Part shown: in pieces, positions 1-64,000 of the stretch | How positions within the stretch are numbered: position 1 is the first letter of the stretch | Layout of the letters: each line of letters starts with the position of its first letter | Assembly (NCBI RefSeq): GCF_000969645.2 | Contig: NZ_CP014222.1 | Coordinates: forward strand, 1,863,740 to 1,927,739 | Source: Janthinobacterium sp. B9-8 | Lineage (GTDB): Bacteria; Pseudomonadota; Gammaproteobacteria; Burkholderiales; Chitinibacteraceae | DNA: 64,000 bases | Reading direction: 5' to 3' | Notes under the pieces: generated by a model | Database searches by the model: none | Told to the model about the DNA's origin: nothing | Seen by the model: the letters and a program-made list of their open reading frames with translations, nothing else | Made by a program: the position numbers and the translations under genes

Positions 1-1
1 T

Positions 2-283
2 GGCTCTGGCTACTCAGGCTTAAATTTACTGGCCACCTTTCAGCCTCATGTTATTAAATTAGATATGGAATTAACCCGCGATATTGATAGCAGCGATGCC
101 AAGCAAGCGATTGTGGCGGGGGTATTACTCACCGCCACGCGGCTGGGCATTGATATTATTGCCGAAGGAATAGAAACCCCTGCCGAATTAAACACGCTAA
201 GAGAGTTTGGCGTACGCTATTTCCAAGGCTTTTTATTTGCCAAACCCGCAACGGGCCACTTACCACTGAGCACACCCATTTAA
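2..283 (+). CDS. EAL-domain cyclic-di-GMP phosphodiesterase, C-terminal part
   Basis: The reading frame is open from the window edge, so only the last 93 residues are present. They contain the late EAL-domain signatures: a VIKLDMEL block, then IIAEGIET, then a FGVRYFQGFLFAKP ending. EAL domains hydrolyse the second messenger cyclic-di-GMP, and the Glu of AEGIET and the preceding Asp belong to the catalytic metal site. The FQGF-x-FAKP ending is the usual end of the domain, so the protein ends almost directly after it. N-terminal sensory or GGDEF domains, if any, lie outside the window. The family is certain; whether the enzyme is active cannot be judged from this piece. Confidence 0.9.
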   Translation, partial: GSGYSGLNLLATFQPHVIKLDMELTRDIDSSDAKQAIVAGVLLTATRLGIDIIAEGIETPAELNTLREFGVRYFQGFLFAKPATGHLPLSTPI

Positions 284-302
284 AAAAAACCAAGGAGAAG
301 CC

Positions 303-1121
303 ATGCCTGCAACAGCACGCCGTACCTTCCTCAAAACCAGCTTACTTGCGGGCTTTGCACTAGCAGTCAAGCCCGTAGCTGCATCCACCATTCAAACCGA
401 TACAGCGGGCCTGCAAGCAGGGCCGGTTCAAATTGGTGATCTACCCGCTTATCGGGCGCAGCCTGCACACGCCGTATCACCCCTACCCACAATCATTGTG
501 ATTCAGGAGATCTTCGGCGTGCACGAGCATATTCAAGACTTATGCAGGCGTTTGGCTAAACAAGGCTATCTGGCCATTGCCCCCGAGCTTTACTTTCGCC
601 AAGGCGATCCACGGCAGTTTAGCGACACCAGCACACTGGTTAAAGAATTGGTCAGCAAAGTAGCAGATGAACAGGTTCTGGCTGACTTAGACAGTGTGGC
701 CGCGTGGGCTGGCCAGCATGGCGGCAACCCGCAGCGCCTTGCTGTAACGGGCTTTTGCTGGGGAGGCCGAATCACTTGGCTTTATGCGGCGCATAACCCA
801 AAAATCAAAGCCAGTGCGGCATGGTACGGACGCCTGACAGGGCAGACCAGCAGCAGCACCCCCCGCCACCCGATTGATATCGCGCGGCAAATCAAATCAC
901 CCGTGCTGGGCTTATATGCGGGCAAAGATCAAGGCATTTCACTTGAATCAGTAGAACAGATGCGCAAAGCACTACGCCCACAACCGCAGCCGTTTAATCT
1001 TGTTGTTTACGATAACGCCAGCCATGGTTTTAACGCAGATTACCGCCCCAGCTACCACCCCGCTGCTGCACATGATGCGTGGGAAACAATGCTAAATTGG
1101 TTTAAGCGCTTTGGCGTATAA
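303..1121 (+). CDS. Dienelactone hydrolase family protein with Tat signal
   Basis: This 272-residue alpha/beta hydrolase belongs to the dienelactone hydrolase family. The N-terminus has a twin-arginine motif (ARRTFLKTS) followed by a hydrophobic stretch ending near AVAAS, so export by the Tat pathway in folded form is expected. The nucleophile elbow is GFCWGG with Cys152; Asp209 (AGKDQG) and His241 (ASHGFN) complete the Cys-Asp-His triad typical of the family. A good ribosome binding site (aaggag) lies 8 bases before the ATG. It starts 20 bases after the EAL gene and may be co-transcribed with it. The substrate is unknown; many periplasmic members are not true dienelactone hydrolases. Confidence 0.9.
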   Translation: MPATARRTFLKTSLLAGFALAVKPVAASTIQTDTAGLQAGPVQIGDLPAYRAQPAHAVSPLPTIIVIQEIFGVHEHIQDLCRRLAKQGYLAIAPELYFRQGDPRQFSDTSTLVKELVSKVADEQVLADLDSVAAWAGQHGGNPQRLAVTGFCWGGRITWLYAAHNPKIKASAAWYGRLTGQTSSSTPRHPIDIARQIKSPVLGLYAGKDQGISLESVEQMRKALRPQPQPFNLVVYDNASHGFNADYRPSYHPAAAHDAWETMLNWFKRFGV

Positions 1122-1130
1122 GCTTGCAAT

Positions 1131-1156
1131 AACACCCCCCTGTCGGACGGGGTGTT
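1131..1156 (+). terminator. Hairpin after the hydrolase gene
   Basis: AACACCCC (1131-1138) pairs with GGGGTGTT (1149-1156) around a 10-base loop. The following T tract is short (TTTGCAT), so termination may be weak. The rest of the gap to 1452 shows no gene or further structure that I can support. Confidence 0.55.
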
Positions 1157-1452
1157 TGCATCATGCCGCGAATAAACCACCCGCGTGCAACACATCACGG
1201 CCCCGCGCACAGGAAAACAAACCATAGATAGAAATAAAGAAAAGCTTTTCTCTTATTTCTTACTCATACCTAATTCACGGATCGTGTTAGTCCCTCAATT
1301 GCCCCCAGCGGCATCACTTATTTACTTATTCCAGATCAGCCATTAGACTTCGCGCAAAGTTAGCCTAAGGAATGGCTGGCGTAAGCTAACCCCTATCACT
1401 TAAGGCCAGCCCATATGGGGATTGCCCCCCACACAATCACAGGCCCACCAGC

Positions 1453-1986
1453 ATGCCGCTTCATATTCGCAATGTGAATAAATTTGACGATCTCAGCTTA
1501 CTTACTGAGTTGATTCATGCTGCTTATGCGCCTCATGCCAAAGCGGGGCTTAAGTATTGGGGCACGCATCAGAGCGAGGCCGATACGGCAAAGCGTCTGG
1601 CCAGTGGGATAGGGCTGATTGCAGAATGCGACGGGCAATATGTCGGCACCCTCACCCTGCGAGAGCCGCAGCCCCAATCGCCAGTGGCACTCTATACACA
1701 AGCAGAGGTTTGGTCCGTCGCCCAGTTTTGTATTGCACCTCACCACAAAGGCAAGGGCTATGGGCAGGCGCTACACCACTATGCCGAAACACTGGCGGCC
1801 CGCCACGGTGCCACACAATTAGCTTTAGATACCGCCAAACCCGCACATAGCTTAATCGCCCTCTACCAATCATGGGGCTATAAGATAGTAGATGAATGTG
1901 ATTGGCGGCCGCATACTAACTACCCCAGTTTGCTACTGGCTAAGCCCTTAACAACTCAGCCCAATTTCCAGCATCAAACCGCTTAA
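1453..1986 (+). CDS. GNAT family N-acetyltransferase
   Basis: This 177-residue protein has the GNAT fold signatures. The acetyl-CoA binding motif A is visible as FCIAPHHKGKGYGQAL, matching the Q/R-x-x-G-x-G/A loop, preceded by a beta strand containing VGTLTLRE. A later block, LIALYQSWGYKIVDE, is the typical alpha4-beta7 region. The acceptor substrate cannot be predicted. No strong ribosome binding site is seen before the ATG, so the start is less certain than the family. The gene stands alone, 129 bases before the sensor kinase gene. Confidence 0.85.
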   Translation: MPLHIRNVNKFDDLSLLTELIHAAYAPHAKAGLKYWGTHQSEADTAKRLASGIGLIAECDGQYVGTLTLREPQPQSPVALYTQAEVWSVAQFCIAPHHKGKGYGQALHHYAETLAARHGATQLALDTAKPAHSLIALYQSWGYKIVDECDWRPHTNYPSLLLAKPLTTQPNFQHQTA

Positions 1987-2115
1987 AAACCATGGCAATT
2001 TATACCTCCTGTAGCGTGCCTTGCCGATCTTCGCCAACTTATTACTTTGATTGATCGGTCTTTACCAAGGAGGATTGGCCCTGCTCTTACTCTAAATGCA
2101 AGGCTTTAAATCCGC

Positions 2116-3519
2116 ATGCTTCGCTACTTTTCCTTTCGCACACTCTTAATTATCGGCTTTGCACTGGTGGCGCTCACCCCGTCGGCTGCGCTGGTGCAAC
2201 TGCGTTATGGCTTAGCTGGGCTAACCATCAAGGCGCAACAGCAACAAAATCAGGCCAGCGATTGGTCTAATGCAGTGCAACAATCGCAAGAGCAAGCGCT
2301 GCATCTGGAGCGGGCCAGCAGGCAATTATTAATTTTGCCAGAGGCTACTTTTTTAAATGCAGCCCACGCTGCCAAAGCCCGCTTGGAAACCGCACAGCAT
2401 ATTTTCAGCCAAAGCCATAACCCACTCCTGATGCAAAGCAGCGAAGGCATCCACCAACTGCTGGCACAGATCACCCCCACGGCAAAGATCAAAAAAGCGC
2501 AAGCGAATGCCCTCTTCAGCCAGCTCAGTGAGCAGCTAAAAAAACAAGATCGTTTGATTGAGCAGCAATTAGCAGAACAACGCCGGCAATGGCTGGAAGA
2601 AGTCAGCAGCAAGCAAAAACAAGTCGATATGCTGGCGATTTTGTCGCCCGTTGCCGCGCTTAGCTTGGCTATTTTAATGGCGGTAATGTTCAGTTGGCCC
2701 ATAGGACAGTTAAAACGCCAGATTACCCAGCTGGCACAAGGACAACGCGGGCAAAGCTGGCACTTGGCAGGCCCTGCCGATTTACAAGGATTAGCCAAAT
2801 CGCTGGCCGAATTAGATTTACGTCTGGTACAGCTGGAGGCACAAAAAGCGCAATTTTTTCGCCATGTATCACACGAGCTCAAAACCCCGCTGGCGGTGAT
2901 TCATGAAGCCTCATCGCTGCTGCAAGAAGAAGTACTGGGCAGCTTAAATACCCAGCAAAAAGAAATCAGCGCGATGGTGCAAAGCAATGTGCATACCCTG
3001 CGCCAACGCGTGGATGCACTATTAGCACACGATGCGGGACGCTGGCTTTCAGCCGAACTGGTCATTGCGCCTTTGGCGCTTGAGGTGTTTCTAGAGCAAC
3101 GCTTACAACAATGGCGCATTTTACTCAGCAAGAAACTTCTGACTATCCATCAATCCGGCCCAGCCACGCAAAGCTATGCCGATCACGCCAAGCTGGGGAT
3201 TATTCTGGATAACTTGCTTCTCAACGCTATCCGCTTTAGTCCACCCCATGGCGAAATAAATATCCGCTTTGGGCAAACGGGCCAGCAAAGCTGGCTGGAA
3301 ATCCAAGATCAAGGCCCCGGCGTAGACAGCCAGGATTCAGAGTTTATTTTTGAACCGTTTCACTGTGGCCCAGCGCCCGAAGGCGAATCCGCTGGCTCTG
3401 GCATAGGCCTGACAATGGCCAGAAGTTTTGCCCAGCTTATGCACGGCGATGTTGAGCTGATACCCAGCCCGGCAGGCGCATGTTTTCGTTTGCACTGGCA
3501 GCTACAAGGTCACTCATGA
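2116..3519 (+). CDS. glrK: Sensor histidine kinase of the GlrK (QseE) type
   Basis: The 467-residue inner-membrane sensor kinase has a first membrane segment at about residues 8-30, a helical periplasmic region, a second membrane segment near 175-195 and a HAMP-like linker. The HisKA box is FRHVSHELKTPL with the phosphorylated His at about residue 253. It is followed by an ATPase domain with N box (DNLLLNAI), G1 (DQGPGVD) and G2 (GSGIGL). The order kinase, small lipoprotein, sigma-54 response regulator is that of glrK-qseG-glrR in enterobacteria, where GlrK phosphorylates GlrR under envelope-related conditions. The gene ends in ATGA, the remains of an overlap with a downstream start. The last 95 bases are repeated at 3630-3724. 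Confidence 0.88.
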   Translation: MLRYFSFRTLLIIGFALVALTPSAALVQLRYGLAGLTIKAQQQQNQASDWSNAVQQSQEQALHLERASRQLLILPEATFLNAAHAAKARLETAQHIFSQSHNPLLMQSSEGIHQLLAQITPTAKIKKAQANALFSQLSEQLKKQDRLIEQQLAEQRRQWLEEVSSKQKQVDMLAILSPVAALSLAILMAVMFSWPIGQLKRQITQLAQGQRGQSWHLAGPADLQGLAKSLAELDLRLVQLEAQKAQFFRHVSHELKTPLAVIHEASSLLQEEVLGSLNTQQKEISAMVQSNVHTLRQRVDALLAHDAGRWLSAELVIAPLALEVFLEQRLQQWRILLSKKLLTIHQSGPATQSYADHAKLGIILDNLLLNAIRFSPPHGEINIRFGQTGQQSWLEIQDQGPGVDSQDSEFIFEPFHCGPAPEGESAGSGIGLTMARSFAQLMHGDVELIPSPAGACFRLHWQLQGHS

Positions 3520-3629
3520 AGCCGCTTATTGATCATTTTCCCTTAAAAAGCCTCATGCTCTGCCGCATCGGCCTTAGCGCCAGCCCTTACCCTCTCACGA
3601 GCCGGCCTTGGTGCTGGCCGCGGCCAAAC

Positions 3630-3724
3630 GTTTTGCTCAACTTATGCACGGCGATGTTGAACTAATACCCAGCCCGGCAGACGCCTATTTTCGTCTGCAC
3701 TGGCAGCGACAAGGTCACCTATGA
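3630..3724 (+). pseudogene. Duplicated 3' end of the sensor kinase gene
   Basis: Bases 3630-3724 match 3425-3519, the 3' end of glrK, with no gaps and about 84 of 95 positions identical by my count. The copy still reads as the end of a kinase in one frame (FAQLMHGDVELIPSP and on to a stop) and is open upstream to about 3590, but it has no kinase start. Several differences are silent third-position changes, so the copy either diverged under constraint or came from a related allele. It supplies the ribosome binding site (aagg) and ATGA start context of the following lipoprotein gene. The 100 bases between the copies have no clear function. Confidence 0.75.
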
Positions 3725-4221
3725 AAGACATACTTTGCACCATGCCCCTAAAACAACTCTGCCTATTACTGTGCAGCATCAGCCTAGCCGCCTGCACTAC
3801 TACCCTGCCACCGCCTGTTGTCGCGGCACCTGCGCCTGAACCAGAAGCCAAACCGGTCGTTATTGCGCCAGTATGCCGCCTTGAAAGTGCTCTGGCGCAA
3901 TTAAACAACACCATTTCGGGCAATTGCCCCAGCGATAAGCTGCTGATACTAGCGCAGCAAATGATGAGCAATCATGCCGATCTGAACCGCCTTCAGGCTC
4001 AGCTGGAAGCACTGCAAAACACGCTGAATGATCCGGCCAGCCAGAGCATGGCCAAACTATTAGCCAGCCAGCTTGCCGAGCGAAAACGGCTGACCAGCTT
4101 GCTGGATAAGCAAACGATCGCCACCAAAGAGCAGCAAAAGCGCGCCAATGATCTGGCCGCCAAGCTGGATGCCTTAAAAGAAATGGAAAAAGACATGCTG
4201 GAAAGGAGCAAAAAACCATGA
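3721..4221 (+). CDS. qseG: QseG-like outer-membrane lipoprotein of the Glr system
   Basis: A 166-residue small lipoprotein. The signal peptide ends in the lipobox SLAAC, so the Cys at residue 25 becomes the lipidated first residue. A short proline-rich stretch follows, and then a long helical region (about residues 75-160) rich in Leu, Gln, Glu and Lys that should form a coiled coil. The position between the GlrK and GlrR genes is that of qseG (yfhG), whose product helps activate GlrK in Escherichia coli by direct contact. Sequence similarity to QseG is weak to the eye, so the name rests mainly on context. The ATG at 3721 has an AAGG site; the ATG at 3742 does not. The end overlaps glrR by 4 bases. 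Confidence 0.75.
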   Translation: MKDILCTMPLKQLCLLLCSISLAACTTTLPPPVVAAPAPEPEAKPVVIAPVCRLESALAQLNNTISGNCPSDKLLILAQQMMSNHADLNRLQAQLEALQNTLNDPASQSMAKLLASQLAERKRLTSLLDKQTIATKEQQKRANDLAAKLDALKEMEKDMLERSKKP

Positions 4222-5567
4222 GTAGCAAAATCTTACTGGTTGACGATGATCCGGATCTCTTACGCTTGGTTTCCATCCGCCTGATTGCCGCAGGCTATGA
4301 AGTAGAAGCCGCCAGCAGTGCCGAAGCTGCTCTTAATGCGCTCGCCGTGCAACGCGCCGATCTGCTGCTTAGCGATTGGAAGCTGCCCGGCATGGATGGC
4401 ATGGCGCTATTTGAAGAAGTGCGCCGTCGCTACCCCGCCCTGCCGGTCATTATGCTCACCGCCCACGGCACTGTGCCAGACGCCATTGATGCCATTAGCC
4501 ACGGCATGTTCGCCTATTTAATTAAGCCTTTTGATGGCAAGGCCCTGCTAGATAAAGTCAGCCAGGCTTTGGTCTTAGCCAGCCCCCCCAGCAACAGCAG
4601 TGATAACGACACCTGGCGGGCAGGGTTTATCAGCAGCAGCCCCGTGATGGACGAGCTACTGGCCGAAGCGCGGCTGGTGGCCGTTACCGATGCCAGTGTG
4701 CTGATTCGCGGCGAAAGCGGTACGGGTAAAGAAGTGCTGGCCCAAGCCATACACCGCGCCAGCCTGCGCGCCAAGCGCCCCTTTATCGCCGTAAATTGCG
4801 GTGCAATCCCTGAAAACCTGCTGGAAAGCGAGCTTTTCGGCCATGAAAAAGGCGCGTTTACCGGAGCCAGCCAAAAACAAAATGGTTTATTTTTAGAAGC
4901 CGATGGCGGAACGATTTTCCTCGATGAAATTGGCGATATGCCGCTGCCACTGCAAGTCAAATTGCTGCGGGTGCTGCAAGAGCGCGAAGTGCGCCCGGTT
5001 GGTGCGGGCCGCGCCGTGCCGGTAAATGTGCGCGTGCTATCGGCCACGCACCGTGATTTGCAATCCTTGCTACAGGACGGCTCGTTTAGAGAAGATTTGT
5101 TTTATCGCCTGAATGTGGTGTCTTTAGCACTACCATCGCTCACCGAGCGGCGAGAAGATATTCCACTACTGGCCCGGCACTTTTTAGCGCAGGTAGTGGA
5201 GCGCTATGCCAAGACCGATTGCCACTTTGCCGCCGACGCGCTCAGCTTTTTAAGCACCGCCAACTGGCCGGGCAATATTCGCCAGCTCTCTAATCTGGTT
5301 GAGCAATGCTGTGTGCTCGCCACCGGCCCCATCATCACGCTGGCCCAGGTGCAAAAAGCAATGGCCAGCGAATCGGCCGCCATCTTGCCACTCGCTGAAG
5401 CCAAACGCCTCTTTGAGCGCGATTATCTGGAACGCCTGCTACGCCTCACTGGCGGCAATGTCAGCGACGCCGCACGCCTTGCCGATCGCAACCGCACCGA
5501 ATTCTACCGCCTGCTACAAAAACACGACCTTGCCCCCGCCGCTTTTAAAGCAGATATCAGCGCCTAA
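4218..5567 (+). CDS. glrR: Sigma-54-dependent response regulator of the GlrR (QseF) type
   Basis: A 449-residue bacterial enhancer-binding protein. Residues 1-120 are a receiver domain with the acidic pocket VDDDPD, the phosphorylated Asp53 (LLLSDWKLPG) and the Lys in IKPFDG. Residues about 140-370 are the AAA+ domain with Walker A GESGTGKE, the sigma-54 contact loop GAFTGA, Walker B FLDEIGDM and arginine fingers. A short Fis-type helix-turn-helix lies at the end (NVSDAARLADRNRTEFYRLL). It starts on the ATGA overlap with the lipoprotein gene, so translation is coupled. GlrR binds TGTC-N10-GACA upstream of RpoN promoters in enterobacteria; two such sites lie just downstream of this gene. Confidence 0.92.
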   Translation: MSSKILLVDDDPDLLRLVSIRLIAAGYEVEAASSAEAALNALAVQRADLLLSDWKLPGMDGMALFEEVRRRYPALPVIMLTAHGTVPDAIDAISHGMFAYLIKPFDGKALLDKVSQALVLASPPSNSSDNDTWRAGFISSSPVMDELLAEARLVAVTDASVLIRGESGTGKEVLAQAIHRASLRAKRPFIAVNCGAIPENLLESELFGHEKGAFTGASQKQNGLFLEADGGTIFLDEIGDMPLPLQVKLLRVLQEREVRPVGAGRAVPVNVRVLSATHRDLQSLLQDGSFREDLFYRLNVVSLALPSLTERREDIPLLARHFLAQVVERYAKTDCHFAADALSFLSTANWPGNIRQLSNLVEQCCVLATGPIITLAQVQKAMASESAAILPLAEAKRLFERDYLERLLRLTGGNVSDAARLADRNRTEFYRLLQKHDLAPAAFKADISA

Positions 5568-5730
5568 GGTCTATCGGGCTTAAGCGGTCTTAGCGAAAAA
5601 CGCCTGATCGAGGCCAGATTTTTTGGGGTTTGCAGCAGCAGCCAGGCATCATCCTTCCATTGTTGAGTGAACAACTAGCCCACCCTGCACAACATTTGCC
5701 CTGCTCTTGGCCCTACATTGATAGGGCTGG

Positions 5731-5772
5731 GGTGAAACCCGCTAGTTTGCTACTCAATTGGCGGGTTTCACC
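5731..5772. repeat. Dispersed palindromic element, copy A
   Basis: GGTGAAACCCGC (5731-5742) pairs exactly with GCGGGTTTCACC (5761-5772) around an 18-base loop. The arms recur, extended to 21 bp, at 21083-21142 in the malE-malF gap. Two copies with the same arms but different loops indicate a REP-like dispersed repeat. Here it lies downstream of glrR and may also end its transcript. Confidence 0.8.
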
Positions 5773-5830
5773 CGCCCCACAATAGATGCAACGCCTGCTG
5801 CCACAAGCCCTGAAGCAGCCCTCCTCCATT

Positions 5831-5848
5831 TGTCGTGTTTTAGCAACA
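5831..5848 (+). promoter_or_regulatory. Possible second, weaker GlrR site
   Basis: TGTC-N10-AACA, one base from the GlrR consensus. It lies 64 bases before the perfect site at 5895. The same 64-base spacing to a more degenerate version (CGTC-N10-AACG at 6733-6750) is found in the second promoter region, which suggests an ancestral pair of sites. Confidence 0.45.
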
Positions 5849-5863
5849 GCCTTTCTACATACA

Positions 5864-5876
5864 AATCAAGCACTTA
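5864..5876 (+). promoter_or_regulatory. IHF-type binding site
   Basis: The 13 bases AATCAAGCACTTA match the IHF consensus WATCAANNNNTTR exactly. The site lies about 100 bases before the sigma-54 promoter at 5977. IHF bends DNA so that enhancer-binding proteins reach RpoN polymerase, and it takes part in GlrR-dependent transcription in enterobacteria. The same motif occurs at the same place in the second promoter region. Confidence 0.6.
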
Positions 5877-5894
5877 CAAAACACCTCCTAATAC

Positions 5895-5912
5895 TGTCGT
5901 GAGACGGCGACA
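5895..5912 (+). promoter_or_regulatory. GlrR binding site, perfect TGTC-N10-GACA
   Basis: TGTC at 5895-5898 and GACA at 5909-5912 with exactly ten bases between. This is the published consensus for GlrR in enterobacteria. It lies 82 bases before the -24 element at 5977, a normal upstream-activator distance, and 330 bases after the glrR gene. Confidence 0.75.
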
Positions 5913-5976
5913 GATACAAATCCTCCCCACTCAACACACAAAAAGTAAGTCGTTGAATACAAAGGACTTTTAAAGC

Positions 5977-5992
5977 TGGCACGGTGTTTGCT
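5977..5992 (+). promoter_or_regulatory. Sigma-54 (RpoN) promoter
   Basis: TGGCAC-N5-TTGCT with GG at -24 and GC at -12, a full match to the RpoN consensus. It points at the repeat-protein gene starting at 6052, leaving a leader of roughly 45-50 bases. Confidence 0.85.
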
Positions 5993-6007
5993 ATAGGTAG
6001 TACATCG

Positions 6008-6021
6008 AACGAGAAATCGTT
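6008..6021 (+). other. Conserved leader hairpin with GAAA loop
   Basis: AACGA-GAAA-TCGTT forms a five-base-pair stem closed by a GNRA tetraloop in the predicted leader. An identical 14-base element sits at 6907-6920 in the second leader while the bases around it have diverged, so it may be an RNA stability or regulatory element. Confidence 0.5.
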
Positions 6022-6051
6022 TATCCGATTACCCACGCAAGGAAACACACC

Positions 6052-6510
6052 ATGAAAAAGAATCTACTGATCGCCGCCCTTTTTGCAACTTGCGCTGCAA
6101 CTGCAGCTTGGGCTAGCTCCACAGATGCTTCTGCTCCTGCAAGTTTACGTGCTGATGCCAATGATGCTTCCGTCCCTAGCCGTGTTGTAGCCAATGTAAC
6201 TGATGCTTCCGAACCAGCAGGTTTACGTGCTGATGCCAATGATGCTTCTGTTCCTGCCAGTGTGGTAGCTGAAGCCACTGATGCTTCTACACCAAGCAGC
6301 CTGCGCGCTGATGCCAATGATGCATCCGTACCGACCAGCATCGTAGCCGATGCAACGGATGCTTCTGTACCAAGTAGCCTGCGTGCAGATGCCAATGACG
6401 CATCCGTACCAAGCAGCATTGTTGCCACTGCAACAGATGCCTCTGCCCCTGCTGGCTTAGTAGCCGATGCCTCAGATGCTTCTGCTCCGGCAAGTGCAAA
6501 GATCGTTTAA
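6052..6510 (+). CDS. Secreted protein built of ten 13-residue DAS repeats
   Basis: I do not recognise this 152-residue protein. Residues 1-21 are a clean Sec signal peptide (MKKNLLIAALF start, AWA cleavage region). From residue 25 almost to the end it consists of 13-residue units beginning DAS-x-P. Two kinds alternate: one ends LRADAN, the other VVAxAT or IVAxAT. Five pairs make ten units, the last one shortened. The mature protein has no Cys and no aromatic residues and is rich in Asp, Ala and Ser, so it should be acidic and extended or solenoid-like, in the periplasm or outside. It follows a sigma-54 promoter with a GlrR site, has an AAGGA ribosome site and ends at a strong terminator. A role in the envelope is a guess. 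Confidence 0.85.
   Translation: MKKNLLIAALFATCAATAAWASSTDASAPASLRADANDASVPSRVVANVTDASEPAGLRADANDASVPASVVAEATDASTPSSLRADANDASVPTSIVADATDASVPSSLRADANDASVPSSIVATATDASAPAGLVADASDASAPASAKIV
6124..6507 (+). repeat. 39-bp tandem repeats inside the DAS-repeat gene
   Basis: Ten 39-bp units code for the 13-residue repeats, arranged as a 78-bp two-unit period. Some copies are nearly identical in DNA (for example around GCTGATGCCAATGATGC), others have drifted. The array could gain or lose copies by slippage or recombination, so length differences between strains are expected. Confidence 0.85.
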
Positions 6511-6536
6511 GCACTCTTCAGCGCAATATAAGCTGC

Positions 6537-6568
6537 AAAAAAACCACGACGAGAGTCGTGGTTTTTTT
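6537..6568 (+). terminator. Rho-independent terminator of the DAS-repeat gene
   Basis: AACCACGAC and GTCGTGGTT form a stem over a GAGA loop, flanked by an A tract and seven T residues, so it can act in both directions. It resembles the terminator after the next gene (7228-7257). Confidence 0.9.
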
Positions 6569-6765
6569 GCGTCTTTTTTCAAAGAAAAAACAGGATAAAG
6601 CCCTCCGGATGCGCCTTTCTGCACATCAATTGGCCAGCAACTCACCCAATACCCGCTTTAAAAACAGGCTTTTTATCTTACGCATTAATCTCCAAATACC
6701 AAGCCCACGGGCACAATCACTACAGCACTGATCGTCGCCAACTAGCAACGCCATTTATATATAAA

Positions 6766-6778
6766 AATCAACAACTTA
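6766..6778 (+). promoter_or_regulatory. IHF-type binding site of the second promoter
   Basis: AATCAACAACTTA is an exact match to WATCAANNNNTTR and aligns with the site at 5864-5876. The DNA around it (AATCAA-N4-TTACAAAA) is also conserved between the two promoter regions. Confidence 0.6.
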
Positions 6779-6796
6779 CAAAAAACATCCGTTTTG

Positions 6797-6814
6797 TGTC
6801 GTGCAATAGAGACA
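6797..6814 (+). promoter_or_regulatory. GlrR binding site, perfect TGTC-N10-GACA
   Basis: TGTC at 6797-6800 and GACA at 6811-6814 with ten bases between, as at 5895-5912. It lies 80 bases before the -24 element at 6877. The ten inner bases differ from the first site apart from the leading GTG, so only the palindrome arms are kept. Confidence 0.75.
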
Positions 6815-6876
6815 GTAAATCACCGTCCCCCCACCAAAACAACACTAATCCATTGAATAGAAAGAGATTTATTATC

Positions 6877-6892
6877 TGGCACAGCACTTGCT
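6877..6892 (+). promoter_or_regulatory. Sigma-54 (RpoN) promoter
   Basis: TGGCAC-N5-TTGCT, again with GG/GC at -24/-12 and the same outer bases as at 5977-5992. It serves the small gene at 6955. The rest of the gap after the previous terminator (6569-6730) shows nothing recognisable. Confidence 0.85.
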
Positions 6893-6906
6893 ACAGTAAG
6901 TATATC

Positions 6907-6920
6907 AACGAGAAATCGTT
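6907..6920 (+). other. Conserved leader hairpin with GAAA loop, second copy
   Basis: AACGA-GAAA-TCGTT, identical to 6008-6021, about 15 bases downstream of the -12 element in both leaders. Confidence 0.5.
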
Positions 6921-6954
6921 TATATCTTTACTACCACACCAAAGGAAGTACACC

Positions 6955-7212
6955 ATGAAAAAGTATCTACTGATTGCATCCATGATTGCCAGTTTCGCGG
7001 CTACTTCTGCCTGGGCAGATATTTCCAAATGGGTGGATAACTCAGATATCCCTAAGGTTGCAGAAATGCATGCCGATGCACGAAGCACCACGCCGCCGGA
7101 TATGATGACCGACACGCCAAGAAAACCCAATCAGGCAGACGATGCTTCAGCCCCCACTAGCACTGATCCTATCCCTTCATCCCCACTAGATGATGATGGT
7201 TTCGGTGATTAA
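6955..7212 (+). CDS. Small secreted protein, paralog of the DAS-repeat protein by its 5' end
   Basis: An 85-residue protein of unknown function. The start at 6955 is chosen because it follows an AAGGA ribosome site and the leader and first codons (MKKYLLIAS) align with those of the DAS-repeat gene; the frame is open further upstream but that stretch is the promoter. The signal peptide ends at AWA. The mature part is short, acidic and proline-rich, contains one relic-like unit (DDASAPTS) and ends in DDDGFGD. The promoter, operator, leader and signal peptide are shared with 6052-6510, but the repeat array is missing. It either lost its repeats or shows the state before they expanded. Confidence 0.8.
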   Translation: MKKYLLIASMIASFAATSAWADISKWVDNSDIPKVAEMHADARSTTPPDMMTDTPRKPNQADDASAPTSTDPIPSSPLDDDGFGD

Positions 7213-7227
7213 GCCGCAGCGAAAAAC

Positions 7228-7257
7228 AAAAACCACGATTTAGATCGTGGTTTTTTT
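7228..7257 (+). terminator. Rho-independent terminator of the small secreted-protein gene
   Basis: AACCACGAT (7231-7239) pairs with ATCGTGGTT (7244-7252) over a four-base loop and runs into seven T residues. Between here and 7527 there is a small palindrome around TGGCACTTAAGTGCC at 7319-7333, but no gene. Confidence 0.9.
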
Positions 7258-7527
7258 ATGGGCGAAATAATATGCGATGACTAGCGCCACTTAAGCCAAT
7301 TCTATCAACGTTGCCAGGATTGGCACTTAAGTGCCTGCACCACAAACACGATTCCCTGCTTAAATGGATAGAATTAGCCTGCTAATGTATTGCCAAATAA
7401 ACAACACCCGCCTTATTTTATTTATCTATCATAATAATTTGCACCAAGGCATGATTAAATGCAGTTCTTGCATTTGCTAACCCCATTCAAAATCAGACAT
7501 TATTTATTTCGAACAAGGAAACACAAT

Positions 7528-7899
7528 ATGAAAAAATTACTCATCGCCCTGCTGCTCGGAACATCAGGCCTAAGCTATGCAAACTCTGCTTGCGATGTAC
7601 CAAAAAATGATTTTGACGGCCTGTATTGCCTGAATAAGGTTTATCAGGAGGCGGATAAAGAGCTCAATGAGAATTTTAATAAATTAAAAGCAAAGCTCGA
7701 TAGCAATGGCAAAAGCAGCTTAAAACAAGGCCAATTAGGCTGGATGAAAGAGCGCAATAGTAATTGCTCCAGAAAAGACAGCAGCGGCTTTTACGTTAAT
7801 CTGGATTGCGCCGCCAGCACCACCATCCAGCGCTCACAATTTCTGCAAGACCGAATTCGCGAATGTGCCAGCTCGGGCTGCCAAAATAGCAAGCTATAA
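7528..7899 (+). CDS. LprI-like (DUF1311) secreted protein
   Basis: A 123-residue protein with a Sec signal peptide (MKKLLIALLLG, cleavage near SYA). The mature part fits the lysozyme-inhibitor LprI N-terminal/DUF1311 family: CDVPKNDFDGLYCLNKVYQEAD, an ADKELNENFNKL helix and the typical GQLGWMKERNSNC segment. Six Cys residues in the mature chain should form disulphides. Some family members inhibit lysozyme; most are uncharacterised. I start at 7528, where an AAGGA site precedes the ATG and a signal peptide begins, not at the in-frame ATG at 7459. No sigma-54 promoter like the two upstream genes is seen. Confidence 0.82.
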   Translation: MKKLLIALLLGTSGLSYANSACDVPKNDFDGLYCLNKVYQEADKELNENFNKLKAKLDSNGKSSLKQGQLGWMKERNSNCSRKDSSGFYVNLDCAASTTIQRSQFLQDRIRECASSGCQNSKL

Positions 7900-7925
7900 A
7901 CCTCTCCCCCTAAAAGGTACATCAA

Positions 7926-8414
7926 ATGGCACTTGTTATTAAAAAATGGTACGCAAGCCACACGGCTAACCCTCAGGGCAATTATGTGCATCTCGTTGGC
8001 CGGGAAGCGGGCTTATTTGCTTGGTTTTTATCTCTAATCGGTATTGACCCCACAACAGAAATTGAAATTAAAGAAAACTTAATCGTATTTACTGCTGGCT
8101 CACTATCCGGCAGAGAAAAGCGTGTGATACCGATGAAATCAGTATGTTCTGCTTATTATGGTTACAAAAAGCCTTGGCAAACCGCTCTGTTAATTGGCAT
8201 TTTATTACTGCCTCTTTTTGGAATAGGCCTGATAGCAGGGCCTTTATACTATTTTTTAAATAAAGAGCTGACTGTTGGAATAGTTGAAACATCGAGCTGG
8301 GTGGGTGGATTTGCTTTTAAACGCTCGGTAATCGAAGGACAAAATATTGAAGAGCAAAATGCCTATGAAGTCATAGATATTATTCGCTCTTTGATTGAAA
8401 ACAAAACAGCCTAA
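7926..8414 (+). CDS. Hypothetical membrane protein
   Basis: A 162-residue protein that I do not recognise. A soluble N-terminal part (residues 1-75) with beta-strand character precedes one long hydrophobic stretch, ALLIGILLLPLFGIGLIAG, at about residues 80-105, which can make one or two membrane passes. A short C-terminal soluble part is rich in Glu and ends in a helix. The arrangement recalls small membrane proteins with a bacterial PH-like domain, but no motif proves it. An AAAGG site precedes the ATG. It begins 26 bases after the LprI-like gene, so the two may share a transcript. Confidence 0.7.
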   Translation: MALVIKKWYASHTANPQGNYVHLVGREAGLFAWFLSLIGIDPTTEIEIKENLIVFTAGSLSGREKRVIPMKSVCSAYYGYKKPWQTALLIGILLLPLFGIGLIAGPLYYFLNKELTVGIVETSSWVGGFAFKRSVIEGQNIEEQNAYEVIDIIRSLIENKTA

Positions 8415-8590
8415 ACAGGGAAGGGGTGAGCATATTATTTGCCCCCTCATAAAATGACACGGCATCACCTCACCTTGCTCACTTGACGCCAAACAGCGCG
8501 ACCCACTTCACTTATTCACGCATATACAAATAATCATTTTTAACTATGTAAGATCATCCCCCACTGTTTTAATCAGGAAGCCAGTGTAAA

Positions 8591-8703
8591 TACGAGCATT
8601 CCGTCATCAACAAACAAGTTTAAAGCAGGCTCTACGCAAAGATGACGAAGCCAAACAAATCAGCGCATCTTTAAAAAAACAAGTCCCCAGCCACGAAGCA
8701 TAG
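8591..8703 (+). pseudogene. Possible coding remnant upstream of the chemoreceptor end
   Basis: After a stop at 8588 the frame stays open for about 37 codons and ends KKQVPSHEA-stop at 8703, with coding-like composition but no start codon and no ribosome site. It may be the tail of a lost gene. Nothing else is seen between 8415 and 8706. Confidence 0.3.
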
Positions 8704-8706
8704 GCA

Positions 8707-10101
8707 TTATATTTTGAAGTACGCCAACAGTTGCTCTAGATAACGCGCCTGTGCTGCCAACGCATGAGCGGTTGCCGCCAGCTCTTCAGCAGCGGTGCTG
8801 CTGGCTCTGCTGGTTTGGTCTGTATTACTCACGCCATTTTTCAGCTGTTCCACCCCCTGATATTGAGTGCCAGACGATTGAGCAATTTGCTGAGCCAGCT
8901 GCGCGGCCTGATGAATACCCGGCAAGATGGCAGTAAATAACTGCCCTGTTAGCTCGGCGATCTCTACCGACTCCCGTGCTAAACCTCCAATTTCATGAGC
9001 CGCTGCCTGGCTGCGCTCTGCTAAGCGGCGTACTTCCTGTGCCACGATGGCAAAGCCACGGCCATGCTCACCTACTCTTGCCGCTTCAATGGCTGCATTT
9101 AGCGCCAAAATATTAGTTTGATAACTAATATCATCAATCGTCTCCACTCGCCCAGCGATTTGCCGAATTGCATTAACCATTTTGCCTACAGCAACGGAGC
9201 CTCGTTCTGCTTGCGCAACATTTTGCACGGCAAGCTGATCGGTCATCCGCGCCACATCAATATTTTCAGCAATCAACTGAGATACTTCATGTAAGGCGCT
9301 AGACGTTTGAGCCACTTCATTCACTTGACGTGCCGCACGATCAGACAAACTGCTGGCGGTATCGCCAATTTCCGAGGCTGCCGTGTTAAGCGCAGTGGCT
9401 GCCGCTCCTGTCTGGCTCAAAATCTGAGCCAAGCGGGCCATCATTTCATCAAGAGCCAGGGCAAGACGGCCCAGCTCGTCATCACGCCTTACCGTCACAC
9501 TGACTTTTAAATCACCTGCGGCTACTTTTTGCAAAGCATGGGTCACCTCGGTCAGTGGCCGAACAATCAAGAAACGAATAAGCCCAATAAGGCAAACCAC
9601 AATCGCGGCATCTGCCACAATAATTTGTAACAATAACCACATTAAATTCCTGTTTAATTTATTTTTTATAGGCGCATGGCTAACGCCTAGCCTTAATTCG
9701 CCCAGCTCTGTATTGCCCTTGCCCTCTTTATAAAACAGCTTTTGCTTCAGCAGAATATCCGCAGCAGGCAAGCCCCCCCCTTCTTTAAGCGTGCCATCTG
9801 CGCCTTTAACAACCGTAATCAGGGGCTTACCACTCACCCACACTTCGATGCTCTGTAACCAAGGCTTATCCATCTCTGCCAATACAATTTTCCTGGCCTG
9901 AGGCATCTCAAAATTCCATAGCGGCCCGGGCAAAGACTGCTGCAAGCGAAGTTGTGCGGCACGCATATCTTGCCGAAGAGAATCGTCTAATTCCTGCTTG
10001 GTTATCAAGTAACTGGCCATGCCAAAAATAACAAATACCGCAGTAACTACCCCTACAAAAAAAACACTCAGCGTCAGGCTAATGGTTTTAACTTTAAACA
10101 C
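8707..10101 (-). CDS. Methyl-accepting chemotaxis protein
   Basis: A 464-residue chemoreceptor. A membrane segment lies at residues 8-30, a periplasmic sensor of about 125 residues follows, then a second membrane segment near 155-178 and a HAMP domain ([20 protein letters not shown]). The cytoplasmic signalling domain has the highly conserved hairpin tip with [20 protein letters not shown] and EVRRLAERS. It relays ligand binding to CheA/CheW and the flagellar motor. The periplasmic part is shorter than in Tar/Tsr-type receptors and its ligand is unknown. There is no CheR-binding pentapeptide at the C-terminus (ends [10 protein letters not shown]). The gene is transcribed alone. Confidence 0.93.
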
Positions 10102-10356
10102 AAAAAATTCCCTCTACTTATTTCGGCACACCCCGCACTTCCATCATAGAAGGTGTTTAATTGTAAGATAAGTAAGATTGAAATCATCCAGCCAATATCC
10201 AGAAAAAAACAAATAAGAATTATGCTGAATAAGCAAACAGGGGCCAGATCAGGGAGGATGAAAGGAATCAAGCAAAGTGCCGTAATCATGCCTCTTTGCC
10301 AGCATCAAGCGCATCGCTACATATATACCCACAGTCGCTATTCACCGGAGCTCAGC

Positions 10357-10973
10357 GTGCGCTATTTTATTTTTAGCCTTTATTTCTGTTTTTACCCGGC
10401 ACTAGCAGCAGATTGGTTTCCTGCGGCAGTCATTGCAGATGGCAAGCAAATCGATTACCGTCCGCTGGATAAAGCCACTAAGCCCTGGCGAATTTGCACT
10501 TTATTGCCGCATGGCAAAGATAAATACTGGTGGGGTGTGAGCTTTGGCCTGCTTGAAGAAGGCAAACGCCAGCGTATAAAACTAGGGGTGTATCAAGCAG
10601 GGGGCTATGAAAATCTTGCACTTCAATCAACAGCAATTTAAAAACTGCTTACAAAAGAAAGCAGATGCCATCATTCTGGCGGCCATTTCGGCCTGCGAAT
10701 TAGAAACAGAAATCAAGCCTGCGTGCGAGGGTTTTTCCTCGCTCAGCGATGGGGCTGAGGCGGGAAACGTCAACAGACCCTAATAACGCCACCATCTTAC
10801 AAGCACGTATCGCGATTGATTTGGCCATCCTCATTTTAGAGAAAAAAACCTATGCCAAAAAAGCGAGCCCGGTTATTGAAGTGCTCGATAGCAGCAACCT
10901 TGCCAAATATGATCTCGGCAAGCTCCTGCCGCCTAAAGGCCAGCGCATGCAAGAGCAAGAATTGCCTGATTAG
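10357..10973 (+). pseudogene. torT: Broken TorT-like periplasmic binding protein gene
   Basis: The first piece (GTG at 10357, CCGGAG before it) has a signal peptide and reads WRICTLLPHGKDKYWWGV and VYQAGGYEN, the N-terminal pattern of TorT, the periplasmic TMAO-sensing partner of TorS. At about 10615 the frame shifts: the next piece (FKNCLQKKADAIILAAIS) lies in another frame and stops near 10784. A third piece from 10749 (ARIAIDLAILILEKK to LPPKGQ) is the C-terminal end. About half of the middle of the protein is missing. No torS or torR is nearby. The gene cannot make a full protein. Confidence 0.8.
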
Positions 10974-11125
10974 GCCATGCAAACAATTCAAGGACTATTT
11001 GAAAGCAAACACCAATCAAATCAGGCCGTGATTGTATTTGACTGAATTTGTTTAAAAACGGACAAAAGCTTAAATTTAACTGATAATTCGCTTTAATTGT
11101 CGACTCATGCCCGTCTAAGGAATCA

Positions 11126-11515
11126 ATGCCTGCCCGCTCTCTTTATTACTTTATTGCGCTGATTATTTTTCTAATTGAAATCACCATCGCCCGAGGGCTG
11201 TTTGGCAATGGATTTATCCGCGGCAGCGTGGGTGATATTCTAGTGATTGCTCTGATTTATTCACTGTTTCGCGCCAACCATATTCCACCTTTACGCAGTT
11301 CCCTCTTCTCTATTACCGCAGGCTTTGTGGTTGAAGGACTGCAATATATTCATCTGGTGGATTTACTTGGCCTACAAAAAGGCAGTGTGCTTTATATCGT
11401 GATAGGCAATACCTTTAGCCCCCATGATTTACTGATGTATATCATGGGCGGCACATTGGCTTGGGGATTAGACCAAACTATTTTACGAATAAAATCACCG
11501 ATGCAATCCCGCTAA
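11126..11515 (+). CDS. DUF2809 family membrane protein
   Basis: A 129-residue integral membrane protein with four predicted membrane segments (about residues 5-25, 35-50, 58-75 and 105-122). The DUF2809 pattern is visible: FIRGSVGDILV after the first segment, VEGLQYIHLVDLLG in the middle and GNTFSPHDLLMYIMGG near the end. The function of the family is unknown. The gene ends six bases before the end of the converging gene at 11522. Confidence 0.85.
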   Translation: MPARSLYYFIALIIFLIEITIARGLFGNGFIRGSVGDILVIALIYSLFRANHIPPLRSSLFSITAGFVVEGLQYIHLVDLLGLQKGSVLYIVIGNTFSPHDLLMYIMGGTLAWGLDQTILRIKSPMQSR

Positions 11516-11521
11516 ATTACG

Positions 11522-14203
11522 CTAAGCCAAGGCCAGTTGCAGTAAATGACTAGCTGGCTCGGGCTGCCCGCCATGCGTTAAATCATGCGCAAGACAAATC
11601 TCAATCAGATTGGGCGCAATTGCGCGGGAATATACTTTTTGCCCTTCGCTGCATTGCGGAAAATCGATGCGCTTATAGCGCAAATCAGGATCGCTTCTAC
11701 CCATACGCTGATCGGTGCGGGCGCGAGGTGAATGGGTGTAAGCCAGATTAAACACGCCATCCATAGGCCGCCCCACCTCATGCCACAAGCCATAAGCACC
11801 ATGAGCAAGCAGGCAAGGATCGAACTCGCCATTGAGCAATTTACCTACCGAAAATAAAAATGGCGCATCGTCTTTAAGCAAGGATCGGTTAATTACTTTC
11901 AGCGTCTCCCCAGGACAAAGCCGCAGCAGGCCAAGCGCCACGCCGGTTTTGGCGGTGGGCTGCCAAGGATTGCCCGGATCAGCCAAGAGAGGCGGATGCA
12001 CCGAAATCTCTAACTGCTCAAACGCCATAATCGCGCCGATGGGCGAGCCTGTTAAGCCAAACAACTCTGTCACCCAAGGCGAGCGGCAGGCATTGCCCGC
12101 CAGCAACACATCCACAGCAAGCGGCATGCCGCCGTGGCTTTTAAACGCAGCTTGCATGGCAGCAAAAAAAGCCATTGCACCGCGCTCTATCCGCGCTCGC
12201 AGATAATCGCGCAACTCGTTTTGCGGAATCTGAAACGCCACATCCACTTTTAGCCCGTCCCGATTTAACAGTGGCATCTTGCAAATATCGCCCTCAATCA
12301 GCCCTTCTAAATTGCCAGTTTCGCAAAAAGAGCGCAAACGTCCCATCAGCACGATGCTATTGGTCTGTGCCGAGCGGGTTTTCTCTAGGAACATATCCGA
12401 GCCTGCAAAATCCTCGGCGTCTTGTGGTAATAAAAAAGCGATTTTATGCTCTCGGCACTGCGGCAAATTGTGGCGAAAGGTGATGTAAGCCAGATTCTCT
12501 AGCAACTGCTCCCCGCCCAGCATTCTGTCACCCGACGCGCCAAAGTGCTCGATCACCTCTTCCCAGCCCGCCTCGGCCTCGTCTGCATCGGGTAGGCGAT
12601 AATAGCCAAAATCAAAATCGGTGGTGCCACCGCCAAAATCAAACACCGCAAACGCCCGCCCCACACCAGCGGCACTGGGTGAGAGCTGCAAAGTTTTTAG
12701 CGCGCAAGCGGCATAGGCGGCAGGCTCTGAGCCACGTTCTTCAACTCTAAACTGGGCAATATGCGGGCCGTAAACAAGGCTTTCGGGCAGGCTGCGCTGC
12801 AAGCCATGGCGAAACGCGCTAAGGATTTTTTCCTTGGTGTCATGTGGAAAGCTCACCGGAAACGTCATGTAATAGCGCAAAAATATCCCGCGTTGCCGCC
12901 AATTAATAAACATCCCCAAAAACCAAGCGTATAGCTCGATCGGGTTAAAATCGGCGTAAACATCGTCCACTTTTTTGCATGGGTACTGCTTAAATGGCGG
13001 CAGAATGCGCTCTTCCTGATGGATTTGATCGCTAATCAGGCTAGGAAACTCATCCAGCGCCCACTGCTTCATGCGGCTAAAAATACTGGCAATGCGCTTA
13101 GGATCGGTGTGGTTATCGCGCAAATGATCGCGTGCCTCGTGGGCGCAATGGATATCTCGCCAATCGACCAAGGGGCGATACACCTCGGACGTCCACGCCG
13201 CCATCAGCGCCTGCCAATCCATCACCTCCAGCACCGTAGGATTTTCATAATCGCTAGCCTGCGGCTGCTCCCATAAATTGCTTTCGCCGATGCGCAGCAG
13301 GCGGTCTTGCGCGCCTTCTCTAAACGCCACCACCGTGCTACTGGTGCCAAAATCAATCGCCACATTGGCGTCGCGAATATCCAGCTCGGGGTTGCGCGCC
13401 CGCATCTGCCCATCGTTGGCCAAGGCTATTCTTCTGGCGTGCTTGGCGTCTGACACCGGCCATAGCTCCCACAAGCCCTTAGCTGCGTCAGAAAAAGTGC
13501 TGCTATCGATATCCGGCAGGCGGGTACTGATGTAATCTAATTTGCGTAATAAGCTAGGCCAATCGGTGGCATTGCTATCCACGGCGTGAAAGCCATCGTT
13601 TTCTGACAACGCTAAGGAACGCCATCTTTTCCAAGCGGTGAGTGCCGCATCAAATTTGCTCGACTTTGGAAACCGCGCATTACTCGTCCACGCTCCGAGC
13701 CAAGTCCAGCCCAGCTCAAACAGCCCCTGCGGATAGCTGCCAGGCCAATCTGCGCAAAGGGTATCGTCCACCGCAATCATATTGGCCGCGCCATCCGGCC
13801 CCATAAATTCATCAGGCTGATCAAGGTATAAGCAGCCTTTGTCGTAAAGCCAGAGCGAGCAATCAAACCAAGCATGCTCTTCGCAAAGCGGAAAGCCCGG
13901 CGCGTAGGCAATATCGATCAGCTCGGCTCGAGTCGGCAAACGCCAATTGGCCAGCCCCGCCCATTCAAGCTGCCGCACTTTAGCGTGGGCGCGGGATAAA
14001 TCCAGCTGCGGCTCTGCCTCGGTAATTTCTTGCCAGATCAAACCCGTCTGCGGATTAAGAATCACCCCCTCGCCATCACGCCGATACATAAACCAGCTAA
14101 TCCCCGACTGGCTAAACGCATGCCAGGCCTCGCGCCGCGTTTGCAAATGGTGTAGATATAAAAGCTGACACGCTTTAGCGTGAGAAAAAGGAAGCTGCTC
14201 CAT
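11522..14203 (-). CDS. DUF1566 - Hsp70/actin-like ATPase fusion protein
   Basis: A large cytoplasmic protein of about 893 residues. The first 270 residues contain a DUF1566 (Lcl-like) domain: NPQTGLIWQEIT, then NWRLPTRAELIDIA, and Trp/Cys-rich loops. From about residue 280 an Hsp70/actin-type ATPase follows, with phosphate 1 motif VAIDFGTSSTVVAF and phosphate 2 motif FAVFDFGGGTTDFDFG. A later LLAGNACRSP segment is the probable adenosine motif. The C-terminal part has no family I recognise and no Hsp70 peptide-binding domain is apparent. DUF1566 is usually in secreted or surface proteins, so joining it to a cytoplasmic ATPase fold is unusual. The start could also be at 14230; neither has a strong ribosome site. 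Confidence 0.8.
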   Translation of the reverse strand: MEQLPFSHAKACQLLYLHHLQTRREAWHAFSQSGISWFMYRRDGEGVILNPQTGLIWQEITEAEPQLDLSRAHAKVRQLEWAGLANWRLPTRAELIDIAYAPGFPLCEEHAWFDCSLWLYDKGCLYLDQPDEFMGPDGAANMIAVDDTLCADWPGSYPQGLFELGWTWLGAWTSNARFPKSSKFDAALTAWKRWRSLALSENDGFHAVDSNATDWPSLLRKLDYISTRLPDIDSSTFSDAAKGLWELWPVSDAKHARRIALANDGQMRARNPELDIRDANVAIDFGTSSTVVAFREGAQDRLLRIGESNLWEQPQASDYENPTVLEVMDWQALMAAWTSEVYRPLVDWRDIHCAHEARDHLRDNHTDPKRIASIFSRMKQWALDEFPSLISDQIHQEERILPPFKQYPCKKVDDVYADFNPIELYAWFLGMFINWRQRGIFLRYYMTFPVSFPHDTKEKILSAFRHGLQRSLPESLVYGPHIAQFRVEERGSEPAAYAACALKTLQLSPSAAGVGRAFAVFDFGGGTTDFDFGYYRLPDADEAEAGWEEVIEHFGASGDRMLGGEQLLENLAYITFRHNLPQCREHKIAFLLPQDAEDFAGSDMFLEKTRSAQTNSIVLMGRLRSFCETGNLEGLIEGDICKMPLLNRDGLKVDVAFQIPQNELRDYLRARIERGAMAFFAAMQAAFKSHGGMPLAVDVLLAGNACRSPWVTELFGLTGSPIGAIMAFEQLEISVHPPLLADPGNPWQPTAKTGVALGLLRLCPGETLKVINRSLLKDDAPFLFSVGKLLNGEFDPCLLAHGAYGLWHEVGRPMDGVFNLAYTHSPRARTDQRMGRSDPDLRYKRIDFPQCSEGQKVYSRAIAPNLIEICLAHDLTHGGQPEPASHLLQLALA

Positions 14204-14230
14204 GTATTCAATCCCAATCAGGCATAGCAT

Positions 14231-14813
14231 CCAGCCTAGGCAAAAATGTGGATGAATGAAGAGGTTTTTCTAAATTATCCATAAATAAAATAGCTATTTA
14301 TTGCTTCGTGTTTAGAACCGTGTTGCACATAGCTATATGCCATTGATCAATCCGCCTTGCTGTTTAAATCAATGAATATTCATTTGTAATCAGTAGCAGA
14401 TTAGCCCTCCTACCCACTTAAGATCAAAAACAGACCAAAGCATGGTTTTATGCAGGGTGTGCAGCGAATGTATTGTTGTGCTCCCTGGTAAATGCCGGAT
14501 CATCTTAGAAAATTGAAACTGATCAGATTAATATCAGCCATCGCTGTAAGAATAGTATTTACCCTTGCCTTACATTTTTGTTTCATTTAATCTTGATTCA
14601 GTATTTGCTTATTGTATTTACTTTAAAAGCACTACTCATTATTTTACCAACAAACAATAAATTAAAACCCGAAGGGCTTTTATATATCGCACTTTTCTAA
14701 AAAATAAAATAAATACATTAAATAACGCAGGGCCAAGCAAGTACGCGTAATAAGCCACCCCTTTACCGATGATTTTCCTCCGTTTCAATTGCAATCATTT
14801 TGGAGTTATTCGC
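14231..14813. other. AT-rich intergenic region, no gene seen
   Basis: About 580 bases between two divergently transcribed genes, clearly richer in A+T than the coding DNA. It should hold the promoters of both, but I find no clear operator, repeat, RNA gene or open frame of useful length. Confidence 0.6.
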
Positions 14814-15371
14814 ATGGCATTTACCCCCGCTCAGTTTAATCGATTTAAAAACCACCCAAATTTGGATTGGCTACGCCAGCACGCCGCCTCAAGCCGCGCC
14901 ATTCATCAAAACACCATCAGATTGAAAATAGAACAAGCGATTCGCTCTGCCTATCCCGACCGTGCTACCGAAGACAATATCAGATGGGTTGCCACAGAAG
15001 TTGACACTCCGTGGGGTGAGGCTTACCGCGCGCCGGTAGAATATCTGGGACGAGTTCACGCACAAGCCGTTGCAGAAATAGAAGGAAGCAACCCCCAAAT
15101 GGCCCAAGCAGTGCGCATGGTTTTTAACAATACCGCAGATGGCCGCACAGCCCCTGGCACCAGCGGTATCAACCATATCCATGTGGGCGGCAATGCCCAG
15201 CTTAATCTGCTGTTTGATTCGGCCAGCGCCACCATTCTGGGCATTGTTAACGGCCATATGGACAGCCAGATGAAAACATCTTTGCGCACAGAAGCCAGCA
15301 GGGTATCCAGCCGCAAAGGCGGTGCCACCATTAATATGAAAGTATCAGGCAATACAGTCAGCCAAGCCTGA
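14814..15371 (+). CDS. Hypothetical protein
   Basis: A 185-residue soluble protein that I do not recognise. It begins MAFTPAQFNRFKNHP after a TTGGAG ribosome site, which is why I take 14814 and not the upstream ATG at 14769. It has no signal peptide and no membrane segment. The central part contains a His-rich turn (GINHIHVGGNAQLNLLFD) followed by ATILGIVNGHMDSQM, a pattern that could be a small enzyme or toxin-like beta sheet. The end is Ser/Lys/Gly-rich. It lies divergent to the DUF1566/Hsp70-like gene across a 600-base gap. No function is proposed. Confidence 0.7.
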   Translation: MAFTPAQFNRFKNHPNLDWLRQHAASSRAIHQNTIRLKIEQAIRSAYPDRATEDNIRWVATEVDTPWGEAYRAPVEYLGRVHAQAVAEIEGSNPQMAQAVRMVFNNTADGRTAPGTSGINHIHVGGNAQLNLLFDSASATILGIVNGHMDSQMKTSLRTEASRVSSRKGGATINMKVSGNTVSQA

Positions 15372-15601
15372 TCAAGCCTCAAGCAGGGTGAAGCCCGCAC
15401 AACTTCACCCGATATGCTCCCCCTTCTGCCATATGCAAATCATCGACTTACACTCGATCAATTGATTTGATGTACCAACACCTCCTCCTCAACTCGCATC
15501 AAAGCCTTACATAAAACATCTTAAAAAACAAAGCAAACCGTCCTTTTGCCAAGCAGATCCGTCAACTACAATTAAGATATTGTTATTGTGGGATCATTGC
15601 G

Positions 15602-17605
15602 ATGAGAGCATTTTTTATACCCGTAGTTCGCTTTGTGTCCAAGCTGCGCTTCGCCCAAAAATTTATTTTGATCGCCTTTGTTTTAGCCATCCCCACCATC
15701 TATATGCTAAGCCTGATTTTACTGGGCTTTAATCGAGACCTCGCCACCGCCCGCACCGAGCATCTAGGCTTGCAATACGCCTCTGCACTACGGGAAGTGA
15801 TGACCTTGGCACAAAGCCATCGCGGCTTAAGCTCATCCTATTTACAAGGCAAAACGGATTTTGGCCCTGATATCGAGGCAGCCGAACAAAAGCTAAGCAC
15901 GGCCATTCAAGCCACAGATGCTTTAATCAAGCAAAATGACTTTCCTAGCTTAAGCAGCCCTTGGACCCAGTTGAAATCGCAATTGGAATCGCTTATCAGC
16001 GGCTGGAAGCAAAGTAAGCCCGCAGAAAACTTTGCATCCCATACCGTGGCGATCAATCAAACCATCAAGCTCACCGTCGATCTAGCCCATATCTCTAGGC
16101 TAACACTTGACCCGGAGGCAGAGAGCTACTATCTGCAAGATGTGTATTTCTCTCAGCTGATCCCTGCAGCCGAAGCACTCGCCAAAGCAAGGGGGATTGG
16201 TGCGCGTCTGGCCACAGCTAAAGTCGCCAAGGCAGAGGAGATCACGCAAATGAACACCTTGGGCGCCATTGTGACGCTCGCGGCCACCCCCATGACAGAA
16301 AAACTAGCCCGCACCCGCTCGACCGCTCTTCAAGCCGAAGGCAAAGCCTTGGCGGAGCAGATGCACGCCGATCATGCCTATCTACTCAAAGAATTTTCAA
16401 GCACCGAGATCAGCGTAGAACCGAAGGCCCACTTTGCCCGCCTTACCGCCTCCATCGGGCAAATGAATGCCATGACCGTACATATTTTCGAATCGATTAA
16501 CGCCACATTAAGCAAACGTGAGCAAACTATTCAGCACGACAGGCAAATAATGCTGAGTCTTGCGGCATTTATGCTACTGCTTGGTGCCTATTTGTTTATT
16601 GGCACTTACCTTTCTATCCACGGTGCAGTCAGAAAATTACGCTACGAGGCCGAAGCCTTTGCCAGTGGCGATTTATCCCGCTTGGTGCATCTGGATGTGG
16701 CCGACGAGCTGGCCGAGGTCGGCGACAGCTTTAATACTATGGCCAAAAGCCTGCGGCAGATTATTCAGCATATTCACCACAACACACAGGCCGTAGCCAG
16801 CGCCGCGCAGCAACTGAATAACAATGCAAGCGCCATGCTCGAAGCCTCACTCACCCAGGCCAATGCATCGGGTGAAATGGCAGCGGCCATAGAAGAAATG
16901 TCCGTCAGTATTTCTACCGTATCAGAACATGCCGCCTCATCCGAAGAGCAGGCTCACGCCGCTCAGGATGAGGTCAATCAGGGTCAGCAACTAATGCAGG
17001 ATGTTTTAAGCGAAATTATTGAGCTATCAGCCAATCTGGAAACACTAGGCGGCAATGTAGACAGCATGAAAATCCACTCTGGAGAGATCGGCAAAATTGT
17101 GCAGGTGATTAAAGAAATTGCCGAACAAACCAATCTATTAGCGCTCAATGCCGCAATTGAAGCCGCGCGTGCGGGTGAGCAAGGCCGGGGCTTTGCGGTA
17201 GTGGCCGATGAGGTCAGAAAACTAGCCGAAAGAACCGCCGCCTCTACCGGCGAAATCACCGCTCTTGTTGCCACCATCAGACATGACACCGACGCCGCAG
17301 CCAAAGGCATGGATGTCGCCCGCCAAGAAATGGAGCGTGGCAGCCAGCGCGTAGAAAAAGCCACTTTTGCCTTTGCCCATATTCAGGACAGCAGCAAGGC
17401 CGAGCTAGACGCCGCAGCCGAAATCAACACCGCCATGGCCGAACAAAAAATAGCCAGCCAAACTGTTGCCCAAAGCGTTGAGAAAATCGCCCGAATGGCC
17501 GAAGACAATAGCGCCCGCGCCGATCAAAACGCAACACTATCTACCGATCTTCAGCGCAGCGCTGTAGAGCTGGACCGGCTTGTTTCGCAATTTAAACTGG
17601 AATAA
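15602..17605 (+). CDS. Methyl-accepting chemotaxis protein with NIT-like sensor
   Basis: A 667-residue chemoreceptor. After a first membrane segment (about residues 22-42) comes a long helical periplasmic domain of about 290 residues whose start ([15 protein letters not shown]) resembles the nitrate/nitrite-sensing NIT domain. A second membrane segment lies near 318-340, then HAMP with [12 protein letters not shown]. The signalling domain carries [20 protein letters not shown] and EVRKLAERT. The NIT assignment rests on the short motif and helical character, so the ligand is uncertain. No MCP-type sigma-28 promoter is obvious upstream. Confidence 0.9.
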
Positions 17606-17614
17606 ACCTATGGA

Positions 17615-18409
17615 TCAGTAGCTATTCACATGGTAGCGAAGCTGAATTTTCTTTAAAGACCCGTCTTTCATCATGCTATCGAGCGCCTGCTGAAAAGCCT
17701 GAAATACCGGCTCACCCACGCTGATACGGCTAAAAGCAAAGTAGGCATCCTGAGTGCGCCACTCCTGTGCCAGAGGCGCAATCTCGTTGGTTAGTTTTAA
17801 ATCATAAAGCGCCGCCTGCGTCGCAAATAAATCGCCCAGTACTAAATCAACGCGGCCATGCTGAAGCTTACGTAAGTTAACCGCCATCGTTGGGGCAACA
17901 TCCACCGCCACACTAGGCGGAGGCGCGTTAAGCCACTGATCCAATTCCTCGCCATAGCTATCCCCACGGGAAACCCCAAGCGTCACAGGCCCTAGCTTGC
18001 TTAAATCAGCTAAAGTATTAAAAGACCAGCGTTCTTCTTTTTTCCGCGCAAAAAAATGCACGCTGCTTGGGCGATAAGCCCGTGAAAATAACATCACCCG
18101 CGCACGCTCAGGCGTTTTTAGCACCTCCATCGCCAGATCAACTTTGCCAACAGCCAGCTCGTTCAAGGTACGCTTCCAAGGCATTTGAGCAAATCGCAAA
18201 GGACAATCCGCCCGCCTTGCCAGCTCTACCAACACCTCCACCGCCAAGCCCCGCATCTGGCCTTGCTCATCCTTAAAATGATAAGGCGGCCAGGTATCCC
18301 ACCCCACCACCAAAGGCCGCAAGCAGGGGCTGGCCGCAAAGAGGCTGGTGCAAAACACCAGCATGAGCGCACACAGCCAAGCGAACACTTTGCATTTGTA
18401 AATCATCAT
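17615..18409 (-). CDS. Periplasmic solute-binding protein, family 3
   Basis: A 264-residue protein with a signal peptide (hydrophobic to about residue 25, ending FAAS). The mature part has the bacterial extracellular solute-binding family 3 pattern: PLVVGWDTWPPYHFKDEQG, then LAVEVLVELARRADC and GKVDLAMEVLKTPERARV. The family includes amino-acid receptors of ABC transporters and stand-alone sensory binding proteins. No permease or ATPase gene adjoins it, and it ends ten bases from the end of the chemoreceptor gene on the other strand, so a sensory role is possible but not shown. Confidence 0.85.
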   Translation of the reverse strand: MMIYKCKVFAWLCALMLVFCTSLFAASPCLRPLVVGWDTWPPYHFKDEQGQMRGLAVEVLVELARRADCPLRFAQMPWKRTLNELAVGKVDLAMEVLKTPERARVMLFSRAYRPSSVHFFARKKEERWSFNTLADLSKLGPVTLGVSRGDSYGEELDQWLNAPPPSVAVDVAPTMAVNLRKLQHGRVDLVLGDLFATQAALYDLKLTNEIAPLAQEWRTQDAYFAFSRISVGEPVFQAFQQALDSMMKDGSLKKIQLRYHVNSY

Positions 18410-18503
18410 CCATCCTGCTTACAAAATGGGGCCGCAATCACATCAAAGACTTAAACATCCATCTATAGCCACTTTAGAGTACACAGCGGGCAAAGCAATC
18501 AAT

Positions 18504-18539
18504 CAAAAAAACGAGCCACCCAATGGCTTAGGTGGCTCA
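18504..18539 (-). terminator. Rho-independent terminator of the mal operon
   Basis: On the minus strand GAGCCACC pairs with GGTGGCTC around a ten-base loop and runs into seven T residues. It lies about 60 bases past the malG stop and marks the end of the operon. Confidence 0.9.
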
Positions 18540-18600
18540 CAAGAAACACGCCGCTTAGAGACATACGCCTCAAGCATAAAAAATCGTGCGCTTACACAAC

Positions 18601-19491
18601 TCAGCCCTTCACCCCGCCCGAAGTCAGGCCGGATACCATCCAGCGCTGGGCGAATAAGAACAGCATGCTGATGGGCAGACCAGACAGAATAGCGGCGGCA
18701 GCAAAATCGCCCCATAGATAATTTTGGGTGTAAAGATAAAGCTTGGAGCCGACAGCCAGCGTCATTTTGTTTTGCTCATGCAGCAGCACGGATGCAACGG
18801 GGTATTCAATGATGCCGCTGATAAAGGCCAGCAAGAACACCACAAATAAAATGGGCACGGCCATCGGCAGCAGCACATAGCGGAAAGATTGAAACGCGGT
18901 TGCGCCATCGACTCTAGCGGCTTCTTCGATCTCCACCGGGATGGTGTCAAAATAGCCTTTGATGGTCCAGATATGCAGGGCAATACCACCGGCGTAAGCC
19001 AGCACCAGACTACCGTGGGTATCAATGCCCAGCCACGGCACATAGTTGCCAATTTCATCAAAAATGGCATAAATCGCGACCAGCGACAGCACGGCAGGGA
19101 ACATTTGTAAGAGCAGCAGCGCATTCATGCCAAACACGCGGCCACGGAATTTAAGCCGGGCAAAAGCATAGGCGCAGCTGGTAGACAGCAGCAAGATCAC
19201 GCCCGCGCTGATAAAGGCCACTTTCACCGAGTTAAACAGCCACAGCAGTACAGGGAATTGCGGCTTAATCAAGACGCCATCGCCATCCACATAGCTAAAC
19301 CCCAGCGCCAGCTTCCAGTGCTCCAGACTAATGGTGTCAGGAATCAGGCTGCCGGCCGCAAAATTACCCGGCCGCAGCGAGATAGAAATAATCATAAAAA
19401 ATGGAAACAAAATCAGTAGCAAAAAGGCAATCAGCGCAAGATGCGCGCCCAGCACCCGCCATTTATGTGAACGATCCAGCACCATAGCCAT
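18601..19491 (-). CDS. malG: Maltose/maltodextrin ABC permease MalG
   Basis: The 296-residue inner-membrane permease has exactly the length of Escherichia coli MalG. Six membrane segments are predicted. The cytoplasmic EAA loop that docks on MalK reads [25 protein letters not shown] at about residues 185-210. The C-terminus [10 protein letters not shown] resembles the MalG tail, which reaches into the transporter in the known structure. The start codon shares its first base region with the malF stop (both at 19491), so translation is coupled. It forms the membrane channel with MalF. Confidence 0.95.
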
Positions 19492-21035
19492 TATCGTTTC
19501 TCCTCTTGATTCACACGGGTCAGCCTTAAGTTAATCAAGGACAACACCGCCACTAGCGCAAAAATCACCGTGGAAATCGCCGCAGCCAAACCAAAATTCT
19601 GCCCCGAATCCTGAAATGCTAGGCGATAAGTATATGAAACCAAAATATCGGTGGTGCCTGCTGGCACTTTGCTATCAATAAAATCTGGCCTGCCATCGGT
19701 TAGCAAGCTGATCAGCACAAAGTTATTAAAGTTAAACGCAAATGAGGCAATCAGGAGCGGCATCATGGGCTTAAGAATCAGCGGCAGCGTGATTTTGAAT
19801 AAATTAGTCAGCGGGCCAGCACCATTGATCGCCGATGCTTCGTATAAATCACTGGGGATGGATTTAATCAGCCCCGAGCACAGCAGCATAATGTAAGGAT
19901 AACCCAGCCAGGTATTTACAATCAGTATCATCGCCTTGGCATTAAATGGGTCTGAAAACCAAGCGGGCCGCAAGCCAAACAGGCCATTGAGCACCATATT
20001 AATTTCACCAAAGCTTTCATTAAATAAGCCACGGAATACCAGAATCGAAATAAAACCCGGCACGGCGTAAGGCAAAAATAGCAGCGTGCGATACACCCCG
20101 CGAAATCGCAGCGCTTCCCAATTTAGCACCACCGCCAAGGCCATGCCCACCACAAAGGTGAACACCACGGTTAGAAATGCGAATAACACCGTCCAGCCAA
20201 AGATTTTAAACATTGGCCCCTGAAAATCATCACTGGCAAAAATGCGGGTGAAATTACTAAAGCCCACATTTACTTTAAAGCCCGGAATCAAGTTTTCACC
20301 CGCGACTGTTTCGTAAAACCCGGTTTTAAAGTTAGGCTTGATCAGGCTGCCATCCTGAGTATTACGCAGGCTGCCATCCGCATTTTTTTGATATAAAAGC
20401 TGGGTAGGCGAAAACTGGCTGAGGCTACTTAAACGCCAAGGCTGGGTTTGATTGGGCAAAGTAAGGCGCAGCGCTTTTAACGCTGATTGTTTGGCAATCA
20501 CCGTTTTGATAGATTCTTTTTCTGGCAGGTTTTCAGTGCCCGCCGCTTGTAATTGCAGCTGCTGCGGCTTGTTGTCTTCTAATTGAACGAGTGGCGAAAC
20601 CCAGCTCTGCCCTGCTTCATCGCTTAATTTAAGCCGGTATTGGCCGCCAGCCTGATGCAAGGAAAACGTCATACCTGCGCCATCAGCGGTGGTGGTTTCG
20701 CTCAGCATATAGGCCGTTACGCGATCAAAACTCAGCAGATTAGTCGAGCTGTAATTAGTAAAACCAATCCCTGCGGTATACACAGCTGGAAAAACAATAA
20801 ACACCAGCACCGCAGCTACGCCCGGATAGAGATAGCGATAAGCGTAAGCTTTAGGCGATAAAAAAACCCAGCCGCTTGCCGCCATCACCACCAAACCACC
20901 CACGGCGCTCAGCGTATGCCCTGCCTGATAAACGCCAAGCAGCAGCCACAAACCTGCCAAGAGCAGCACCACACCCAGCGAAGCCAATAGCCAGCGCATA
21001 TTCAATCCGCCCATTATATTTTCCCTTAGTCGCAT
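19491..21035 (-). CDS. malF: Maltose/maltodextrin ABC permease MalF
   Basis: The 514-residue permease equals Escherichia coli MalF in length. N-terminal membrane segments come first, then a large periplasmic loop (about residues 95-275), the P2 loop that contacts MalE, and then the core permease segments. The EAA loop is seen as [20 protein letters not shown] near residue 400. With MalG it makes the translocation path for maltose and maltodextrins. It is followed directly by malG and separated from malE by 150 bases that hold a palindromic repeat. Confidence 0.95.
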
Positions 21036-21082
21036 AAACTGGCTGCGCCCTTGCTATTAAATATTTCAAACATCGAATCATC

Positions 21083-21142
21083 GTAGGGCGGGTGAAACCC
21101 GCGTATTTATTCAATATTGCTCGCGGGTTTCACCCGCCCTAC
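21083..21142. repeat. Dispersed palindromic element, copy B
   Basis: A 21-bp arm (21083-21103, GTAGGGCGGGTGAAACCCGC plus G) pairs exactly with 21122-21142 around an 18-base loop. The arm contains copy A (5731-5772). It sits between malE and malF inside the operon, where REP-type hairpins are known to protect upstream mRNA and raise the yield of the binding protein over the permeases. Confidence 0.85.
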
Positions 21143-21187
21143 GAGCAGAGCCAGCAGTGGTCTACCCAATCTCAACGCAGCAAATCT

Positions 21188-22387
21188 TTACTTACTACCT
21201 ATCCGTGCCGCTGCAGCATCCAGACCCTGCTTAGGGGTTTGGCGGCCTTGCGTTACATTTTGCAGTGCTGATTTTAATGAGGCCCAGAAGCGGCCCATTT
21301 CCGGGATATTAGGCATAGGCTGGCCCGCTTTAGCGGATTCCATCGAGGCTTTGATCGCCGGATCAGATTTCAGCTCATTAAAGAACACTTTATTGGCGGG
21401 CACGCCCAAAGGCACATCGGCGTTAACCGTTTTAAGGCCTTGCACGGTGAGCATATGGTTTTCTAAAAACTCCACCGCCAGCTCTTTATTCTTGGATGAG
21501 CGATTCAGCATCGCACCCAACACACCCACAAAAGGCGCGCCCGGCTTGCCATTAATCGTTGGGATAGGCGCTACGCCCCAGTTGATTTTGCTCTTTTTCA
21601 GATTATCCCAAGCCCATGGGCCGTTGATCATCATGGCGATTTTGCCCTGATTTACACCGGCTTCCATATCGGCATAAGTAGCGCTTTTTGGCATGACGCC
21701 GGTTTTAATCATTTTATTAATGGTTTCTAAGCCCGCGATCGCACCGGCATTGTTGACGCCCACATCTTTCGCATCGTAAGTGCCATCGGCCTTAGGCTTA
21801 AAGGCATATGCGCCACCTGCTGCGAGCAATGGCCAGCTAAAATAAGGCTCGCCGTAATCCCACAGAATGGCTTTTTTGCCCTGCGCGGCCAGTTTTTTAT
21901 CCAGTGCCATCACATCATCAAAGCTCTTTGGCGGCACAGGCACGAGGTCTTTGTTGTAAATCAGCGCCAGCGCTTCAATCGCAATCGGATAACCCCATTG
22001 CTTACCATTTACGGTAAAGGCTTTCCAGGCCAGCGGATCGATCTCGCCCTGCACTTTTTTGGATGGGGTAATCGGGCTAAGCAAGCCTGCTGTCATCCAT
22101 TCACCCAAGCGATCATGCGGCCAGATCCAGATATCCGGGCCTTTGCCCGCAGCGGCCGCCTGCTGAAATTTAGAAGGCGCATCTTCGGGATGCTCCACCA
22201 CCACCTCTACCCCAGTGGCCTTAGTAAAAGCCGCGCCCACCTGCTCGATACCCTTATAACCCTTGTCGCCATTCACCCAAATCACCAGCTTATCTGCAGC
22301 AAAGGCAGGCCCGGCAAAAGAAAACGCAACTGCTGCTGCGATAGAAGAAACTGCAAACTTGCCAAACTGGCGGCGTGTTGTATTCAT
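21188..22387 (-). CDS. malE: Maltose/maltodextrin-binding protein MalE
   Basis: A 399-residue periplasmic binding protein; the mature form begins near [17 protein letters not shown], the typical MalE start. Further MalE-like blocks are [31 protein letters not shown] and [12 protein letters not shown]. It delivers maltose and maltodextrins to MalFGK. I start at 22387, after a GGAGGG ribosome site. The signal peptide contains TTRRQFGKF, which looks like a twin-arginine motif, whereas Escherichia coli MalE uses Sec. The earlier in-frame ATG at 22456 would only add a leader. Confidence 0.95.
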
Positions 22388-22475
22388 AAACCCTCCAAAA
22401 AACCAAGCAAAGCCCTTGCCAGAGAAATACCCAGCGCAGGCAAAATAAGGCTGCAATTTTTAATAAGCCAAATGA

Positions 22476-23585
22476 TTATTCGGCCAGTGGGTGAAGACGG
22501 CGCATTGCGCTGCCATCGGCTTTAAACAAAAACCCGTGCTCCGGCTTAAAGTGCAGCACGCTGCGCTCGCCCGGTTTAGAGCTAAACAACGCAGGCATAC
22601 GGGCTACAAAGGTATCCCGCATACCAGGTACTTCTAAATACAACATGGATGCTTCACCCAACTGCTCCAGCGCCAGCGTAATGCCTGCCAGCGCATTACT
22701 GCCCGCTGCGGGTGAAATTTTCAAATGCTCGGGGCGCACGCCCAGTGTGACTTCGTCACCGATCTTTGCGCCTACCGCATCCACCGTTACCGCAATCTGG
22801 CTGCCATCTGCTAAAGCAACCGTCACGCTGCCTTCATCAATAGCGGCCACTTTGGCACTTAAAGTATTCATTTTGGGCGAGCCAATAAAGCCCGCTACAA
22901 ACAAATTATCCGGCTGGTAATACAGCTCGATGGGCGTGCCAACCTGCTCTACCTGCCCGGCACGCAACACCACAATCCGGTCGGCCAGTGTCATGGCTTC
23001 GGTCTGATCGTGGGTCACATAAATCATGGTGCTGCCCAGCTCGCGGTGTAAACGGGCGATTTCGATACGCATTTGCACCCGCAGCGAGGCATCAAGATTA
23101 GACAGCGGCTCGTCAAACAAAAACACCTTAGGCTTTTGCACAATGGCGCGGCCAATCGCTACCCGCTGCCGCTGCCCACCCGACATATCGCGCGGCTTGC
23201 GGTGTAAAAGCGGCTCGATTTGCAAGACCTTGGCCACCCGCTCTACCAGCGGCGTGTATTCGGCTTTTTTCATGCCTGCCAGCTTCAGGCCAAAGGCGAG
23301 GTTTTCAAACACATCCATATGCGGGTACAGCGCATAGCTCTGAAACACCATGGAAATACCACGTTTTACCGGCGGCAGCTCGTTGACACGCTGGCCATCG
23401 ATACACATTTCACCATCGGTAATGTCTTCTAAGCCGGCAATGGTGCGCAGCAGGGTCGATTTACCGCAGCCCGAAGGGCCAACAAACACGATAAATTCGC
23501 CATCTTTGATTTCTAAATCGATGCCGTGCAGGGTATACACCGAAGAAAACGCTTTTTTAATGCCTTTTAATGAAACAGTAGCCAT
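22476..23585 (-). CDS. malK: Maltose/maltodextrin ABC ATPase MalK
   Basis: The 369-residue ATPase has Walker A GPSGCGKST, the Q loop (FQSYALYPHM), signature MSGGQRQRVAIGRAI, Walker B VFLFDEPLSNLD and the switch His in YVTHDQTEAM. The C-terminal 130 residues form the regulatory OB-type domain with GVRPEHL. It powers MalFG-mediated uptake. Here the gene is part of one minus-strand operon, not divergent from malE as in Escherichia coli. A related MsmK/UgpC could look similar, but the context settles the name. Confidence 0.95.
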   Translation of the reverse strand: MATVSLKGIKKAFSSVYTLHGIDLEIKDGEFIVFVGPSGCGKSTLLRTIAGLEDITDGEMCIDGQRVNELPPVKRGISMVFQSYALYPHMDVFENLAFGLKLAGMKKAEYTPLVERVAKVLQIEPLLHRKPRDMSGGQRQRVAIGRAIVQKPKVFLFDEPLSNLDASLRVQMRIEIARLHRELGSTMIYVTHDQTEAMTLADRIVVLRAGQVEQVGTPIELYYQPDNLFVAGFIGSPKMNTLSAKVAAIDEGSVTVALADGSQIAVTVDAVGAKIGDEVTLGVRPEHLKISPAAGSNALAGITLALEQLGEASMLYLEVPGMRDTFVARMPALFSSKPGERSVLHFKPEHGFLFKADGSAMRRLHPLAE

Positions 23586-23588
23586 ACC

Positions 23589-25205
23589 TTACGCCTCTAC
23601 ACGGGCAATCAGCGCGCCCCAATGATCAAACTCAATCACGCCTGACTTAATACTTGCGCCACTCAGGCCCGCATCGGCCAGCAGCGTGAGCTTGTCTTTA
23701 CACGGCAGCGATTGTTTACTTTCAGATAAATTAAATACACACAGCCAGCGCTCACCATTCAGGCTGCGGCTAAAAGCCAGTAGCGGCTCTGGTGCATCCA
23801 TAAACTGAATATCGCCCTGCCAAAGCACCGCTTGCGTCTTACGCCATGCAATAAATCGACGATAGAAATTCAAGGTGGATTCAGGGTCATGCTCTTGCGT
23901 GCTGACGGCCAGCTGTTGATGCGACTCAGGCACAGGCAACCAAGGTGCGCCGTTGCTAAAGCCCGCAGCGGCAGCATCATCTCGCCAAGGCATCGGTGTG
24001 CGGCAACCATCGCGGCCTTTAAACTCCGGCCACATAGCAATACCGTAAGGATCTTGCAATAGCTCAAAGGGAATATCAGCCTCGGGCAGGCCCAGCTCAT
24101 CCCCCTGCCACAGGCAGGCAGAGCCTCTGAAACACAGCAGCATCGCCAGCATACTGCGCGAAAATCGTGGGTTCTGGCTGTTATTGCCCCAGCGGCTCAG
24201 CACACGCATCACATCATGATTGCCAATCGACCAGCAGCCCCAGCCATCCCCTATGCGCTTTTCAAGGTCTTCAATTTGCTTGCGGATATACGCCGCCGTA
24301 AAGTCTTTGGTCAGCAAATTAAAGCTATACGCCATATTCAGCTTATCGCCGCCTGTGGTGTATTCGGCCATCACTTTCAGGCTGTCGTCATCCCCCACTT
24401 CGCCGACGCTCATTGCGCCGTATTCATCCAGCAGCAGACGCACACGCTTTAGAAAAGCGATGTTTTCCGGCTGGGATTTGTCATGCACATGCGCCTGAAA
24501 GCCGTAAGGATTATCAAGGCTAACCGTTTTGGTATCTTTACTTTTAGCGGGCGGATTATTACGCAGCTTGCGATCATGAAAATGGAAATTGCACGCATCA
24601 AAACGAAAACCATCTACGCCACGCGCCAGCCAGAAACGAATCGCTTCTAGAATGGCGTCCTGCACGGCAGGGCTATGGAAGTTTAAATCGGGCTGGCTGC
24701 TCAAGAAATTATGCAAATAATACTGACAACGACGCGTATCCCAAGTCCAGGCAGGGCCACCAAACACAGACAGCCAATTATTTGGCGCAGAGCCATCGGC
24801 CTTAGCATCGGCCCACACATACCAATCGGCCTTGTCATTTGTGCGGCTTTGTCGACTGTCAGCAAACCAAGCGTTTTGATCTGAAGTGTGCGAGAGCACC
24901 TGATCGATCATCACTTTTAAACCCAACTCATGGGCTTTAGCCAGCACGGCATCAAAATCAGCTAGCGTGCCAAATAGCGGATCAACCTGACAATAGTCGC
25001 TTACATCGTAGCCAAAATCTTTCATTGGCGATTTAAAAAACGGACTGATCCAGACCGCATCTACCCCCAGCGCGGCGATATAGGGCAATTTGCCGAGCAA
25101 GCCCTGCAAATCACCCACGCCATCGGCATTAGCATCTGCAAAGCTGCGTGGATAAACTTGATAGATGACAGCACCACGCCACCATTCACGATCGGTCTTG
25201 AGCAT
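23589..25205 (-). CDS. Alpha-glucosidase, glycoside hydrolase family 13
   Basis: A 538-residue cytoplasmic enzyme that should split imported maltodextrins into glucose. The four GH13 regions are visible: DQVLSHTSDQ, the nucleophile in GVDGFRFDACNF, the acid/base in SVGEVGDDD and the transition-state Asp in SIGNHDVMR. The N-terminus WWRGAVIYQVYPRSF is typical of oligo-1,6-glucosidase and alpha-glucosidase members. No signal peptide is present. It lies three bases upstream of malK's start, in the same operon. An exact substrate (maltose, isomaltose or trehalose) cannot be read off. Confidence 0.92.
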   Translation of the reverse strand: MLKTDREWWRGAVIYQVYPRSFADANADGVGDLQGLLGKLPYIAALGVDAVWISPFFKSPMKDFGYDVSDYCQVDPLFGTLADFDAVLAKAHELGLKVMIDQVLSHTSDQNAWFADSRQSRTNDKADWYVWADAKADGSAPNNWLSVFGGPAWTWDTRRCQYYLHNFLSSQPDLNFHSPAVQDAILEAIRFWLARGVDGFRFDACNFHFHDRKLRNNPPAKSKDTKTVSLDNPYGFQAHVHDKSQPENIAFLKRVRLLLDEYGAMSVGEVGDDDSLKVMAEYTTGGDKLNMAYSFNLLTKDFTAAYIRKQIEDLEKRIGDGWGCWSIGNHDVMRVLSRWGNNSQNPRFSRSMLAMLLCFRGSACLWQGDELGLPEADIPFELLQDPYGIAMWPEFKGRDGCRTPMPWRDDAAAAGFSNGAPWLPVPESHQQLAVSTQEHDPESTLNFYRRFIAWRKTQAVLWQGDIQFMDAPEPLLAFSRSLNGERWLCVFNLSESKQSLPCKDKLTLLADAGLSGASIKSGVIEFDHWGALIARVEA

Positions 25206-25257
25206 GACTCAATCCATTTTAAAATTCCGGGTAAGACCCAGAGGGGTTCAACACGCT

Positions 25258-25290
25258 AAGCCAGCCTGAACACACCGTTCGGGCTGACTT
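25258..25290 (-). other. Hairpin between lamB and the glucosidase gene
   Basis: A 14-base arm at 25258-25271 pairs with 25277-25290 with two G-T type mismatches around a five-base loop. There is no T tract. Such a hairpin can stabilise the lamB mRNA and reduce read-through into the ABC genes. Confidence 0.55.
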
Positions 25291-25327
25291 AGCACTTAAA
25301 TCTTATTTAAGACTGAGCCAGCACAAC

Positions 25328-26689
<1,362 letters not shown>

Positions 26690-26736
26690 TCAATAAATCG
26701 CTACAAAACAGCAAATCATATTGCCAAGGCTGATCA

Positions 26737-26746
26737 AAAGCGCTTT
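26737..26746. promoter_or_regulatory. Candidate MalR operator upstream of lamB
   Basis: AAAGCGCTTT is a perfect ten-base palindrome with a central CG, the form favoured by LacI-family repressors. It lies 111 bases before the lamB start. A related half site, GAAAGCG, occurs about 35 bases further upstream. Confidence 0.45.
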
Positions 26747-26810
26747 CAATCCATTGTTTTATTTGTTTTAAACGGTTTGAAAGCGATAAAAACAAAGCCA
26801 AACCTGATTT

Positions 26811-26824
26811 CCAAAGCGGTTTGG
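26811..26824. promoter_or_regulatory. Second candidate MalR operator
   Basis: CCAAAGCGGTTTGG is a near-perfect palindrome with central CG, 185 bases before lamB. Repeated palindromes of this kind in the only long gap of the locus suggest repressor binding, but no footprint can be inferred. Confidence 0.4.
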
Positions 26825-26947
26825 ATTTGATTTTTCGTAAGTTAATCCAGAGCACTACATGATGTAAACTACATTAATAACCCTATTTACATTATTTAAA
26901 CGTCATTCAAACAACGGTTATTTCCGAGCATAAACAAGTAAAAGGCA

Positions 26948-26985
26948 ATAAAAATGCCCGCTTCCTTACAAAGGAGACGGGCACT
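26948..26985 (-). terminator. Rho-independent terminator after malR
   Basis: On the minus strand TGCCCG-T-CTCCTT pairs with AAGGAAG-CGGGCA around a short loop and continues into TTTTTATT. It separates malR transcription from the lamB operon. Confidence 0.85.
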
Positions 26986-27044
26986 CAACAAAACCGAGCT
27001 TATATTCAAAACCAACAACAAATAACACGCAATTCACCAAAAAG

Positions 27045-27099
27045 CCACAGGCCATTAGCGATTCTAAAAAACATTTTTTGAATCGCTAATGGCCTGTGG
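27045..27099. repeat. Long perfect hairpin, 20-bp arms
   Basis: The arm CCACAGGCCATTAGCGATTC (27045-27064) is exactly complementary to 27080-27099. The inner A6 and T6 runs can extend the stem to about 26 pairs around a few loop bases. The stem is too long and perfect for an ordinary terminator, so it may be a small mobile or REP-like element. Confidence 0.8.
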
Positions 27100-27132
27100 G
27101 ATGGGCAAGATAAAGTGCCTTGCCCATCCTAC
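27096..27132. repeat. Second palindrome adjoining the long hairpin
   Basis: GGATGGGCAAG (27099-27109) pairs with CTTGCCCATCC (27119-27129) around a nine-base loop, and the flanks GTG/TAC add weak pairing. It touches the long hairpin without a gap. The style (GGATGGGC) is that of REP elements common in proteobacteria. Confidence 0.75.
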
Positions 27133-27298
27133 AAAAGATACCTTGTATAGCTTTGCCACCCAACACAGCTTTAAAATCATCACCAAGCTGCATCTTTAGT
27201 TTCTATAATGTTCTGCTTTTTAACTCGGCGAGCTCTGTGTCTACAGATCTTAGGTTTTCCCGGCATTTTAATATTTGGGTTTAACGGCTGCAGCCCAA

Positions 27299-28312
27299 TT
27301 AAACCAAACAAGCCTGATCGCTCGTGCCCGGTTGCAATAGGGTTGGCCAAAGCACTTGTAAGGATGCAGGGTCTTCCCCTCTCAGCCTTGCCAGCATCAG
27401 CGCAGCCAGTGTGATGCCCGCTTCGCGCGGATCAGGCTGACGGATGGCGGTGATGTTTTGCCCCATGGCCAGCTCTGGTGCAACGCCGCCAAACACAATC
27501 AGTGAAATATCCGTACCTGCCCTCAGCTCTGCCTGCCTTAGTGCGGCCAGTACGCCCATGGCAGCCAGATTATTATCTACAATCACCGCCGTAGGCCGCT
27601 GGCTGAGCTTAAGCAAACGGTACATTAAAGCTTCACCCATTTGCGCCGTCAGCGCACCTTCTTGTAATAAAGCCGGATCAACGACCACACTAGCAGCTTG
27701 CATGGCGGCTACAAAACCTTGCTTACGCTGCATGGCAAAATTAAGTGCGAGAGGGGCTGAGATTAAGGCAATTCGCTGATGCCCCAAGACCAAAAGACGC
27801 TCTACTGCTGCCCGTGTACCGGCTTCATTATCGTAATCAAACCAGGGATAAGGTGTATCCATTTGCGAGCGGCCGTGCGCTACAAAAGGAAACTGACACG
27901 ATTGTAAATAACGTAATCGCTCATCAAACACACAGGTGCGCGCCACAATCAGCCCGTCTACCCGGTGCCCGGCGGTAATGCGCTGATAGGTTTGCAGCTC
28001 ATTATGGTTATCTGCCGAAATCAGCATCAGATCGATACCTGCATCATTAAACTGATCGGTCATTCCGCCCACAATGGCGTGAAAAACAGGATCGTTTAAA
28101 TCATTAGGTTGCAGCGGATAAATCATGCCCACGCAATCAGTGCGGCCCAGCGCCAGTTTTCGGGCGGTGCTGTTGGGGCGATAGCCATGGCGCTCTGCCG
28201 CTGCAGCCACTTTTGACCGCGTTTTTTCGCTGACATCAGAAAAGCCATTTAAGGCACGGCTTACCGTCGTTGGCGATAAATTCAGTAGCTGAGCCAATTC
28301 CCGCAAATTCAT
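27299..28312 (-). CDS. malR: LacI-family repressor of the maltose locus
   Basis: A 337-residue repressor, the normal LacI-family length when started at 28312. Residues 1-50 are the DNA-binding head: LRELAQLLNLSPTTVSRALNGF with the hinge helix near RPNSTARKLALG. The rest is a periplasmic-binding-protein-like sensor domain with the VDGLIVART and AVIVDNNLAAMGVL blocks. The start at 28312 removes 38 residues of improbable leader. By position it probably represses lamB and the downstream genes until maltodextrin binds. The symbol is inferred from context. Confidence 0.85.
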   Translation of the reverse strand: MNLRELAQLLNLSPTTVSRALNGFSDVSEKTRSKVAAAAERHGYRPNSTARKLALGRTDCVGMIYPLQPNDLNDPVFHAIVGGMTDQFNDAGIDLMLISADNHNELQTYQRITAGHRVDGLIVARTCVFDERLRYLQSCQFPFVAHGRSQMDTPYPWFDYDNEAGTRAAVERLLVLGHQRIALISAPLALNFAMQRKQGFVAAMQAASVVVDPALLQEGALTAQMGEALMYRLLKLSQRPTAVIVDNNLAAMGVLAALRQAELRAGTDISLIVFGGVAPELAMGQNITAIRQPDPREAGITLAALMLARLRGEDPASLQVLWPTLLQPGTSDQACLV

Positions 28313-28518
28313 TATGTTTTCTGTAAGATTTTGATCATTCAGCTTATACCACGCTGCCCGCCGATTACGCCAGAATTCAAGACGCAAACACAGCCATATT
28401 AAAGCATCGTCGCAAAAGTCATGCATCAGGCATACAAAACCAAGATTGGCTGATATTCAGATAAAACAAGAAAGAACCCACGGCTAAGCTTTCCCACAGA
28501 AGAAAAACCACGTGGCAT

Positions 28519-30039
28519 TCAGGCTATCAGCCATTTTTTAAGCGTGGCTTGTAGAGCATCGATATTAATCGGCTTAGCTAAAAAATCATCCATACCCGCA
28601 TCAAGGCACAGCTGGCGATCCTGCTCAAATACGCCTGCACTTAAAGCAATAATGGGGGTGCGCGGGCGATGCGCCGTGATTTCCATCTGCCGAATATGAC
28701 GTGTTGCTTCAAAGCCATCAATCTCGGGCATTTGGCAATCCATAAAAATCAGGGCAGGCATAACACCAGCGGCAAGCCGCTGAATCGCTTCGCGACCATC
28801 TTGAGCCAGCTCCAGTGCGAAACCCAGCTTGGATAAAATCGTTTTTATCACGGTTAAATTGAGCGGATTATCATCAACCACCATGATAGGCAGGGTGCAT
28901 TTTGCTGCAGGGTTTTCATAAAAAATACTGGAGGGCAAAGCGGCCGGCTCCGAGAAATCCAGCGCTACCCGTACACAAAACCAGAAGCAGGATCCCTTAC
29001 CCAGCTCGCTCTCAACGCCAACCTCGCCCTCCATCAAGCGAGCCAGCTCACGCACAATAGACAGCCCCAGCCCGCTGCCGCCGTATTTGCGGGTATTGCT
29101 ATTATCCACTTGAGAGAAAGGCAGAAATAACGCCAATTGCTGCTCCGGGCTAATACCAATACCCGAATCGGAGACTCTGAACATCAGCATGGCATGATCG
29201 CCCTCACGCTGGCTTTCATACGCCTCCACCGTGACCGTGCCGGATTCTGTAAATTTCACTGCATTGCCCAGCAAATTAGCCAACATCTGCCGTAAACGTG
29301 ATGCATCACCCAGATAGCGCGGCCTGTCTGCAGCCTGAAGCCAGTTTCGGCGTACGCTGATATTTTTTTGCATCAGACTATAAGCAAACAATGAAAGCGC
29401 ATCGTCTAATAACTTTTCCGGCTCAAACACCGCGCTGTTCAACTCAAATTTACCCGCCTCTACTTTGGATAAATCCAGAATATCGTTAAGCAGCGTTAAT
29501 AAGCTCTGGCCTGATTTCAAAATAATTTGCGCGTAATTCAGCCGTTCTTCTTTTTCCAGATCCTCCAGTAAAAGCAGCTGCGCCATACCCAAAATACCAT
29601 TTAACGGCGTACGAATTTCATGGCTCATGGTGGCCAGAAACTGGCTTTTTGCATGATTTGCAGCGTCTGCCTCTGCTTTGGCCCGCCGCAAAGCGTCTTC
29701 TTGGCTGGCTTTTTCGGCCACGATAGTATTAGACATTTGCATCGCGGCCGAGCGCAGCAGGCTGGCCTGATCGACCAACAGCACCCGGCTTAATTGCGCC
29801 ATACGCACAAATAAGCCTTTGCCTGTCAGCTGCACATCGCCTTCAGCCGAAAACACAGCATTGGAATAATAAAACGGGCCTAAATCACAGGATAAAACTG
29901 CAGCCTGACATGCTGTCAGAATTGCATCAATGCTCATGCCCGGTTGTAATTTTGCTGCGGCAAATTCTTCGGCAAAAACAGCATTCCAATCCTGCAATGC
30001 ACCGGCCTGATCAAACAAAGAGTAGCTATGCAAACTCAC
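28519..30039 (-). CDS. Soluble PAS hybrid histidine kinase with receiver domain
   Basis: About 506 residues without a membrane segment. A PAS-7-like domain (SLFDQAGALQDWNAVF) comes first, then a coiled-coil linker, HisKA with FLATMSHEIRTPLNG, an ATPase domain with N box (MLANLLGNAVKFTE), G1 (DSGIGI) and G2 (GGSGLGLSIV), and a C-terminal receiver with VVDDNPLN, phospho-acceptor FMDCQMPEIDG and Lys in LAKPIN. The GTG at 30039 lies seven bases after the stop of the upstream gene; the longer open frame overlaps that gene and is not credible. No output partner is adjacent. Confidence 0.82.
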   Translation of the reverse strand: MSLHSYSLFDQAGALQDWNAVFAEEFAAAKLQPGMSIDAILTACQAAVLSCDLGPFYYSNAVFSAEGDVQLTGKGLFVRMAQLSRVLLVDQASLLRSAAMQMSNTIVAEKASQEDALRRAKAEADAANHAKSQFLATMSHEIRTPLNGILGMAQLLLLEDLEKEERLNYAQIILKSGQSLLTLLNDILDLSKVEAGKFELNSAVFEPEKLLDDALSLFAYSLMQKNISVRRNWLQAADRPRYLGDASRLRQMLANLLGNAVKFTESGTVTVEAYESQREGDHAMLMFRVSDSGIGISPEQQLALFLPFSQVDNSNTRKYGGSGLGLSIVRELARLMEGEVGVESELGKGSCFWFCVRVALDFSEPAALPSSIFYENPAAKCTLPIMVVDDNPLNLTVIKTILSKLGFALELAQDGREAIQRLAAGVMPALIFMDCQMPEIDGFEATRHIRQMEITAHRPRTPIIALSAGVFEQDRQLCLDAGMDDFLAKPINIDALQATLKKWLIA

Positions 30040-30046
30040 GGCGGAC

Positions 30047-31117
30047 TCAGGCGTAGCCCAGCTGCCGCGCTGCAAGCGCGGTACCTTCAATACGGGCCGC
30101 AATTTTAGCGAACGCCGTTTCACGGCTGGTACTGGTGTCATCGCAAAAAGGCGAAAAGCCACAATCATCGGTGGTGGCCAGATAGGGATGCGGAATATAC
30201 CGCGCGGCTTGCAGCACTCTTTCGCAAACAATCCCGGCTGTTTCAATCTGCGGATCAATCACGTCGATCACCCCCACAAAAATCACCTGATCAGGCTTAC
30301 GATATTGCTGAATAATTTTTAGCACCCTTTCCGGGTCTTTCTCACAGGCCAGTGCAATATAAAAACACCCTGCTCTTATTTCAAACAAACTGGGGAGTAA
30401 TTCGGCGTAATCCACGTCAGCGCTATGGGTGGAATCATGATCGCTACCGGCGCAGGTATGGATGCCAATTTTTTGCCGCTCCTCAGGGCTAAACCGATCC
30501 AGCAGCATATTATTAATATCAATAAAACTGCGTAAAATCTGCCCGCTTGGGTCAAGCTTTACCGACAAACGCCCCTCGGTAAAATCAAGCTGCACTTTAC
30601 TTACCCCCTGAGCAAAGCAGCCGCGAATTTCTTTTTCCTGTTCGGCCAATAAATCAGCCACAAATTCATCGCGAGGATAATCAGCGATCCCCTGTGCAGG
30701 ATAAAGCAAGCTTAAAGCCGAGGCCGAGATAATGGCCTGCTTAAACGGCTTTTGCGTATACCGGCGCGCTAGGCCAATCGTTTCATGCGCAAAACGTGCA
30801 AACCGAAAAGGCCCGCTGGTTAAGCGGGGCAGCTGGCGAATATGCCCATCATGAAAAGGAATACACAGGCCATCTGCGGCCATATTGCTATTGCCTTCAA
30901 CCCCATAGGTTGCAAAGCTGTGGGTTTTACGCTGCTCGCCATCCCCCAGCACAGGCGAGCCAACGGCCTCCAGATTCATGATCGTGTCTTTTACCGCCTC
31001 ATCATAAAAGACCTCCAGCTCGGCAGCGCTCAGCTCACCCTGATCATGCAAAGACAATGCACGCTGCAATTTTGCCGACCGCGGAATGCTGCCAATCGAT
31101 TCAGTCTTGATACCCAT
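30047..31117 (-). CDS. MetE-core cobalamin-independent methyltransferase
   Basis: A 356-residue protein corresponding to the catalytic C-terminal barrel of cobalamin-independent methionine synthase, without MetE's N-terminal half. Zinc ligands are visible: His and Cys in GIHTCAGSDHDS and Cys in TTDDCGFSPF, with an intervening Glu region. The start TESIGSIPRS is typical of this short family. Stand-alone members methylate thiols, homocysteine or other acceptors with unknown or corrinoid methyl donors. It is the first gene of a two-gene unit with the hybrid kinase. Confidence 0.85.
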   Translation of the reverse strand: MGIKTESIGSIPRSAKLQRALSLHDQGELSAAELEVFYDEAVKDTIMNLEAVGSPVLGDGEQRKTHSFATYGVEGNSNMAADGLCIPFHDGHIRQLPRLTSGPFRFARFAHETIGLARRYTQKPFKQAIISASALSLLYPAQGIADYPRDEFVADLLAEQEKEIRGCFAQGVSKVQLDFTEGRLSVKLDPSGQILRSFIDINNMLLDRFSPEERQKIGIHTCAGSDHDSTHSADVDYAELLPSLFEIRAGCFYIALACEKDPERVLKIIQQYRKPDQVIFVGVIDVIDPQIETAGIVCERVLQAARYIPHPYLATTDDCGFSPFCDDTSTSRETAFAKIAARIEGTALAARQLGYA

Positions 31118-31404
31118 AAAATGGCACTCCCAAATTTAGCTTCCTTTAGTTTAAGTGAGATACAACTACTTGCATAATTCTTTCCTAATAATTTCACAAA
31201 ACAAAATACACTGGCATGAAACATCAGGGAAAAGTATTCAATTACGCAATACAAACCCCAAAAATGGTCAGATTAAAGACAGTAAAGTCTGATACCTGCA
31301 TTCAGTCACTTTGCTGCGCCAAGCAACCGTTACCCGCCATTAAACCCCCATGCAAGTGGTAACAAGCACCTTGCCCACCCGCACCACATCTGCCAGACTG
31401 CCCC

Positions 31405-31548
31405 CTCCTGTCATTGGGGAGTAGCTATCCTTCGCGCAAAGCGAGGGAGGTGGCGTCAACAAACTTGCGGTCTGTGACTGCATGGCGTCATTGATCATCA
31501 GCCGGTATAGCAGATGATTCAGCGAGACCTTTGGCCTCGATACGTTTG
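31405..31548 (+). ncRNA. yybP-ykoY-type manganese riboswitch
   Basis: The leader holds the conserved pieces of the yybP-ykoY aptamer in order: TCATTGGGGAGTAGC (31411-31425), CGTCAACA about 30 bases later, and GCGAGACCTTTGGCC (31522-31536). In this class the GGGGAGUAGC and GAGACCUUUG loops meet to bind Mn2+. It lies just before a cation exchanger gene, the usual type of target. Helix boundaries are approximate. Confidence 0.85.
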
Positions 31549-31550
31549 CC

Positions 31551-31600
31551 TGCCGGGCAAGCCGTGTCGTTGCGCCATTGGTTTAATTGCTTGCCCGGCA
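31551..31600 (+). promoter_or_regulatory. Expression-platform hairpin of the riboswitch
   Basis: TGCCGGGCAAG (31551-31561) pairs exactly with CTTGCCCGGCA (31590-31600), ending 12 bases before the ATG. A short T-rich stretch (TTGTGATTTT) follows. It could act as a terminator or block the ribosome entry region, with the aptamer choosing between folds. Confidence 0.65.
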
Positions 31601-31612
31601 TTGTGATTTTGC

Positions 31613-32605
31613 ATGTTACTCACCCTGTTCCTGTTTTTCTCCTCGGCCATTGCCATCTATTTAGCCTGTGATTATTTCGTCAACGCCATTGAATGGTGTG
31701 GCCGGCATATGAAGCTGGGCGCGACTGCGGTGGGCTCGGTGCTGGCCGCTTTTGGCACGGCGCTCCCCGAAAGCGCGGTCACTTTTACGGCAGTAGTGTT
31801 TGGTTCCACACCAGAGCAAAAAGAGATTGGCGTGGGCGCGGCCATGGGCGGCCCTTTGGTCCTGGCAACGATTGCCTATGCCGTGGTGGGCTTGGCGCTC
31901 TGGCGCAATCGTCAGCGCTTGGCCCGTACAGATCACTTAATCAAGGTGGATCAAGCACGCCTTAGCCAGGATCAGCTGGCTTTTTTAGCCATTTTTGTAT
32001 TTAAAGTAGCACTGGGCCTAGTAGCGTTTGCGCTTAAGCCCTATCTGGGGCTGCTATTTCTGATGGCTTATGCTGTGTATGTTTGGCGGGAAATCAATAC
32101 CGCCGAAACGGCAGCCGAGGAAGAAGAGCTGGAGCCATTAAAGCTGCGCCCAAGCAGCGATAATTGGCGCTGGGCCGCTTTGCAAGTGAGCTTAGCACTG
32201 GCGGTGATAGCCCTTGCCTCGCATATTTTTGTATCCCAGCTCGAAAACTTAGGCGCGATGCTGGGCCTAGCACCGCACTTGGTCGCACTTTTACTTAGCC
32301 CTGTAGCCACTGAATTACCAGAAATCATGAACACCCTGATCTGGGTGCGACAAGGCAAAGAGCGTTTGGCGCTGGCCAATATATCGGGCGCGATGATGAT
32401 TCAAGCCACTATCCCCAGTGCGCTGGGTATTTTCTTTACGCCTTGGCTATTCGACGGCCCCTTGCTCGCCTCCGGCATCATCACCACCGTGGCCATTATT
32501 GTGCTGTATTTGATGTTTAGGCGCGGCAAAGTCAATTGCAAGCAACTGAGCTGCATTGGCTTTCTTTACGCAGGATTTGCGCTCTACTTAGGCTGGGCAA
32601 TCTAA
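31613..32605 (+). CDS. CaCA-family cation exchanger, probable Mn2+/Ca2+ exporter
   Basis: A 330-residue inner-membrane protein with about ten membrane segments in two halves. Each half carries an alpha repeat of the Ca2+:cation antiporter superfamily: GSVLAAFGTALPESAVTF near residue 43 and LLLSPVATELPEIMNTL near residue 225, whose Pro-Glu residues line the ion site. The acidic linker (AAEEEELEPL) between the halves lies in the cytoplasm. The Mn2+ riboswitch in the leader suggests that the exported ion is manganese. No good Shine-Dalgarno sequence precedes the ATG, in line with leader control. Confidence 0.88.
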   Translation: MLLTLFLFFSSAIAIYLACDYFVNAIEWCGRHMKLGATAVGSVLAAFGTALPESAVTFTAVVFGSTPEQKEIGVGAAMGGPLVLATIAYAVVGLALWRNRQRLARTDHLIKVDQARLSQDQLAFLAIFVFKVALGLVAFALKPYLGLLFLMAYAVYVWREINTAETAAEEEELEPLKLRPSSDNWRWAALQVSLALAVIALASHIFVSQLENLGAMLGLAPHLVALLLSPVATELPEIMNTLIWVRQGKERLALANISGAMMIQATIPSALGIFFTPWLFDGPLLASGIITTVAIIVLYLMFRRGKVNCKQLSCIGFLYAGFALYLGWAI

Positions 32606-32659
32606 AACAGACAATACCCATCGATGCAGATGAACGCCGCATCGATGGGTAGAGAGAGA

Positions 32660-33109
32660 TTAAAGCGAGATGTGTAAGTCAAAACGTGCGCCGTTAGAGA
32701 AAGTACAAGTACCTGCTCCTAATTCTGCACTACTCATACTGTAATCACACTTGGCATAGCCGCCTTTATTACCCACAGCGTTTGCATTGCCTTTGGACGA
32801 TCCCGGTGCACGAGTGGCTTCGCCAGCATAAGCTTCCTTGCCCGCGTTAAAAGCAAACTCGCCATGGCCTTTTTCCGGATTGCTGATTGTGCCGTTAATC
32901 CGGCCAATGGCCGCCGCGGCATCATTGGTAGGGTAAAGCCTTGCGGTATACACAGGGCGCGGCGCAACAACTTCTGCCATCGCAACAGGCATAGGCTGGC
33001 GCGGAGATGGGCCAGCACCTGCTGTAGCGGGCTGAATAGGCACCACATAACAAGCGGATAACATAGCAGCTACTGATGCAGCAACAAGCAGACCTTTCAC
33101 TTTAAGCAT
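32660..33109 (-). CDS. Hypothetical lipoprotein
   Basis: A 149-residue protein with a lipoprotein signal peptide ending AMLSAC, so the Cys at residue 20 is the lipid anchor. A proline/alanine-rich stretch follows, then a compact domain from about residue 55 with an Asn-Asp-rich start (YPTNDAAAAIGRINGTI) and a C-terminal part with two Cys (KCDYSMSSAELGAGTC) that probably form a disulphide. I do not recognise the family. A GGAA ribosome site precedes the ATG. Confidence 0.8.
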   Translation of the reverse strand: MLKVKGLLVAASVAAMLSACYVVPIQPATAGAGPSPRQPMPVAMAEVVAPRPVYTARLYPTNDAAAAIGRINGTISNPEKGHGEFAFNAGKEAYAGEATRAPGSSKGNANAVGNKGGYAKCDYSMSSAELGAGTCTFSNGARFDLHISL

Positions 33110-33880
33110 AAAAATTCCTTTCTATTTTAACCAAGCAATCTTACTTTATTTGGCAGCAGTCTTTCAGCATGGTTTGGCGCTGTCAAGCTGGGTCAAACCA
33201 ATAGGCTCACAAAACGACAACACAGTGTGTCATTAGCAAAAGGGTGCAATAGCTTACATTTTTGAGAAAAACACAAGAGTGGCTTACCTCAGGCTACTCT
33301 GCCCACCCTAGGCTTTATGCCCTTCTCAAGCTCGGCGCTCAAAGAAAATTCAGTAGTTTATTACTGACGAACTCCTTTCTTTTAAAAATTGATACCCAAA
33401 TGCGCACTTGCCAGGCAAAAATAAAAGCATACAAAACAGCAATATTACCCATCGTTTTCCATACGCATAACAACAACCACGAACCACCAAAGGCTTAGCC
33501 CTAGATAAACGCTTCACTGGGCATCACGCTCTTTGCAATGACCCAGGCGCGATTAAACACCGCCATCCTTGCGCAAAACAGCGTCTTGCCTGAGCAAACC
33601 TGGCCCGCTTGCTCAGTATAAAACCCTGCGATTTCAACGAGCACCGCAACACGGCTAAGCGCTAAAGCTAAAATCCCTTTATCATCTGCCCATCGGCGCT
33701 GTTGTAGCGCCGATGGCATTTATTAATGGGCAACTCAAAGAGCAATTCTTTCTATGCAAGACCAAGCGCAAACAAGATCGCTACCGCAATTATTTTAAAA
33801 TGCGAGGGGATATTGTGATGCGCAATGCCAGCTTGCGCAGAAGTGATCGTCTTTAAAGATGCCCTAATCAGGATTACCCA
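33110..33880. other. Long gap with one perfect hairpin
   Basis: The only strong structure is CATCGGCGCT (33691-33700) pairing exactly with AGCGCCGATG (33706-33715) over a GTTGT loop, without a T tract. A weaker palindrome TGCGCAA/TTGCGCA lies near 33820-33838. Short open frames here lack ribosome sites and recognisable products. Confidence 0.6.
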
Positions 33881-34372
33881 ATGAATCAAACGCATATCAC
33901 CGAGTTCTTCGACCTGATCGCCGATGGCGGCCTGGAGCAAAACGACATTCTTGCAATGAGCGCCGAAGTGCTCAAAGCGGCCAACGACGCTGAAAGCTAT
34001 CTGGCAAACGATAAAGAAAGCGCTTACCAAGCCCATTTTGCAATTCCACTCTGGGAATGGGTACTGATCGAGCAGCTTGAAGACGGCCTACTCTTCCGCG
34101 CAAACAAAGCCGACGCACTCTATGCACAGATCGAAGAGGCTTTTGGCGACGGCGAGCTAGAGCTAACCTCCGCAGCGCTCAAAGACCTCAGCAACGCCGA
34201 CGCTCTGTGCCTTATCCAGAAAGAACTCGATCCTGCCTACACACTCGTCAACTTCAGTAAGCCACTGAATGACGAGATGCAAGTACTACTGATGCGCAGC
34301 AACAAGCTGGATCGCTTCTTAGCACTATGCAAAACGCTAGAACTGGCCGCTGCACCAAGCTGCATCAACTAA
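33881..34372 (+). CDS. Hypothetical acidic protein
   Basis: A 163-residue soluble protein, strongly acidic, largely helical, without signal peptide or membrane segment. It begins MNQTHITEFFDLIADGGLEQ and contains two Trp in IPLWEWVLIEQL. I recognise no family. Codon use resembles the neighbouring genes and an AGGA sequence precedes the ATG, so it is probably real. It stands alone between a long gap and the converging Ada-like gene. Confidence 0.7.
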   Translation: MNQTHITEFFDLIADGGLEQNDILAMSAEVLKAANDAESYLANDKESAYQAHFAIPLWEWVLIEQLEDGLLFRANKADALYAQIEEAFGDGELELTSAALKDLSNADALCLIQKELDPAYTLVNFSKPLNDEMQVLLMRSNKLDRFLALCKTLELAAAPSCIN

Positions 34373-34472
34373 GCTCGCAAAGCCATTTGCAGGCTCGGTT
34401 TATCTAAAAACAAACCGGGCCCTGCTCATCAAAAAGTAGAAAACTCAAAAGCATCGCCCCAAACGCGCCTGC

Positions 34473-35315
34473 CTATTCCGACAAAAGCACTTCCTCTCTC
34501 GCCGATTCCCAAGCATGAATCGCGTGCTTACGTGTTTCTCCCCAGTAATAACCACCCAACTTACCGCTTTGCTGGATCACACGATGGCAGGGGATTAGGA
34601 ATGCAACAGGGTTTGAACCAATAGCCGTACCCACCGCCCTCGCCGCACTGGGGCTACCAATCGCACTCGCCACCTGGGAGTAACTCACCACGGCGGCAGG
34701 TGGAATCTGTAGCAAGGCTTTCCAAACACTGACCTGAAAGTTTGTACCTGCCACATGCAAAGAAATAGGCTTATCCGGCTTTTTTGCCCCGTCAAACATC
34801 CCGTCCGATACTTCAAGTGTTGCTTGTCTGTCTTCATACAGCACGGCGTAGGGCCATTTTTTGCATAGATCAGCCAGATGCTCGTCAATCTCTTCACCCT
34901 GCAAAAATGAAAACTTACAAATTCCTCGTGGCGTAATCGCAATAAACGCAGGGCCAAATGGCGTGTTATGCACGGCATAGCCTATAGATACACCCGCCCC
35001 TGCCTTTTTGTATTCTCCTGGGGTCACCGCCTCCAGATGCACAAAATGATCATAGAGGCGCGAGCCACTGCTCAAGCCCAAGGAATCAGAAACTTCAAGT
35101 AATGATTTTGATTCGCGCAATAATTGCTTGGCACGCTCCAAGGTCAGCACTTGCAAAAACCGCTTCGGCGTCACACCTGCCCAGCGGCAAAATAGTCGCT
35201 GAAAATGAAAAGGGCTTAAATGTAAGTGTGCTGCAATTTCATCCAAGCCAGGCTGACTATGCACGCGAGTAGAAATAAAATAAATTGCTTTGGCAATGCG
35301 TTCATAGTCAGACAT
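34473..35315 (-). CDS. Ada-like AraC regulator/O6-alkylguanine-DNA methyltransferase
   Basis: A 280-residue protein equal to the C-terminal two thirds of Ada. Residues 1-100 are an AraC-type helix-turn-helix domain (HLHLSPFHFQRLFCRWAGVTPKRFL). Residues 110-280 are the suicide alkyltransferase with the acceptor Cys in IPCHRVIQQSGKLGGY. It removes alkyl groups from guanine O6 in DNA. The N-terminal zinc domain of Ada that senses methylphosphotriesters is absent, so induction would need another signal. Start at 35315 gives the usual SDYERIAKAI beginning. It lies 21 bases after the SDR gene and may be co-transcribed. Confidence 0.9.
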   Translation of the reverse strand: MSDYERIAKAIYFISTRVHSQPGLDEIAAHLHLSPFHFQRLFCRWAGVTPKRFLQVLTLERAKQLLRESKSLLEVSDSLGLSSGSRLYDHFVHLEAVTPGEYKKAGAGVSIGYAVHNTPFGPAFIAITPRGICKFSFLQGEEIDEHLADLCKKWPYAVLYEDRQATLEVSDGMFDGAKKPDKPISLHVAGTNFQVSVWKALLQIPPAAVVSYSQVASAIGSPSAARAVGTAIGSNPVAFLIPCHRVIQQSGKLGGYYWGETRKHAIHAWESAREEVLLSE

Positions 35316-35336
35316 TTACCCTTCCTTATTAAGCAA

Positions 35337-36101
35337 TTAAGTACGATTAATTGAAATCCCACCATCCACCAGTAGCGCCGAGCCGGTCGTAAAGCTGGAT
35401 GCATCGCAGGCAAGATAAAGCGCCGATTGTGCAATCTCATCGGGTAAAGCCAGCCGCTTCATAGCAAAAAGCCCCTGCACAAAAGCTAAAGCTTCTGGCG
35501 TGCTGGCAAAGGCGCGGCCCATCGGGGTATCCGTGCCACCCGGTAAAAGCGCATTGACGCGTACGCCCTGAGCACCGAATTCGGTCGCTAATGCCTGCGT
35601 CAAACCAATCAGACCGGCCTTACTCGCTGCATAAGCCGCCAGCCCCGGAAAACCAACGGTATAACCCACAAATGAAGAAGTAAAAATCAAAGAACCACCA
35701 CCTCGCTTCAGCATGGCGGGGATTTGATGCTTAGCCCCAAGAAAAGCACTCGTCAGATTGGTGTCCGCCACCTCATGCCATGCTGCAAGCGAGATATCAG
35801 GTGTAGCTCCCGCCTCTCCAATGATACCGGCATTATTAAATGCTACATCCAACCCGCCAAAATGGCCGACGGCTAATTCAACCAGCGCCTTGGCAAAAGC
35901 CTCATCCCGCACATCGCCAGCAAGTGCAATTGCCCGCCCACCCGCCAGAGTAATCTCTTCAACCAGCTCATCCAACTTTGCCTGACGCCGCGCCGCAAGT
36001 ACAACACTCGCACCTTGGCTTGCAAATAGCTTTGCGGTGGCATAACCAATCCCAGAGCTTGCCCCGGTGACTATTGCAACTTTATTAGATAATGCAAACA
36101 T
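35337..36101 (-). CDS. SDR family oxidoreductase
   Basis: A 254-residue classical short-chain dehydrogenase/reductase. The cofactor motif is VTGASSGIGYATA, with AARRQAK after strand two suggesting NADP(H). NNAGIIGEAG, the catalytic Ser in FTSSFVG and the YAASK active site follow. It ends with GSALLVDGGISI, the usual family tail. The substrate is unknown. Confidence 0.92.
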   Translation of the reverse strand: MFALSNKVAIVTGASSGIGYATAKLFASQGASVVLAARRQAKLDELVEEITLAGGRAIALAGDVRDEAFAKALVELAVGHFGGLDVAFNNAGIIGEAGATPDISLAAWHEVADTNLTSAFLGAKHQIPAMLKRGGGSLIFTSSFVGYTVGFPGLAAYAASKAGLIGLTQALATEFGAQGVRVNALLPGGTDTPMGRAFASTPEALAFVQGLFAMKRLALPDEIAQSALYLACDASSFTTGSALLVDGGISINRT

Positions 36102-36419
36102 GATTCAAAGCCTCTCTTCATTGAATGGTGTACCGACAAGAATTGTCTGAACACGAATACAGTGTGAAGATTTAAACCCTAGACAGCGACCCGAATCTTG
36201 CTCTGTTTAAAAGATTAAATGGCTGGATGATGGCCCCTGAAAAATGGCGCACAAAAATCCCCCAGCGCATTTTTAAATAGAATTTATTCAAGATGCTTGG
36301 GGGCTTTAAAATGAAACCATAAGAAGTTAAATTACGGCAGTTTTTAAAGAGGTGAATTCACGAGTAACTAGCCCTTAGCAAAACGGCTTGTGAATCGCAT
36401 TTCATTAGGAAAAATCTTT
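36102..36419. other. Gap before the uraA terminator
   Basis: A loose inverted repeat around CCCCCAGCGCAT (near 36258) and ATGCTTGGGGG (near 36293) is the only structure seen. No gene is supported. Confidence 0.5.
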
Positions 36420-36441
36420 GCGGGCACACAGATGTGCCCGC
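36415..36441 (-). terminator. Terminator after uraA
   Basis: On the minus strand GCGGGCACA pairs with TGTGCCCGC over a four-base loop and is followed by AAAGATTTTT. Confidence 0.75.
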
Positions 36442-36451
36442 CCTAGCGATA

Positions 36452-37672
36452 CTATGCAGCAGCCTCTTGCTCAGCAGGCAGCAGTAAATTAATCATAATC
36501 GCCAATACACTCACCAAGCCCACGCCAGCTAAATTGAAATCACCGATCTTCAGCATTAAACCGCCAATCCCGCACGTCAGCACCACCGAGACAATCACCA
36601 AATTACGCGGTGCCATCAGGTTTACTTTGGCGTCGATCAGCGTTTTTAAGCCGATACTGGCAATCGTACCAAAGAGCAGCACCATAATCCCGCCCATCAC
36701 AGGCAAAGGAATCGATTGCAGCAAGGCATTAAACTTACCAAAGAAAGCCAGAATAACCGCCAGCACCGCCGCCCAAGTCATAATCACCGGATTAAAATTA
36801 CGGGTAATCATCAACGCACCCGTGACTTCGGAATAAGTGGTAATTGGCGGGCCACCAATTAAGCCAGCAAAGCACACACCAAAGCCATCCCCTGCCAGCG
36901 TGCGATGTAAGCCAGGTGTCTTTGTGTAATCGTCCCCAGTCACCTGCCCTACCGCCATCACTGCACCGATATGCTCGATAGTGGGCGCAATCGCAACCGG
37001 CAGCATAAACAATGCCGCAGCCCAATTCACTTCTGGTTTTACAAAGTGGGGCATAGCAAACCAAGGCGCAGCAGCGATGGCCGTAAAATCAATCACGCCC
37101 ATAAAAGTCGCTGTTACATAGCCGACGATCACGCCGGATAAGATCGGCACGAGGCGCAGCATGCCACCGGCAAATACCGAAACAATAATCGTTGTGCCCA
37201 GAGAAATGGCGGCTAAAAACAAAGAGGTATCGTAAGCCACTAATTGCTTGCCACCACCTTGCCCCATCGCCATACCGGAAGCCGCCACCGCCACAGAAAG
37301 GCCAATCACCATAATGACGGGGCCAATCACCACGGGCGGTAATAATTTATGAATAAAACCCATGCCGCGCCATTTAATCAGGCCCGCAATCACAAAATAC
37401 ATGAAACCCGCAGCAAATAGACCAAACTGAGTGGCCGCTTGCCCCCATGTGTGCATGGCAAAAATAATCGGCCCGATAAAGGCAAAAGAAGAGCCCAGAA
37501 AAATAGGCACTTTACGGCCGGTAATCCATTGAAAAACCAAAGTGCCGACGCCAGCGCCCAATAGCGCCATTGCAGGATTCAAACCCGTGAGCAAAGGCAC
37601 TAAAACCAAAGCGCCAAACGCTACAAATAAAATCTGTGCCCCAGACACAAATTGCTTCAAAGCAAACCACAT
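36452..37672 (-). CDS. uraA: Uracil permease UraA
   Basis: A 406-residue NCS2-family uracil:proton symporter of the inner membrane with up to 14 membrane segments. Family blocks include FGALVLVPLLTGLNPAMA, FLGSSFAFIGP and the substrate-site stretch ATIEHIGAVMAVGQVTG-like region (PTIEHIGAVM, with the conserved Glu), and TTYSEVTGALMITRN. I start at 37672, behind a GGGGAG ribosome site; the frame extends upstream but with unlikely leader residues. It works with Upp, encoded just upstream, in uracil uptake and salvage. Confidence 0.93.
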   Translation of the reverse strand: MWFALKQFVSGAQILFVAFGALVLVPLLTGLNPAMALLGAGVGTLVFQWITGRKVPIFLGSSFAFIGPIIFAMHTWGQAATQFGLFAAGFMYFVIAGLIKWRGMGFIHKLLPPVVIGPVIMVIGLSVAVAASGMAMGQGGGKQLVAYDTSLFLAAISLGTTIIVSVFAGGMLRLVPILSGVIVGYVTATFMGVIDFTAIAAAPWFAMPHFVKPEVNWAAALFMLPVAIAPTIEHIGAVMAVGQVTGDDYTKTPGLHRTLAGDGFGVCFAGLIGGPPITTYSEVTGALMITRNFNPVIMTWAAVLAVILAFFGKFNALLQSIPLPVMGGIMVLLFGTIASIGLKTLIDAKVNLMAPRNLVIVSVVLTCGIGGLMLKIGDFNLAGVGLVSVLAIMINLLLPAEQEAAA

Positions 37673-37798
37673 CCGCTTTTCTCCCCTAAGTATTTGATCA
37701 AACCTCCCCCAACAAGGCATGCCTTTGCTGCCAGTACGACGGCAAGAAAACATAACAATGTGGGAGAATTTTTGTGTAAGTGTTTTTGTATTAGATAC

Positions 37799-37824
37799 AA
37801 AAATCCCCCTTCTTCGAGGGGGAT
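37799..37824 (-). terminator. Terminator or attenuator between upp and uraA
   Basis: On the minus strand ATCCCCC pairs with GGGGGAT around an eight-base loop and runs into TTTTTG. Directly after it lies a second palindrome, TTTTTGTA/TACAAAAA (37783-37803), sharing those T residues. The two could be alternatives, which would allow attenuation of uraA. Confidence 0.8.
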
Positions 37825-37839
37825 GATTTAAAACTTAAA

Positions 37840-38469
37840 TTACTTCGTCGTACCAAAAATCTTATCGCCCGCATCACCCAGGCCCGGAATAATATAGCCC
37901 TGCTCATTTAAATGGCTATCCAGCGAAGCAGCCACAATTTCTACATCTGGATGTGCATCGTTGACTAATTTCACGCCCTCAGGCGCGGCCACCATCACAA
38001 TCGCTTTAATATCCTTGCAACCATTACGCTTCAACATATCGATGGTAGCAACCAAAGAGCCGCCTGTTGCCAGCATCGGATCAATAATCAGCGCAAGGCG
38101 ATCTTCCAGATTACCCACAAATTTTTCAAAGTAAGGCTCTGGCTGAAGGGTTTCTTCATTACGCGCCAAACCTACCACACTGATTTTGGCTGAGGGCACT
38201 AAATCCAGCACCCCATTGAGCATGCCAATCCCTGCACGCAAAATAGGCACTACGGTGAGCTTCTTCCCTTTAACTTGCTGCACTTCTACTGGGCCACACC
38301 ATCCAGCAATCATGGTCGTCTCTAAAGGTAAATCACGCGTTGCTTCATAAGCCAATAAGCGCGCCAGCTCTTCTGTAAGCAAACGAAATTTATTAGTACT
38401 GACATTTTCTGCGCGCAATAGCGCCAGTTTATGTTGGACGAGTGGATGTTTTACGACGGTAATCTGCAT
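37840..38469 (-). CDS. upp: Uracil phosphoribosyltransferase
   Basis: A 209-residue enzyme that makes UMP from uracil and PRPP. The start [19 protein letters not shown] is the typical family beginning, so I use the ATG at 38469, not 38481. The PRPP loop is seen as [14 protein letters not shown], and the uracil-binding C-terminus reads [17 protein letters not shown]. Upp followed by uraA is a common arrangement. Confidence 0.96.
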
Positions 38470-39014
38470 GACGAAGCCCAAAAAACTAAGATAAACATTT
38501 CAGTGTAGCGCTCCTTACATAAAAGCGCACCGGTGAAAATACTACTTTTCCGAATCATGCCCGAAATTTTTCCGATTCGCTTTGCTATAAAACAAATACA
38601 GTGGCGCAATGAGCACCCTCTAAACATAAAACAAACCGCATCTAATAAACACAAACCAGCCCAAAGAAAATCCAACTTATATGACTGATCCATCGCCCGC
38701 ATAGCAAAAGGAATAAAAAATGATTTCCTGAATCATTTTTAACTGCAGCAAGGTGAATATGGCAAAGCCAATCCACCTGGCAAGCCTTGGAGCAGAAACT
38801 CAAAGCAATCCTTAGCTCAGTAAAACCACATCATATCGATGGCTTACTATAGGCAAACTTACGATGCCCGCACCACGCAAGCGTCATAAACGCATAAACT
38901 GCAATTAAAAGCAGAATAGATACACGCTAGCGGGTAGGTTCATTGCGACAAGGAGGCTTATTTTTTGTTAAACTCGCGCAGTTTAGCGCCTGACCAACTG
39001 TTTCGGATATACAC
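38470..39014. other. Divergent intergenic region upp / TPR gene
   Basis: It should hold both promoters. Apart from a small palindrome TAAACT-CGCGC-AGTTTA near 38970 I see no repeat, RNA or gene. Confidence 0.5.
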
Positions 39015-40067
39015 ATGACACTGCGTCGCATTGCCTTAGCCTTTGTACCTCTCTTTTTATCCGTCAGCGTTTATGCTGGGGATGCTGAAGATATTCAACA
39101 GCTGCTGAAATCCAAACAATTGCCGCAGGCGCTTGATCGTGCGGATAAATTCTTAGCAAAATCGCCAAAAGATCCTTCCATTCGTTTTTTACGCGGGATT
39201 ATTCTGACTGAAATGGGCAGAACAGAGGAAGGCATCAAGGCGTTTACCCAACTATCGGCAGACAATCCGCAGCTACCTGAGCCTTACAATAATTTAGCCG
39301 TGCTTTACGCCCAGCAAAATCAACTGGATAAAGCACGTGCCGCCTTGCTCATGGCGATACAAACTAACCCGGCTTATGCAACCGCCCACGAAAATCTGGG
39401 CGACTTATACGCGCGCTTAGCCTCACAAGCATACGATAAAGCATTGCAATTAGAAGGCAGCAGCCCGGCAGTACAAGGCAAGCTAAAAATGGTGGGCAGC
39501 CTGTTTGGCAACCCCGTTGCCGGAAAAACCAACACCGCCCCTGCAAAAACGGCGCAAGCCACGCCGAAACCCAGCCCTATTGCAACGCCAGAGCCTAAGC
39601 CCATTGCCACACCAAGCCCTACACCTGTAGCGATAGCCAAACCAACGGCAACACCCGTGCCCGTTGTGAAGCCAAGTCCCGCACCAACGCCAGTACCAAC
39701 GGCTAAGCCTGATGTGCGTGATGCAGAAAAGCAGCAAATTGCAAATGCAGTTGAAGGCTGGGCACAGGCTTGGAGTAAGCAAAATGTAAACGGCTATCTG
39801 GCCGCTTACAGCAATAACTTTAAAACCCCGGGTGGGCAAAAATTTAGCGCTTGGAGTGAAGAGCGTCGCAAACGCATCAGCAGCCCTAAGTCAATCGACG
39901 TTAAAGTATCAGATATTAAAATTGATATCGGTGACGATGGCCAAGCCAAAGTACGGTTTCGTCAGTTTTACAAAGCCAGCCACTTATCAAGCACCACAGG
40001 TAAGACATTAATCCTAGAAAAATCGGGTAGCCGCTGGCTGATCCGAGAAGAGCGAGCGGGTTCATAA
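39015..40067 (+). CDS. TPR protein with Pro-rich linker and NTF2-like C-terminal domain
   Basis: A 350-residue exported protein. It has a signal peptide (cleavage near VYAGD), then three to four tetratricopeptide repeats (about residues 25-145, with DPSIRFLRGIILTEMGR and PEPYNNLAVLYAQQ). A linker at about residues 165-235 has repeated Pro/Thr/Ala/Lys words such as TPEPKPIATPSP, and the C-terminal domain (about 240-350) is SnoaL/NTF2-like, starting VEGWAQAWSKQNVNGYLAAY. TPRs bind proteins and the last domain may bind peptidoglycan or another ligand. The next gene follows after six bases and shares the C-terminal domain. Confidence 0.85.
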   Translation: MTLRRIALAFVPLFLSVSVYAGDAEDIQQLLKSKQLPQALDRADKFLAKSPKDPSIRFLRGIILTEMGRTEEGIKAFTQLSADNPQLPEPYNNLAVLYAQQNQLDKARAALLMAIQTNPAYATAHENLGDLYARLASQAYDKALQLEGSSPAVQGKLKMVGSLFGNPVAGKTNTAPAKTAQATPKPSPIATPEPKPIATPSPTPVAIAKPTATPVPVVKPSPAPTPVPTAKPDVRDAEKQQIANAVEGWAQAWSKQNVNGYLAAYSNNFKTPGGQKFSAWSEERRKRISSPKSIDVKVSDIKIDIGDDGQAKVRFRQFYKASHLSSTTGKTLILEKSGSRWLIREERAGS

Positions 40068-40073
40068 TCACGT

Positions 40074-41342
40074 ATGCGTAGTTTGTTTATCTGGGGCAAG
40101 CGTAGTGCTTGCCTGCTTGCTCTATTGATGCTTGCACCACCTGCCCGCCCTATTGTCTCCGATCCTGCCAAACCCCGCTTTTTAGAAGAAAAAGTGGGCA
40201 TAGCAAGCAAAGGCTCGCCTGAACAAAGAATATTATCGGCCATTGATCACATCCGCAGCGGCAAGCTAGCCGATGCTCGCGCCACCGTAGATGCCCTACT
40301 CAAAGAACAACCCAATTACCGGCTGGCGCATTTATTATCAGGCGATCTTTACGCCATGCGGGCCATGCCGCTCAGCACCATGGGCGCAGGTGCAGGTAAA
40401 GTGCCTGCCGACCGACTAGATGACTTGCGTAAAGAAGCGCTGGCCCGTATTAACAACCGCCAGTCGCAAGCGGCACAAACGCGTTTTCCTGCTCATTTAC
40501 TGGTTTTTGCACCTCAGCAGCAATACGCCATCCTCGTCGATGCGGAAGCATCCCGTATTTACGTGTTTAAAAATGTCGATGGTGTGCCCACTTATGTCAC
40601 CGATCACTACGCAACCATTGGCAAGCTTGGTTCGGATAAATTCCGCGAAGGGGATCAGCGCACCCCTTTGGGCGTTTATTTTGTAAACAACCATTTATCA
40701 AGGCCCTACCTCGATAAAACCCGTGGCGCACAGGCCGATCTATACGGCGTAGGCGCATGGCCCATTTCATTCCCTAATGAAATTGATAAAAGCGAAGGCC
40801 GCACCGGCTCCGGCATCTGGCTGCACGGCGTGCCCGCCAATACCTATGCCCGCGCCCCTTGGGCATCCAACGGCTGCGTGGCGATGAGCAACGAAGAAAT
40901 GCTGGATATCGCACAATATATTCAAGTAGGCCAAACACCCGTGGTGATCGTCCCCAAGGCCGAGTGGGTTTCTAAAGTGGAATGGCAATCAAGACGGGAT
41001 GCAGCACTCAGTCTGATGGATGGCTGGCGGGAGGACTGGGAATCACTCAAACCCCAGCCTTACCTCAGCCGCTATGCCAAACAATTTAAAAGCGATGATG
41101 GTCAGGATCTGGCACGCTGGAGCAGCCAGAAAACAGCCGTGAGCGCAGGAAAAAGCTGGAGCAAAATTCGTCTGGATAATTTAAGTATTTACGCCAGCGG
41201 CGGCCCCATCCCTCGCCTCACCACCAGCTTTAAGCAAGATTACCGCAGCAATAATTTAGATAATCAAATGAATAAACGTCAATACTGGCAACAAGAAGAC
41301 GGCATTTGGAAGATTATTTTTGAAGGCGCGGCAAACGGCTAG
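40074..41342 (+). CDS. L,D-transpeptidase of the YkuD family with NTF2-like C-terminus
   Basis: A 422-residue periplasmic enzyme. After a signal peptide and a helical region (residues 45-130) comes the YkuD catalytic domain, about residues 140-290, with His251 in LHGVPANTYARAPW and the nucleophile Cys268 in ASNGCVAMSN. Such enzymes cross-link peptidoglycan at L,D bonds or attach proteins to it. The last 110 residues repeat the type of domain seen in the preceding TPR protein (DGWREDWESLKPQPYLSRY). The tight spacing and shared domain suggest that the two act together in cell-wall remodelling. Confidence 0.9.
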   Translation: MRSLFIWGKRSACLLALLMLAPPARPIVSDPAKPRFLEEKVGIASKGSPEQRILSAIDHIRSGKLADARATVDALLKEQPNYRLAHLLSGDLYAMRAMPLSTMGAGAGKVPADRLDDLRKEALARINNRQSQAAQTRFPAHLLVFAPQQQYAILVDAEASRIYVFKNVDGVPTYVTDHYATIGKLGSDKFREGDQRTPLGVYFVNNHLSRPYLDKTRGAQADLYGVGAWPISFPNEIDKSEGRTGSGIWLHGVPANTYARAPWASNGCVAMSNEEMLDIAQYIQVGQTPVVIVPKAEWVSKVEWQSRRDAALSLMDGWREDWESLKPQPYLSRYAKQFKSDDGQDLARWSSQKTAVSAGKSWSKIRLDNLSIYASGGPIPRLTTSFKQDYRSNNLDNQMNKRQYWQQEDGIWKIIFEGAANG

Positions 41343-42652
41343 CCAGATAACCAATGGGGAGCAAACGCCTGCTGCCCATCGCCCGCCCTGAACGCTGCAT
41401 CGATCCCCAGCCCCGGCACGGCAGCAAGCGCGCCATCCAGATACACCAGTGGTGTATTCAAACGCAGCCAGGGCGGCACAGCCGCTTCCTGATAAAGCTG
41501 CTTTAACGAGCGCCTTGGGCCGTCTGCACGTAAACGTAAACTCTCTCCCCCCATGCGATTGCGTAGCTCCAGTCGGCCTTGCTGAAGGCGATTAATGTCA
41601 ATGCCAACAGCCGCCTCGCGCCACGCCAATACACCAGACGCTAGGCGCATCTCTGATTGCCAAGACATCGGCACATCAGTAAATACAGCCTGCCTTGCCG
41701 CCGTAATATACAGCCCCTGCCGATAACGCCGGATGGCCCGATCACGCCACACCAGTGCAGGCTGAGCATCAATCGCTGCAAAGAGCGCAATCCGGATTAA
41801 CTCTTCAAAAGCACGGGCATCTAATTGCAGGCCCTGCTGGGTAAGCCAAAAACGCAGTACATTACGCAAGCGCAACAGAGACAGATCAACGCTTAAATCA
41901 AACACACCCTCTTTAACGCACAGTGCAAAATCGGCAGTTGCCAATTCTTGCAGCAACTCATCCGCCTCGGCCGCATGCTCCGCCACTCGGGCCAAGGTAG
42001 CATTTGCACTGGGCCAAACAGTTCTTAAAGCAGGGAAGATTTCATTACGCAAAAAATTACGGTCGTAGCGGGAATCAAGATTACTTTCATCCTCGACCCA
42101 GGCCAACCCCTGCTCTGCTGCATACTTGGCAAGCTCAGCGCGCGAAATATCCAGCAAGGGCCGCAAAATACCCACCTGCTCATTTAAACACCGATATTCA
42201 GGCATTGCCGCCAAACCGCGCAAACCACTGCCACGAAGCAGATTCAGCAGCACCGTTTCTGCCTGATCATCACGATGCTGAGCCAAAAGCAACACATCAC
42301 ACGCTTGCCGGGCAAACACTTCATAGCGCGCCTCACGTGCCGCCCCTTCAATACCCTGCTTTAAAAAAGGCGCCAGCGAAACGCGCTCAATATGGCACGC
42401 CACACCAAGGCTCGCAGCACGATCAACAGCAAATTGCGCCCATTCATCCGCATGAGCAGACAATCCATGATGCACATGAATCGCACGCAGCATAAAAGGC
42501 CGGCGTTGCCTTAAGGCAGCCAGCAAATGCAATAACACAATGGAATCAAGGCCGCCCGACAATCCCACGCAAAGGGTGGAGTGGGGCAAGAAGCGGGAGA
42601 GCTTTTGCTCTACCCGCTCTAGCAGCCTGTCGGACTTAAGCGATCGTAACAA
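41339..42652 (-). CDS. tilS: tRNA(Ile)-lysidine synthase TilS
   Basis: A 437-residue enzyme that changes C34 of the minor isoleucine tRNA to lysidine, so the anticodon CAU reads AUA. The PP-loop is LCVGLSGGLDSIVLL, followed by HVHHGLSAHADEWA and LLAQHRDDQAETVLLNLLRGSG, both family signatures. The C-terminal half includes the TilS substrate-binding and C-terminal domains (GGESLRLRADGPRRSLKQL). The last four bases overlap the end of the converging transpeptidase gene. Confidence 0.95.
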   Translation of the reverse strand: MLRSLKSDRLLERVEQKLSRFLPHSTLCVGLSGGLDSIVLLHLLAALRQRRPFMLRAIHVHHGLSAHADEWAQFAVDRAASLGVACHIERVSLAPFLKQGIEGAAREARYEVFARQACDVLLLAQHRDDQAETVLLNLLRGSGLRGLAAMPEYRCLNEQVGILRPLLDISRAELAKYAAEQGLAWVEDESNLDSRYDRNFLRNEIFPALRTVWPSANATLARVAEHAAEADELLQELATADFALCVKEGVFDLSVDLSLLRLRNVLRFWLTQQGLQLDARAFEELIRIALFAAIDAQPALVWRDRAIRRYRQGLYITAARQAVFTDVPMSWQSEMRLASGVLAWREAAVGIDINRLQQGRLELRNRMGGESLRLRADGPRRSLKQLYQEAAVPPWLRLNTPLVYLDGALAAVPGLGIDAAFRAGDGQQAFAPHWLSG

Positions 42653-42684
42653 GGGGAAGCCCCGTTTGAGACAGCAGCAAACAA

Positions 42685-43653
42685 TCAGGAGATTGTTTCT
42701 TCCTTAAACTTGCCATAGCTCATCATTCGCTCGAAACGAGCATCAAGAAGCTCATCAATCGTTTTAGACTGAAGGTTTTTTAAGGTGTCACTCAGATTTT
42801 TTCTCATCGTAACCATCATCTGCTGATAATCACGATGCGCACCACCCAAAGGCTCAGAAATCACCTTATCGATGATACCCAGCGTTTTTAAGCGATTAGC
42901 AGTAATGCCCAACGCTTCGGCTGCTTCAGGTGCTTTTTCTGCGGTTTTCCACAAAATAGACGCACACCCCTCAGGGGTAATCACCGAGTAAGTCGCGTAC
43001 TGCAACATCTGCACCACATCGCCCACCGCAATCGCCAGAGCGCCGCCTGAGCCGCCCTCGCCAATCACCGTACAAATCACCGGTATCCGCAGCTTAGCCA
43101 TCTCAAACAAATTACGGCCAATCGCTTCTGATTGCCCACGCTCTTCCGCCCCCACCCCGGGATAAGCGCCTGGCGTATCCACAAAGGTAATCAGCGGAAT
43201 ATTAAATTTCTCAGCCAGCTTCATCAGGCGCAAAGCCTTACGATAGCCTTCTGGGCGCGGCATACCAAAATTACGGTATTGCCGATCTTTGGTATCCCGG
43301 CCCTTTTGATGCCCGATCACCATCACCGACTGGCCGTTAAAACGGGCCAAGCCGCCGATAATCGCAGCATCATCTGCATAGCTACGATCACCATGCAATT
43401 CTTCAAAATCGGTAAACAGCGCCTTAATATAATCCAAGGTGTAAGGGCGCTGCGGATGGCGGGCCACCTGTGAAATCTGCCATGTCCCTAATTTTGAATA
43501 AATCGTTTTTGTTAACTCTTGGCTCTTTTTTTCGAGATGGCCAATCTCTACAGAAATATCAACGGCGGAATCGTCTTGAACGAAGCGCAATTCTTCGATC
43601 TTGTTCTCAAGCTCCGCGATGGGCTGCTCGAAATCGAGAAAGGTCGTTTTCAT
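42685..43653 (-). CDS. accA: Acetyl-CoA carboxylase carboxyltransferase subunit alpha
   Basis: A 322-residue subunit of the carboxyltransferase in the first step of fatty acid synthesis; it pairs with AccD. The start [19 protein letters not shown] and the blocks [42 protein letters not shown] and [15 protein letters not shown] are diagnostic. The length matches the family. It lies 32 bases upstream of tilS's start, an arrangement common in betaproteobacteria, and the two are probably co-transcribed. Confidence 0.97.
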
Positions 43654-43792
43654 GCTGCTCTCCTGCTGCGCGCGACTAAAGCAACCTTAAAGCAGGCTGC
43701 CCGAAAAATTCGTGGATCATACAGCAAGCAGAGCAAGCACCCAAGATACTCACACTACCTAGCACCACTAAATCATCGTAAAAATTAAAAAA

Positions 43793-44209
43793 TCAGCTTC
43801 GGAACACGATATCAGCCCGAATGCCTGTCTTTTGCAAAGCCTTACGGCTCTTGATATTCAACACCACAGGGGCTTGCGTATTGGCAGAAATCTCCCTGCC
43901 CTCTTCAAATGGGCGAGAGAGCAAAAGTAACAAAACTGCATCTTCTGCCTGCTCAAGCTCGATCAAAGCGCACTCTTCATCGCTAAGCGACACTTCATAA
44001 GATAAGCCCAAATGCTCTACCTGCACCAAACTAAAGCTTAAATCCGCATCATCAAGCGATTGCAACCAGCGCACACGCGGATTAGGCTGCTCTTCATGCA
44101 GCAATTTATAACGCGTGCAATCCTCAAAACCCGGCATCCCCCGTGGAAAAGTCAGCACGGTTTCCGGATCAATCTCAATCTCACCAAAACGCGTATTCAA
44201 TGTTTGCAT
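43793..44209 (-). CDS. fliW: Flagellar assembly factor FliW
   Basis: A 138-residue protein. The family pattern is clear: TRFGEIEIDPETVLTFPRGMPGFED at the start and an LNIKSRKALQ segment near the end. FliW binds flagellin and, in many bacteria, the translational regulator CsrA, tying flagellin synthesis to export. No csrA gene is next to it here. It is transcribed toward accA with a 139-base gap. Confidence 0.93.
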   Translation of the reverse strand: MQTLNTRFGEIEIDPETVLTFPRGMPGFEDCTRYKLLHEEQPNPRVRWLQSLDDADLSFSLVQVEHLGLSYEVSLSDEECALIELEQAEDAVLLLLLSRPFEEGREISANTQAPVVLNIKSRKALQKTGIRADIVFRS

Positions 44210-44851
44210 AATTTATGCCTAGGAAAAGTTAAAAAACAATAAAAACAGGATTCAAGCAAAAAAACCTAAGAATATATTTTGTAAGCTGGCGCAACTATAA
44301 GCCGCATCATACTTACACAGCCTTACCAAGCAACAAGCCACATATTATAGATTAAATTAATGCGTTATTTTTCTATTGCTCTTTGCAAGAAATTATATTG
44401 ATAACTATCAAAATAGAATTGATCATACCAACCCAGCCTTCCTGCATTTTAAAGATGACCGCCCCGCTTACATTCCAATGGCATGGAAAAAATTTAACGT
44501 ATTAAAACAGCGCTAACAATCAATGCCGCTATCGCCCTCCCAATCACCGTACATTGTTAACCCTATATAAATGGGTAAGCAAATGATTAATAAACATAAT
44601 CATTCATATTCTTCATTAGACTTCGCAGCCACTTAAGCCATAAACAATCAAACGCTTGTCGCGAGAACAATATAAACCTTCGTTTTTTCAGCAATTAAAG
44701 TATAAAATGAGCAATGTTCCAACAAATGAGCACGTCTTTTTCTGAGTGGAACATGGCCTTTATCCATAAAAAAGCCGTTTATTTGCAGCCTGCCCACTCA
44801 TCTTTTGAAAACTATCATCGCCGATTTAATCAATGGTGATCAAGGTTCTTT
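44210..44851. other. AT-rich gap with an inverted repeat upstream of the binding-protein gene
   Basis: ATGTTCCA (44714-44721) is exactly repeated inverted as TGGAACAT (44747-44754), about 100 bases before the next start. It may be an operator or a hairpin. The rest of the 640 bases is AT-rich with no gene or RNA that I recognise. Confidence 0.5.
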
Positions 44852-45643
44852 ATGCTACGTATATTTATCGCAAGTTTATTAAGCGCTATCAGCCTGATGG
44901 CCCACGCTGATTTACTCGACACAATCAAGACGCGCGGCGTTTTAATTGTAGGCATTTTGCCTGACAACCCCCCTTTTGCAAGACGCAATGACAATCAAAC
45001 CTTTTCTGGCTACGACATTGACTATGCATCACTGATCGCAAAAAAAATGGGCGTTACGCTTAAAGTGCAAGATTTAGATCCCGGTGAGCGAATCACAAGC
45101 TTAAAATCAGGCAAGGTTGATATCCTAGTTGCCGCGTTTACTAAAACACCTGAGCGAGAACGCGAAGTAAGCTGCAGCCTTGGTTATTTTGTTGCCGCGC
45201 AAAAAGCCTTAACACGCAAAGGTCGCTTTACCACATCTGAATCCCTTACAAATGCCCGCCTAGGTGCATCCAAAGGAACAACAGGCGAAAGCGTATCCCG
45301 TAAGCTTTACCCTAAGGCCAGCATGACGACCTTTGCCGATATCCCTGATGCTACACGCGCCCTCGAGCAAGGCAATATCGATGCGGTAATGAATGACGAG
45401 CCCACTTTGGCCGCAGCATTAAATAAAATGCCAAACAAATCACAATACGAAATCTCAAATTACACCAACACCACCGAAATCCTAGCTGTCGCGACAAAGT
45501 TAGGTGAAAAGCGCCTGATGAACCTCATTAACGAATCATTAGTCGAATCAGAACAAAACGGTGAAGCAGTACAAATCTTCAACCGCTGGTTTGGGCCGCA
45601 CACAAACACCCCATTCCCACGCACCTTCCGCATTCAAAACTAA
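44852..45643 (+). CDS. Amino-acid-type ABC transporter substrate-binding protein
   Basis: A 263-residue periplasmic family 3 binding protein. The signal peptide ends MAHA; the mature part begins DLLDTIKTRGVLIVGI, the usual start, with SGYDIDYASLIAKKMGV, GKVDILVAAFTKTPERER and the C-terminal NRWFGPHT. The ligand is probably an amino acid or similar small anion. No permease or ATPase gene is adjacent, so it either works with a distant transporter or is an orphan. Confidence 0.9.
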   Translation: MLRIFIASLLSAISLMAHADLLDTIKTRGVLIVGILPDNPPFARRNDNQTFSGYDIDYASLIAKKMGVTLKVQDLDPGERITSLKSGKVDILVAAFTKTPEREREVSCSLGYFVAAQKALTRKGRFTTSESLTNARLGASKGTTGESVSRKLYPKASMTTFADIPDATRALEQGNIDAVMNDEPTLAAALNKMPNKSQYEISNYTNTTEILAVATKLGEKRLMNLINESLVESEQNGEAVQIFNRWFGPHTNTPFPRTFRIQN

Positions 45644-45790
45644 AGCAACGCTGATTATAAATGGCCATCCCCGAATATTTTTATCGGGGATGCGGTTAGC
45701 TATAAATAATGCATGAAGAGCCTGCCCCAATTGCTCGCTTTATATGAAAAGTACACTTAGCCATCTACGCCAATCCATGCCCCCTGCAAC

Positions 45791-46415
45791 TCACAGTAAG
45801 AATTTAGCCATAAGCTCGATAATCTCTGCATGGACAACCGCATAACGAGCACTGGACAAGCGCCCTAGCAGGTTTGAGCCATTAGGGCCCACATCGACCG
45901 TTTTCCAGCGATCTTTGTCCCCTAAGTTAATCAACAGAATCGGTCGCTTCATCGCTACTGCGCTTTCATTACTTATGGCATAAGTCCAGCCGGGATCGAT
46001 GGCAACAATCTTGCTGATGCGCTTATCGTAAACATCCGCAGCAAAGCCCGCGGGAAGCTGAGCAAGATTCGCGCCTCCCTTAGCCAAGAACGCACAATCC
46101 TGTGCTGTTTGCCCATATGGGTGCAGTAGTCACGATACTTACTGTGATCGAAGCGAGCCCCCGCCAAACCCAGTGCCGTAGCCCCGCCCAATGAAAAACC
46201 GGCGACGCTAATATGCGCGGGGTCGATCAAGGCCGAAAAAGTCGAATCCACCAGCAAATAATCTAATGCGGCACTAGATCGGCAGCACGCTCATCCAGCC
46301 GCAATGACTGACGCGGGGATGAATCCCCCGACATACTGCCTGGGTGATTGACGGCCAGCACCAACACGCCACGTTGCACCAAAGCGCTAGCAAGCTAAGA
46401 CAAGCCAATAAGCGC
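45791..46415 (-). pseudogene. Broken alpha/beta-hydrolase gene
   Basis: Read on the minus strand, pieces of one hydrolase lie in three frames. VLVLAVNHPGSMSGDSSP comes first (about 46395-46275), then the nucleophile elbow HISVAGFSLGGATALGLAG after a frameshift near 46275. A last piece (QLPAGFAADVYDKRISKIV to the C-terminus) follows after another shift near 46090. The N-terminus is missing where the homology ends at about 46400. This resembles the exported dienelactone/PAF-acetylhydrolase-like proteins encoded next to membrane-bound AraC regulators. No functional product is expected. Confidence 0.8.
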
Positions 46416-46424
46416 CGCCCTCCC

Positions 46425-47263
46425 TTAATCTGGATCACGCTGCAAGTCACGGCAATCAGACCTCTAGATATCCGGCTCGATGCTGTGCATCTACTCCCGC
46501 CAACTCGTGCGGGATACTGTGTGCTGTTTGCTCCTCCAGCCATTAATCTTGTCGTGTCGGGTGCATTTTTACTCTACGGAATACTGCTATTACATCGCCT
46601 ACGTTTAGGCCTAGATGGGCTGCCGCTTGTGCCACTTCAAAACGAAGAATTGCCCAGCCGAATATGGAAAGCAGTGGCTTACGCGCTCCTACTCATGGCC
46701 GCCAGCGATCTTCTTATCGCCTTAGCTGCACACTATGAGGCACTCTGGATCAAACCATGGGTCATTAGCTCACTATTTGGATTCGCTTTACTGAGCATAG
46801 GATTACTAGGGATCGTGCCCGGAGTTGGGCGCATTGAGCAGAGTACGGCGGGGCCAGCGATTGAAACAGCGGGTGCCGCAATAGAGTGCAGCGCCAGAGA
46901 CGCCGGGTACATGGAAAAATTAGAACGACTCTTGGCACAGCACCCACTCTATCTTGAGCCAGGGCTTACTTTAGATCGTTTATCACGACGACTAGGCATT
47001 CCAGCCAAGCCTCTTTCTGCCGCCATTATCGCAGCAGCAATGAGAACGTGTCACGCTACATCAATCGGCACCGTATTCGTCATGCCTGCGAACGACTACA
47101 AGCAGGCGACAGCGTCACGACCGCAATGCTTGCCAGTGGCTTCAACGCAAAATCTAACTTTAACCGCGAATTTAGGCGCATCACAGGCCAAGCGCCCAGC
47201 GAATGGCTTGCGCATGCCATGGATGAAACAGAGGGTTTAACTTTCGAAATGAAACCAACTTAA
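46425..47263 (+). pseudogene. Broken AraC-family regulator with membrane N-terminus
   Basis: The frame from about 46425 encodes several membrane segments (LVVSGAFLLYGILLLHRL, AVAYALLLMAASDLLIAL, SSLFGFALLSIGLLGIV) and the start of a helix-turn-helix domain. Near 47040 the frame shifts: the rest of the AraC domain (INRHRIRHACERLQAG to FNREFRRITGQAPSEWL) lies in another frame and ends at 47263. The N-terminal end is missing. It lies head-to-head with the broken hydrolase, the usual order for regulator and target. Confidence 0.8.
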
Positions 47264-47290
47264 ATCGGGTAGGCAAAAAGACAGAAAACA

Positions 47291-47308
47291 GGGGTCAGAC
47301 CCCAGTTT
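47291..47308. repeat. GGGGTCAGACCCC palindrome and left inverted repeat
   Basis: GGGGTCAGACCCC (47291-47303) is a short palindrome of a type widespread in proteobacterial genomes. Its right half with the next bases, CAGACCCCAGTTT (47296-47308), is exactly inverted at 49139-49151. Confidence 0.7.
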
Positions 47309-47442
47309 TTTCGTTCGGCTTTCCGTTTTTCCGGGCAAAAAGTGGCCATCAAAACGTTAGATACGCATGTAGCCTCTATATCGCCGCCGTCTTAGTTGTG
47401 CCTGTCATGGCGTGATCCTTTTTGAGGATCTTGCAAAAATGA

Positions 47443-47514
47443 TTACATTAATATAGCAATTAAAATAATGATCGGAATGGGCACGCCAAGTATAAGAAGA
47501 AGGATTGAACGCAT
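47443..47514 (-). CDS. Tiny hydrophobic membrane peptide, 23 residues
   Basis: The minus strand encodes MRSILLLILG followed by VPIPIIILIAILM and a stop. A GGAG ribosome site lies seven bases before the ATG. The peptide is almost wholly hydrophobic with a central Pro-x-Pro and should form a single membrane helix. It lies 17 bases after the stop of the next upstream membrane-protein gene, so they share a transcript. Similar tiny peptides occur near PRC-barrel and stress genes in other proteobacteria, from memory. It would be missed by ordinary gene length cut-offs. Confidence 0.7.
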   Translation of the reverse strand: MRSILLLILGVPIPIIILIAILM

Positions 47515-47531
47515 GGTTTTCTCCAGAAGGC

Positions 47532-48434
47532 TTACAGAAGTGGGCGCAAGGTAGCGCGATCATGGTCACGAGCTCGCCCACCAAAGGTGGCCGAAAAGCT
47601 AGCGATAAATGCCCCCAAGAGGAGTGCAACGAACATCCACAGGGCGGAATGCGCGGCGGCCTTGCGCGCCGTTTCGGCCATTGCCTTGCTCTTAGCTGTC
47701 GCCTCTGCAGACGCTTTGGCGGCACGCGCATAGACTTCATCGACTCTATGCTCTGCATCTACTTGGCCAAGGCCAGAGCGCTTGGCAATCAATTGGCCCA
47801 GATAGGCGCGATCTTCAGGGCTGATCCCCCCTGACATCACGCCGCTCATCAGTAGAGCTCCAACCTCGGCGCGCAATGAATCCGACACAGGCGCTGCGGC
47901 GTTTGAACGTAACATCACGCCCGCAAAATATTCGCTTGAATAGATGGATTGCCCCAGATCGGATCGGCCCATGCTTTGTGTATGGATGGCGAGCGAGGGT
48001 GCGCTTACTCCAGCCTCAATGGCGCTACTCAAAACAGCACGTGCGCCGCCAGCGAGAACCGCGACAGTCACCAATGTTGCAAGTGCCCAAGCCAAAAGGC
48101 CATGCGCGGTATCACGAAAATGAACCTCATCGCGGTGTACACCGGCCCATTTCACACGCAAGCGACCCGCTATATACCCTCCAATGCCAGACGCCGCCAG
48201 TTGCATAAACATCAGCCAAGCGATCGTCGGCAAACCCATTGGGCTCGCACTATAGGAGTAAGGCGAGATGGATGACAAACCAAGACCAACACCTAAAATC
48301 AAGAGGATAAACGACAGCGCTGCGGCTACGACGGCCCCTGCTAATACAGCCCCCCAAGCAACGCCAGAGGTTTGGCTATCGACCACAGTTGAATCTGCAA
48401 GGAGGCTATTTGGTGCGAGTGGCTGGGCGTCCAT
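47532..48434 (-). CDS. Conserved hypothetical membrane protein
   Basis: A 300-residue inner-membrane protein with at least four membrane segments: GVAWGAVLAGAVVAAALSFILL near residue 25, one near 70-90 (MFMQLAASGIGGYIAGRL), one near 112-132 and one at the end (LWMFVALLLGAFIASFSATFGG). Gly/Ala-rich helix faces suggest oligomer packing. A long charged, Ala-rich helix (VDEVYARAAKASAEATAKSK) lies before the last segment. Proteins of this kind are found widely beside PRC-barrel genes, but their role is unknown. Its base composition is a little higher in G+C than nearby genes. Confidence 0.8.
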   Translation of the reverse strand: MDAQPLAPNSLLADSTVVDSQTSGVAWGAVLAGAVVAAALSFILLILGVGLGLSSISPYSYSASPMGLPTIAWLMFMQLAASGIGGYIAGRLRVKWAGVHRDEVHFRDTAHGLLAWALATLVTVAVLAGGARAVLSSAIEAGVSAPSLAIHTQSMGRSDLGQSIYSSEYFAGVMLRSNAAAPVSDSLRAEVGALLMSGVMSGGISPEDRAYLGQLIAKRSGLGQVDAEHRVDEVYARAAKASAEATAKSKAMAETARKAAAHSALWMFVALLLGAFIASFSATFGGRARDHDRATLRPLL

Positions 48435-48626
48435 GATGCATCCTTTTTTTGACTATTTTATATACTAGGAAATCGTTCTAAATGGATCGATATCTAATAG
48501 CGGGGCAGCCACACTACTTGCTCGGCCTCGGCCACTTCACTTGCCGATCCATTCTAATTTCTAACTGTTTTTTGATTTAGATTACAGGCCCAAACAAGAC
48601 CACCCACATGACGTGAGCGATTTGCT

Positions 48627-49052
48627 TTAGTTACGGTTCAAAAACGAACCGGGCTCTGTACCATAGTAAGCATGGATGCTCTGCTCCCATGTAGCATCAG
48701 CCATGTTCGGCCAATTGTCCTTGTCGAAACCTGGGGCTTTATCGAGCCGATCTTTATTCACGTTCAGAACGAAGCGCTTATTTACTGGATCGAGTTCCAA
48801 CGCGCTCCATGGCACGGCAAAGAACTTCGTGCCCATGCCAAGAAGCCCGCCAAAAGACAGAACTGCATAGGCAATACGACCGGAAGCCACATCAAGCATA
48901 ATCTCTTTGATCTGCCCCAAATCCTCGTCTTGCTGATTGTATACATTGTTATACACAAGAGTGTTAGCCCCCATCAGCGCAGGTCCGGGGCCAGCGTCAG
49001 CACCACTTTTGTCCTTGTACATGCCATAGACATCACGGTCTGTGTAATTCAT
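48627..49052 (-). CDS. PRC-barrel domain protein
   Basis: A 141-residue soluble protein. The PRC-barrel is seen as ANTLVYNNVYNQQDEDLGQIKEIMLD, then IAYAVLSFGGLLGMGTKFFAVPW and LDPVNKRFVLNVNKDRL. Such stand-alone domains are common in stress-related loci and bind RNA or proteins in other settings. It has a GGAGA ribosome site. It precedes the membrane-protein gene by 192 bases on the same strand and forms a small cassette with it. Confidence 0.88.
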   Translation of the reverse strand: MNYTDRDVYGMYKDKSGADAGPGPALMGANTLVYNNVYNQQDEDLGQIKEIMLDVASGRIAYAVLSFGGLLGMGTKFFAVPWSALELDPVNKRFVLNVNKDRLDKAPGFDKDNWPNMADATWEQSIHAYYGTEPGSFLNRN

Positions 49053-49138
49053 GTTTATCTCCAGTCAAGAGCTCAATTCCTAATGTGACATCGGTATCGC
49101 GCAGTGCGATAGTGCCAATATCAAGTTAAGCCAACAGT

Positions 49139-49151
49139 AAACTGGGGTCTG
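49139..49151. repeat. Right inverted repeat of the PRC/membrane cassette
   Basis: AAACTGGGGTCTG is the exact inverse of 47296-47308, so the three-gene cassette is enclosed by a 13-bp inverted repeat about 1.85 kb apart. A small hairpin GTGCGG-TT-CCGCAC (49151-49164) follows directly. Confidence 0.6.
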
Positions 49152-49192
49152 TGCGGTTCCGCACTTAGAATACGACTTGATGAAGGAGGCGC

Positions 49193-49345
49193 GTGCATAT
49201 TGAAATGCAATCGGAACAAAAACCACGGCAAGTATTATGGGCGAAATTGCCGCGTGTGATCACATCGCTCGTTCAGGTTTACGAAAGTGAAGATGCGTTT
49301 GTGAATACATTGAGGGCTTTCCACTACTTGAAAATGAGCGAGTAA
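49193..49345 (+). CDS. Small hypothetical ORF, 50 residues
   Basis: From a GTG at 49193, three bases after AGGAGG, or from the ATG at 49205, it reads IEMQSEQKPRQVLWAKLP and ends HYLKMSE. The ribosome site is strong but the spacing fits neither start well. The product is short and not recognised. It could be a real small protein or a gene relic at the edge of the cassette. Confidence 0.35.
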   Translation: MHIEMQSEQKPRQVLWAKLPRVITSLVQVYESEDAFVNTLRAFHYLKMSE

Positions 49346-49363
49346 TTAGTTTGCTAGGTCTGA

Positions 49364-49537
49364 GAAAATCGCCCCACTTCGCGCAAAGTTAACGAGCAAG
49401 CCGCCCGCAACCGCCAGCCCTTCCCCGCCATCCGCCTAAGCGACAGCAGCCACTTTGTTCGAGTCGAGGAGCTGGCCAACTGGATCGACCATCAGGCAGC
49501 CGCCGCGCAAAAGAGCTGGCTGCAGAGCCAAGTGTAA
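49364..49537 (+). pseudogene. Remnant of an AlpA/excisionase-like DNA-binding protein
   Basis: After a stop at 49361 the frame is open for 57 codons without a start. It reads RKVNEQAARNRQPFPAIRL, then HFVRVEELANWIDHQ, which follows the AlpA/Xis pattern (FP-x-IRL, then V-x-x-x-E-L-x-x-WI). Phage and island regulators of this type often sit beside an integrase gene, as here. Nothing else is supported between 49538 and 49843. Confidence 0.5.
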
Positions 49538-49843
49538 AAGCGACTTAATCAACGCAAAAAACTTATTAATAAAATCATCTAAATAGACTTTATCTTATTT
49601 TAAGCAACTGCAATTCAATGGCTTTGGACTTATAATAACGAGCGCCCGCATATGCAATTGGGTGGCATCACCCCGAAATAAAAATGGCCATTACATGCCT
49701 GACCACTATTTTTAAGTGGGCATTAAAGCGGGGGTATTACTATATCAGGCGGCGTAAAAAAAATATCTGGCCGCATTCAGCACAAAAAAATCTTCTTGGC
49801 GAAATTAACGCTTTAAACAATCAAAATCTGGCGGGTGATAACC

Positions 49844-50962
49844 TTAGCGCCTATCCCCCCGACCTTCTACCACCACCGATTTAACATCCCGGAGAAGATC
49901 CACGGCTCTTAGCTGGGTATAGCGTTTTAGGTTTTTCCAGCTTTTATGACCAGACACCAGTGCTACTTCCTGAATTTGATAGCCTTGCTCAAACAGCCGG
50001 CTGATGCCCTCATGGCGAAGGTCGTGGAAGTGCAGGTCTTGAATACCGGCCTTGCTGACAATGCCGCGAAAAGCCACACCAACAGATTCGGATTTATAGG
50101 GGAAGATAAAGTCGCTGGTACGAGGCTGCGCCTGGATGATGCTTAAAGAAGTACCGAGCAGCGGCACAGCTTGGTCATTGCCGATTTTCTTCTTTGGGTC
50201 TTTTCTATCCCGAATCAGTATGGTGCGATTTTTCTCGTCTAAATCACTCCATTGCAAGCGGGTGATCTCACTGCGGCGCATGGTGGTTTCAATCGCAAAG
50301 CGCACCAGATCAGCAATGGGGATTTGCCTGAAATGTTCGGTGGCTTTTGCGCCAGCCAGAATCAAACCTAATTCTGAATCCTGCAATCGTCGCTCGCGCT
50401 CAACAGAGCCGCTAATCATGCCCTTTTCTTTTAGGTATTCATTGGCCAATGAATACTGAGCAATATCCACATCTAATTTGGCAAATAATTTGGCTTCTTT
50501 TAATACACAGCCCAAATAAATAATATCTTGCTGAATGGATTGCGGCTTTACGCCAAATGATCGGCGATGGCGGACATAATCAATAATCTTATCGGCGGTT
50601 AACTCCAAAATAGCCACGTCAGCCATAGGGGAGCGAGCCAGCACATTAAGCACGCTGCGCTTAGACGCCCATAGGTGTTTGTCTTTCTCAAAAAACTCGA
50701 TGTATTTGCTAATTAAATCTTTAAGAGTTAAGCCTTTTAATTTGCGCTGGGCAATAGCACCTTCCCCACGCATTTTCTCGGTCAGCAGCTCCGCCCACTC
50801 CTCCGCCAGGCGTTTGGCCTGTGCCTCGGCACGAATGCCCACCCCTGCGGCAAGAAAGCTTCTGGACTCGTTCAGCAGTAGCTTGCCGCCCCGCTTAAGC
50901 CTCACCTGCGCCTGATAAGAAACAGAACCATCTTTGTTTTGTAAGCGAATAATTGAGGCCAT
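49844..50962 (-). CDS. Tyrosine-type site-specific integrase
   Basis: A 372-residue recombinase of the phage integrase family. The N-terminal part (SIIRLQNKDGSVSYQAQVRLKRGG) is an AP2-like arm-binding domain, followed by a SAM-like core-binding domain and the catalytic domain. Catalytic residues are Arg in TTMRRSEITRLQW, His and Arg in FHDLRHEGISRL, His in VSGHKSWKNL and the nucleophile Tyr in LKRYTQLR. I start at MASIIRLQ (50962). No attachment-site tRNA, transposase or phage structural gene is nearby, so the element it served is lost or very small. Confidence 0.9.
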   Translation of the reverse strand: MASIIRLQNKDGSVSYQAQVRLKRGGKLLLNESRSFLAAGVGIRAEAQAKRLAEEWAELLTEKMRGEGAIAQRKLKGLTLKDLISKYIEFFEKDKHLWASKRSVLNVLARSPMADVAILELTADKIIDYVRHRRSFGVKPQSIQQDIIYLGCVLKEAKLFAKLDVDIAQYSLANEYLKEKGMISGSVERERRLQDSELGLILAGAKATEHFRQIPIADLVRFAIETTMRRSEITRLQWSDLDEKNRTILIRDRKDPKKKIGNDQAVPLLGTSLSIIQAQPRTSDFIFPYKSESVGVAFRGIVSKAGIQDLHFHDLRHEGISRLFEQGYQIQEVALVSGHKSWKNLKRYTQLRAVDLLRDVKSVVVEGRGDRR

Positions 50963-51104
50963 AAGTGGGTAAGTGCTATCTCTGTTTTTTGATGCCTCAA
51001 GATAGCACTCAGCTAGCACTTTTCCTAACCTAACCCCGCTTTAAGTGCCTTTTTACCGTAACAACACCGGATTAGTGCTAATTATGGCCGCAATAAAATC
51101 CGGG

Positions 51105-51140
51105 CAAAAATAAGGCGTTGATCTCACTCAACGCCTTATT
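51105..51140 (-). terminator. Rho-independent terminator of the M13 peptidase gene
   Basis: AATAAGGCGTTGA (51109-51121) pairs exactly with TCAACGCCTTATT (51128-51140) around six bases, with an AAAAA run that gives T residues on the minus strand. It starts 12 bases after the peptidase stop. Confidence 0.9.
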
Positions 51141-51151
51141 TCAAGCCATTC

Positions 51152-53161
51152 TTACCAGATACGGATGCGCTCTTTGCTTGGCTTATACATCGCGTCGCCT
51201 TCCTTTACGTTAAAGGCTTTATAAAAAGCGTCGCTATTCACTGCTGCGCCATTGGCGCGGAATTGGCCGGGGCTGTGAGGATCGGTGAGTAGTAATTGTA
51301 GGGTCATGGGCTCACGCATTTTGCTGGCCCATACTTGGCTCCAGCCTAAAAAGAAACGCTGCTCGCCACTATAGCCGTCAATTTTGGCAGAAGGCTTGCC
51401 TGCTAATGACAATTGATATGCCTTATAGGCCACTGCCAATCCGGACAGATCGGCGATATTCTCTCCCAAAGTTAATTTGCCGTTCACATGTTTGCCTGGA
51501 ATAGCCTCATAGGCGTCGTATTGGGCGACCAATTTACTGGTTAATGCTTTAAATGCTTTGCTGTCTTGCTTGCCCCACCAGTTTTTTAAATTACCATCGC
51601 CATCATACTGGCTACCCTGGTCATCAAAACCATGTGAGATTTCGTGGCCGATTACGCCGCCAATTGCGCCGTAATTCACGGCATCATCCGCGCTTGGGTC
51701 AAAAAATGGCGCTTGTAAAATAGCGGCAGGGAAAACAATTTCATTCATGCTGGGGTTGTAATAGGCATTAACGGTTTGAGGCGTCATCCCCCATTCTTTG
51801 CGATCAATTGGCTTACCCAATTTATCAAAATCTCGTGCACGCTCAAAAAGCTTGGCGCGTTGTAAATTACCCAGCAAATCATCGGCTTTAATGTCTAGTG
51901 TTGAATAATCAATCCATTGCTCCGGATAGCCAATTTTCACGGTAAATTTAGATAACTTTTCCTGCGCTTTAAGCATTGTTGCTGCACTCATCCAGCTTAA
52001 GTCTTTAATCCCAGTGCGATAAGATGCCATTAGGTTTTTAACCATCACATCCATTTTGGCTTTAGCTTCTGGCGTGAAATGCTTGGCAATATAAAGCTCG
52101 CCCACTGCCTCGCCTAAGCTGCTATTGGTTGCGGCAATGGCTTTTTTCCAGCGGGGCTTTTGCTCTGGTACGCCAGACAAGGCCTTGCCATGAAAATCAA
52201 ATGCTAAATCCACATACGCTTTAGGTAGAGCATTGGCATATTGATCTAAAGTTTTAAATTTCAGCCATACTTTTAATGTTGCCAATGGTGTTTTAGCAAT
52301 AATCTGGCTCATCGCTTTAATATAACTAGGCTGAGAAACCACAACTGATTCTGCTTTGCCTTGCACGCCCATCGCTTGCCAATATTCATCCCAAGCAAAA
52401 TCAGGGGCAAGTGTTTTTAACTCAGCCAATGTTTTTTTATTATAGGTTTTTTGCGGATCACGGTTTTCAACCTTGGTCCATTGCCCTTGGGCTAGCTCAG
52501 TTTCAAAAGCCAGCAAAGCCGCAACATCAACTTGTGATTCACCCGACAATTTTAATAATCGCTCAAAATAAGTTGCCAATGCTTCGCGTGCGGCCATAAA
52601 TTTTGCATCTGATTTTAAATAGTAATCACGGTCTGGCAGGCTCAACCCAGTTTGATACACATTGATAATATAAGCCGTTGAATTTTTTTCATCCTGCCCT
52701 ACATAAACACCAAAGGGCGTATTCAGGCCCAATAGGCTAAGCTGGGCAAATTGCGCTGCGAGTTCTTTTTGATTTTTTAAATCGGCAATTGCCGCTAATG
52801 TTGCTTGCAAAGGAGCTAGGCCGCGTTGCTCAACCAGTGCTTCGTTCATATAGCTTTGATATAGATCGCCCACTTTTTTTACAGCAGAGCCCGGCGCACC
52901 ATTTTGGCTAGCCGCCGTTTCTACAATACTGCGAACTTGCGCTTCGGCCCGGTCACGTAAAATTAAAAATGCACCATGCGATGGCTTATCGCTGGGTATT
53001 TCGGTGTTTTTTAGCCATGTGCCATTTACGGAATGATACAAATCATCTTGCACCCGAATACTTTGATCAAAACGCTCTGCATCCAGGCCAGAACGAGAAG
53101 TGGCCTGCGCGCCAAAAGCCAGAGTTGCCGCAATAATCGATAAAACGAATTGTTGTTTCAT
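51152..53161 (-). CDS. M13 family metallopeptidase (neprilysin/PepO-like)
   Basis: A 669-residue zinc peptidase with a signal peptide (cleavage after FGAQA), so periplasmic or secreted. The N-terminal lid domain begins near DLYHSVNGTWLKNTEIPSD. The catalytic site is VIGHEISHGFDDQGSQYD with the zinc-binding HExxH, and GENIADLSG provides the third ligand Glu. NAYYNPSMNEIVFPAAIL and the C-terminal DAMYKPSKERIRIW are family blocks; the Trp ending is typical. It degrades short peptides. It is monocistronic. Confidence 0.95.
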   Translation of the reverse strand: MKQQFVLSIIAATLAFGAQATSRSGLDAERFDQSIRVQDDLYHSVNGTWLKNTEIPSDKPSHGAFLILRDRAEAQVRSIVETAASQNGAPGSAVKKVGDLYQSYMNEALVEQRGLAPLQATLAAIADLKNQKELAAQFAQLSLLGLNTPFGVYVGQDEKNSTAYIINVYQTGLSLPDRDYYLKSDAKFMAAREALATYFERLLKLSGESQVDVAALLAFETELAQGQWTKVENRDPQKTYNKKTLAELKTLAPDFAWDEYWQAMGVQGKAESVVVSQPSYIKAMSQIIAKTPLATLKVWLKFKTLDQYANALPKAYVDLAFDFHGKALSGVPEQKPRWKKAIAATNSSLGEAVGELYIAKHFTPEAKAKMDVMVKNLMASYRTGIKDLSWMSAATMLKAQEKLSKFTVKIGYPEQWIDYSTLDIKADDLLGNLQRAKLFERARDFDKLGKPIDRKEWGMTPQTVNAYYNPSMNEIVFPAAILQAPFFDPSADDAVNYGAIGGVIGHEISHGFDDQGSQYDGDGNLKNWWGKQDSKAFKALTSKLVAQYDAYEAIPGKHVNGKLTLGENIADLSGLAVAYKAYQLSLAGKPSAKIDGYSGEQRFFLGWSQVWASKMREPMTLQLLLTDPHSPGQFRANGAAVNSDAFYKAFNVKEGDAMYKPSKERIRIW

Positions 53162-53328
53162 TCAAAAGCCCCGTAAATAAGTGTATCGCTCAATTTAAAA
53201 TGGCGATGCACGATAATGAGTTCAAGCAATCTGTGGCATATAATGCCTTAAGCCTGTCCGGGCGTGAAAGAAAAACCAAGTAAAACAATAAAAATGCATC
53301 AGAGACGCCTTATAAACAGTAGATATGC

Positions 53329-53355
53329 TAAAGTTTTTACGAATTACGTCGATAC
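53329..53355 (+). promoter_or_regulatory. Sigma-28 (FliA) type promoter of flgM
   Basis: TAAAGTTT-N11-GTCGATAC, against the consensus TAAAGTTT-N11-GCCGATAA: the -35 is perfect and six of eight -10 bases match. It lies 58 bases before the flgM start. A FliA promoter at flgM fits the known feedback of anti-sigma-28. Confidence 0.75.
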
Positions 53356-53412
53356 TTGGCATAATGACTGTAATAGCAAGTCACACTGGCCCGTGACGAA
53401 GGATGAAACACC

Positions 53413-53697
53413 ATGAAAATCGACCAAAGCAAACCACTGAACACGGCACCAAGCCGTAGCAGTGAGCGCGCCCCAAACACCAGCTCCGCAAGTGCCGAGC
53501 GAACCAATACGGATAGCGTTACCATCAACCCGCTTGCCGCCAAGCTCAGCCAAATCGAACAAAGCTCAAAACCAAGTTTTGATGCAGAACGGGTTGAATC
53601 CCTCAAAAAAGCCATTAGCGAAGGCCGCTTTACCGTGCGCACCGATGCCATTGCTGGCAAGATTATTCAAAGCGCACAAGAACTCCTAGGTAAGTAA
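53413..53697 (+). CDS. flgM: Anti-sigma-28 factor FlgM
   Basis: A 94-residue protein that holds sigma-28 (FliA) inactive until the flagellar hook is built and FlgM is exported. The start MKIDQSKPLN and the C-terminal FliA-binding helices (DAERVESLKKAISEGRFTV, DAIAGKIIQSAQELL) are typical. The long Ser/Ala/Thr-rich middle is expected to be disordered. The next ATG follows the stop codon without any gap. Confidence 0.93.
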   Translation: MKIDQSKPLNTAPSRSSERAPNTSSASAERTNTDSVTINPLAAKLSQIEQSSKPSFDAERVESLKKAISEGRFTVRTDAIAGKIIQSAQELLGK

Positions 53698-54162
53698 ATG
53701 ATCCTCAGCGCGCCTTTAGATGACCTGCTTCATCAGGCAATAAGCAGCATGCAAACCCTGCTTGGCCTATTAAAAGAAGAACAAAGTTATTTAATCTCCA
53801 ATCAGCTGGATTCCCTGCTTGTACTTACCATCGATAAGCAAACAGCTGCTTTTGAAGCAGAGCAGGCGGGTTTAGCACTCAGCCAGTTTTTTGCAGAGCA
53901 AGGCATCAACCCACAAAGTGATATTGATGCTTGGTTTACTGAGCAGCAGCCCAAGGCCTTAGTACAGTGGCACCTATTGCTGGAGCACACCCGGCAGGCA
54001 GCGGCTTTTAATACAAGTAATGGCAAGCTGATCGAGACGCGTCAGCAGCTCATCAATACTTTCATGCAACAAGTGCTTGATGCCAGTCAGAATAGCCCGC
54101 TCTACGCCCCCGATGGCAAGCTAACATCGCTACCGCAAGGCCAGAGGCGCGATCTGGCCTAG
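53698..54162 (+). CDS. flgN: Flagellar export chaperone FlgN
   Basis: A 154-residue, largely helical protein. It starts with a helix (APLDDLLHQAISSMQTLLGLLKEE) and contains DSLLVLTIDKQTAAFEAE, both FlgN-like. FlgN protects the hook-filament junction proteins FlgK and FlgL before export. Position directly after flgM, with zero spacing, supports the name. The last four bases overlap the converging NlpC/P60 gene. Confidence 0.88.
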   Translation: MILSAPLDDLLHQAISSMQTLLGLLKEEQSYLISNQLDSLLVLTIDKQTAAFEAEQAGLALSQFFAEQGINPQSDIDAWFTEQQPKALVQWHLLLEHTRQAAAFNTSNGKLIETRQQLINTFMQQVLDASQNSPLYAPDGKLTSLPQGQRRDLA

Positions 54163-54659
54163 GGATTTTGCGCCAGCAAGCTACGCCCCCCTTCGAAGCG
54201 TTGCGCAAAGTAAGGGCTGGACATCGATTCCACCCTGATCTTTCCCTTTGATGAAGGCGCGTGAATAAAGCGCCCGTCACCCAAGTAAATCCCCATATGC
54301 GAAAACGAGCGGCCCAAGGTATTAAAAAACACAAGATCCCCTGCCTGTAGCTGCTCGGTCGCCACAGGGCGAGCTAGGCTGGCGATTTGCGCCGCATTAT
54401 GCGGCAACACCGCACCTACTGCATTTTTGTAGACAAAACTCACCATACCGCTGCAATCCAAGCCTGCCTCAGGATTATTACCGCCAAATTGATAGCTCAC
54501 ATCCAAAAGGCCCAGCGCATACATGACAATCTCCCGGCCTGCACCATCCGCTTGAATATTGCTCAAGGATTTAGAAGCCGAATACGGCACTTTAGTGCGT
54601 GATGGCGTGGAGCTGCACGCGCTTAAAACTAGAATACTCAGCAATAAAATCTTCTTCAA
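54159..54659 (-). CDS. NlpC/P60 (C40) peptidase lipoprotein
   Basis: A 166-residue murein endopeptidase-type protein. The lipobox VLSAC gives lipidation at Cys15. The C40 domain has the nucleophile Cys in GLDCSGMVSFVY, the His in SHMGIYLGDGRFIH and a second His in the same stretch as the polar residue. It should cut peptide stems of peptidoglycan at the outer-membrane face, like MepS (Spr). It is 20 bases downstream of the GNAT gene. Confidence 0.92.
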   Translation of the reverse strand: MKKILLLSILVLSACSSTPSRTKVPYSASKSLSNIQADGAGREIVMYALGLLDVSYQFGGNNPEAGLDCSGMVSFVYKNAVGAVLPHNAAQIASLARPVATEQLQAGDLVFFNTLGRSFSHMGIYLGDGRFIHAPSSKGKIRVESMSSPYFAQRFEGGRSLLAQNP

Positions 54660-54679
54660 TCTAAATCCTTTAACAAGCG

Positions 54680-55201
54680 TTAGCCATCTACTGGATTTGC
54701 TGGTGTAGCTAGAATCAATTGATAAAACGCTAAATCCAACCAGCGGCCAAATTTAAACCCTGATTGCGTAATCGTACCTGCGTGACTAAAACCCAATTGC
54801 TGATGCAAGGCGATACTTGCGGTATTTTCTGCATCAATTCCACCAATTAAGGTGTGATAGCCCTGCTCTTGGGCTTTTTCAATAAGAAGTAATAATAGTT
54901 TTTTACCCAAGCCCTGCCCGCGATGATCAGGGTGGATATAAATCGAATGCTCAATGGAATATTTATAGGCAGGCCGTACACGAAATGCGCCATAAGATGC
55001 AAAGCCCAATAAAACACCCGCCTCATTTTCAATCCCTAGCACAGGCAAATGATTTGCTTCTTTATCTGCGAACCAATCTACCATACTGGCTAAAGGCCGC
55101 AGGCTATAATCATAAAGCGCCGTAGAGTTAGCAATGGCCTCATTAAATATAAAGAGAATCTGCTCTGCGTGCAGTGCATAAGTACAAGAAACAATCCGCA
55201 T
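54680..55201 (-). CDS. GNAT acetyltransferase, phosphinothricin type
   Basis: A 173-residue enzyme. The beginning (YALHAEQILFIFNEAIANSTALYDY) and the motif A IYIHPDHRGQGLGKKLL followed by IGGIDAENTASIALHQQLGFSHAG place it with phosphinothricin/methionine sulfone N-acetyltransferases. It would acetylate small amino-acid-like compounds. The natural substrate is unknown. Confidence 0.88.
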   Translation of the reverse strand: MRIVSCTYALHAEQILFIFNEAIANSTALYDYSLRPLASMVDWFADKEANHLPVLGIENEAGVLLGFASYGAFRVRPAYKYSIEHSIYIHPDHRGQGLGKKLLLLLIEKAQEQGYHTLIGGIDAENTASIALHQQLGFSHAGTITQSGFKFGRWLDLAFYQLILATPANPVDG

Positions 55202-55230
55202 TATTTACGCTTCGCTCTAATTATTGAATC

Positions 55231-55268
55231 AAAAAAAAACACCTCAGAATCGCTCCCTCGGTGTTTTT
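55231..55268 (-). terminator. Terminator after nagB
   Basis: AAAAACACC and GGTGTTTTT form the stem; on the minus strand it ends in nine T residues. It separates nagB from the GNAT gene. Confidence 0.85.
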
Positions 55269-55299
55269 ATACATACAGCCTTAGAAAACGGCTTTTAGA

Positions 55300-56034
55300 T
55301 CAGGAGTGTGAGCGCTTGTAATCCACATCGCAATCAGTCAGCACAATCACACGAGGATGTGTTTGCAGGAACGATGCAGGCACTTGAGTGGTAATCGGCC
55401 CATTTAAAGTGCGATCCAGAATCTCAGCTTTTTCTGCGCCTTTCACTACCAATAGAATAGACTTGGCATGCAAGATCGAACCCATGCCCATCGTTAATGC
55501 ATGGGTTGGCACATCATCAATGCTATTAAAGAAGCGTTTATTGGCTTCGCGAGTTTCTGGCTTTAAAGTCACTTTATGTGTAAAGCGGGATAAAGATTCA
55601 TCCGGCTCATTAAAGCCAATATGCCCATTATGGCCAATACCCAGAATCTGCATATCGACCAAACCTTTTTGATAAATCAGCTCATCATAACGACGACCTT
55701 CTTCATCCAAATCATCGGCATTGCCATTAGGCACGTAAGTATTTTCCGGCTTAATGTCAATATGATTAAATAAATGGGTTTGCATAAAGCTGCGATATGA
55801 TTCCGGATGAGAAACAGCCAGACCTGCATATTCATCTAAATTAAACGTTGTTACTTCTTTAAAACTCACCAAGCCCTGCTTGTAGCTTTTTACGATTTCC
55901 TGGTAAATGCCAACGGGTGTGCCACCGGTAGCCATACCCAAAATAGCATTAGGCTTAGAACGCACAACAGAGAGTAGTAAGTCTGCGCCAACACGGTTCA
56001 GCTCATTTTGGTCTTTGAATTTATGCAAAATCAT
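55300..56034 (-). CDS. nagB: Glucosamine-6-phosphate deaminase NagB
   Basis: A 244-residue enzyme that turns glucosamine-6-phosphate into fructose-6-phosphate and ammonia, the last step of chitin sugar use. Family blocks are LGMATGGTPVGIYQ, TFNLDEYAGL with the catalytic Asp, LGIGHNGHIGFNEPD with the catalytic His, and TMGMGSILHAK. It is shorter than the 266-residue Escherichia coli enzyme at the C-terminus, so the allosteric end may be reduced. No nagA or transporter is adjacent. Confidence 0.94.
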   Translation of the reverse strand: MILHKFKDQNELNRVGADLLLSVVRSKPNAILGMATGGTPVGIYQEIVKSYKQGLVSFKEVTTFNLDEYAGLAVSHPESYRSFMQTHLFNHIDIKPENTYVPNGNADDLDEEGRRYDELIYQKGLVDMQILGIGHNGHIGFNEPDESLSRFTHKVTLKPETREANKRFFNSIDDVPTHALTMGMGSILHAKSILLVVKGAEKAEILDRTLNGPITTQVPASFLQTHPRVIVLTDCDVDYKRSHS

Positions 56035-56127
56035 GATTTTAGGTATTCCGAAATAAGTAAAACAACGTAGATACTATACGCGACTCAACAAACTTTGTTG
56101 ATGCAAAGCACAACAGAAGTAAAAAAA

Positions 56128-56766
56128 TCAGGAAAATAACCAAGGCTGCTCAATACGGCGCTGAGCCTCAAAAGACTTAATCTCTTCGGCGTGATTCAAA
56201 GTCAAACCAATTTCATCCAGACCATTTAATAAGCAATGCTTGCGATGCCCTGTTATATCAAAACCAAAAGTCTGGCCTGATGGCGTAACAACCGTTTGTG
56301 CCACTAGATCAACAGTCAAGCGGTAGCCCTCTGCAACTTCACTTTCTGCAAATAGCTGATCAACTACGGCGCTATCTAAAACAATGGGCAACAGGCCATT
56401 TTTGTAGCAGTTATTAAAGAAAATATCGGCAAAGCTTGGTGCAATCACAGCTCGAAAGCCAAAATCATCAATTGCCCACGGTGCGTGCTCGCGGCTAGAG
56501 CCACAGCCAAAGTTGTCCCTTGCCAGCAACACTTCTGCACCTTGATAGCGCGGAAAATTCAGCACGAACTCGGGATTAGGCTGGCGCTGGCTGTTATCCA
56601 TGCCCGGCTCGCCGTGATCCAGATAACGCCATTCATCAAACAGATTCGGGCCAAAACCAGAGCGCTTGATCGATTTTAAAAACTGCTTAGGAATAATGGC
56701 ATCGGTATCCACATTGGCGCGATCCAGCGGGCAAACCAAGCCATTTAATTGAGTAAATGCTTTCAT
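56128..56766 (-). CDS. leuD: 3-isopropylmalate dehydratase small subunit LeuD
   Basis: A 212-residue subunit of isopropylmalate isomerase in leucine synthesis. Start [22 protein letters not shown], then [14 protein letters not shown] and [13 protein letters not shown] are diagnostic. Its first four bases overlap the stop of the entericidin gene, so translation is coupled. Confidence 0.97.
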
Positions 56767-56891
56767 TTATTGGCCGCCTTTTCGATGGCTTCGCCACCTT
56801 TTTTAATATCTTTGCCCATGCCCGATACGGTGTTACACGCTGTCAGCCCAAGCATCAGAAACATCAATATCAGTGTTGTAATCCGCTTCAT
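56763..56891 (-). CDS. Entericidin-like small lipoprotein
   Basis: A 42-residue lipoprotein starting [14 protein letters not shown] with lipobox GLTAC (Cys at residue 19). The mature part [19 protein letters not shown] is the entericidin A/B pattern. Entericidins are small outer-membrane lipoproteins linked to a bacteriolysis antidote/toxin pair in Escherichia coli. It lies between leuC (11 bases) and leuD (overlap), so it is made with the leucine enzymes. The start at 56891 is chosen because a GGAAAAA site and a full lipoprotein signal follow; the longer frame is the shadow of leuC. Confidence 0.88.
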
Positions 56892-56901
56892 TATTTTTCC
56901 T

Positions 56902-58308
56902 TTAAGCCAGCTGGCGCACATCAACAAAATGACCAGCAATGGCCGCTGCTGCTGCCATTTCCGGGCTGAGCAAATGAGTGCGCCCGCCTTGGCCTTGGCG
57001 GCCTTCAAAATTACGGTTGCTGGTAGAAGCACAGCGCTCGCCCGGCTCTAAGCGATCCGCATTCATCGCCAGGCACATCGAGCAGCCTGGCTCACGCCAT
57101 TCAAAGCCCGCCGCAATAAATATTTTATCCAGGCCTTCAGCTTCCGCCTGCGCTTTAACAAGGCCCGAGCCCGGCACCACCAGCACCAACTTCACATTAG
57201 CCGCCTTAGTTTTACCCTTAGCAATACCTGCAGCGGCGCGCAAATCTTCTATGCGGGAGTTGGTACAGGAGCCGATAAACACTTTATCGATCTGAATATC
57301 GGTCAGCGGTGTGTTGGCAGTCAGGCCCATATATTGCAATGCGCGCTCGTAACTACCGCGCTTTACTAAATCAGCTTCGGCAGCAGGATCCGGCACAGCG
57401 CCGGAAATCCCCAAGACTTGCTCTGGCGATGTACCCCAAGTGAGCTGAGGCTCGATCTCGGCCGCATCAAGTGTCACCAGCGCATCGAATACCGCGCCTT
57501 CATCCGACACCAGTGTTTTCCAATGCGCCACAGCGGCATCCCACTGGCTGGCATTTGGGGAATAAGGACGACCTTTCAGGTATTCGATGGTTTTATCATC
57601 CACCGCGATCATGCCAGCACGTGCGCCCGCCTCGATCGCCATATTACAGAGCGTCATCCGCCCTTCGATAGAAAGCGAGCGGATCGCCTCACCACCAAAC
57701 TCGATTGCATAGCCTGTGCCGCCTGCTGTGCCTACCTTGCCAATAATCGCCAGCGCCACATCTTTTGCCGTTACACCACGGCCCAAAACGCCATCCACAC
57801 GGATCAGCATCGCTTTAGATTTTTTGGCAACCAGCGTCTGGGTGGCCATCACATGCTCGACTTCAGAAGTGCCAATGCCATGCGCCAAGGCAGCAAAAGC
57901 GCCGTGTGTAGAAGTATGACTATCGCCACAAACCACGGTCATACCAGGTAAGGTCGCGCCATTTTCCGGGCCCACCACATGCACAATACCTTGCTTCTGA
58001 TCTTTAAATGGGTAGTAAGCCAGTGCACCGAATTCTTTGATATTGGCGTCCAGCGTTTCTACTTGCAGACGGGAAATCGGATCTTGAATACCCAAATCCC
58101 AGTGATCAGTCGGAGTATTATGATCGGCAGTCGAAACAATCGAAGACTTGCGCCATAGCGTTCGGCCCGCTAACTTCAAGCCTTCAAAAGCTTGCGGGCT
58201 GGTGACTTCATGCACCAAGTGGCGATCAATATAAATAAGGCAGGTGCCATCGTCTTCGGCGCGAACAACGTGGGAATGCCAAAGTTTGTCATAAAGTGTC
58301 TGAGCCAT
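56902..58308 (-). CDS. leuC: 3-isopropylmalate dehydratase large subunit LeuC
   Basis: A 468-residue subunit carrying the 4Fe-4S cluster of isopropylmalate isomerase. The start [23 protein letters not shown], the cluster Cys in [16 protein letters not shown] and the pair in [11 protein letters not shown] are all present. It heads the leuC-entericidin-leuD operon. A leuB gene does not follow leuD within the window. Confidence 0.97.
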
Positions 58309-58435
58309 GGCGATAGTCTAGAAAAGTCAGGACCCTCGAAACTAGCATAGAAGCCCTTTTGCCACAACCGCGTAAGCAAGACTTATACCGATGTAGTTTA
58401 AATAAAATAGCTACATCCAAACCAGAGGAAACCCA

Positions 58436-58867
58436 ATGCACCGATCACTTCTCACCCTGATACTGCTCGCCGGCGGCTGGGCCCATGCCGCCTCTTGCCA
58501 GAGCGTGGCAGAAAACATCAACCGCCAGCTGCGCCCTGACACAAATACCAGTGAGCTGACGGTAATCCTCAGCAGCCTGAATCAACAAAACCGCCTGCCC
58601 GCTAAGTTTGTGACCAAACGCGAAGCACAAGCAGCAGGCTGGCGACCCGGCAGCAGCCTCTGGCAAAGCCTGCCGGGCAAATCAATCGGCGGTGATCGCT
58701 TTGGCAATCGTGAAAACCGCCTGCCACGCAACCAATATCAGGAAGCAGATTTAGATTACCAAGGCGGCAAACGCGGCGCGAAACGTATTGTTTTTAGCAA
58801 AAATGGCCTGCGTTTTATTACCGTAGATCACTACCAAACCTTTACCGAGGTGCCCTCATGTCAATAA
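58436..58867 (+). CDS. Barnase-family secreted ribonuclease
   Basis: A 143-residue guanyl-preferring ribonuclease like barnase, with a signal peptide ending near AHAAS. Active-site residues line up: Lys61 in FVTKREA, Glu103 in YQEADLDY, Arg113 and Arg117 in GGKRGAKRIVF, and His132 in TVDHYQTF. PGKSIGGDRFGNRE is the typical core. Cys21 and Cys142 may make a disulphide absent in barnase. Its last ten bases overlap the inhibitor gene. It probably acts as a secreted nuclease or toxin against competitors. Confidence 0.94.
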   Translation: MHRSLLTLILLAGGWAHAASCQSVAENINRQLRPDTNTSELTVILSSLNQQNRLPAKFVTKREAQAAGWRPGSSLWQSLPGKSIGGDRFGNRENRLPRNQYQEADLDYQGGKRGAKRIVFSKNGLRFITVDHYQTFTEVPSCQ

Positions 58868-59139
58868 CTCAGAAAGTTGTACTTAAACACATCCGTAAGC
58901 TCAGCGATGCTTACCAGCAATTAACTGAGCAGCTGGATTTTTCTAGCGACCCAATTAACAATCTGGATGCGCTGTACGATGAACTGAGCGCAAGCCTAGA
59001 AGGCCCAATCCAAATTACCTGGGAAAACAGCACAGAGGCTAAGGCCACATTAGGAAAAGAAAATTACACAGCACTACTGGCCGTCTTTGAAGACGCAGCT
59101 GCAGAGAGGGATGATTTAACGGTAATTATCAAGCCTTAA
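58858..59139 (+). CDS. Barstar-family ribonuclease inhibitor
   Basis: A 93-residue cytoplasmic protein. It matches barstar in length and pattern: LSDAYQQLTEQLDF, then NNLDALYDELSASLEGPI, where the Asp-rich helix of barstar plugs the nuclease active site, and a C-terminal DLTVIIKP strand. It protects the cell from the ribonuclease encoded just upstream. The ten-base overlap ties the translation of both. Confidence 0.93.
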   Translation: MSITQKVVLKHIRKLSDAYQQLTEQLDFSSDPINNLDALYDELSASLEGPIQITWENSTEAKATLGKENYTALLAVFEDAAAERDDLTVIIKP

Positions 59140-59203
59140 GCGATTCACGAGCGGGCAAACCACCTTAAATCTTAGCCGTCCGCCCTGCCCGCTGTACTAC
59201 CAC

Positions 59204-59413
59204 ATGCAAAACCAAATATTGAAACTTCAACATCACAGAAAGCACGGGCACTTCTCAGAGAAAATCTATTTCTTTCCCACCAGCTTTTCAGCAACTTATC
59301 TCAAACAAGTAATGGGGGGCAAAGAGCTTTTAGAGCTGGATTACATGGCCAACACCTTCCGCGTAAATGGGGAGGATATGCTGGAAACGTATCGGCAGAA
59401 TATTGGGGGCTAG
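59204..59413 (+). CDS. Hypothetical short ORF
   Basis: A possible 69-residue product starting MQNQILKLQHHRKHGHF. There is no ribosome site, and no family is recognised. It follows the barstar gene by 64 bases and could be a relic. The next 250 bases hold a half palindrome (CCTAACCCACCCTACAGGG near 59579) and no gene. Confidence 0.3.
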   Translation: MQNQILKLQHHRKHGHFSEKIYFFPTSFSATYLKQVMGGKELLELDYMANTFRVNGEDMLETYRQNIGG

Positions 59414-59670
59414 CGTTGGTAACGCTTTAATACTTAAGCCTACTTCGGTGGGCTTCTTTGCATTCTGTGATCTAGAGTTCTTGCTGAGACAAACGCAAAG
59501 CAGTTATTGGATAATTTTGGTTGCTAGGCCCAAAGCTATATCAGCCCAACCTAACGTGCTCAGCTCGGGTTAACAAACCTAACCCACCCTACAGGGCTAC
59601 ATAGGCGGCAGAAAAGGTAGAAGCAAAAACCAATTGGGCGATCTCATCATCCTCATGCCTAAGCCCCAAA

Positions 59671-59698
59671 AGCAAAGGGGCCAAGCGGCCCCTTTGCT
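59671..59698. terminator. Perfect 12-bp hairpin after tamB
   Basis: AGCAAAGGGGCC pairs exactly with GGCCCCTTTGCT over AAGC. T tracts on either side are poor, but the position 120 bases past the tamB stop suggests transcript ending. Confidence 0.6.
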
Positions 59699-59819
59699 GA
59701 TAAATATGACATTCTTTTACAAATAGTGAAAAACACAGCCAACCCATTTTTCGCGCCGCGATTCATCCACCACGGTTTAATGTTTGGGTTTTATGCGGAG
59801 GAAAGTTTCCCGCTGCCTG

Positions 59820-62800
59820 TTAATCAAAAGAGAAGGTGTAATAGGCATCACCCGTCGTTTCGTCCGTGCCGATTCGTGAAACCAAGGACCATCCTTTAGT
59901 GAGCTGCCAGGTAAATTTCACGGCATCACGTAGGCCATTTATGCTTTTCTCTAGTGAAACCCGTACATTTTTGCTCAGCTGCTTGCCTACAGACACCACC
60001 TGAGTTGATGTGCCGTCTTTTTCTTTCTGGCTGCTAAAACCCACATCATCGAGGCCGACTTTGCCAAGAATACCCTCACTAAAGCTGGCGTTATCGCCTG
60101 AAGTCAGTAGCGCATTAGCCACTTGCAGCATCAGCGCGCTATCAGATTTATCCATACTATCCGAGCCATGCCCAAACAAGAGCCAGCTGAGTTTTTCACT
60201 ATCAGGCCGGTTCGGTTCGGAGTAAAGCCTTACCTGCGGCCTTAATGCCGTACCCGACACCTGCACCCCCGCCTCGACTTCCTGCCCGCGCCGCATCGCC
60301 AGCACATCTAAGCCAGGATTATCAATCGGCCCCTGAAAAGCCAGCACACCGCGCTCGATATCCAGCTTCTGGCCGTAAGCACTATAGGTACTGCGTGCAT
60401 TGCCTTCGTTTTCTGCCACTTGCACCACACCATGCGCTGTAGGCGCTTGATTGGCCTGTGTGCGTAGACGCAGTAAACCCGCTAAACGCGCATCCAGACC
60501 ATAACCCCGGAAGCGAAAGTTTTTCCCTAAATCGATATCCATTTGCAAGGACAACTTAGGCCCTGCATCAACCGGCGCTTTGCTCCGCCCTTTAACCACA
60601 ACATCATCGGAGAGCTTGGGCACATCATTCGATTGAAAGCGAATATCGCCCTCATCCGCTTTAAGCTGGCCGCTGACGCTCATGGCTTTATCTCTGAGCG
60701 TGATATTGCCCTGCCCCGACATCACCACCAGCATATCGGCCTTGCTGATTAAGGTGAGTTTATTTGCCGTAACTTGAGCGCTGGCACTCGGGCTAGGGCC
60801 AGCCAAATCAAATGTCCCCTTCGCATCCAAAGTACCTTGCCCGCCTTTAAACTGGAACTGCTGCAAATTAATCAGCCGCTTATCCAGGCTCACTCTGACC
60901 TTGCCTTCTTGCAAAGACAAACCCGTGGCCGCATCGCGCATCGACAAATCATCGCCATATACAAAACCTGTCCATTCATTGTCTTTAAGTAAGCCAGTGT
61001 GGCGCACTTCAAAGCGGCCACTACCTGCCAAGGATAAATCCGGCCCCAGTAGCGGACCAAACATCGCCAGCTTAGGCAAATCACCTTTAATAAAAACATC
61101 TACCGGTGCACGCTCTGCCAAACGCCAATTCACGGCATCTAGCAAAGCACTGCCATTGGCCTGCATCTGCCCGAAACGCCCCGAGCTTAAATTGCCGGTA
61201 AAATTCAACACCGATTGCTTCGCATTAATTTGTAACTTTAAATCTTGCAGATCAAACTTTTGCGGCGCGGTGTTGTGCGTTACATATTTTAAATCACCCG
61301 ATTGCCGGTGAATCTCCAGCTGCCCGTCTAAGCTACCCGCTGACTTCAAAGCCCAGCGTCCGCCCAGCATCAAATTACCGCTCACTTCTTTTTGCCCCAG
61401 CAGCGTCAGCCACTGGCCTACGGAAACCTGCTCTAGCTCACCTGCCGTATCTAAACGGCCATCTTGCCAGCTCAATCTTTCGATATGCACCCGCGTGTCG
61501 CCCATCAGGAGGCGCGCATCGCCCATGCGGATCAAATTAGCCCCAGCTTCTAACGCCAGCGGTGCGGCCAAATTGAGGGCAATCGGCTGATTCACTTGCA
61601 GGCTCTGCACACTACCGCGCCAAACCCACAGCTCGTTTAAGCCGCCTTCAAAGCGCGAACTTACATCAATCAAACGCTCATCCTGCTGCCCCTTTAGCAA
61701 CAAGCTGGCACTATGCTTGGCCCGGCTACCATCCACTTTCAGGTTCAGGCTTTGTATTTGCACCCCTGCCGCCTTCGCATCGCTCACATCCGCACGGACA
61801 TGCATCGGGCCTGTTAGATCGGATTGTAATTCAGCCTCTACAGCGGCCTGATTTACCGACACGCCAAATGGCGTTTGCAAACCTGCCACAGCCAGCTGCG
61901 TGGCAATTTGCGGGCTCAGCATGGCGCCTTTTAATTGTGCATCGCCGCTGATTTTTCCGGCAAAACCGGGGCCAAACTGCTGCAGCTGCGGCAAATTAAT
62001 TTTGAGCTTAAGCACATCACTGGCAAGGCCCAGAGCGCCTTGGGCATCGATACGATTCCCTCCCAGCGCCAGCCAGAGATCCGCATTAGAAATACGCGTC
62101 TCTTCTATATTAAGCTGCCCCTTGCCGCTTAATACTTCGCCATTAAAGCGGCTATCACCTAGGCTGTAATCTACACTGGCTTTAATCGCAGGCTGCAAAG
62201 CTCCCGCTAGTTTAAATTGCCCAGTTATTGATCCCTTAGGGCTAGCCACAAACTCTGCCGGATTAATCCCGGCAAATTCACCGACCAGCTTGAAATCATT
62301 TTTTGCTACGCCCTTCGCATCCAGCAAGCCCAATTCGCCCTGCAAAGACACACTGCTGTTTGCTCTGGATAAACGAGCCTGACGCAATGCAATACGGCGC
62401 TCATGCTTAGGGTTTAACCAGCCCATATCCAGATCAAGCGCCACATTGCGCTGTGTATCAGCCAGTTTTGCCACCACATCAGGAGCCAGCCACGGGCCTT
62501 TTAAGTGGATGGTGCCCCCCAAAGAGGCTGGCGGCTGCCGAGAGAAGAGCTTGGCAGGGTCGATTTTAGCTAAATCAAGCTGCAATTTAAGCTGGCCCTT
62601 ATCCAGATGGCCCGCCCCTTTAATTTGCCCTTGCCCCAACAGATCTAGCGACATCGCTTTAAGCGTGACTGTTTCTTTTAGATACCCTAATTTACTACTG
62701 ATCTGGGCAAAGGGCAGCCCGCCCTGATCCACCGTCAGGGGCATGGCATTGCGGATTTCTAAAGAGCCACTGGCGGCATTCTCACCCAGCGGCACAACTG

Positions 62801-63704
62801 ATAAAGATACATCAAGCAATGCTTTAGGCAGCCCTGGCATCAGCACAGCAGGATTAAGCTGCTGAAGCTTAATCTGGCCTTCGCTCAGCAATTGATAGGT
62901 ATAGGGTGCAAACACATCAAGCCGTGCATTAATCATGGCCTTAAGCTGATTACTTTTCACATCGCCTGTCAGGCGCAATTTACGCAGCTCGCCACTCAAT
63001 TTGATTTGTGATTGCAAGGGCTGGTTTTCTGCCTTACCGCTTAGCTCTAGCTGGCCGGAAGTCACAAAGGGCAAAGTGCCCACTAGCGCCAGGTTACCTT
63101 TCAAAGTGGCATCAATTTGCGGCAGCTTCAGCTTTAGCTGATCCAGAACAAGCTGATGGAAACGACCATTACTCGCCAGCTTAAAGCGCAGCGCTTTAAT
63201 ATCGGGCGAGCCTTTAATGCTTAAGCGATCAATTTGTGCCTGATCGATATGCAGGCCAATGGGCAGCGTTATACTATCTGGCGGCGGCGATGACGGCTTA
63301 TCTGGCGGGCTAGGCTTGATATCCACTTCTAAATGGCCGATCACCAGCTCATCAAGCGATAAATCACGCGCCAGCAGGCTATATGGGCTCCACGCTAGGC
63401 TCACTTTATCAATCGCAATTTTGACCTCGGCGGTGTCCACTACCAAACCACGTAGTGCAAAATCTGACCATAAAGAGCCATCAATAGCGCGCAGCTTAGC
63501 CATACCACTCTGATTAACTTGCTTCACCAGCCAATCCCGACCCGTTTGTGAATCAAAAAAAGCCAAAGAAAGGGTCAATAAAAACACCGGCACAAGCAAC
63601 AAGAGCAGCAATGCACCAATCAAGCGGCGAAACAGAGAGTACTTAGGACGCAAAGGCGGTGTAGCAGCTTGCGCCTCAGGTGTAGGAGCTGGGTTAGTTT
63701 GCAT
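59820..63704 (-). CDS. tamB: Translocation and assembly module protein TamB
   Basis: A 1294-residue AsmA/TamB-type protein. A signal-anchor helix lies at about residues 25-48 (LIGALLLLLLVPVFLLTL) and holds it in the inner membrane. Then come long beta-rich repeats that form a hydrophobic groove across the periplasm, and a C-terminal DUF490 region with ELSWLLFGHGSD and the ending GDAYYTFSFD. TamB moves phospholipids or helps insert outer-membrane proteins together with TamA, encoded directly upstream with a single base between the genes. Confidence 0.95.
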   Translation of the reverse strand: MQTNPAPTPEAQAATPPLRPKYSLFRRLIGALLLLLLVPVFLLTLSLAFFDSQTGRDWLVKQVNQSGMAKLRAIDGSLWSDFALRGLVVDTAEVKIAIDKVSLAWSPYSLLARDLSLDELVIGHLEVDIKPSPPDKPSSPPPDSITLPIGLHIDQAQIDRLSIKGSPDIKALRFKLASNGRFHQLVLDQLKLKLPQIDATLKGNLALVGTLPFVTSGQLELSGKAENQPLQSQIKLSGELRKLRLTGDVKSNQLKAMINARLDVFAPYTYQLLSEGQIKLQQLNPAVLMPGLPKALLDVSLSVVPLGENAASGSLEIRNAMPLTVDQGGLPFAQISSKLGYLKETVTLKAMSLDLLGQGQIKGAGHLDKGQLKLQLDLAKIDPAKLFSRQPPASLGGTIHLKGPWLAPDVVAKLADTQRNVALDLDMGWLNPKHERRIALRQARLSRANSSVSLQGELGLLDAKGVAKNDFKLVGEFAGINPAEFVASPKGSITGQFKLAGALQPAIKASVDYSLGDSRFNGEVLSGKGQLNIEETRISNADLWLALGGNRIDAQGALGLASDVLKLKINLPQLQQFGPGFAGKISGDAQLKGAMLSPQIATQLAVAGLQTPFGVSVNQAAVEAELQSDLTGPMHVRADVSDAKAAGVQIQSLNLKVDGSRAKHSASLLLKGQQDERLIDVSSRFEGGLNELWVWRGSVQSLQVNQPIALNLAAPLALEAGANLIRMGDARLLMGDTRVHIERLSWQDGRLDTAGELEQVSVGQWLTLLGQKEVSGNLMLGGRWALKSAGSLDGQLEIHRQSGDLKYVTHNTAPQKFDLQDLKLQINAKQSVLNFTGNLSSGRFGQMQANGSALLDAVNWRLAERAPVDVFIKGDLPKLAMFGPLLGPDLSLAGSGRFEVRHTGLLKDNEWTGFVYGDDLSMRDAATGLSLQEGKVRVSLDKRLINLQQFQFKGGQGTLDAKGTFDLAGPSPSASAQVTANKLTLISKADMLVVMSGQGNITLRDKAMSVSGQLKADEGDIRFQSNDVPKLSDDVVVKGRSKAPVDAGPKLSLQMDIDLGKNFRFRGYGLDARLAGLLRLRTQANQAPTAHGVVQVAENEGNARSTYSAYGQKLDIERGVLAFQGPIDNPGLDVLAMRRGQEVEAGVQVSGTALRPQVRLYSEPNRPDSEKLSWLLFGHGSDSMDKSDSALMLQVANALLTSGDNASFSEGILGKVGLDDVGFSSQKEKDGTSTQVVSVGKQLSKNVRVSLEKSINGLRDAVKFTWQLTKGWSLVSRIGTDETTGDAYYTFSFD

Positions 63705-63705
63705 T

Positions 63706-64000
63706 TTAGAAGGTCACTCCCATCGAAAAATGCACCCGGAATTGTTTTTCTTCCACCCCTCTTGCCACATCTAGACCAATCACGCCCACGGGGCTCACCC
63801 AACGCGCACCCAGCCCAACCCCGGTCGAGCCGCGCCAGTCTTTCCACTGATCTCCCACACCACCGTGATCAACAAACACCGCACCCAGCCAATCTTTATA
63901 AACGGGCGTCTGAAATTCTAAAGAGCTCACCGCCATCACCCGACCAGGGATGGTAGAGCCGCCTGCCGACAAACCCAAGCTTTGATAATCATAGCCACGA
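63706..64000 (-). CDS. tamA: TamA outer-membrane protein, C-terminal part
   Basis: The frame runs off the window edge, leaving the last 97 residues. RGYDYQSLGLS is the conserved loop-6 motif of the Omp85/BamA superfamily. The final strands (GLGARWVSPVGVIGLDVARG to FRVHFSMGVTF) end in Phe, the outer-membrane insertion signal. It partners TamB. The POTRA domains lie outside the window. Confidence 0.92.
   Translation of the reverse strand, partial: RGYDYQSLGLSAGGSTIPGRVMAVSSLEFQTPVYKDWLGAVFVDHGGVGDQWKDWRGSTGVGLGARWVSPVGVIGLDVARGVEEKQFRVHFSMGVTF

Follow-up and report, generated by a model that had tools for sequence, protein, structure and literature searches.

The window, a stretch of 64,000 nucleotides from an Iodobacter genome (4.73 Mb, single contig), contains a gene for a small exported protein composed of tandem 13-residue units that begin with the residues DAS. 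This DAS gene is situated downstream of an operon resembling glrK-qseG-glrR. The coding features of the region are as follows:

2116 to 3519, forward strand: GlrK/QseE-like sensor kinase with HisKA and HATPase_c domains
3721 to 4221, forward strand: lipoprotein with lipobox LAAC, called QseG-like solely from its position and this lipobox
4218 to 5567, forward strand: GlrR/QseF-like sigma-54 response regulator, named after its best NCBIfam model (GlrR, NF011695) at 590 bits, which falls below the 763-bit equivalog cut-off of that model
6052 to 6510, forward strand: DAS-repeat protein, 152 amino acids (open reading frame with orthologues in 9/9 Iodobacter genomes; pairwise dN/dS 0.05–0.27)
6052 to 6114, forward strand: Sec signal peptide of 21 residues, MKKNLLIAALFATCAATAAWA, with signal peptidase I-type cleavage between AWA and SS, nearly invariant across nine species
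6124 to 6474, forward strand: nine tandem 13-residue units, DASxPx(S/G)(L/I/V)(R/V)A(D/E)A(N/T) (from this sequence and orthologue units)
6475 to 6507, forward strand: last unit, 11 residues, DASAPASAKIV (from this sequence; orthologues end similarly)

The mature DAS protein has 131 amino acids and a mass of 12.4 kDa; it consists of the residues SST, nine 13-mers, and the 11-residue last unit. Its units follow the consensus DASxPxS[LIV][RV]AxAx and fall into two types, DASxPxxLRADAN and DASxPxx(V/I)VAxxT, which alternate strictly through units 1 to 8. Units 1, 3, 5, and 7 end in LRADAN; units 2, 4, 6, and 8 end in VVANVT, VVAEAT, IVADAT, and IVATAT, respectively; and unit 9 ends in LVADAS. The initial annotation, which was made from the sequence alone, had described ten units of 13 residues with alternating LRADAN and VVAxAT endings. 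Nine of these units are full length but the tenth is shorter, and the alternation is present in units 1 to 8 with a VVAxAT ending that is only approximate. The repeat protein itself is real, given that the open reading frame is present and that the self-identity of the mature chain (53% at a lag of 13 residues and 73% at a lag of 26) is far above 30%, the top value over all lags when the mature part was shuffled 2000 times with its composition preserved. The chain is strongly acidic, with a pI of 4.05 and a net charge of −12. As annotated, it lacks Cys and aromatic residues; the signal peptide carries one Cys, one Phe, and one Trp. An antisense open reading frame at 6021 to 6428 (135 amino acids) mirrors the repeats and was not taken as a gene.

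The signal peptide and its A-W-A cleavage site are kept in all nine orthologues, which supports the earlier proposal that the protein is secreted. Export is predicted to occur via Sec, with the periplasm, the surface, or the medium as candidate destinations. A lipoprotein reading was rejected because Thr precedes the Cys in most species (F-A-T-C at positions 11–14) and because the AxA site is kept in all. A lipobox with Ala, Gly, or Ser before the Cys is not seen overall; two species carry F-A-A-C.

The DAS gene is present in 9/9 Iodobacter genomes and in 0/34 further genomes of its family. Its orthologues range from 85 to 165 residues, and the comparison of copy number that had been proposed at the outset reveals that the number of units differs widely among the nine species. 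The 54 full units of the orthologues conform to D-A-S-x-P-x-(S/G)-(L/I/V)-(R/V/I)-A-(D/E)-A-(N/T), where D1, S3, and A10 never vary and A2, P5, and A12 rarely do. The orthologues likewise lack Cys, and two of them contain one or two aromatic or His residues. Because the units of two species (G003 and G005) are all of the R-containing type, alternation of the two types is not essential. For the mature part, pairwise dN/dS values are 0.05–0.27 where computable, and where units within a gene differ in a codon, the change is mostly at the third position. Aligning repeats tends to keep amino acid changes to a minimum, which makes these counts approximate, but a synonymous divergence of ∼0.6 against ∼0.15 is clear nonetheless. 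Judged by these substitution patterns, the DAS repeat protein is under purifying selection.

The initial annotation knew of no family with this pattern, and database searches bear this out. For the DAS protein, nothing scored above the cut-off in Pfam (best 15.3 bits; cut-off 23) or NCBIfam (best 16.2 bits; cut-off 256), the BON domain (PF04972) was not matched, a PDB sequence search gave no match beyond sub-threshold ones, and no match was found among phage sequences. A profile search across the phylum recovered only compositional look-alikes outside Iodobacter. Two such candidates were rejected as relatives: L121, with a TolA-like KAEEARLKA repeat, and L122, with an LptA-like signal peptide, resemble the DAS protein in composition only. 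The single plasmid match (Paenibacillus, 35% identity) is similarly weak. Among open-licence papers, no report of the DAS protein or of a betaproteobacterial GlrR regulon was found. By these sequence comparisons, the DAS protein is an orphan family confined to Iodobacter among the genomes searched.

The DAS gene is preceded by the parts of a sigma-54 promoter and followed by a terminator:

5831 to 5848, forward strand: second, distal UAS-like site TGTCGTGTTTTAGCAACA (TGTN12ACA; consensus from PMC6075780), 64 bp upstream of the main UAS
5895 to 5912, forward strand: GlrR/QseF-type UAS TGTCGTGAGACGGCGACA, TGTCN10GACA (motif search, genus conservation)
5946 to 5958, forward strand: IHF-like site TAAGTCGTTGAAT, matching 8/9 defined positions, 31 bp before the sigma-54 element
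5977 to 5992, forward strand: sigma-54 −24/−12 promoter TGGCACGGTGTTTGCT, TGGCACN5TTGCT (motif search, genus conservation)
6007 to 6022, forward strand: 5′-UTR stem-loop GAACGA-GAAA-TCGTTT (fold z = −2.5; compensatory changes)
6039 to 6045, forward strand: ribosome-binding site AAGGAAA (from the sequence; an AAGGAA-type site appears in the promoter alignment)
6537 to 6568, forward strand: intrinsic terminator with stem CCACGAC/GTCGTGG and seven T residues (from the sequence)

The promoter block of UAS, IHF-like site, and sigma-54 element is kept across the genus (nine species). The sigma-54 element conforms to TGGCA(C/T)N5TTGCT in 9/9 species, and the UAS is degenerate in G003 and G005, where it begins with CGTC rather than TGTC. 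Single matches to the IHF-like site are weak (shuffle p of 0 to 0.15), and it is the fixed position of the site that constitutes the evidence; its TTGAATA sequence is invariant in 14 aligned promoters. The 5′-UTR stem-loop is paired in 94% of cells across species, with three pairs showing compensatory double changes. An equivalent CCACGA stem and T run lie 3′ of the DAS gene in every one of the nine species.

Orthologues of glrR are found in 9/9 Iodobacter genomes, and the DAS gene is directly downstream of glrR in eight of the nine species. In the exception, G001, glrR lies ∼676 kb away, yet the DAS gene retains the complete promoter module, which therefore is not a by-product of adjacency. 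In E. coli, QseF governs envelope homeostasis and acts from TGTN12ACA sites with help from IHF at the sigma-54 promoters of glmY and rpoE (PMC6075780). By analogy with QseF, the promoter indicates that the DAS gene is a predicted GlrR/sigma-54 target. The earlier suggestion of control by an envelope-linked two-component system is supported by the GlrK-QseG-GlrR-like operon upstream and by the putative GlrR-type UAS, IHF-like site, and sigma-54 promoter.

A UAS and a sigma-54 element are combined at only two places in this genome, the DAS gene and a second gene of the same promoter architecture:

6797 to 6814, forward strand: UAS TGTCGTGCAATAGAGACA of the second gene (motif search, promoter alignment)
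6846 to 6858, forward strand: IHF-like site TAATCCATTGAAT of the second gene (motif search)
6877 to 6892, forward strand: sigma-54 promoter TGGCACAGCACTTGCT of the second gene (motif search, promoter alignment)
6955 to 7212, forward strand: second exported gene, 85 amino acids, with one DASAP unit and the same type of signal peptide, in 5/9 Iodobacter genomes

Most copies of the second gene have one DASAP unit. A plausible origin for the pair is that a short exported D/A/S/P-rich peptide in the position after glrR was duplicated, and that one copy expanded its units within Iodobacter. Two further genes follow in the window. An LprI-family (PF07007) small exported protein is encoded at 7531 to 7896 (46 bits) and is also found near the repeat gene in G002, G006, and G007. 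The adjacent gene at 7926 to 8414 encodes a putative membrane protein of 162 amino acids with no Pfam match, and adjoins the LprI-like gene in G006 as well.

The slot after glrR was surveyed in the other genera of the family that have glrR. Its first gene encodes an exported BON-domain protein in genera g3, g6, g7, and g10 (PF04972 matches of up to 71 bits) and an exported D/A/S/P/T-rich peptide of 42–48 amino acids in g2 and g11 (L082, L084–L087); no slot protein was identified at L083. Across the order, the UAS plus sigma-54 pattern is found in 33 of 399 genomes, compared with none for a reversed control pattern. A GlrR orthologue (57–69% identity) is encoded directly upstream at eight of these loci (L090, L091, L093, L103, L104, L105, L107, and L118), where the targets are small BON, glycine-zipper, EF-hand, or acidic exported proteins. 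Beyond this family, glrR orthologues of several Burkholderiales families are thus followed by the GlrR-type architecture, with targets that include short disordered exported proteins. In nearly every promoter of this class, the IHF-like site lies 31–32 bp before the sigma-54 element. The UAS lies either 62–66 or 74–75 bp before that element, and the two distances differ by one turn of the helix. This spacing is absent from promoters that adjoin other activators. Loci L098–L101, L106, L109–L111, L116, and L117 were rejected as GlrR sites because they lack an IHF-like site at 31–32 bp, and several of them adjoin other sigma-54 activators with 35–44% identity to GlrR. Together, the promoter and synteny patterns predict a betaproteobacterial GlrR regulon of small exported proteins.

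Several other loci were noted during this survey. Bactofilin-like genes lie behind a UAS, IHF-like site, and sigma-54 promoter at L102 and L113, and a GlrK-like kinase (34% identity) is encoded upstream at L102; GlrR may control bactofilins in some Burkholderiales. Exported Ala/Pro/Gln-rich proteins of 66–68 amino acids lie behind a GlrR-type promoter at L094 and L096, in genomes of genus g85 of family f27. These genomes have a second GlrR-type promoter, which in G288 precedes a BON gene. At L097, two tandem exported proteins of 51–52 amino acids, with the sequence ...QSAxxCQKxHAGDHAKIQACIDGLKK, share one GlrR-type promoter. FAD oxidoreductase (sulfide:quinone reductase-like) genes at L109, L110, and L111 have a different inverted-repeat UAS with a sigma-54 promoter and adjoin another sigma-54 activator (38–44% identity to GlrR).

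Our favored reading, which we consider about evenly balanced between right and wrong, is that the DAS protein is a small, acidic, Sec-exported end effector of the GlrK-QseG-GlrR envelope-stress response and is Iodobacter's own occupant of this slot. An envelope signal would activate GlrK with the assistance of QseG, and phospho-GlrR would bind the UAS at 5895 to 5912 and probably also the site at 5831 to 5848. With IHF bending the DNA at 5946 to 5958, sigma-54 polymerase would start at 5977 to 5992. Such induction is inferred from the known GlrR system, whereas the promoter parts and their conservation, like the signal peptide, the repeats, and the purifying selection, are read from the sequence itself. 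The 5′-UTR hairpin would stabilize the short mRNA, and signal peptidase I would free the 131-residue polyanionic chain into the periplasm. There, the chain might act by mass and multivalency as a soluble protectant or chaperone-like filler, and so would fill a regulon slot that is held in related genera by BON (OsmY-like) or other small envelope proteins. It is only from these other occupants of the slot that we infer that the protein resides in the periplasm and has a protective or chaperone-like function. A shared promoter slot does not prove a shared function, because the DAS protein has no homology to the targets of other genera.

The fold of the repeats bears on a different possibility. 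Two AlphaFold runs with different orthologues gave a mean pLDDT of ∼50 and pTM values of 0.42–0.45, with no residue reaching 70, and both of these low-confidence models place a short strand over (L/I/V)xAxA in nearly every unit. The chain may be disordered or may form one short beta-strand per unit, with the models leaning weakly toward the strand. In nearly all of the 54 units, positions 8, 10, and 12 are L/I/V, A, and A, whereas polar or mixed residues predominate at positions 9, 11, and 13, and this amphipathic alternation slightly favors a beta-repeat. The low model confidence, the acidity, and the Pro, Ala, and Ser content favor disorder. If each unit formed a strand followed by a DASxP turn, then the A/B alternation of unit types, with its period of 26, could build a two-faced rung of 26 residues, and the protein could form a beta-solenoid or amyloid-like fiber in the envelope or matrix. 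The first model aligned in VIA-align with CAP beta-helix domains at Z values of up to 8.5, which is within reach of unrelated models. However, no PDB structure was matched by Foldseek at E ≤ 0.001, VIA-align matched the second model to nothing at Z ≥ 2, and curli-type secretion or nucleator genes were not seen beside the DAS gene. We regard such a polymer as unlikely. A broader proposal is that the protein represents a new exported beta-repeat class (13 residues per strand-turn, 26 per rung) that polymerizes on or coats the envelope at the command of GlrR, within a GlrR regulon, as yet undescribed in betaproteobacteria, whose small exported proteins change fast and are encoded beside glrR; this we judge distinctly unlikely.

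Other explanations assign the gene a different product or purpose. Antifreeze proteins recurrently show a short-repeat, Ala/Ser/Thr-rich exported design, which the DAS protein shares. An ice-binding or anti-recrystallization function in cold-living Iodobacter would also accord with the heat-labile inhibition of ice recrystallization by a lysate of Iodobacter sp. PCH194, from which the responsible protein has not been isolated (PMC9298515). However, the repeats do not array TxT motifs into an ice face (S, R/V, D/E, and N/T occupy the outward-facing positions of the strand), the PCH194 activity is constitutive whereas the DAS promoter is activator-dependent, and the authors of that study propose adhesins (PMC9298515), all of which makes this function very improbable. 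Somewhat easier to entertain, but still quite improbable, is a ligand that serves the GlrK-QseG sensor in a feedback or accessory capacity and that, in the manner of CpxP and CpxA, would be induced by GlrR, accumulate in the periplasm, and tune the kinase. The location of the gene immediately 3′ of glrR in 8/9 species fits this idea, as does the fact that periplasmic contact between QseG and QseE is the control point in E. coli (PMC6075780). The unlinked gene in G001 does not, and wide variation in repeat number together with unrelated targets elsewhere would be unusual for a specific ligand. The near-identical units behind a signal peptide and their varying copy number also recall a tandem precursor, which by the logic of the yeast alpha-factor precursor would be cut into 13-residue extracellular peptides. 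This is extremely improbable: a conserved processing site is lacking, one unit type alone carries the only basic residue, the units are constrained over their entire length, and no peptidase or receptor gene adjoins. Finally, the transcript might work mainly as a small RNA like enterobacterial GlmY, with the repeat open reading frame being incidental, given that glmY has the same GlrR/sigma-54 promoter logic and that the transcript is short, with a 5′ hairpin and a strong terminator. However, no Rfam family scored above its gathering score, and a relaxed threshold yielded nothing but sub-threshold sRNA matches, located at the terminators. The dN/dS values and the third-codon-position bias indicate selection on the protein and leave this explanation hardly credible.

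In the favored reading, an orphan repeat family would be the effector of a known system, GlrR regulation. In enterobacteria, the known regulatory outputs of GlrKR (QseEGF) are two, GlmY and sigma-E. Here, the GlrR promoter logic appears to lead directly to structural proteins of the envelope in several families of betaproteobacteria. A single slot filled by unrelated small exported proteins offers a testable route to the role of GlrKR outside enterobacteria. The DAS protein also makes up a clean orphan family, and a few standard experiments could establish its fold and its role.

Comparison with known systems places the DAS protein among other small exported proteins. It shares with the BON proteins of sister genera (OsmY type, PF04972) the slot after glrR, the promoter architecture, small size, and export, but it has tandem repeats and no folded domain, and neither a BON match nor sequence similarity links the two. 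The 42- to 48-residue peptides of g2 and g11 have the same slot, a sigma-54 promoter, a signal peptide, and a short D/A/S/P-rich mature part; unlike the DAS protein, they lack tandem repeats, and they are too short to test for homology. Curli CsgA and other functional amyloids are likewise exported short-repeat proteins, possibly with one strand per unit in common, although the DAS protein has a low-confidence fold and is without their sequence similarity, Gly/Gln/Asn pattern, or curli-like neighbors. The closest parallel in regulation is the E. coli QseEGF/GlrKR system, which has the same TGTN12ACA sites, IHF assistance (here an IHF-like site), sigma-54 promoter, glrK-qseG-glrR synteny, and envelope context. 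In E. coli, however, the targets are a sigma factor and an sRNA, and glmY lies ahead of the operon, whereas the predicted Iodobacter target is an exported repeat protein encoded downstream of glrR.

Follow-up and report, generated by a model that had tools for sequence, protein, structure and literature searches.

Results

The window analyzed here, a 64-kb stretch (64,000 nt) of contig NZ_CP014222.1 from Janthinobacterium sp. B9-8, carries a yybP-ykoY Mn2+ riboswitch directly upstream of a CaCA-family antiporter gene. The features of the locus, numbered from the first nucleotide of the window, are as follows.

31391 to 31399, + strand: likely extended −10 promoter element, TGCCAGACT, assigned from conservation, with a putative transcription start near 31406
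31404 to 31535, + strand: yybP-ykoY Mn2+ aptamer (RF00080; core GGGGAGTAGC at 31416 to 31425 and GAGACC at 31524 to 31529), from the Rfam match and the core words
31410 to 31417, + strand: 5′ strand of aptamer helix P1, GUCAUUGG, pairing with 31528 to 31535
31528 to 31535, + strand: 3′ strand of P1, CCUUUGGC, common to P1 and hairpin B
About 31525 to 31584, + strand: hairpin B, the candidate switch hairpin, which competes with P1
31538 to 31569, + strand: upper part of hairpin B (arm 31538 to 31544 with 31563 to 31569), with 7 of 7 pairs changed on both sides and 85.0% of alignment cells paired
31551 to 31600, + strand: helix C, 12 bp (31551 to 31562 with 31589 to 31600), from constrained folds, covariation and RNAalifold
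31574 to 31581, + strand: decoy, GCCAUUGG, a mimic of the P1 5′ strand that pairs with the P1 3′ strand and closes hairpin B
31582 to 31589, + strand: U-rich stretch after hairpin B, UUUAAUUG (5 U of 8)
31613 to 32605, + strand: CaCA-subfamily antiporter of 330 amino acids, a probable Mn2+ exporter and BP3410-type ortholog, from PF01699, identity to Bordetella proteins and the AF2 fold
31754 to 31771, + strand: alpha-1 motif GTALPE (E53 = E54 of NCX_Mj), with T49, A50 and E53 in 120 of 120 proteins; within a collecting pattern
32306 to 32323, + strand: alpha-2 motif ATELPE (E237 = E213 and E234 = S210 of NCX_Mj), with T233, E234 and E237 in 120 of 120; outside the collecting patterns
32387 to 32404, + strand: alpha-2 motif GAMMIQ (A260 = S236, M261 = N237 and Q264 = D240 of NCX_Mj), with Q264 in 120 of 120 and M261 in 117 of 120; within a collecting pattern

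The riboswitch is real. The RF00080 model (yybP-ykoY, Mn2+ riboswitch; Rfam 15) matched positions 31404 to 31520 of the + strand at 53.8 bits, above its gathering score of 45 (E 2e-11), so the assignment proposed in an earlier, sequence-only reading of this DNA passed the covariance-model search. Across the whole 64-kb window, RF00080 was the one Rfam family to exceed its own gathering score. The two conserved blocks named in that reading are indeed in place, GGGGAGTAGC at 31416 to 31425 and GAGACCTTTG at 31524 to 31533; the model match ends slightly before the second of them. The window leader has every conserved core word (the GGGGAGUAG loop, UCAACA and AGACC), and these words occur in 63 to 64 of the 64 leaders collected. 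A consensus scan found no sigma-70 promoter at the leader, and the −10 element is therefore proposed from conservation: many relatives have TACAAT/TATAAT-like −10 boxes slightly 5′ of the aptamer, at the same position as the window's TGCCAGACT.

The gene that follows was also read correctly as a CaCA gene. Its product matched PF01699 (Na_Ca_ex) in two stretches, with an E value of 2.4e-27 and 96.2 bits against a gathering score of 24.9. Identity as a YrbG equivalog (NCBIfam TIGR00367) was ruled out, the score being 82.1 bits against a cutoff of 179.65. The divergent neighbor on the − strand (30047 to 31117) resembles cobalamin-independent methionine synthase (PF01717) and scored below every NCBIfam cutoff shown.

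The riboswitch and the antiporter gene are linked beyond chance

The protein is encoded in 13 of the 43 genomes of the window's bacterial family, and RF00080 scored above gathering at all 13 loci (51.8 to 76.3 bits). Every one of the six copies in the window's genus has the riboswitch. We then scanned named genomes, taking the best 80 of 581 relatives. Among these 80, RF00080 reached gathering upstream of 51 (19, 16, 12 and 4 per 20 in rank order). In another 18 of the remaining 29, either GGGGAGTA or GGGAGTAG was present with AGACC or AGACT after it, correctly placed; actinobacteria made up most of these 18, the rest being Clostridium, Pelosinus, B. ansorpii and others. The riboswitch core thus stood upstream of 69 of the best 80, actinobacteria and clostridia included. 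The GGGGAGTA/AGACC pair did not occur once in the parts of these loci that lie beyond position 1560 on the downstream side (184,548 nt). The linkage of riboswitch and gene exceeds chance.

More distant CaCA homologs (28 to 38% identity) gave a different picture. At the 29 loci taken from the 82 genomes with a match in an even class-level sample, neither Rfam (E ≤ 0.1) nor the motif search found a riboswitch. RF00080 itself occurred at 27 places in 24 of the 369 genomes of that sample, and the window's copy was the only one observed to precede a CaCA gene, with downstream genes judged by motif and by eye rather than by family search. A tree of 120 proteins separated a group of 91, of which 62 had an Rfam match, from a group of 29. 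The larger group holds the window protein together with those of Bordetella, Achromobacter, Rhodanobacteraceae, actinobacteria and clostridia; in the smaller one, the riboswitch was found at L014 and L015 only, both from the window's own family. On the tree, the Rfam label must have been gained or lost at least seven times; the label undercounts, as the further copies found by the motif search show. The Rfam model seems to undercount yybP-ykoY in the actinobacterial and clostridial lineages.

Several observations were made along the way. Actinobacterial and clostridial leaders before CaCA genes that fell below Rfam gathering with their core motifs intact were L121, L128, L130, L132, L133, L136, L137, L138, L140, L142, L144, L146, L148 and L149. 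The L014 and L015 proteins belong to a distant CaCA branch (36 to 38% identity to the window protein) and have both the riboswitch and the same B/C platform, their closest relatives being without it; this looks like a leader captured by another gene. At L073 (1290 to 1500) we found a decayed leader in which GGGGAGTA is gone and AGACC has become AAACC, with the arms of B and C kept and a tRNA-Leu gene directly upstream. Five of the 29 distant CaCA loci (L042, L047, L048, L060 and L069) also have tRNA genes no more than about 90 nt away, L042 and L048 on both flanks, and in a sixth, L045, the distance is about 320 nt; this is perhaps a hint of insertion beside tRNA genes. Two loci have another riboswitch on the − strand: in Pseudomonas brassicacearum, a divergent M-box (Mg2+) riboswitch lies near the Mn riboswitch that precedes the CaCA gene (L111, 765 to 939), and in Planotetraspora, the CaCA gene has a divergently oriented c-di-AMP riboswitch upstream (L138, 845 to 991).

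A GDT1/UPF0016 gene was present in 42 of the 43 family genomes, and MntP above cutoff was found in none of the 43. The sole genome without GDT1/UPF0016, G001 (99% complete), has the CaCA gene, preceded by its only detected Mn riboswitch. As a single case, for a gene present in 13 of 43 genomes, this is only suggestive of the gene's function. The Janthinobacterium sp. B9-8 genome has a second RF00080 copy (G000:C1:1603898-1604029, locus L002; 47.0 bits) that precedes a UPF0016/GDT1 gene, and its leader, judged by eye, has a B-like helix and a 12-bp C-like helix, with no clear Shine-Dalgarno sequence.

Hairpin B and helix C make up the expression platform

The sequence-only reading had pointed to an 11-bp hairpin just before the start codon. 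The hairpin is there, but it is longer than stated: helix C has 12 Watson-Crick pairs in constrained folds, with a 26-nt loop, and ends 12 nt before the ATG at 31613. We aligned the platforms of 54 distinct leaders (of 64) from AGACC on. The inner 11 pairs of helix C were paired in 92.9% of the cells of this alignment and had 30 doubly changed cells, against 9.0 in shuffled alignments (0 of 500 shuffles as high). RNAalifold on the leader alignment predicted C alone. A role for helix C as an intrinsic terminator was ruled out, most relatives having no U tract after C. The absence of a Shine-Dalgarno sequence, which the same reading had noted, was confirmed: no Shine-Dalgarno-like tetramer was found between −18 and −4 in 37 of the 45 relatives with a placeable start, the window copy being one of the 37.

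Helix C accounts for just one half of the expression platform. Hairpin B forms the other, and of the two it is more likely to be the regulatory switch. Hairpin B was tested as 31528 to 31535 paired with the decoy at 31574 to 31581, plus the arm 31538 to 31544 with 31563 to 31569. Over the 54 leaders, it was paired in 80.7% of cells, against 72.2% after shuffling, and had 73 doubly changed cells, against 28.9; none of 500 shuffles was as high on either measure, and slid versions reached 54.8% paired at most. The base helix was 77.7% paired, a figure lowered by two inner positions that are mostly unpaired. The apical part, which overlaps the 5′ arm of helix C, was weaker (72.5% against 69.7% paired, 15 against 6.2 doubly changed cells). 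The mean fold z score of hairpin B was −3.74, with 52 of the 54 leaders below −2, and 44 hairpins were closed by CC:GG.

The window decoy, GCCAUUGG, resembles the P1 5′ strand, GUCAUUGG. The P1 3′ strand therefore has two possible partners, as does the 5′ arm of C. P1 itself averaged 6.11 pairs of 8 over the 54 leaders, against 5.97 shuffled (1 of 1,000 shuffles as high), and the complementarity of the P1 3′ strand to the decoy as an 8-mer was in small excess, 6.2 against 6.0 pairs of 8 (0 of 1,000 as high). The strong covariation signal is that of the whole hairpin B and not of this simple 8-mer complementarity. By both covariation and folds, hairpin B contains the P1 3′ strand, as an attenuation platform requires. 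With neither a tertiary nor an Mn2+ term in the folding, the full window leader folded unconstrained at −94.8 kcal/mol, forming B, and at −77.0 kcal/mol with P1 forced, forming C; the transcript up to 31589 folded, under the same energy model, at −79.8 kcal/mol with B and −67.2 kcal/mol with P1.

The 8 nt that follow the decoy contain at least four U's in 33 of the 54 leaders, as opposed to 11% of all 8-mers in the same platforms, and fewer than four in the other 21. In the window, the first three U's of this stretch can also pair with AGA of AGACC, and a terminator scan found nothing at hairpin B. The B. pertussis-like leader continues after the decoy core with GGGATCTG, which is poor in U; the UUUAAUU tract that follows hairpin B in the window leader is absent from that copy. 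In Clostridium and Pelosinus relatives (L128, L136 and L146), long U runs follow the B-equivalent hairpin, which is a textbook intrinsic terminator there; Mn-ON attenuation is predicted on this basis. Both Clostridium leaders among the three also have a separate Shine-Dalgarno sequence.

The antiporter has the CaCA fold with a changed ion site

The AF2 model of the window protein, built with 48 sequences, had a pLDDT of 89.2 and a pTM of 0.86. In a structural comparison that re-ranked Foldseek's own matches only, ranks 1 to 26 were all CaCA chains (Z 19.6 to 33.1), among them NCLX (33.1), NCX1 (29.7), VCX1 (29.5), CAX (29.2) and NCX_Mj (21.4). The window protein thus has in common with these five the fold (Z 21 to 33) and one glutamate per alpha-repeat, and both glutamates, E53 and E237, are retained across 120 relatives.

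The positions that we take to be Na+- or ion-site residues of NCX_Mj, S51, S77, S210, S236, D240 and N81, are a different matter. In pairwise alignment, extended without gaps to N81, the window protein has A50 (S51A), G80 (S77G), L84 (N81L), E234 (S210E), A260 (S236A) and Q264 (D240Q) at these positions, together with M261 (N237M), and it tested negative as a Na+-coupled NCX-type exchanger. Across the 120 relatives, S51, S210 and D240 are replaced by A, E and Q, and N81 mainly by L; S77 is G or A in 119 of 120, S236 is A in 115 of 120, and N237 is M in 117 of 120. These counts are subject to selection bias, in that 80 of the 120 proteins were collected with patterns covering AAxGTALPE and NIxGAMxxQ; E234, P81, L84, T233 and N240 lie outside the collecting patterns. 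Since the Na+-site serines are lost, Na+ coupling of the window protein seems unlikely. No residue signature separated riboswitch-bearing from riboswitch-less proteins, the key residues being nearly the same in the 64 with and the 56 without an Rfam match.

The very probable Bordetella ortholog is a published Mn exporter

We found the window protein's match in 15 of 15 Bordetella-genus genomes, at 60 to 69% identity over the aligned part, with the riboswitch core directly upstream and the same B/C platform at all 15 loci. B. pertussis BP3410 belongs to the same branch of the gene family, has the same riboswitch class directly upstream and is annotated as a calcium:cation antiporter. It is described as an Mn exporter of the CaCA family whose yybP-ykoY leader mediates induction by Mn; the induction is reported to be lost when either the −10 box or two conserved G's of the aptamer are mutated (PMC8546581). 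The same paper reports about 5-fold less cellular Mn with functional BP3410 and states, as data not shown, that calcium had no effect on BP3410 expression. BP3410 also appears in a review, there as an Mn exporter of the Ca2+:cation exchanger type (PMC9936198).

Most B. pertussis strains are reported to have a 10-residue in-frame duplication that inactivates BP3410 (PMC8546581); the window copy is without it. In one Bordetella-genus genome (G420), the match to the window protein is split in two, with query residues 260 to 271 covered twice. Such a split is what the published duplication of 10 residues in an alpha-repeat predicts, and on sequence evidence the window gene and BP3410 are therefore very probably orthologs. 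In another genome of the genus (G419, locus L171), the copy matches the first 155 residues only, a truncated gene, and the riboswitch is still there. Three Bordetella loci (L150, L151 and L156) have a second RF00080 copy before a gene that appears MntP-like by eye.

For the B. pertussis-like leader, the start suggested by a TACAAT box lies 208 to 210 nt before the end of the decoy. A BprK Northern signal of about 200 nt, a short transcript seen in B. pertussis without added Mn, is on record (PMC8546581).

Discussion

The sequence-only reading predicted a manganese exporter in a family usually annotated as Na+/Ca2+ exchanger. Our analysis supports that prediction, which would carry over to the window gene from the case published for its Bordetella ortholog (PMC8546581). 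The pairing of Mn exporter and riboswitch is right but not new, one of its kind having been published in 2021 for the ortholog. PMC8546581 and the review PMC9936198 are what we found on CaCA genes under yybP-ykoY control, and an earlier mention may exist. The exporter assignment is very likely.

We consider it probable that an Mn2+-activated (ON) yybP-ykoY riboswitch controls an Mn2+-exporting CaCA antiporter, with termination at B when Mn is low and readthrough when it is high. Starting from the observed aptamer match, gene identity, conserved linkage and covariation of B and C, we infer a scheme in which termination at B in Janthinobacterium sp. B9-8, the counter-ion and the role of C are the predicted parts. 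Transcription would start directly 5′ of the aptamer. When Mn2+ is scarce, the decoy GCCAUUGG would capture the P1 3′ strand, CCUUUGGC, and the resulting long hairpin B, with its U-rich tail, would end transcription at about 180 to 190 nt. High cytosolic Mn2+ would hold the aptamer folded, so that P1 retains its 3′ strand and B is unable to close; with B open, polymerase would pass, helix C would form, and the exporter would be made. The exporter would then remove Mn2+, probably against H+ or another cation.

The exporter controlled by yybP-ykoY in L. lactis is a P-type ATPase, so both the exporter and the host, a low-GC Gram-positive, differ from ours. The switch itself is alike: in the L. 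lactis riboswitch as described, a terminator hairpin uses the 3′ segment of switch helix P1.1 as well, and Mn2+ stabilizes P1.1 to give readthrough (PMC11087558), a scheme matched by the sharing of the P1 3′ strand with hairpin B in the window leader. UPF0016/GDT1 (MneA-type) genes, L002 included, have the same aptamer and, in several leaders, a similar B/C layout. Their proteins, reported to export Mn (PMC7380456), are of an unrelated sequence family; in several of their leaders C abuts GGAG, and mostly no U tract follows B.

Attenuation is the control mode we lean toward, in the face of some evidence against it. At the decision point B is favored over P1 by 12.6 kcal/mol, Mn2+ terms apart, and P1 must therefore win kinetically; the proteobacterial U tract is short and weak; and helix C is better paired than B and sits near the usual Shine-Dalgarno site, a combination that suggests translational control. 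The same Mn riboswitch could thus act on the same Mn exporter at translation, with or without Rho, helix C deciding ribosome access and early termination following poor translation. The short distance from C to the ATG, the conserved lack of a Shine-Dalgarno sequence and the weak U tract of many leaders are all consistent with such control, as is the layout of the UPF0016 leaders, and E. coli mntP is reported to have an Mn riboswitch that acts on translation, with termination by Rho within the leader (PMC11647493). However, in the full-leader Mn-free fold, B keeps C from forming and the start region stays open, and P1 permits C, so control through C would turn the gene off with Mn unless C helps initiation. 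In clostridial relatives, moreover, B is a plain terminator and there are good, separate Shine-Dalgarno sites, and the start codons of L014 and L015 are, by eye, about 100 nt beyond C. We regard translational control as possible but doubtful.

The gene might also be a calcium or general divalent exporter, the riboswitch reading Mn2+ as a proxy or responding to Ca2+ as well. The CaCA fold and family and the two retained alpha-repeat glutamates would fit, and the pneumococcal mgtA yybP-ykoY aptamer is reported to bind both Ca2+ and Mn2+ (PMC9495176). The replacement of the Na+-site serines and D240 of NCX_Mj argues the other way, as do the lack of a calcium effect on expression (data not shown) and the roughly 5-fold drop in Mn content given for the Bordetella ortholog (PMC8546581), and we think a calcium exporter improbable. 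That the leader is a relic or a chance resemblance, with no working riboswitch here, is hardly credible: its score is just 8.8 bits above gathering and decayed aptamers such as that of L073 do occur, but all of its core words are intact, covariation extends across 54 distinct leaders, and all six copies in the window's genus have the riboswitch.

With an Mn2+-activated riboswitch and an Mn exporter as the preferred reading, the ion site can be considered further. In Nramp transporters, a methionine discriminates Mn2+ from Ca2+. By analogy, we put forward a broader idea, tentatively and with more doubt than conviction. The proteobacterial, actinobacterial and clostridial CaCA subfamily with the motifs GTALPE, GP, ATELPE and GAM..Q may consist of Mn2+-specific, Na+-independent exporters with a remodeled cation site, in which the Na+-binding serines and D240 would have given way to an additional glutamate, a glutamine and a methionine, and the methionine could serve to tell Mn2+ from Ca2+. 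The riboswitch, including its many subthreshold copies, would then mark function and would have been captured separately by the L014/L015 branch.

The core claim is already in print, and the gain here is one of breadth and mechanism rather than discovery: relative to the literature we found, the additions are the distribution, the switch model and the ion-site signature. They widen a single published case, that of Bordetella, to many lineages and supply a concrete switch model, P1 against a hairpin that mimics it, along with residues to mutate for ion selectivity. For a large and widespread subfamily, a generic "Na+/Ca2+ exchanger" annotation would give way to a testable assignment as Mn exporters.
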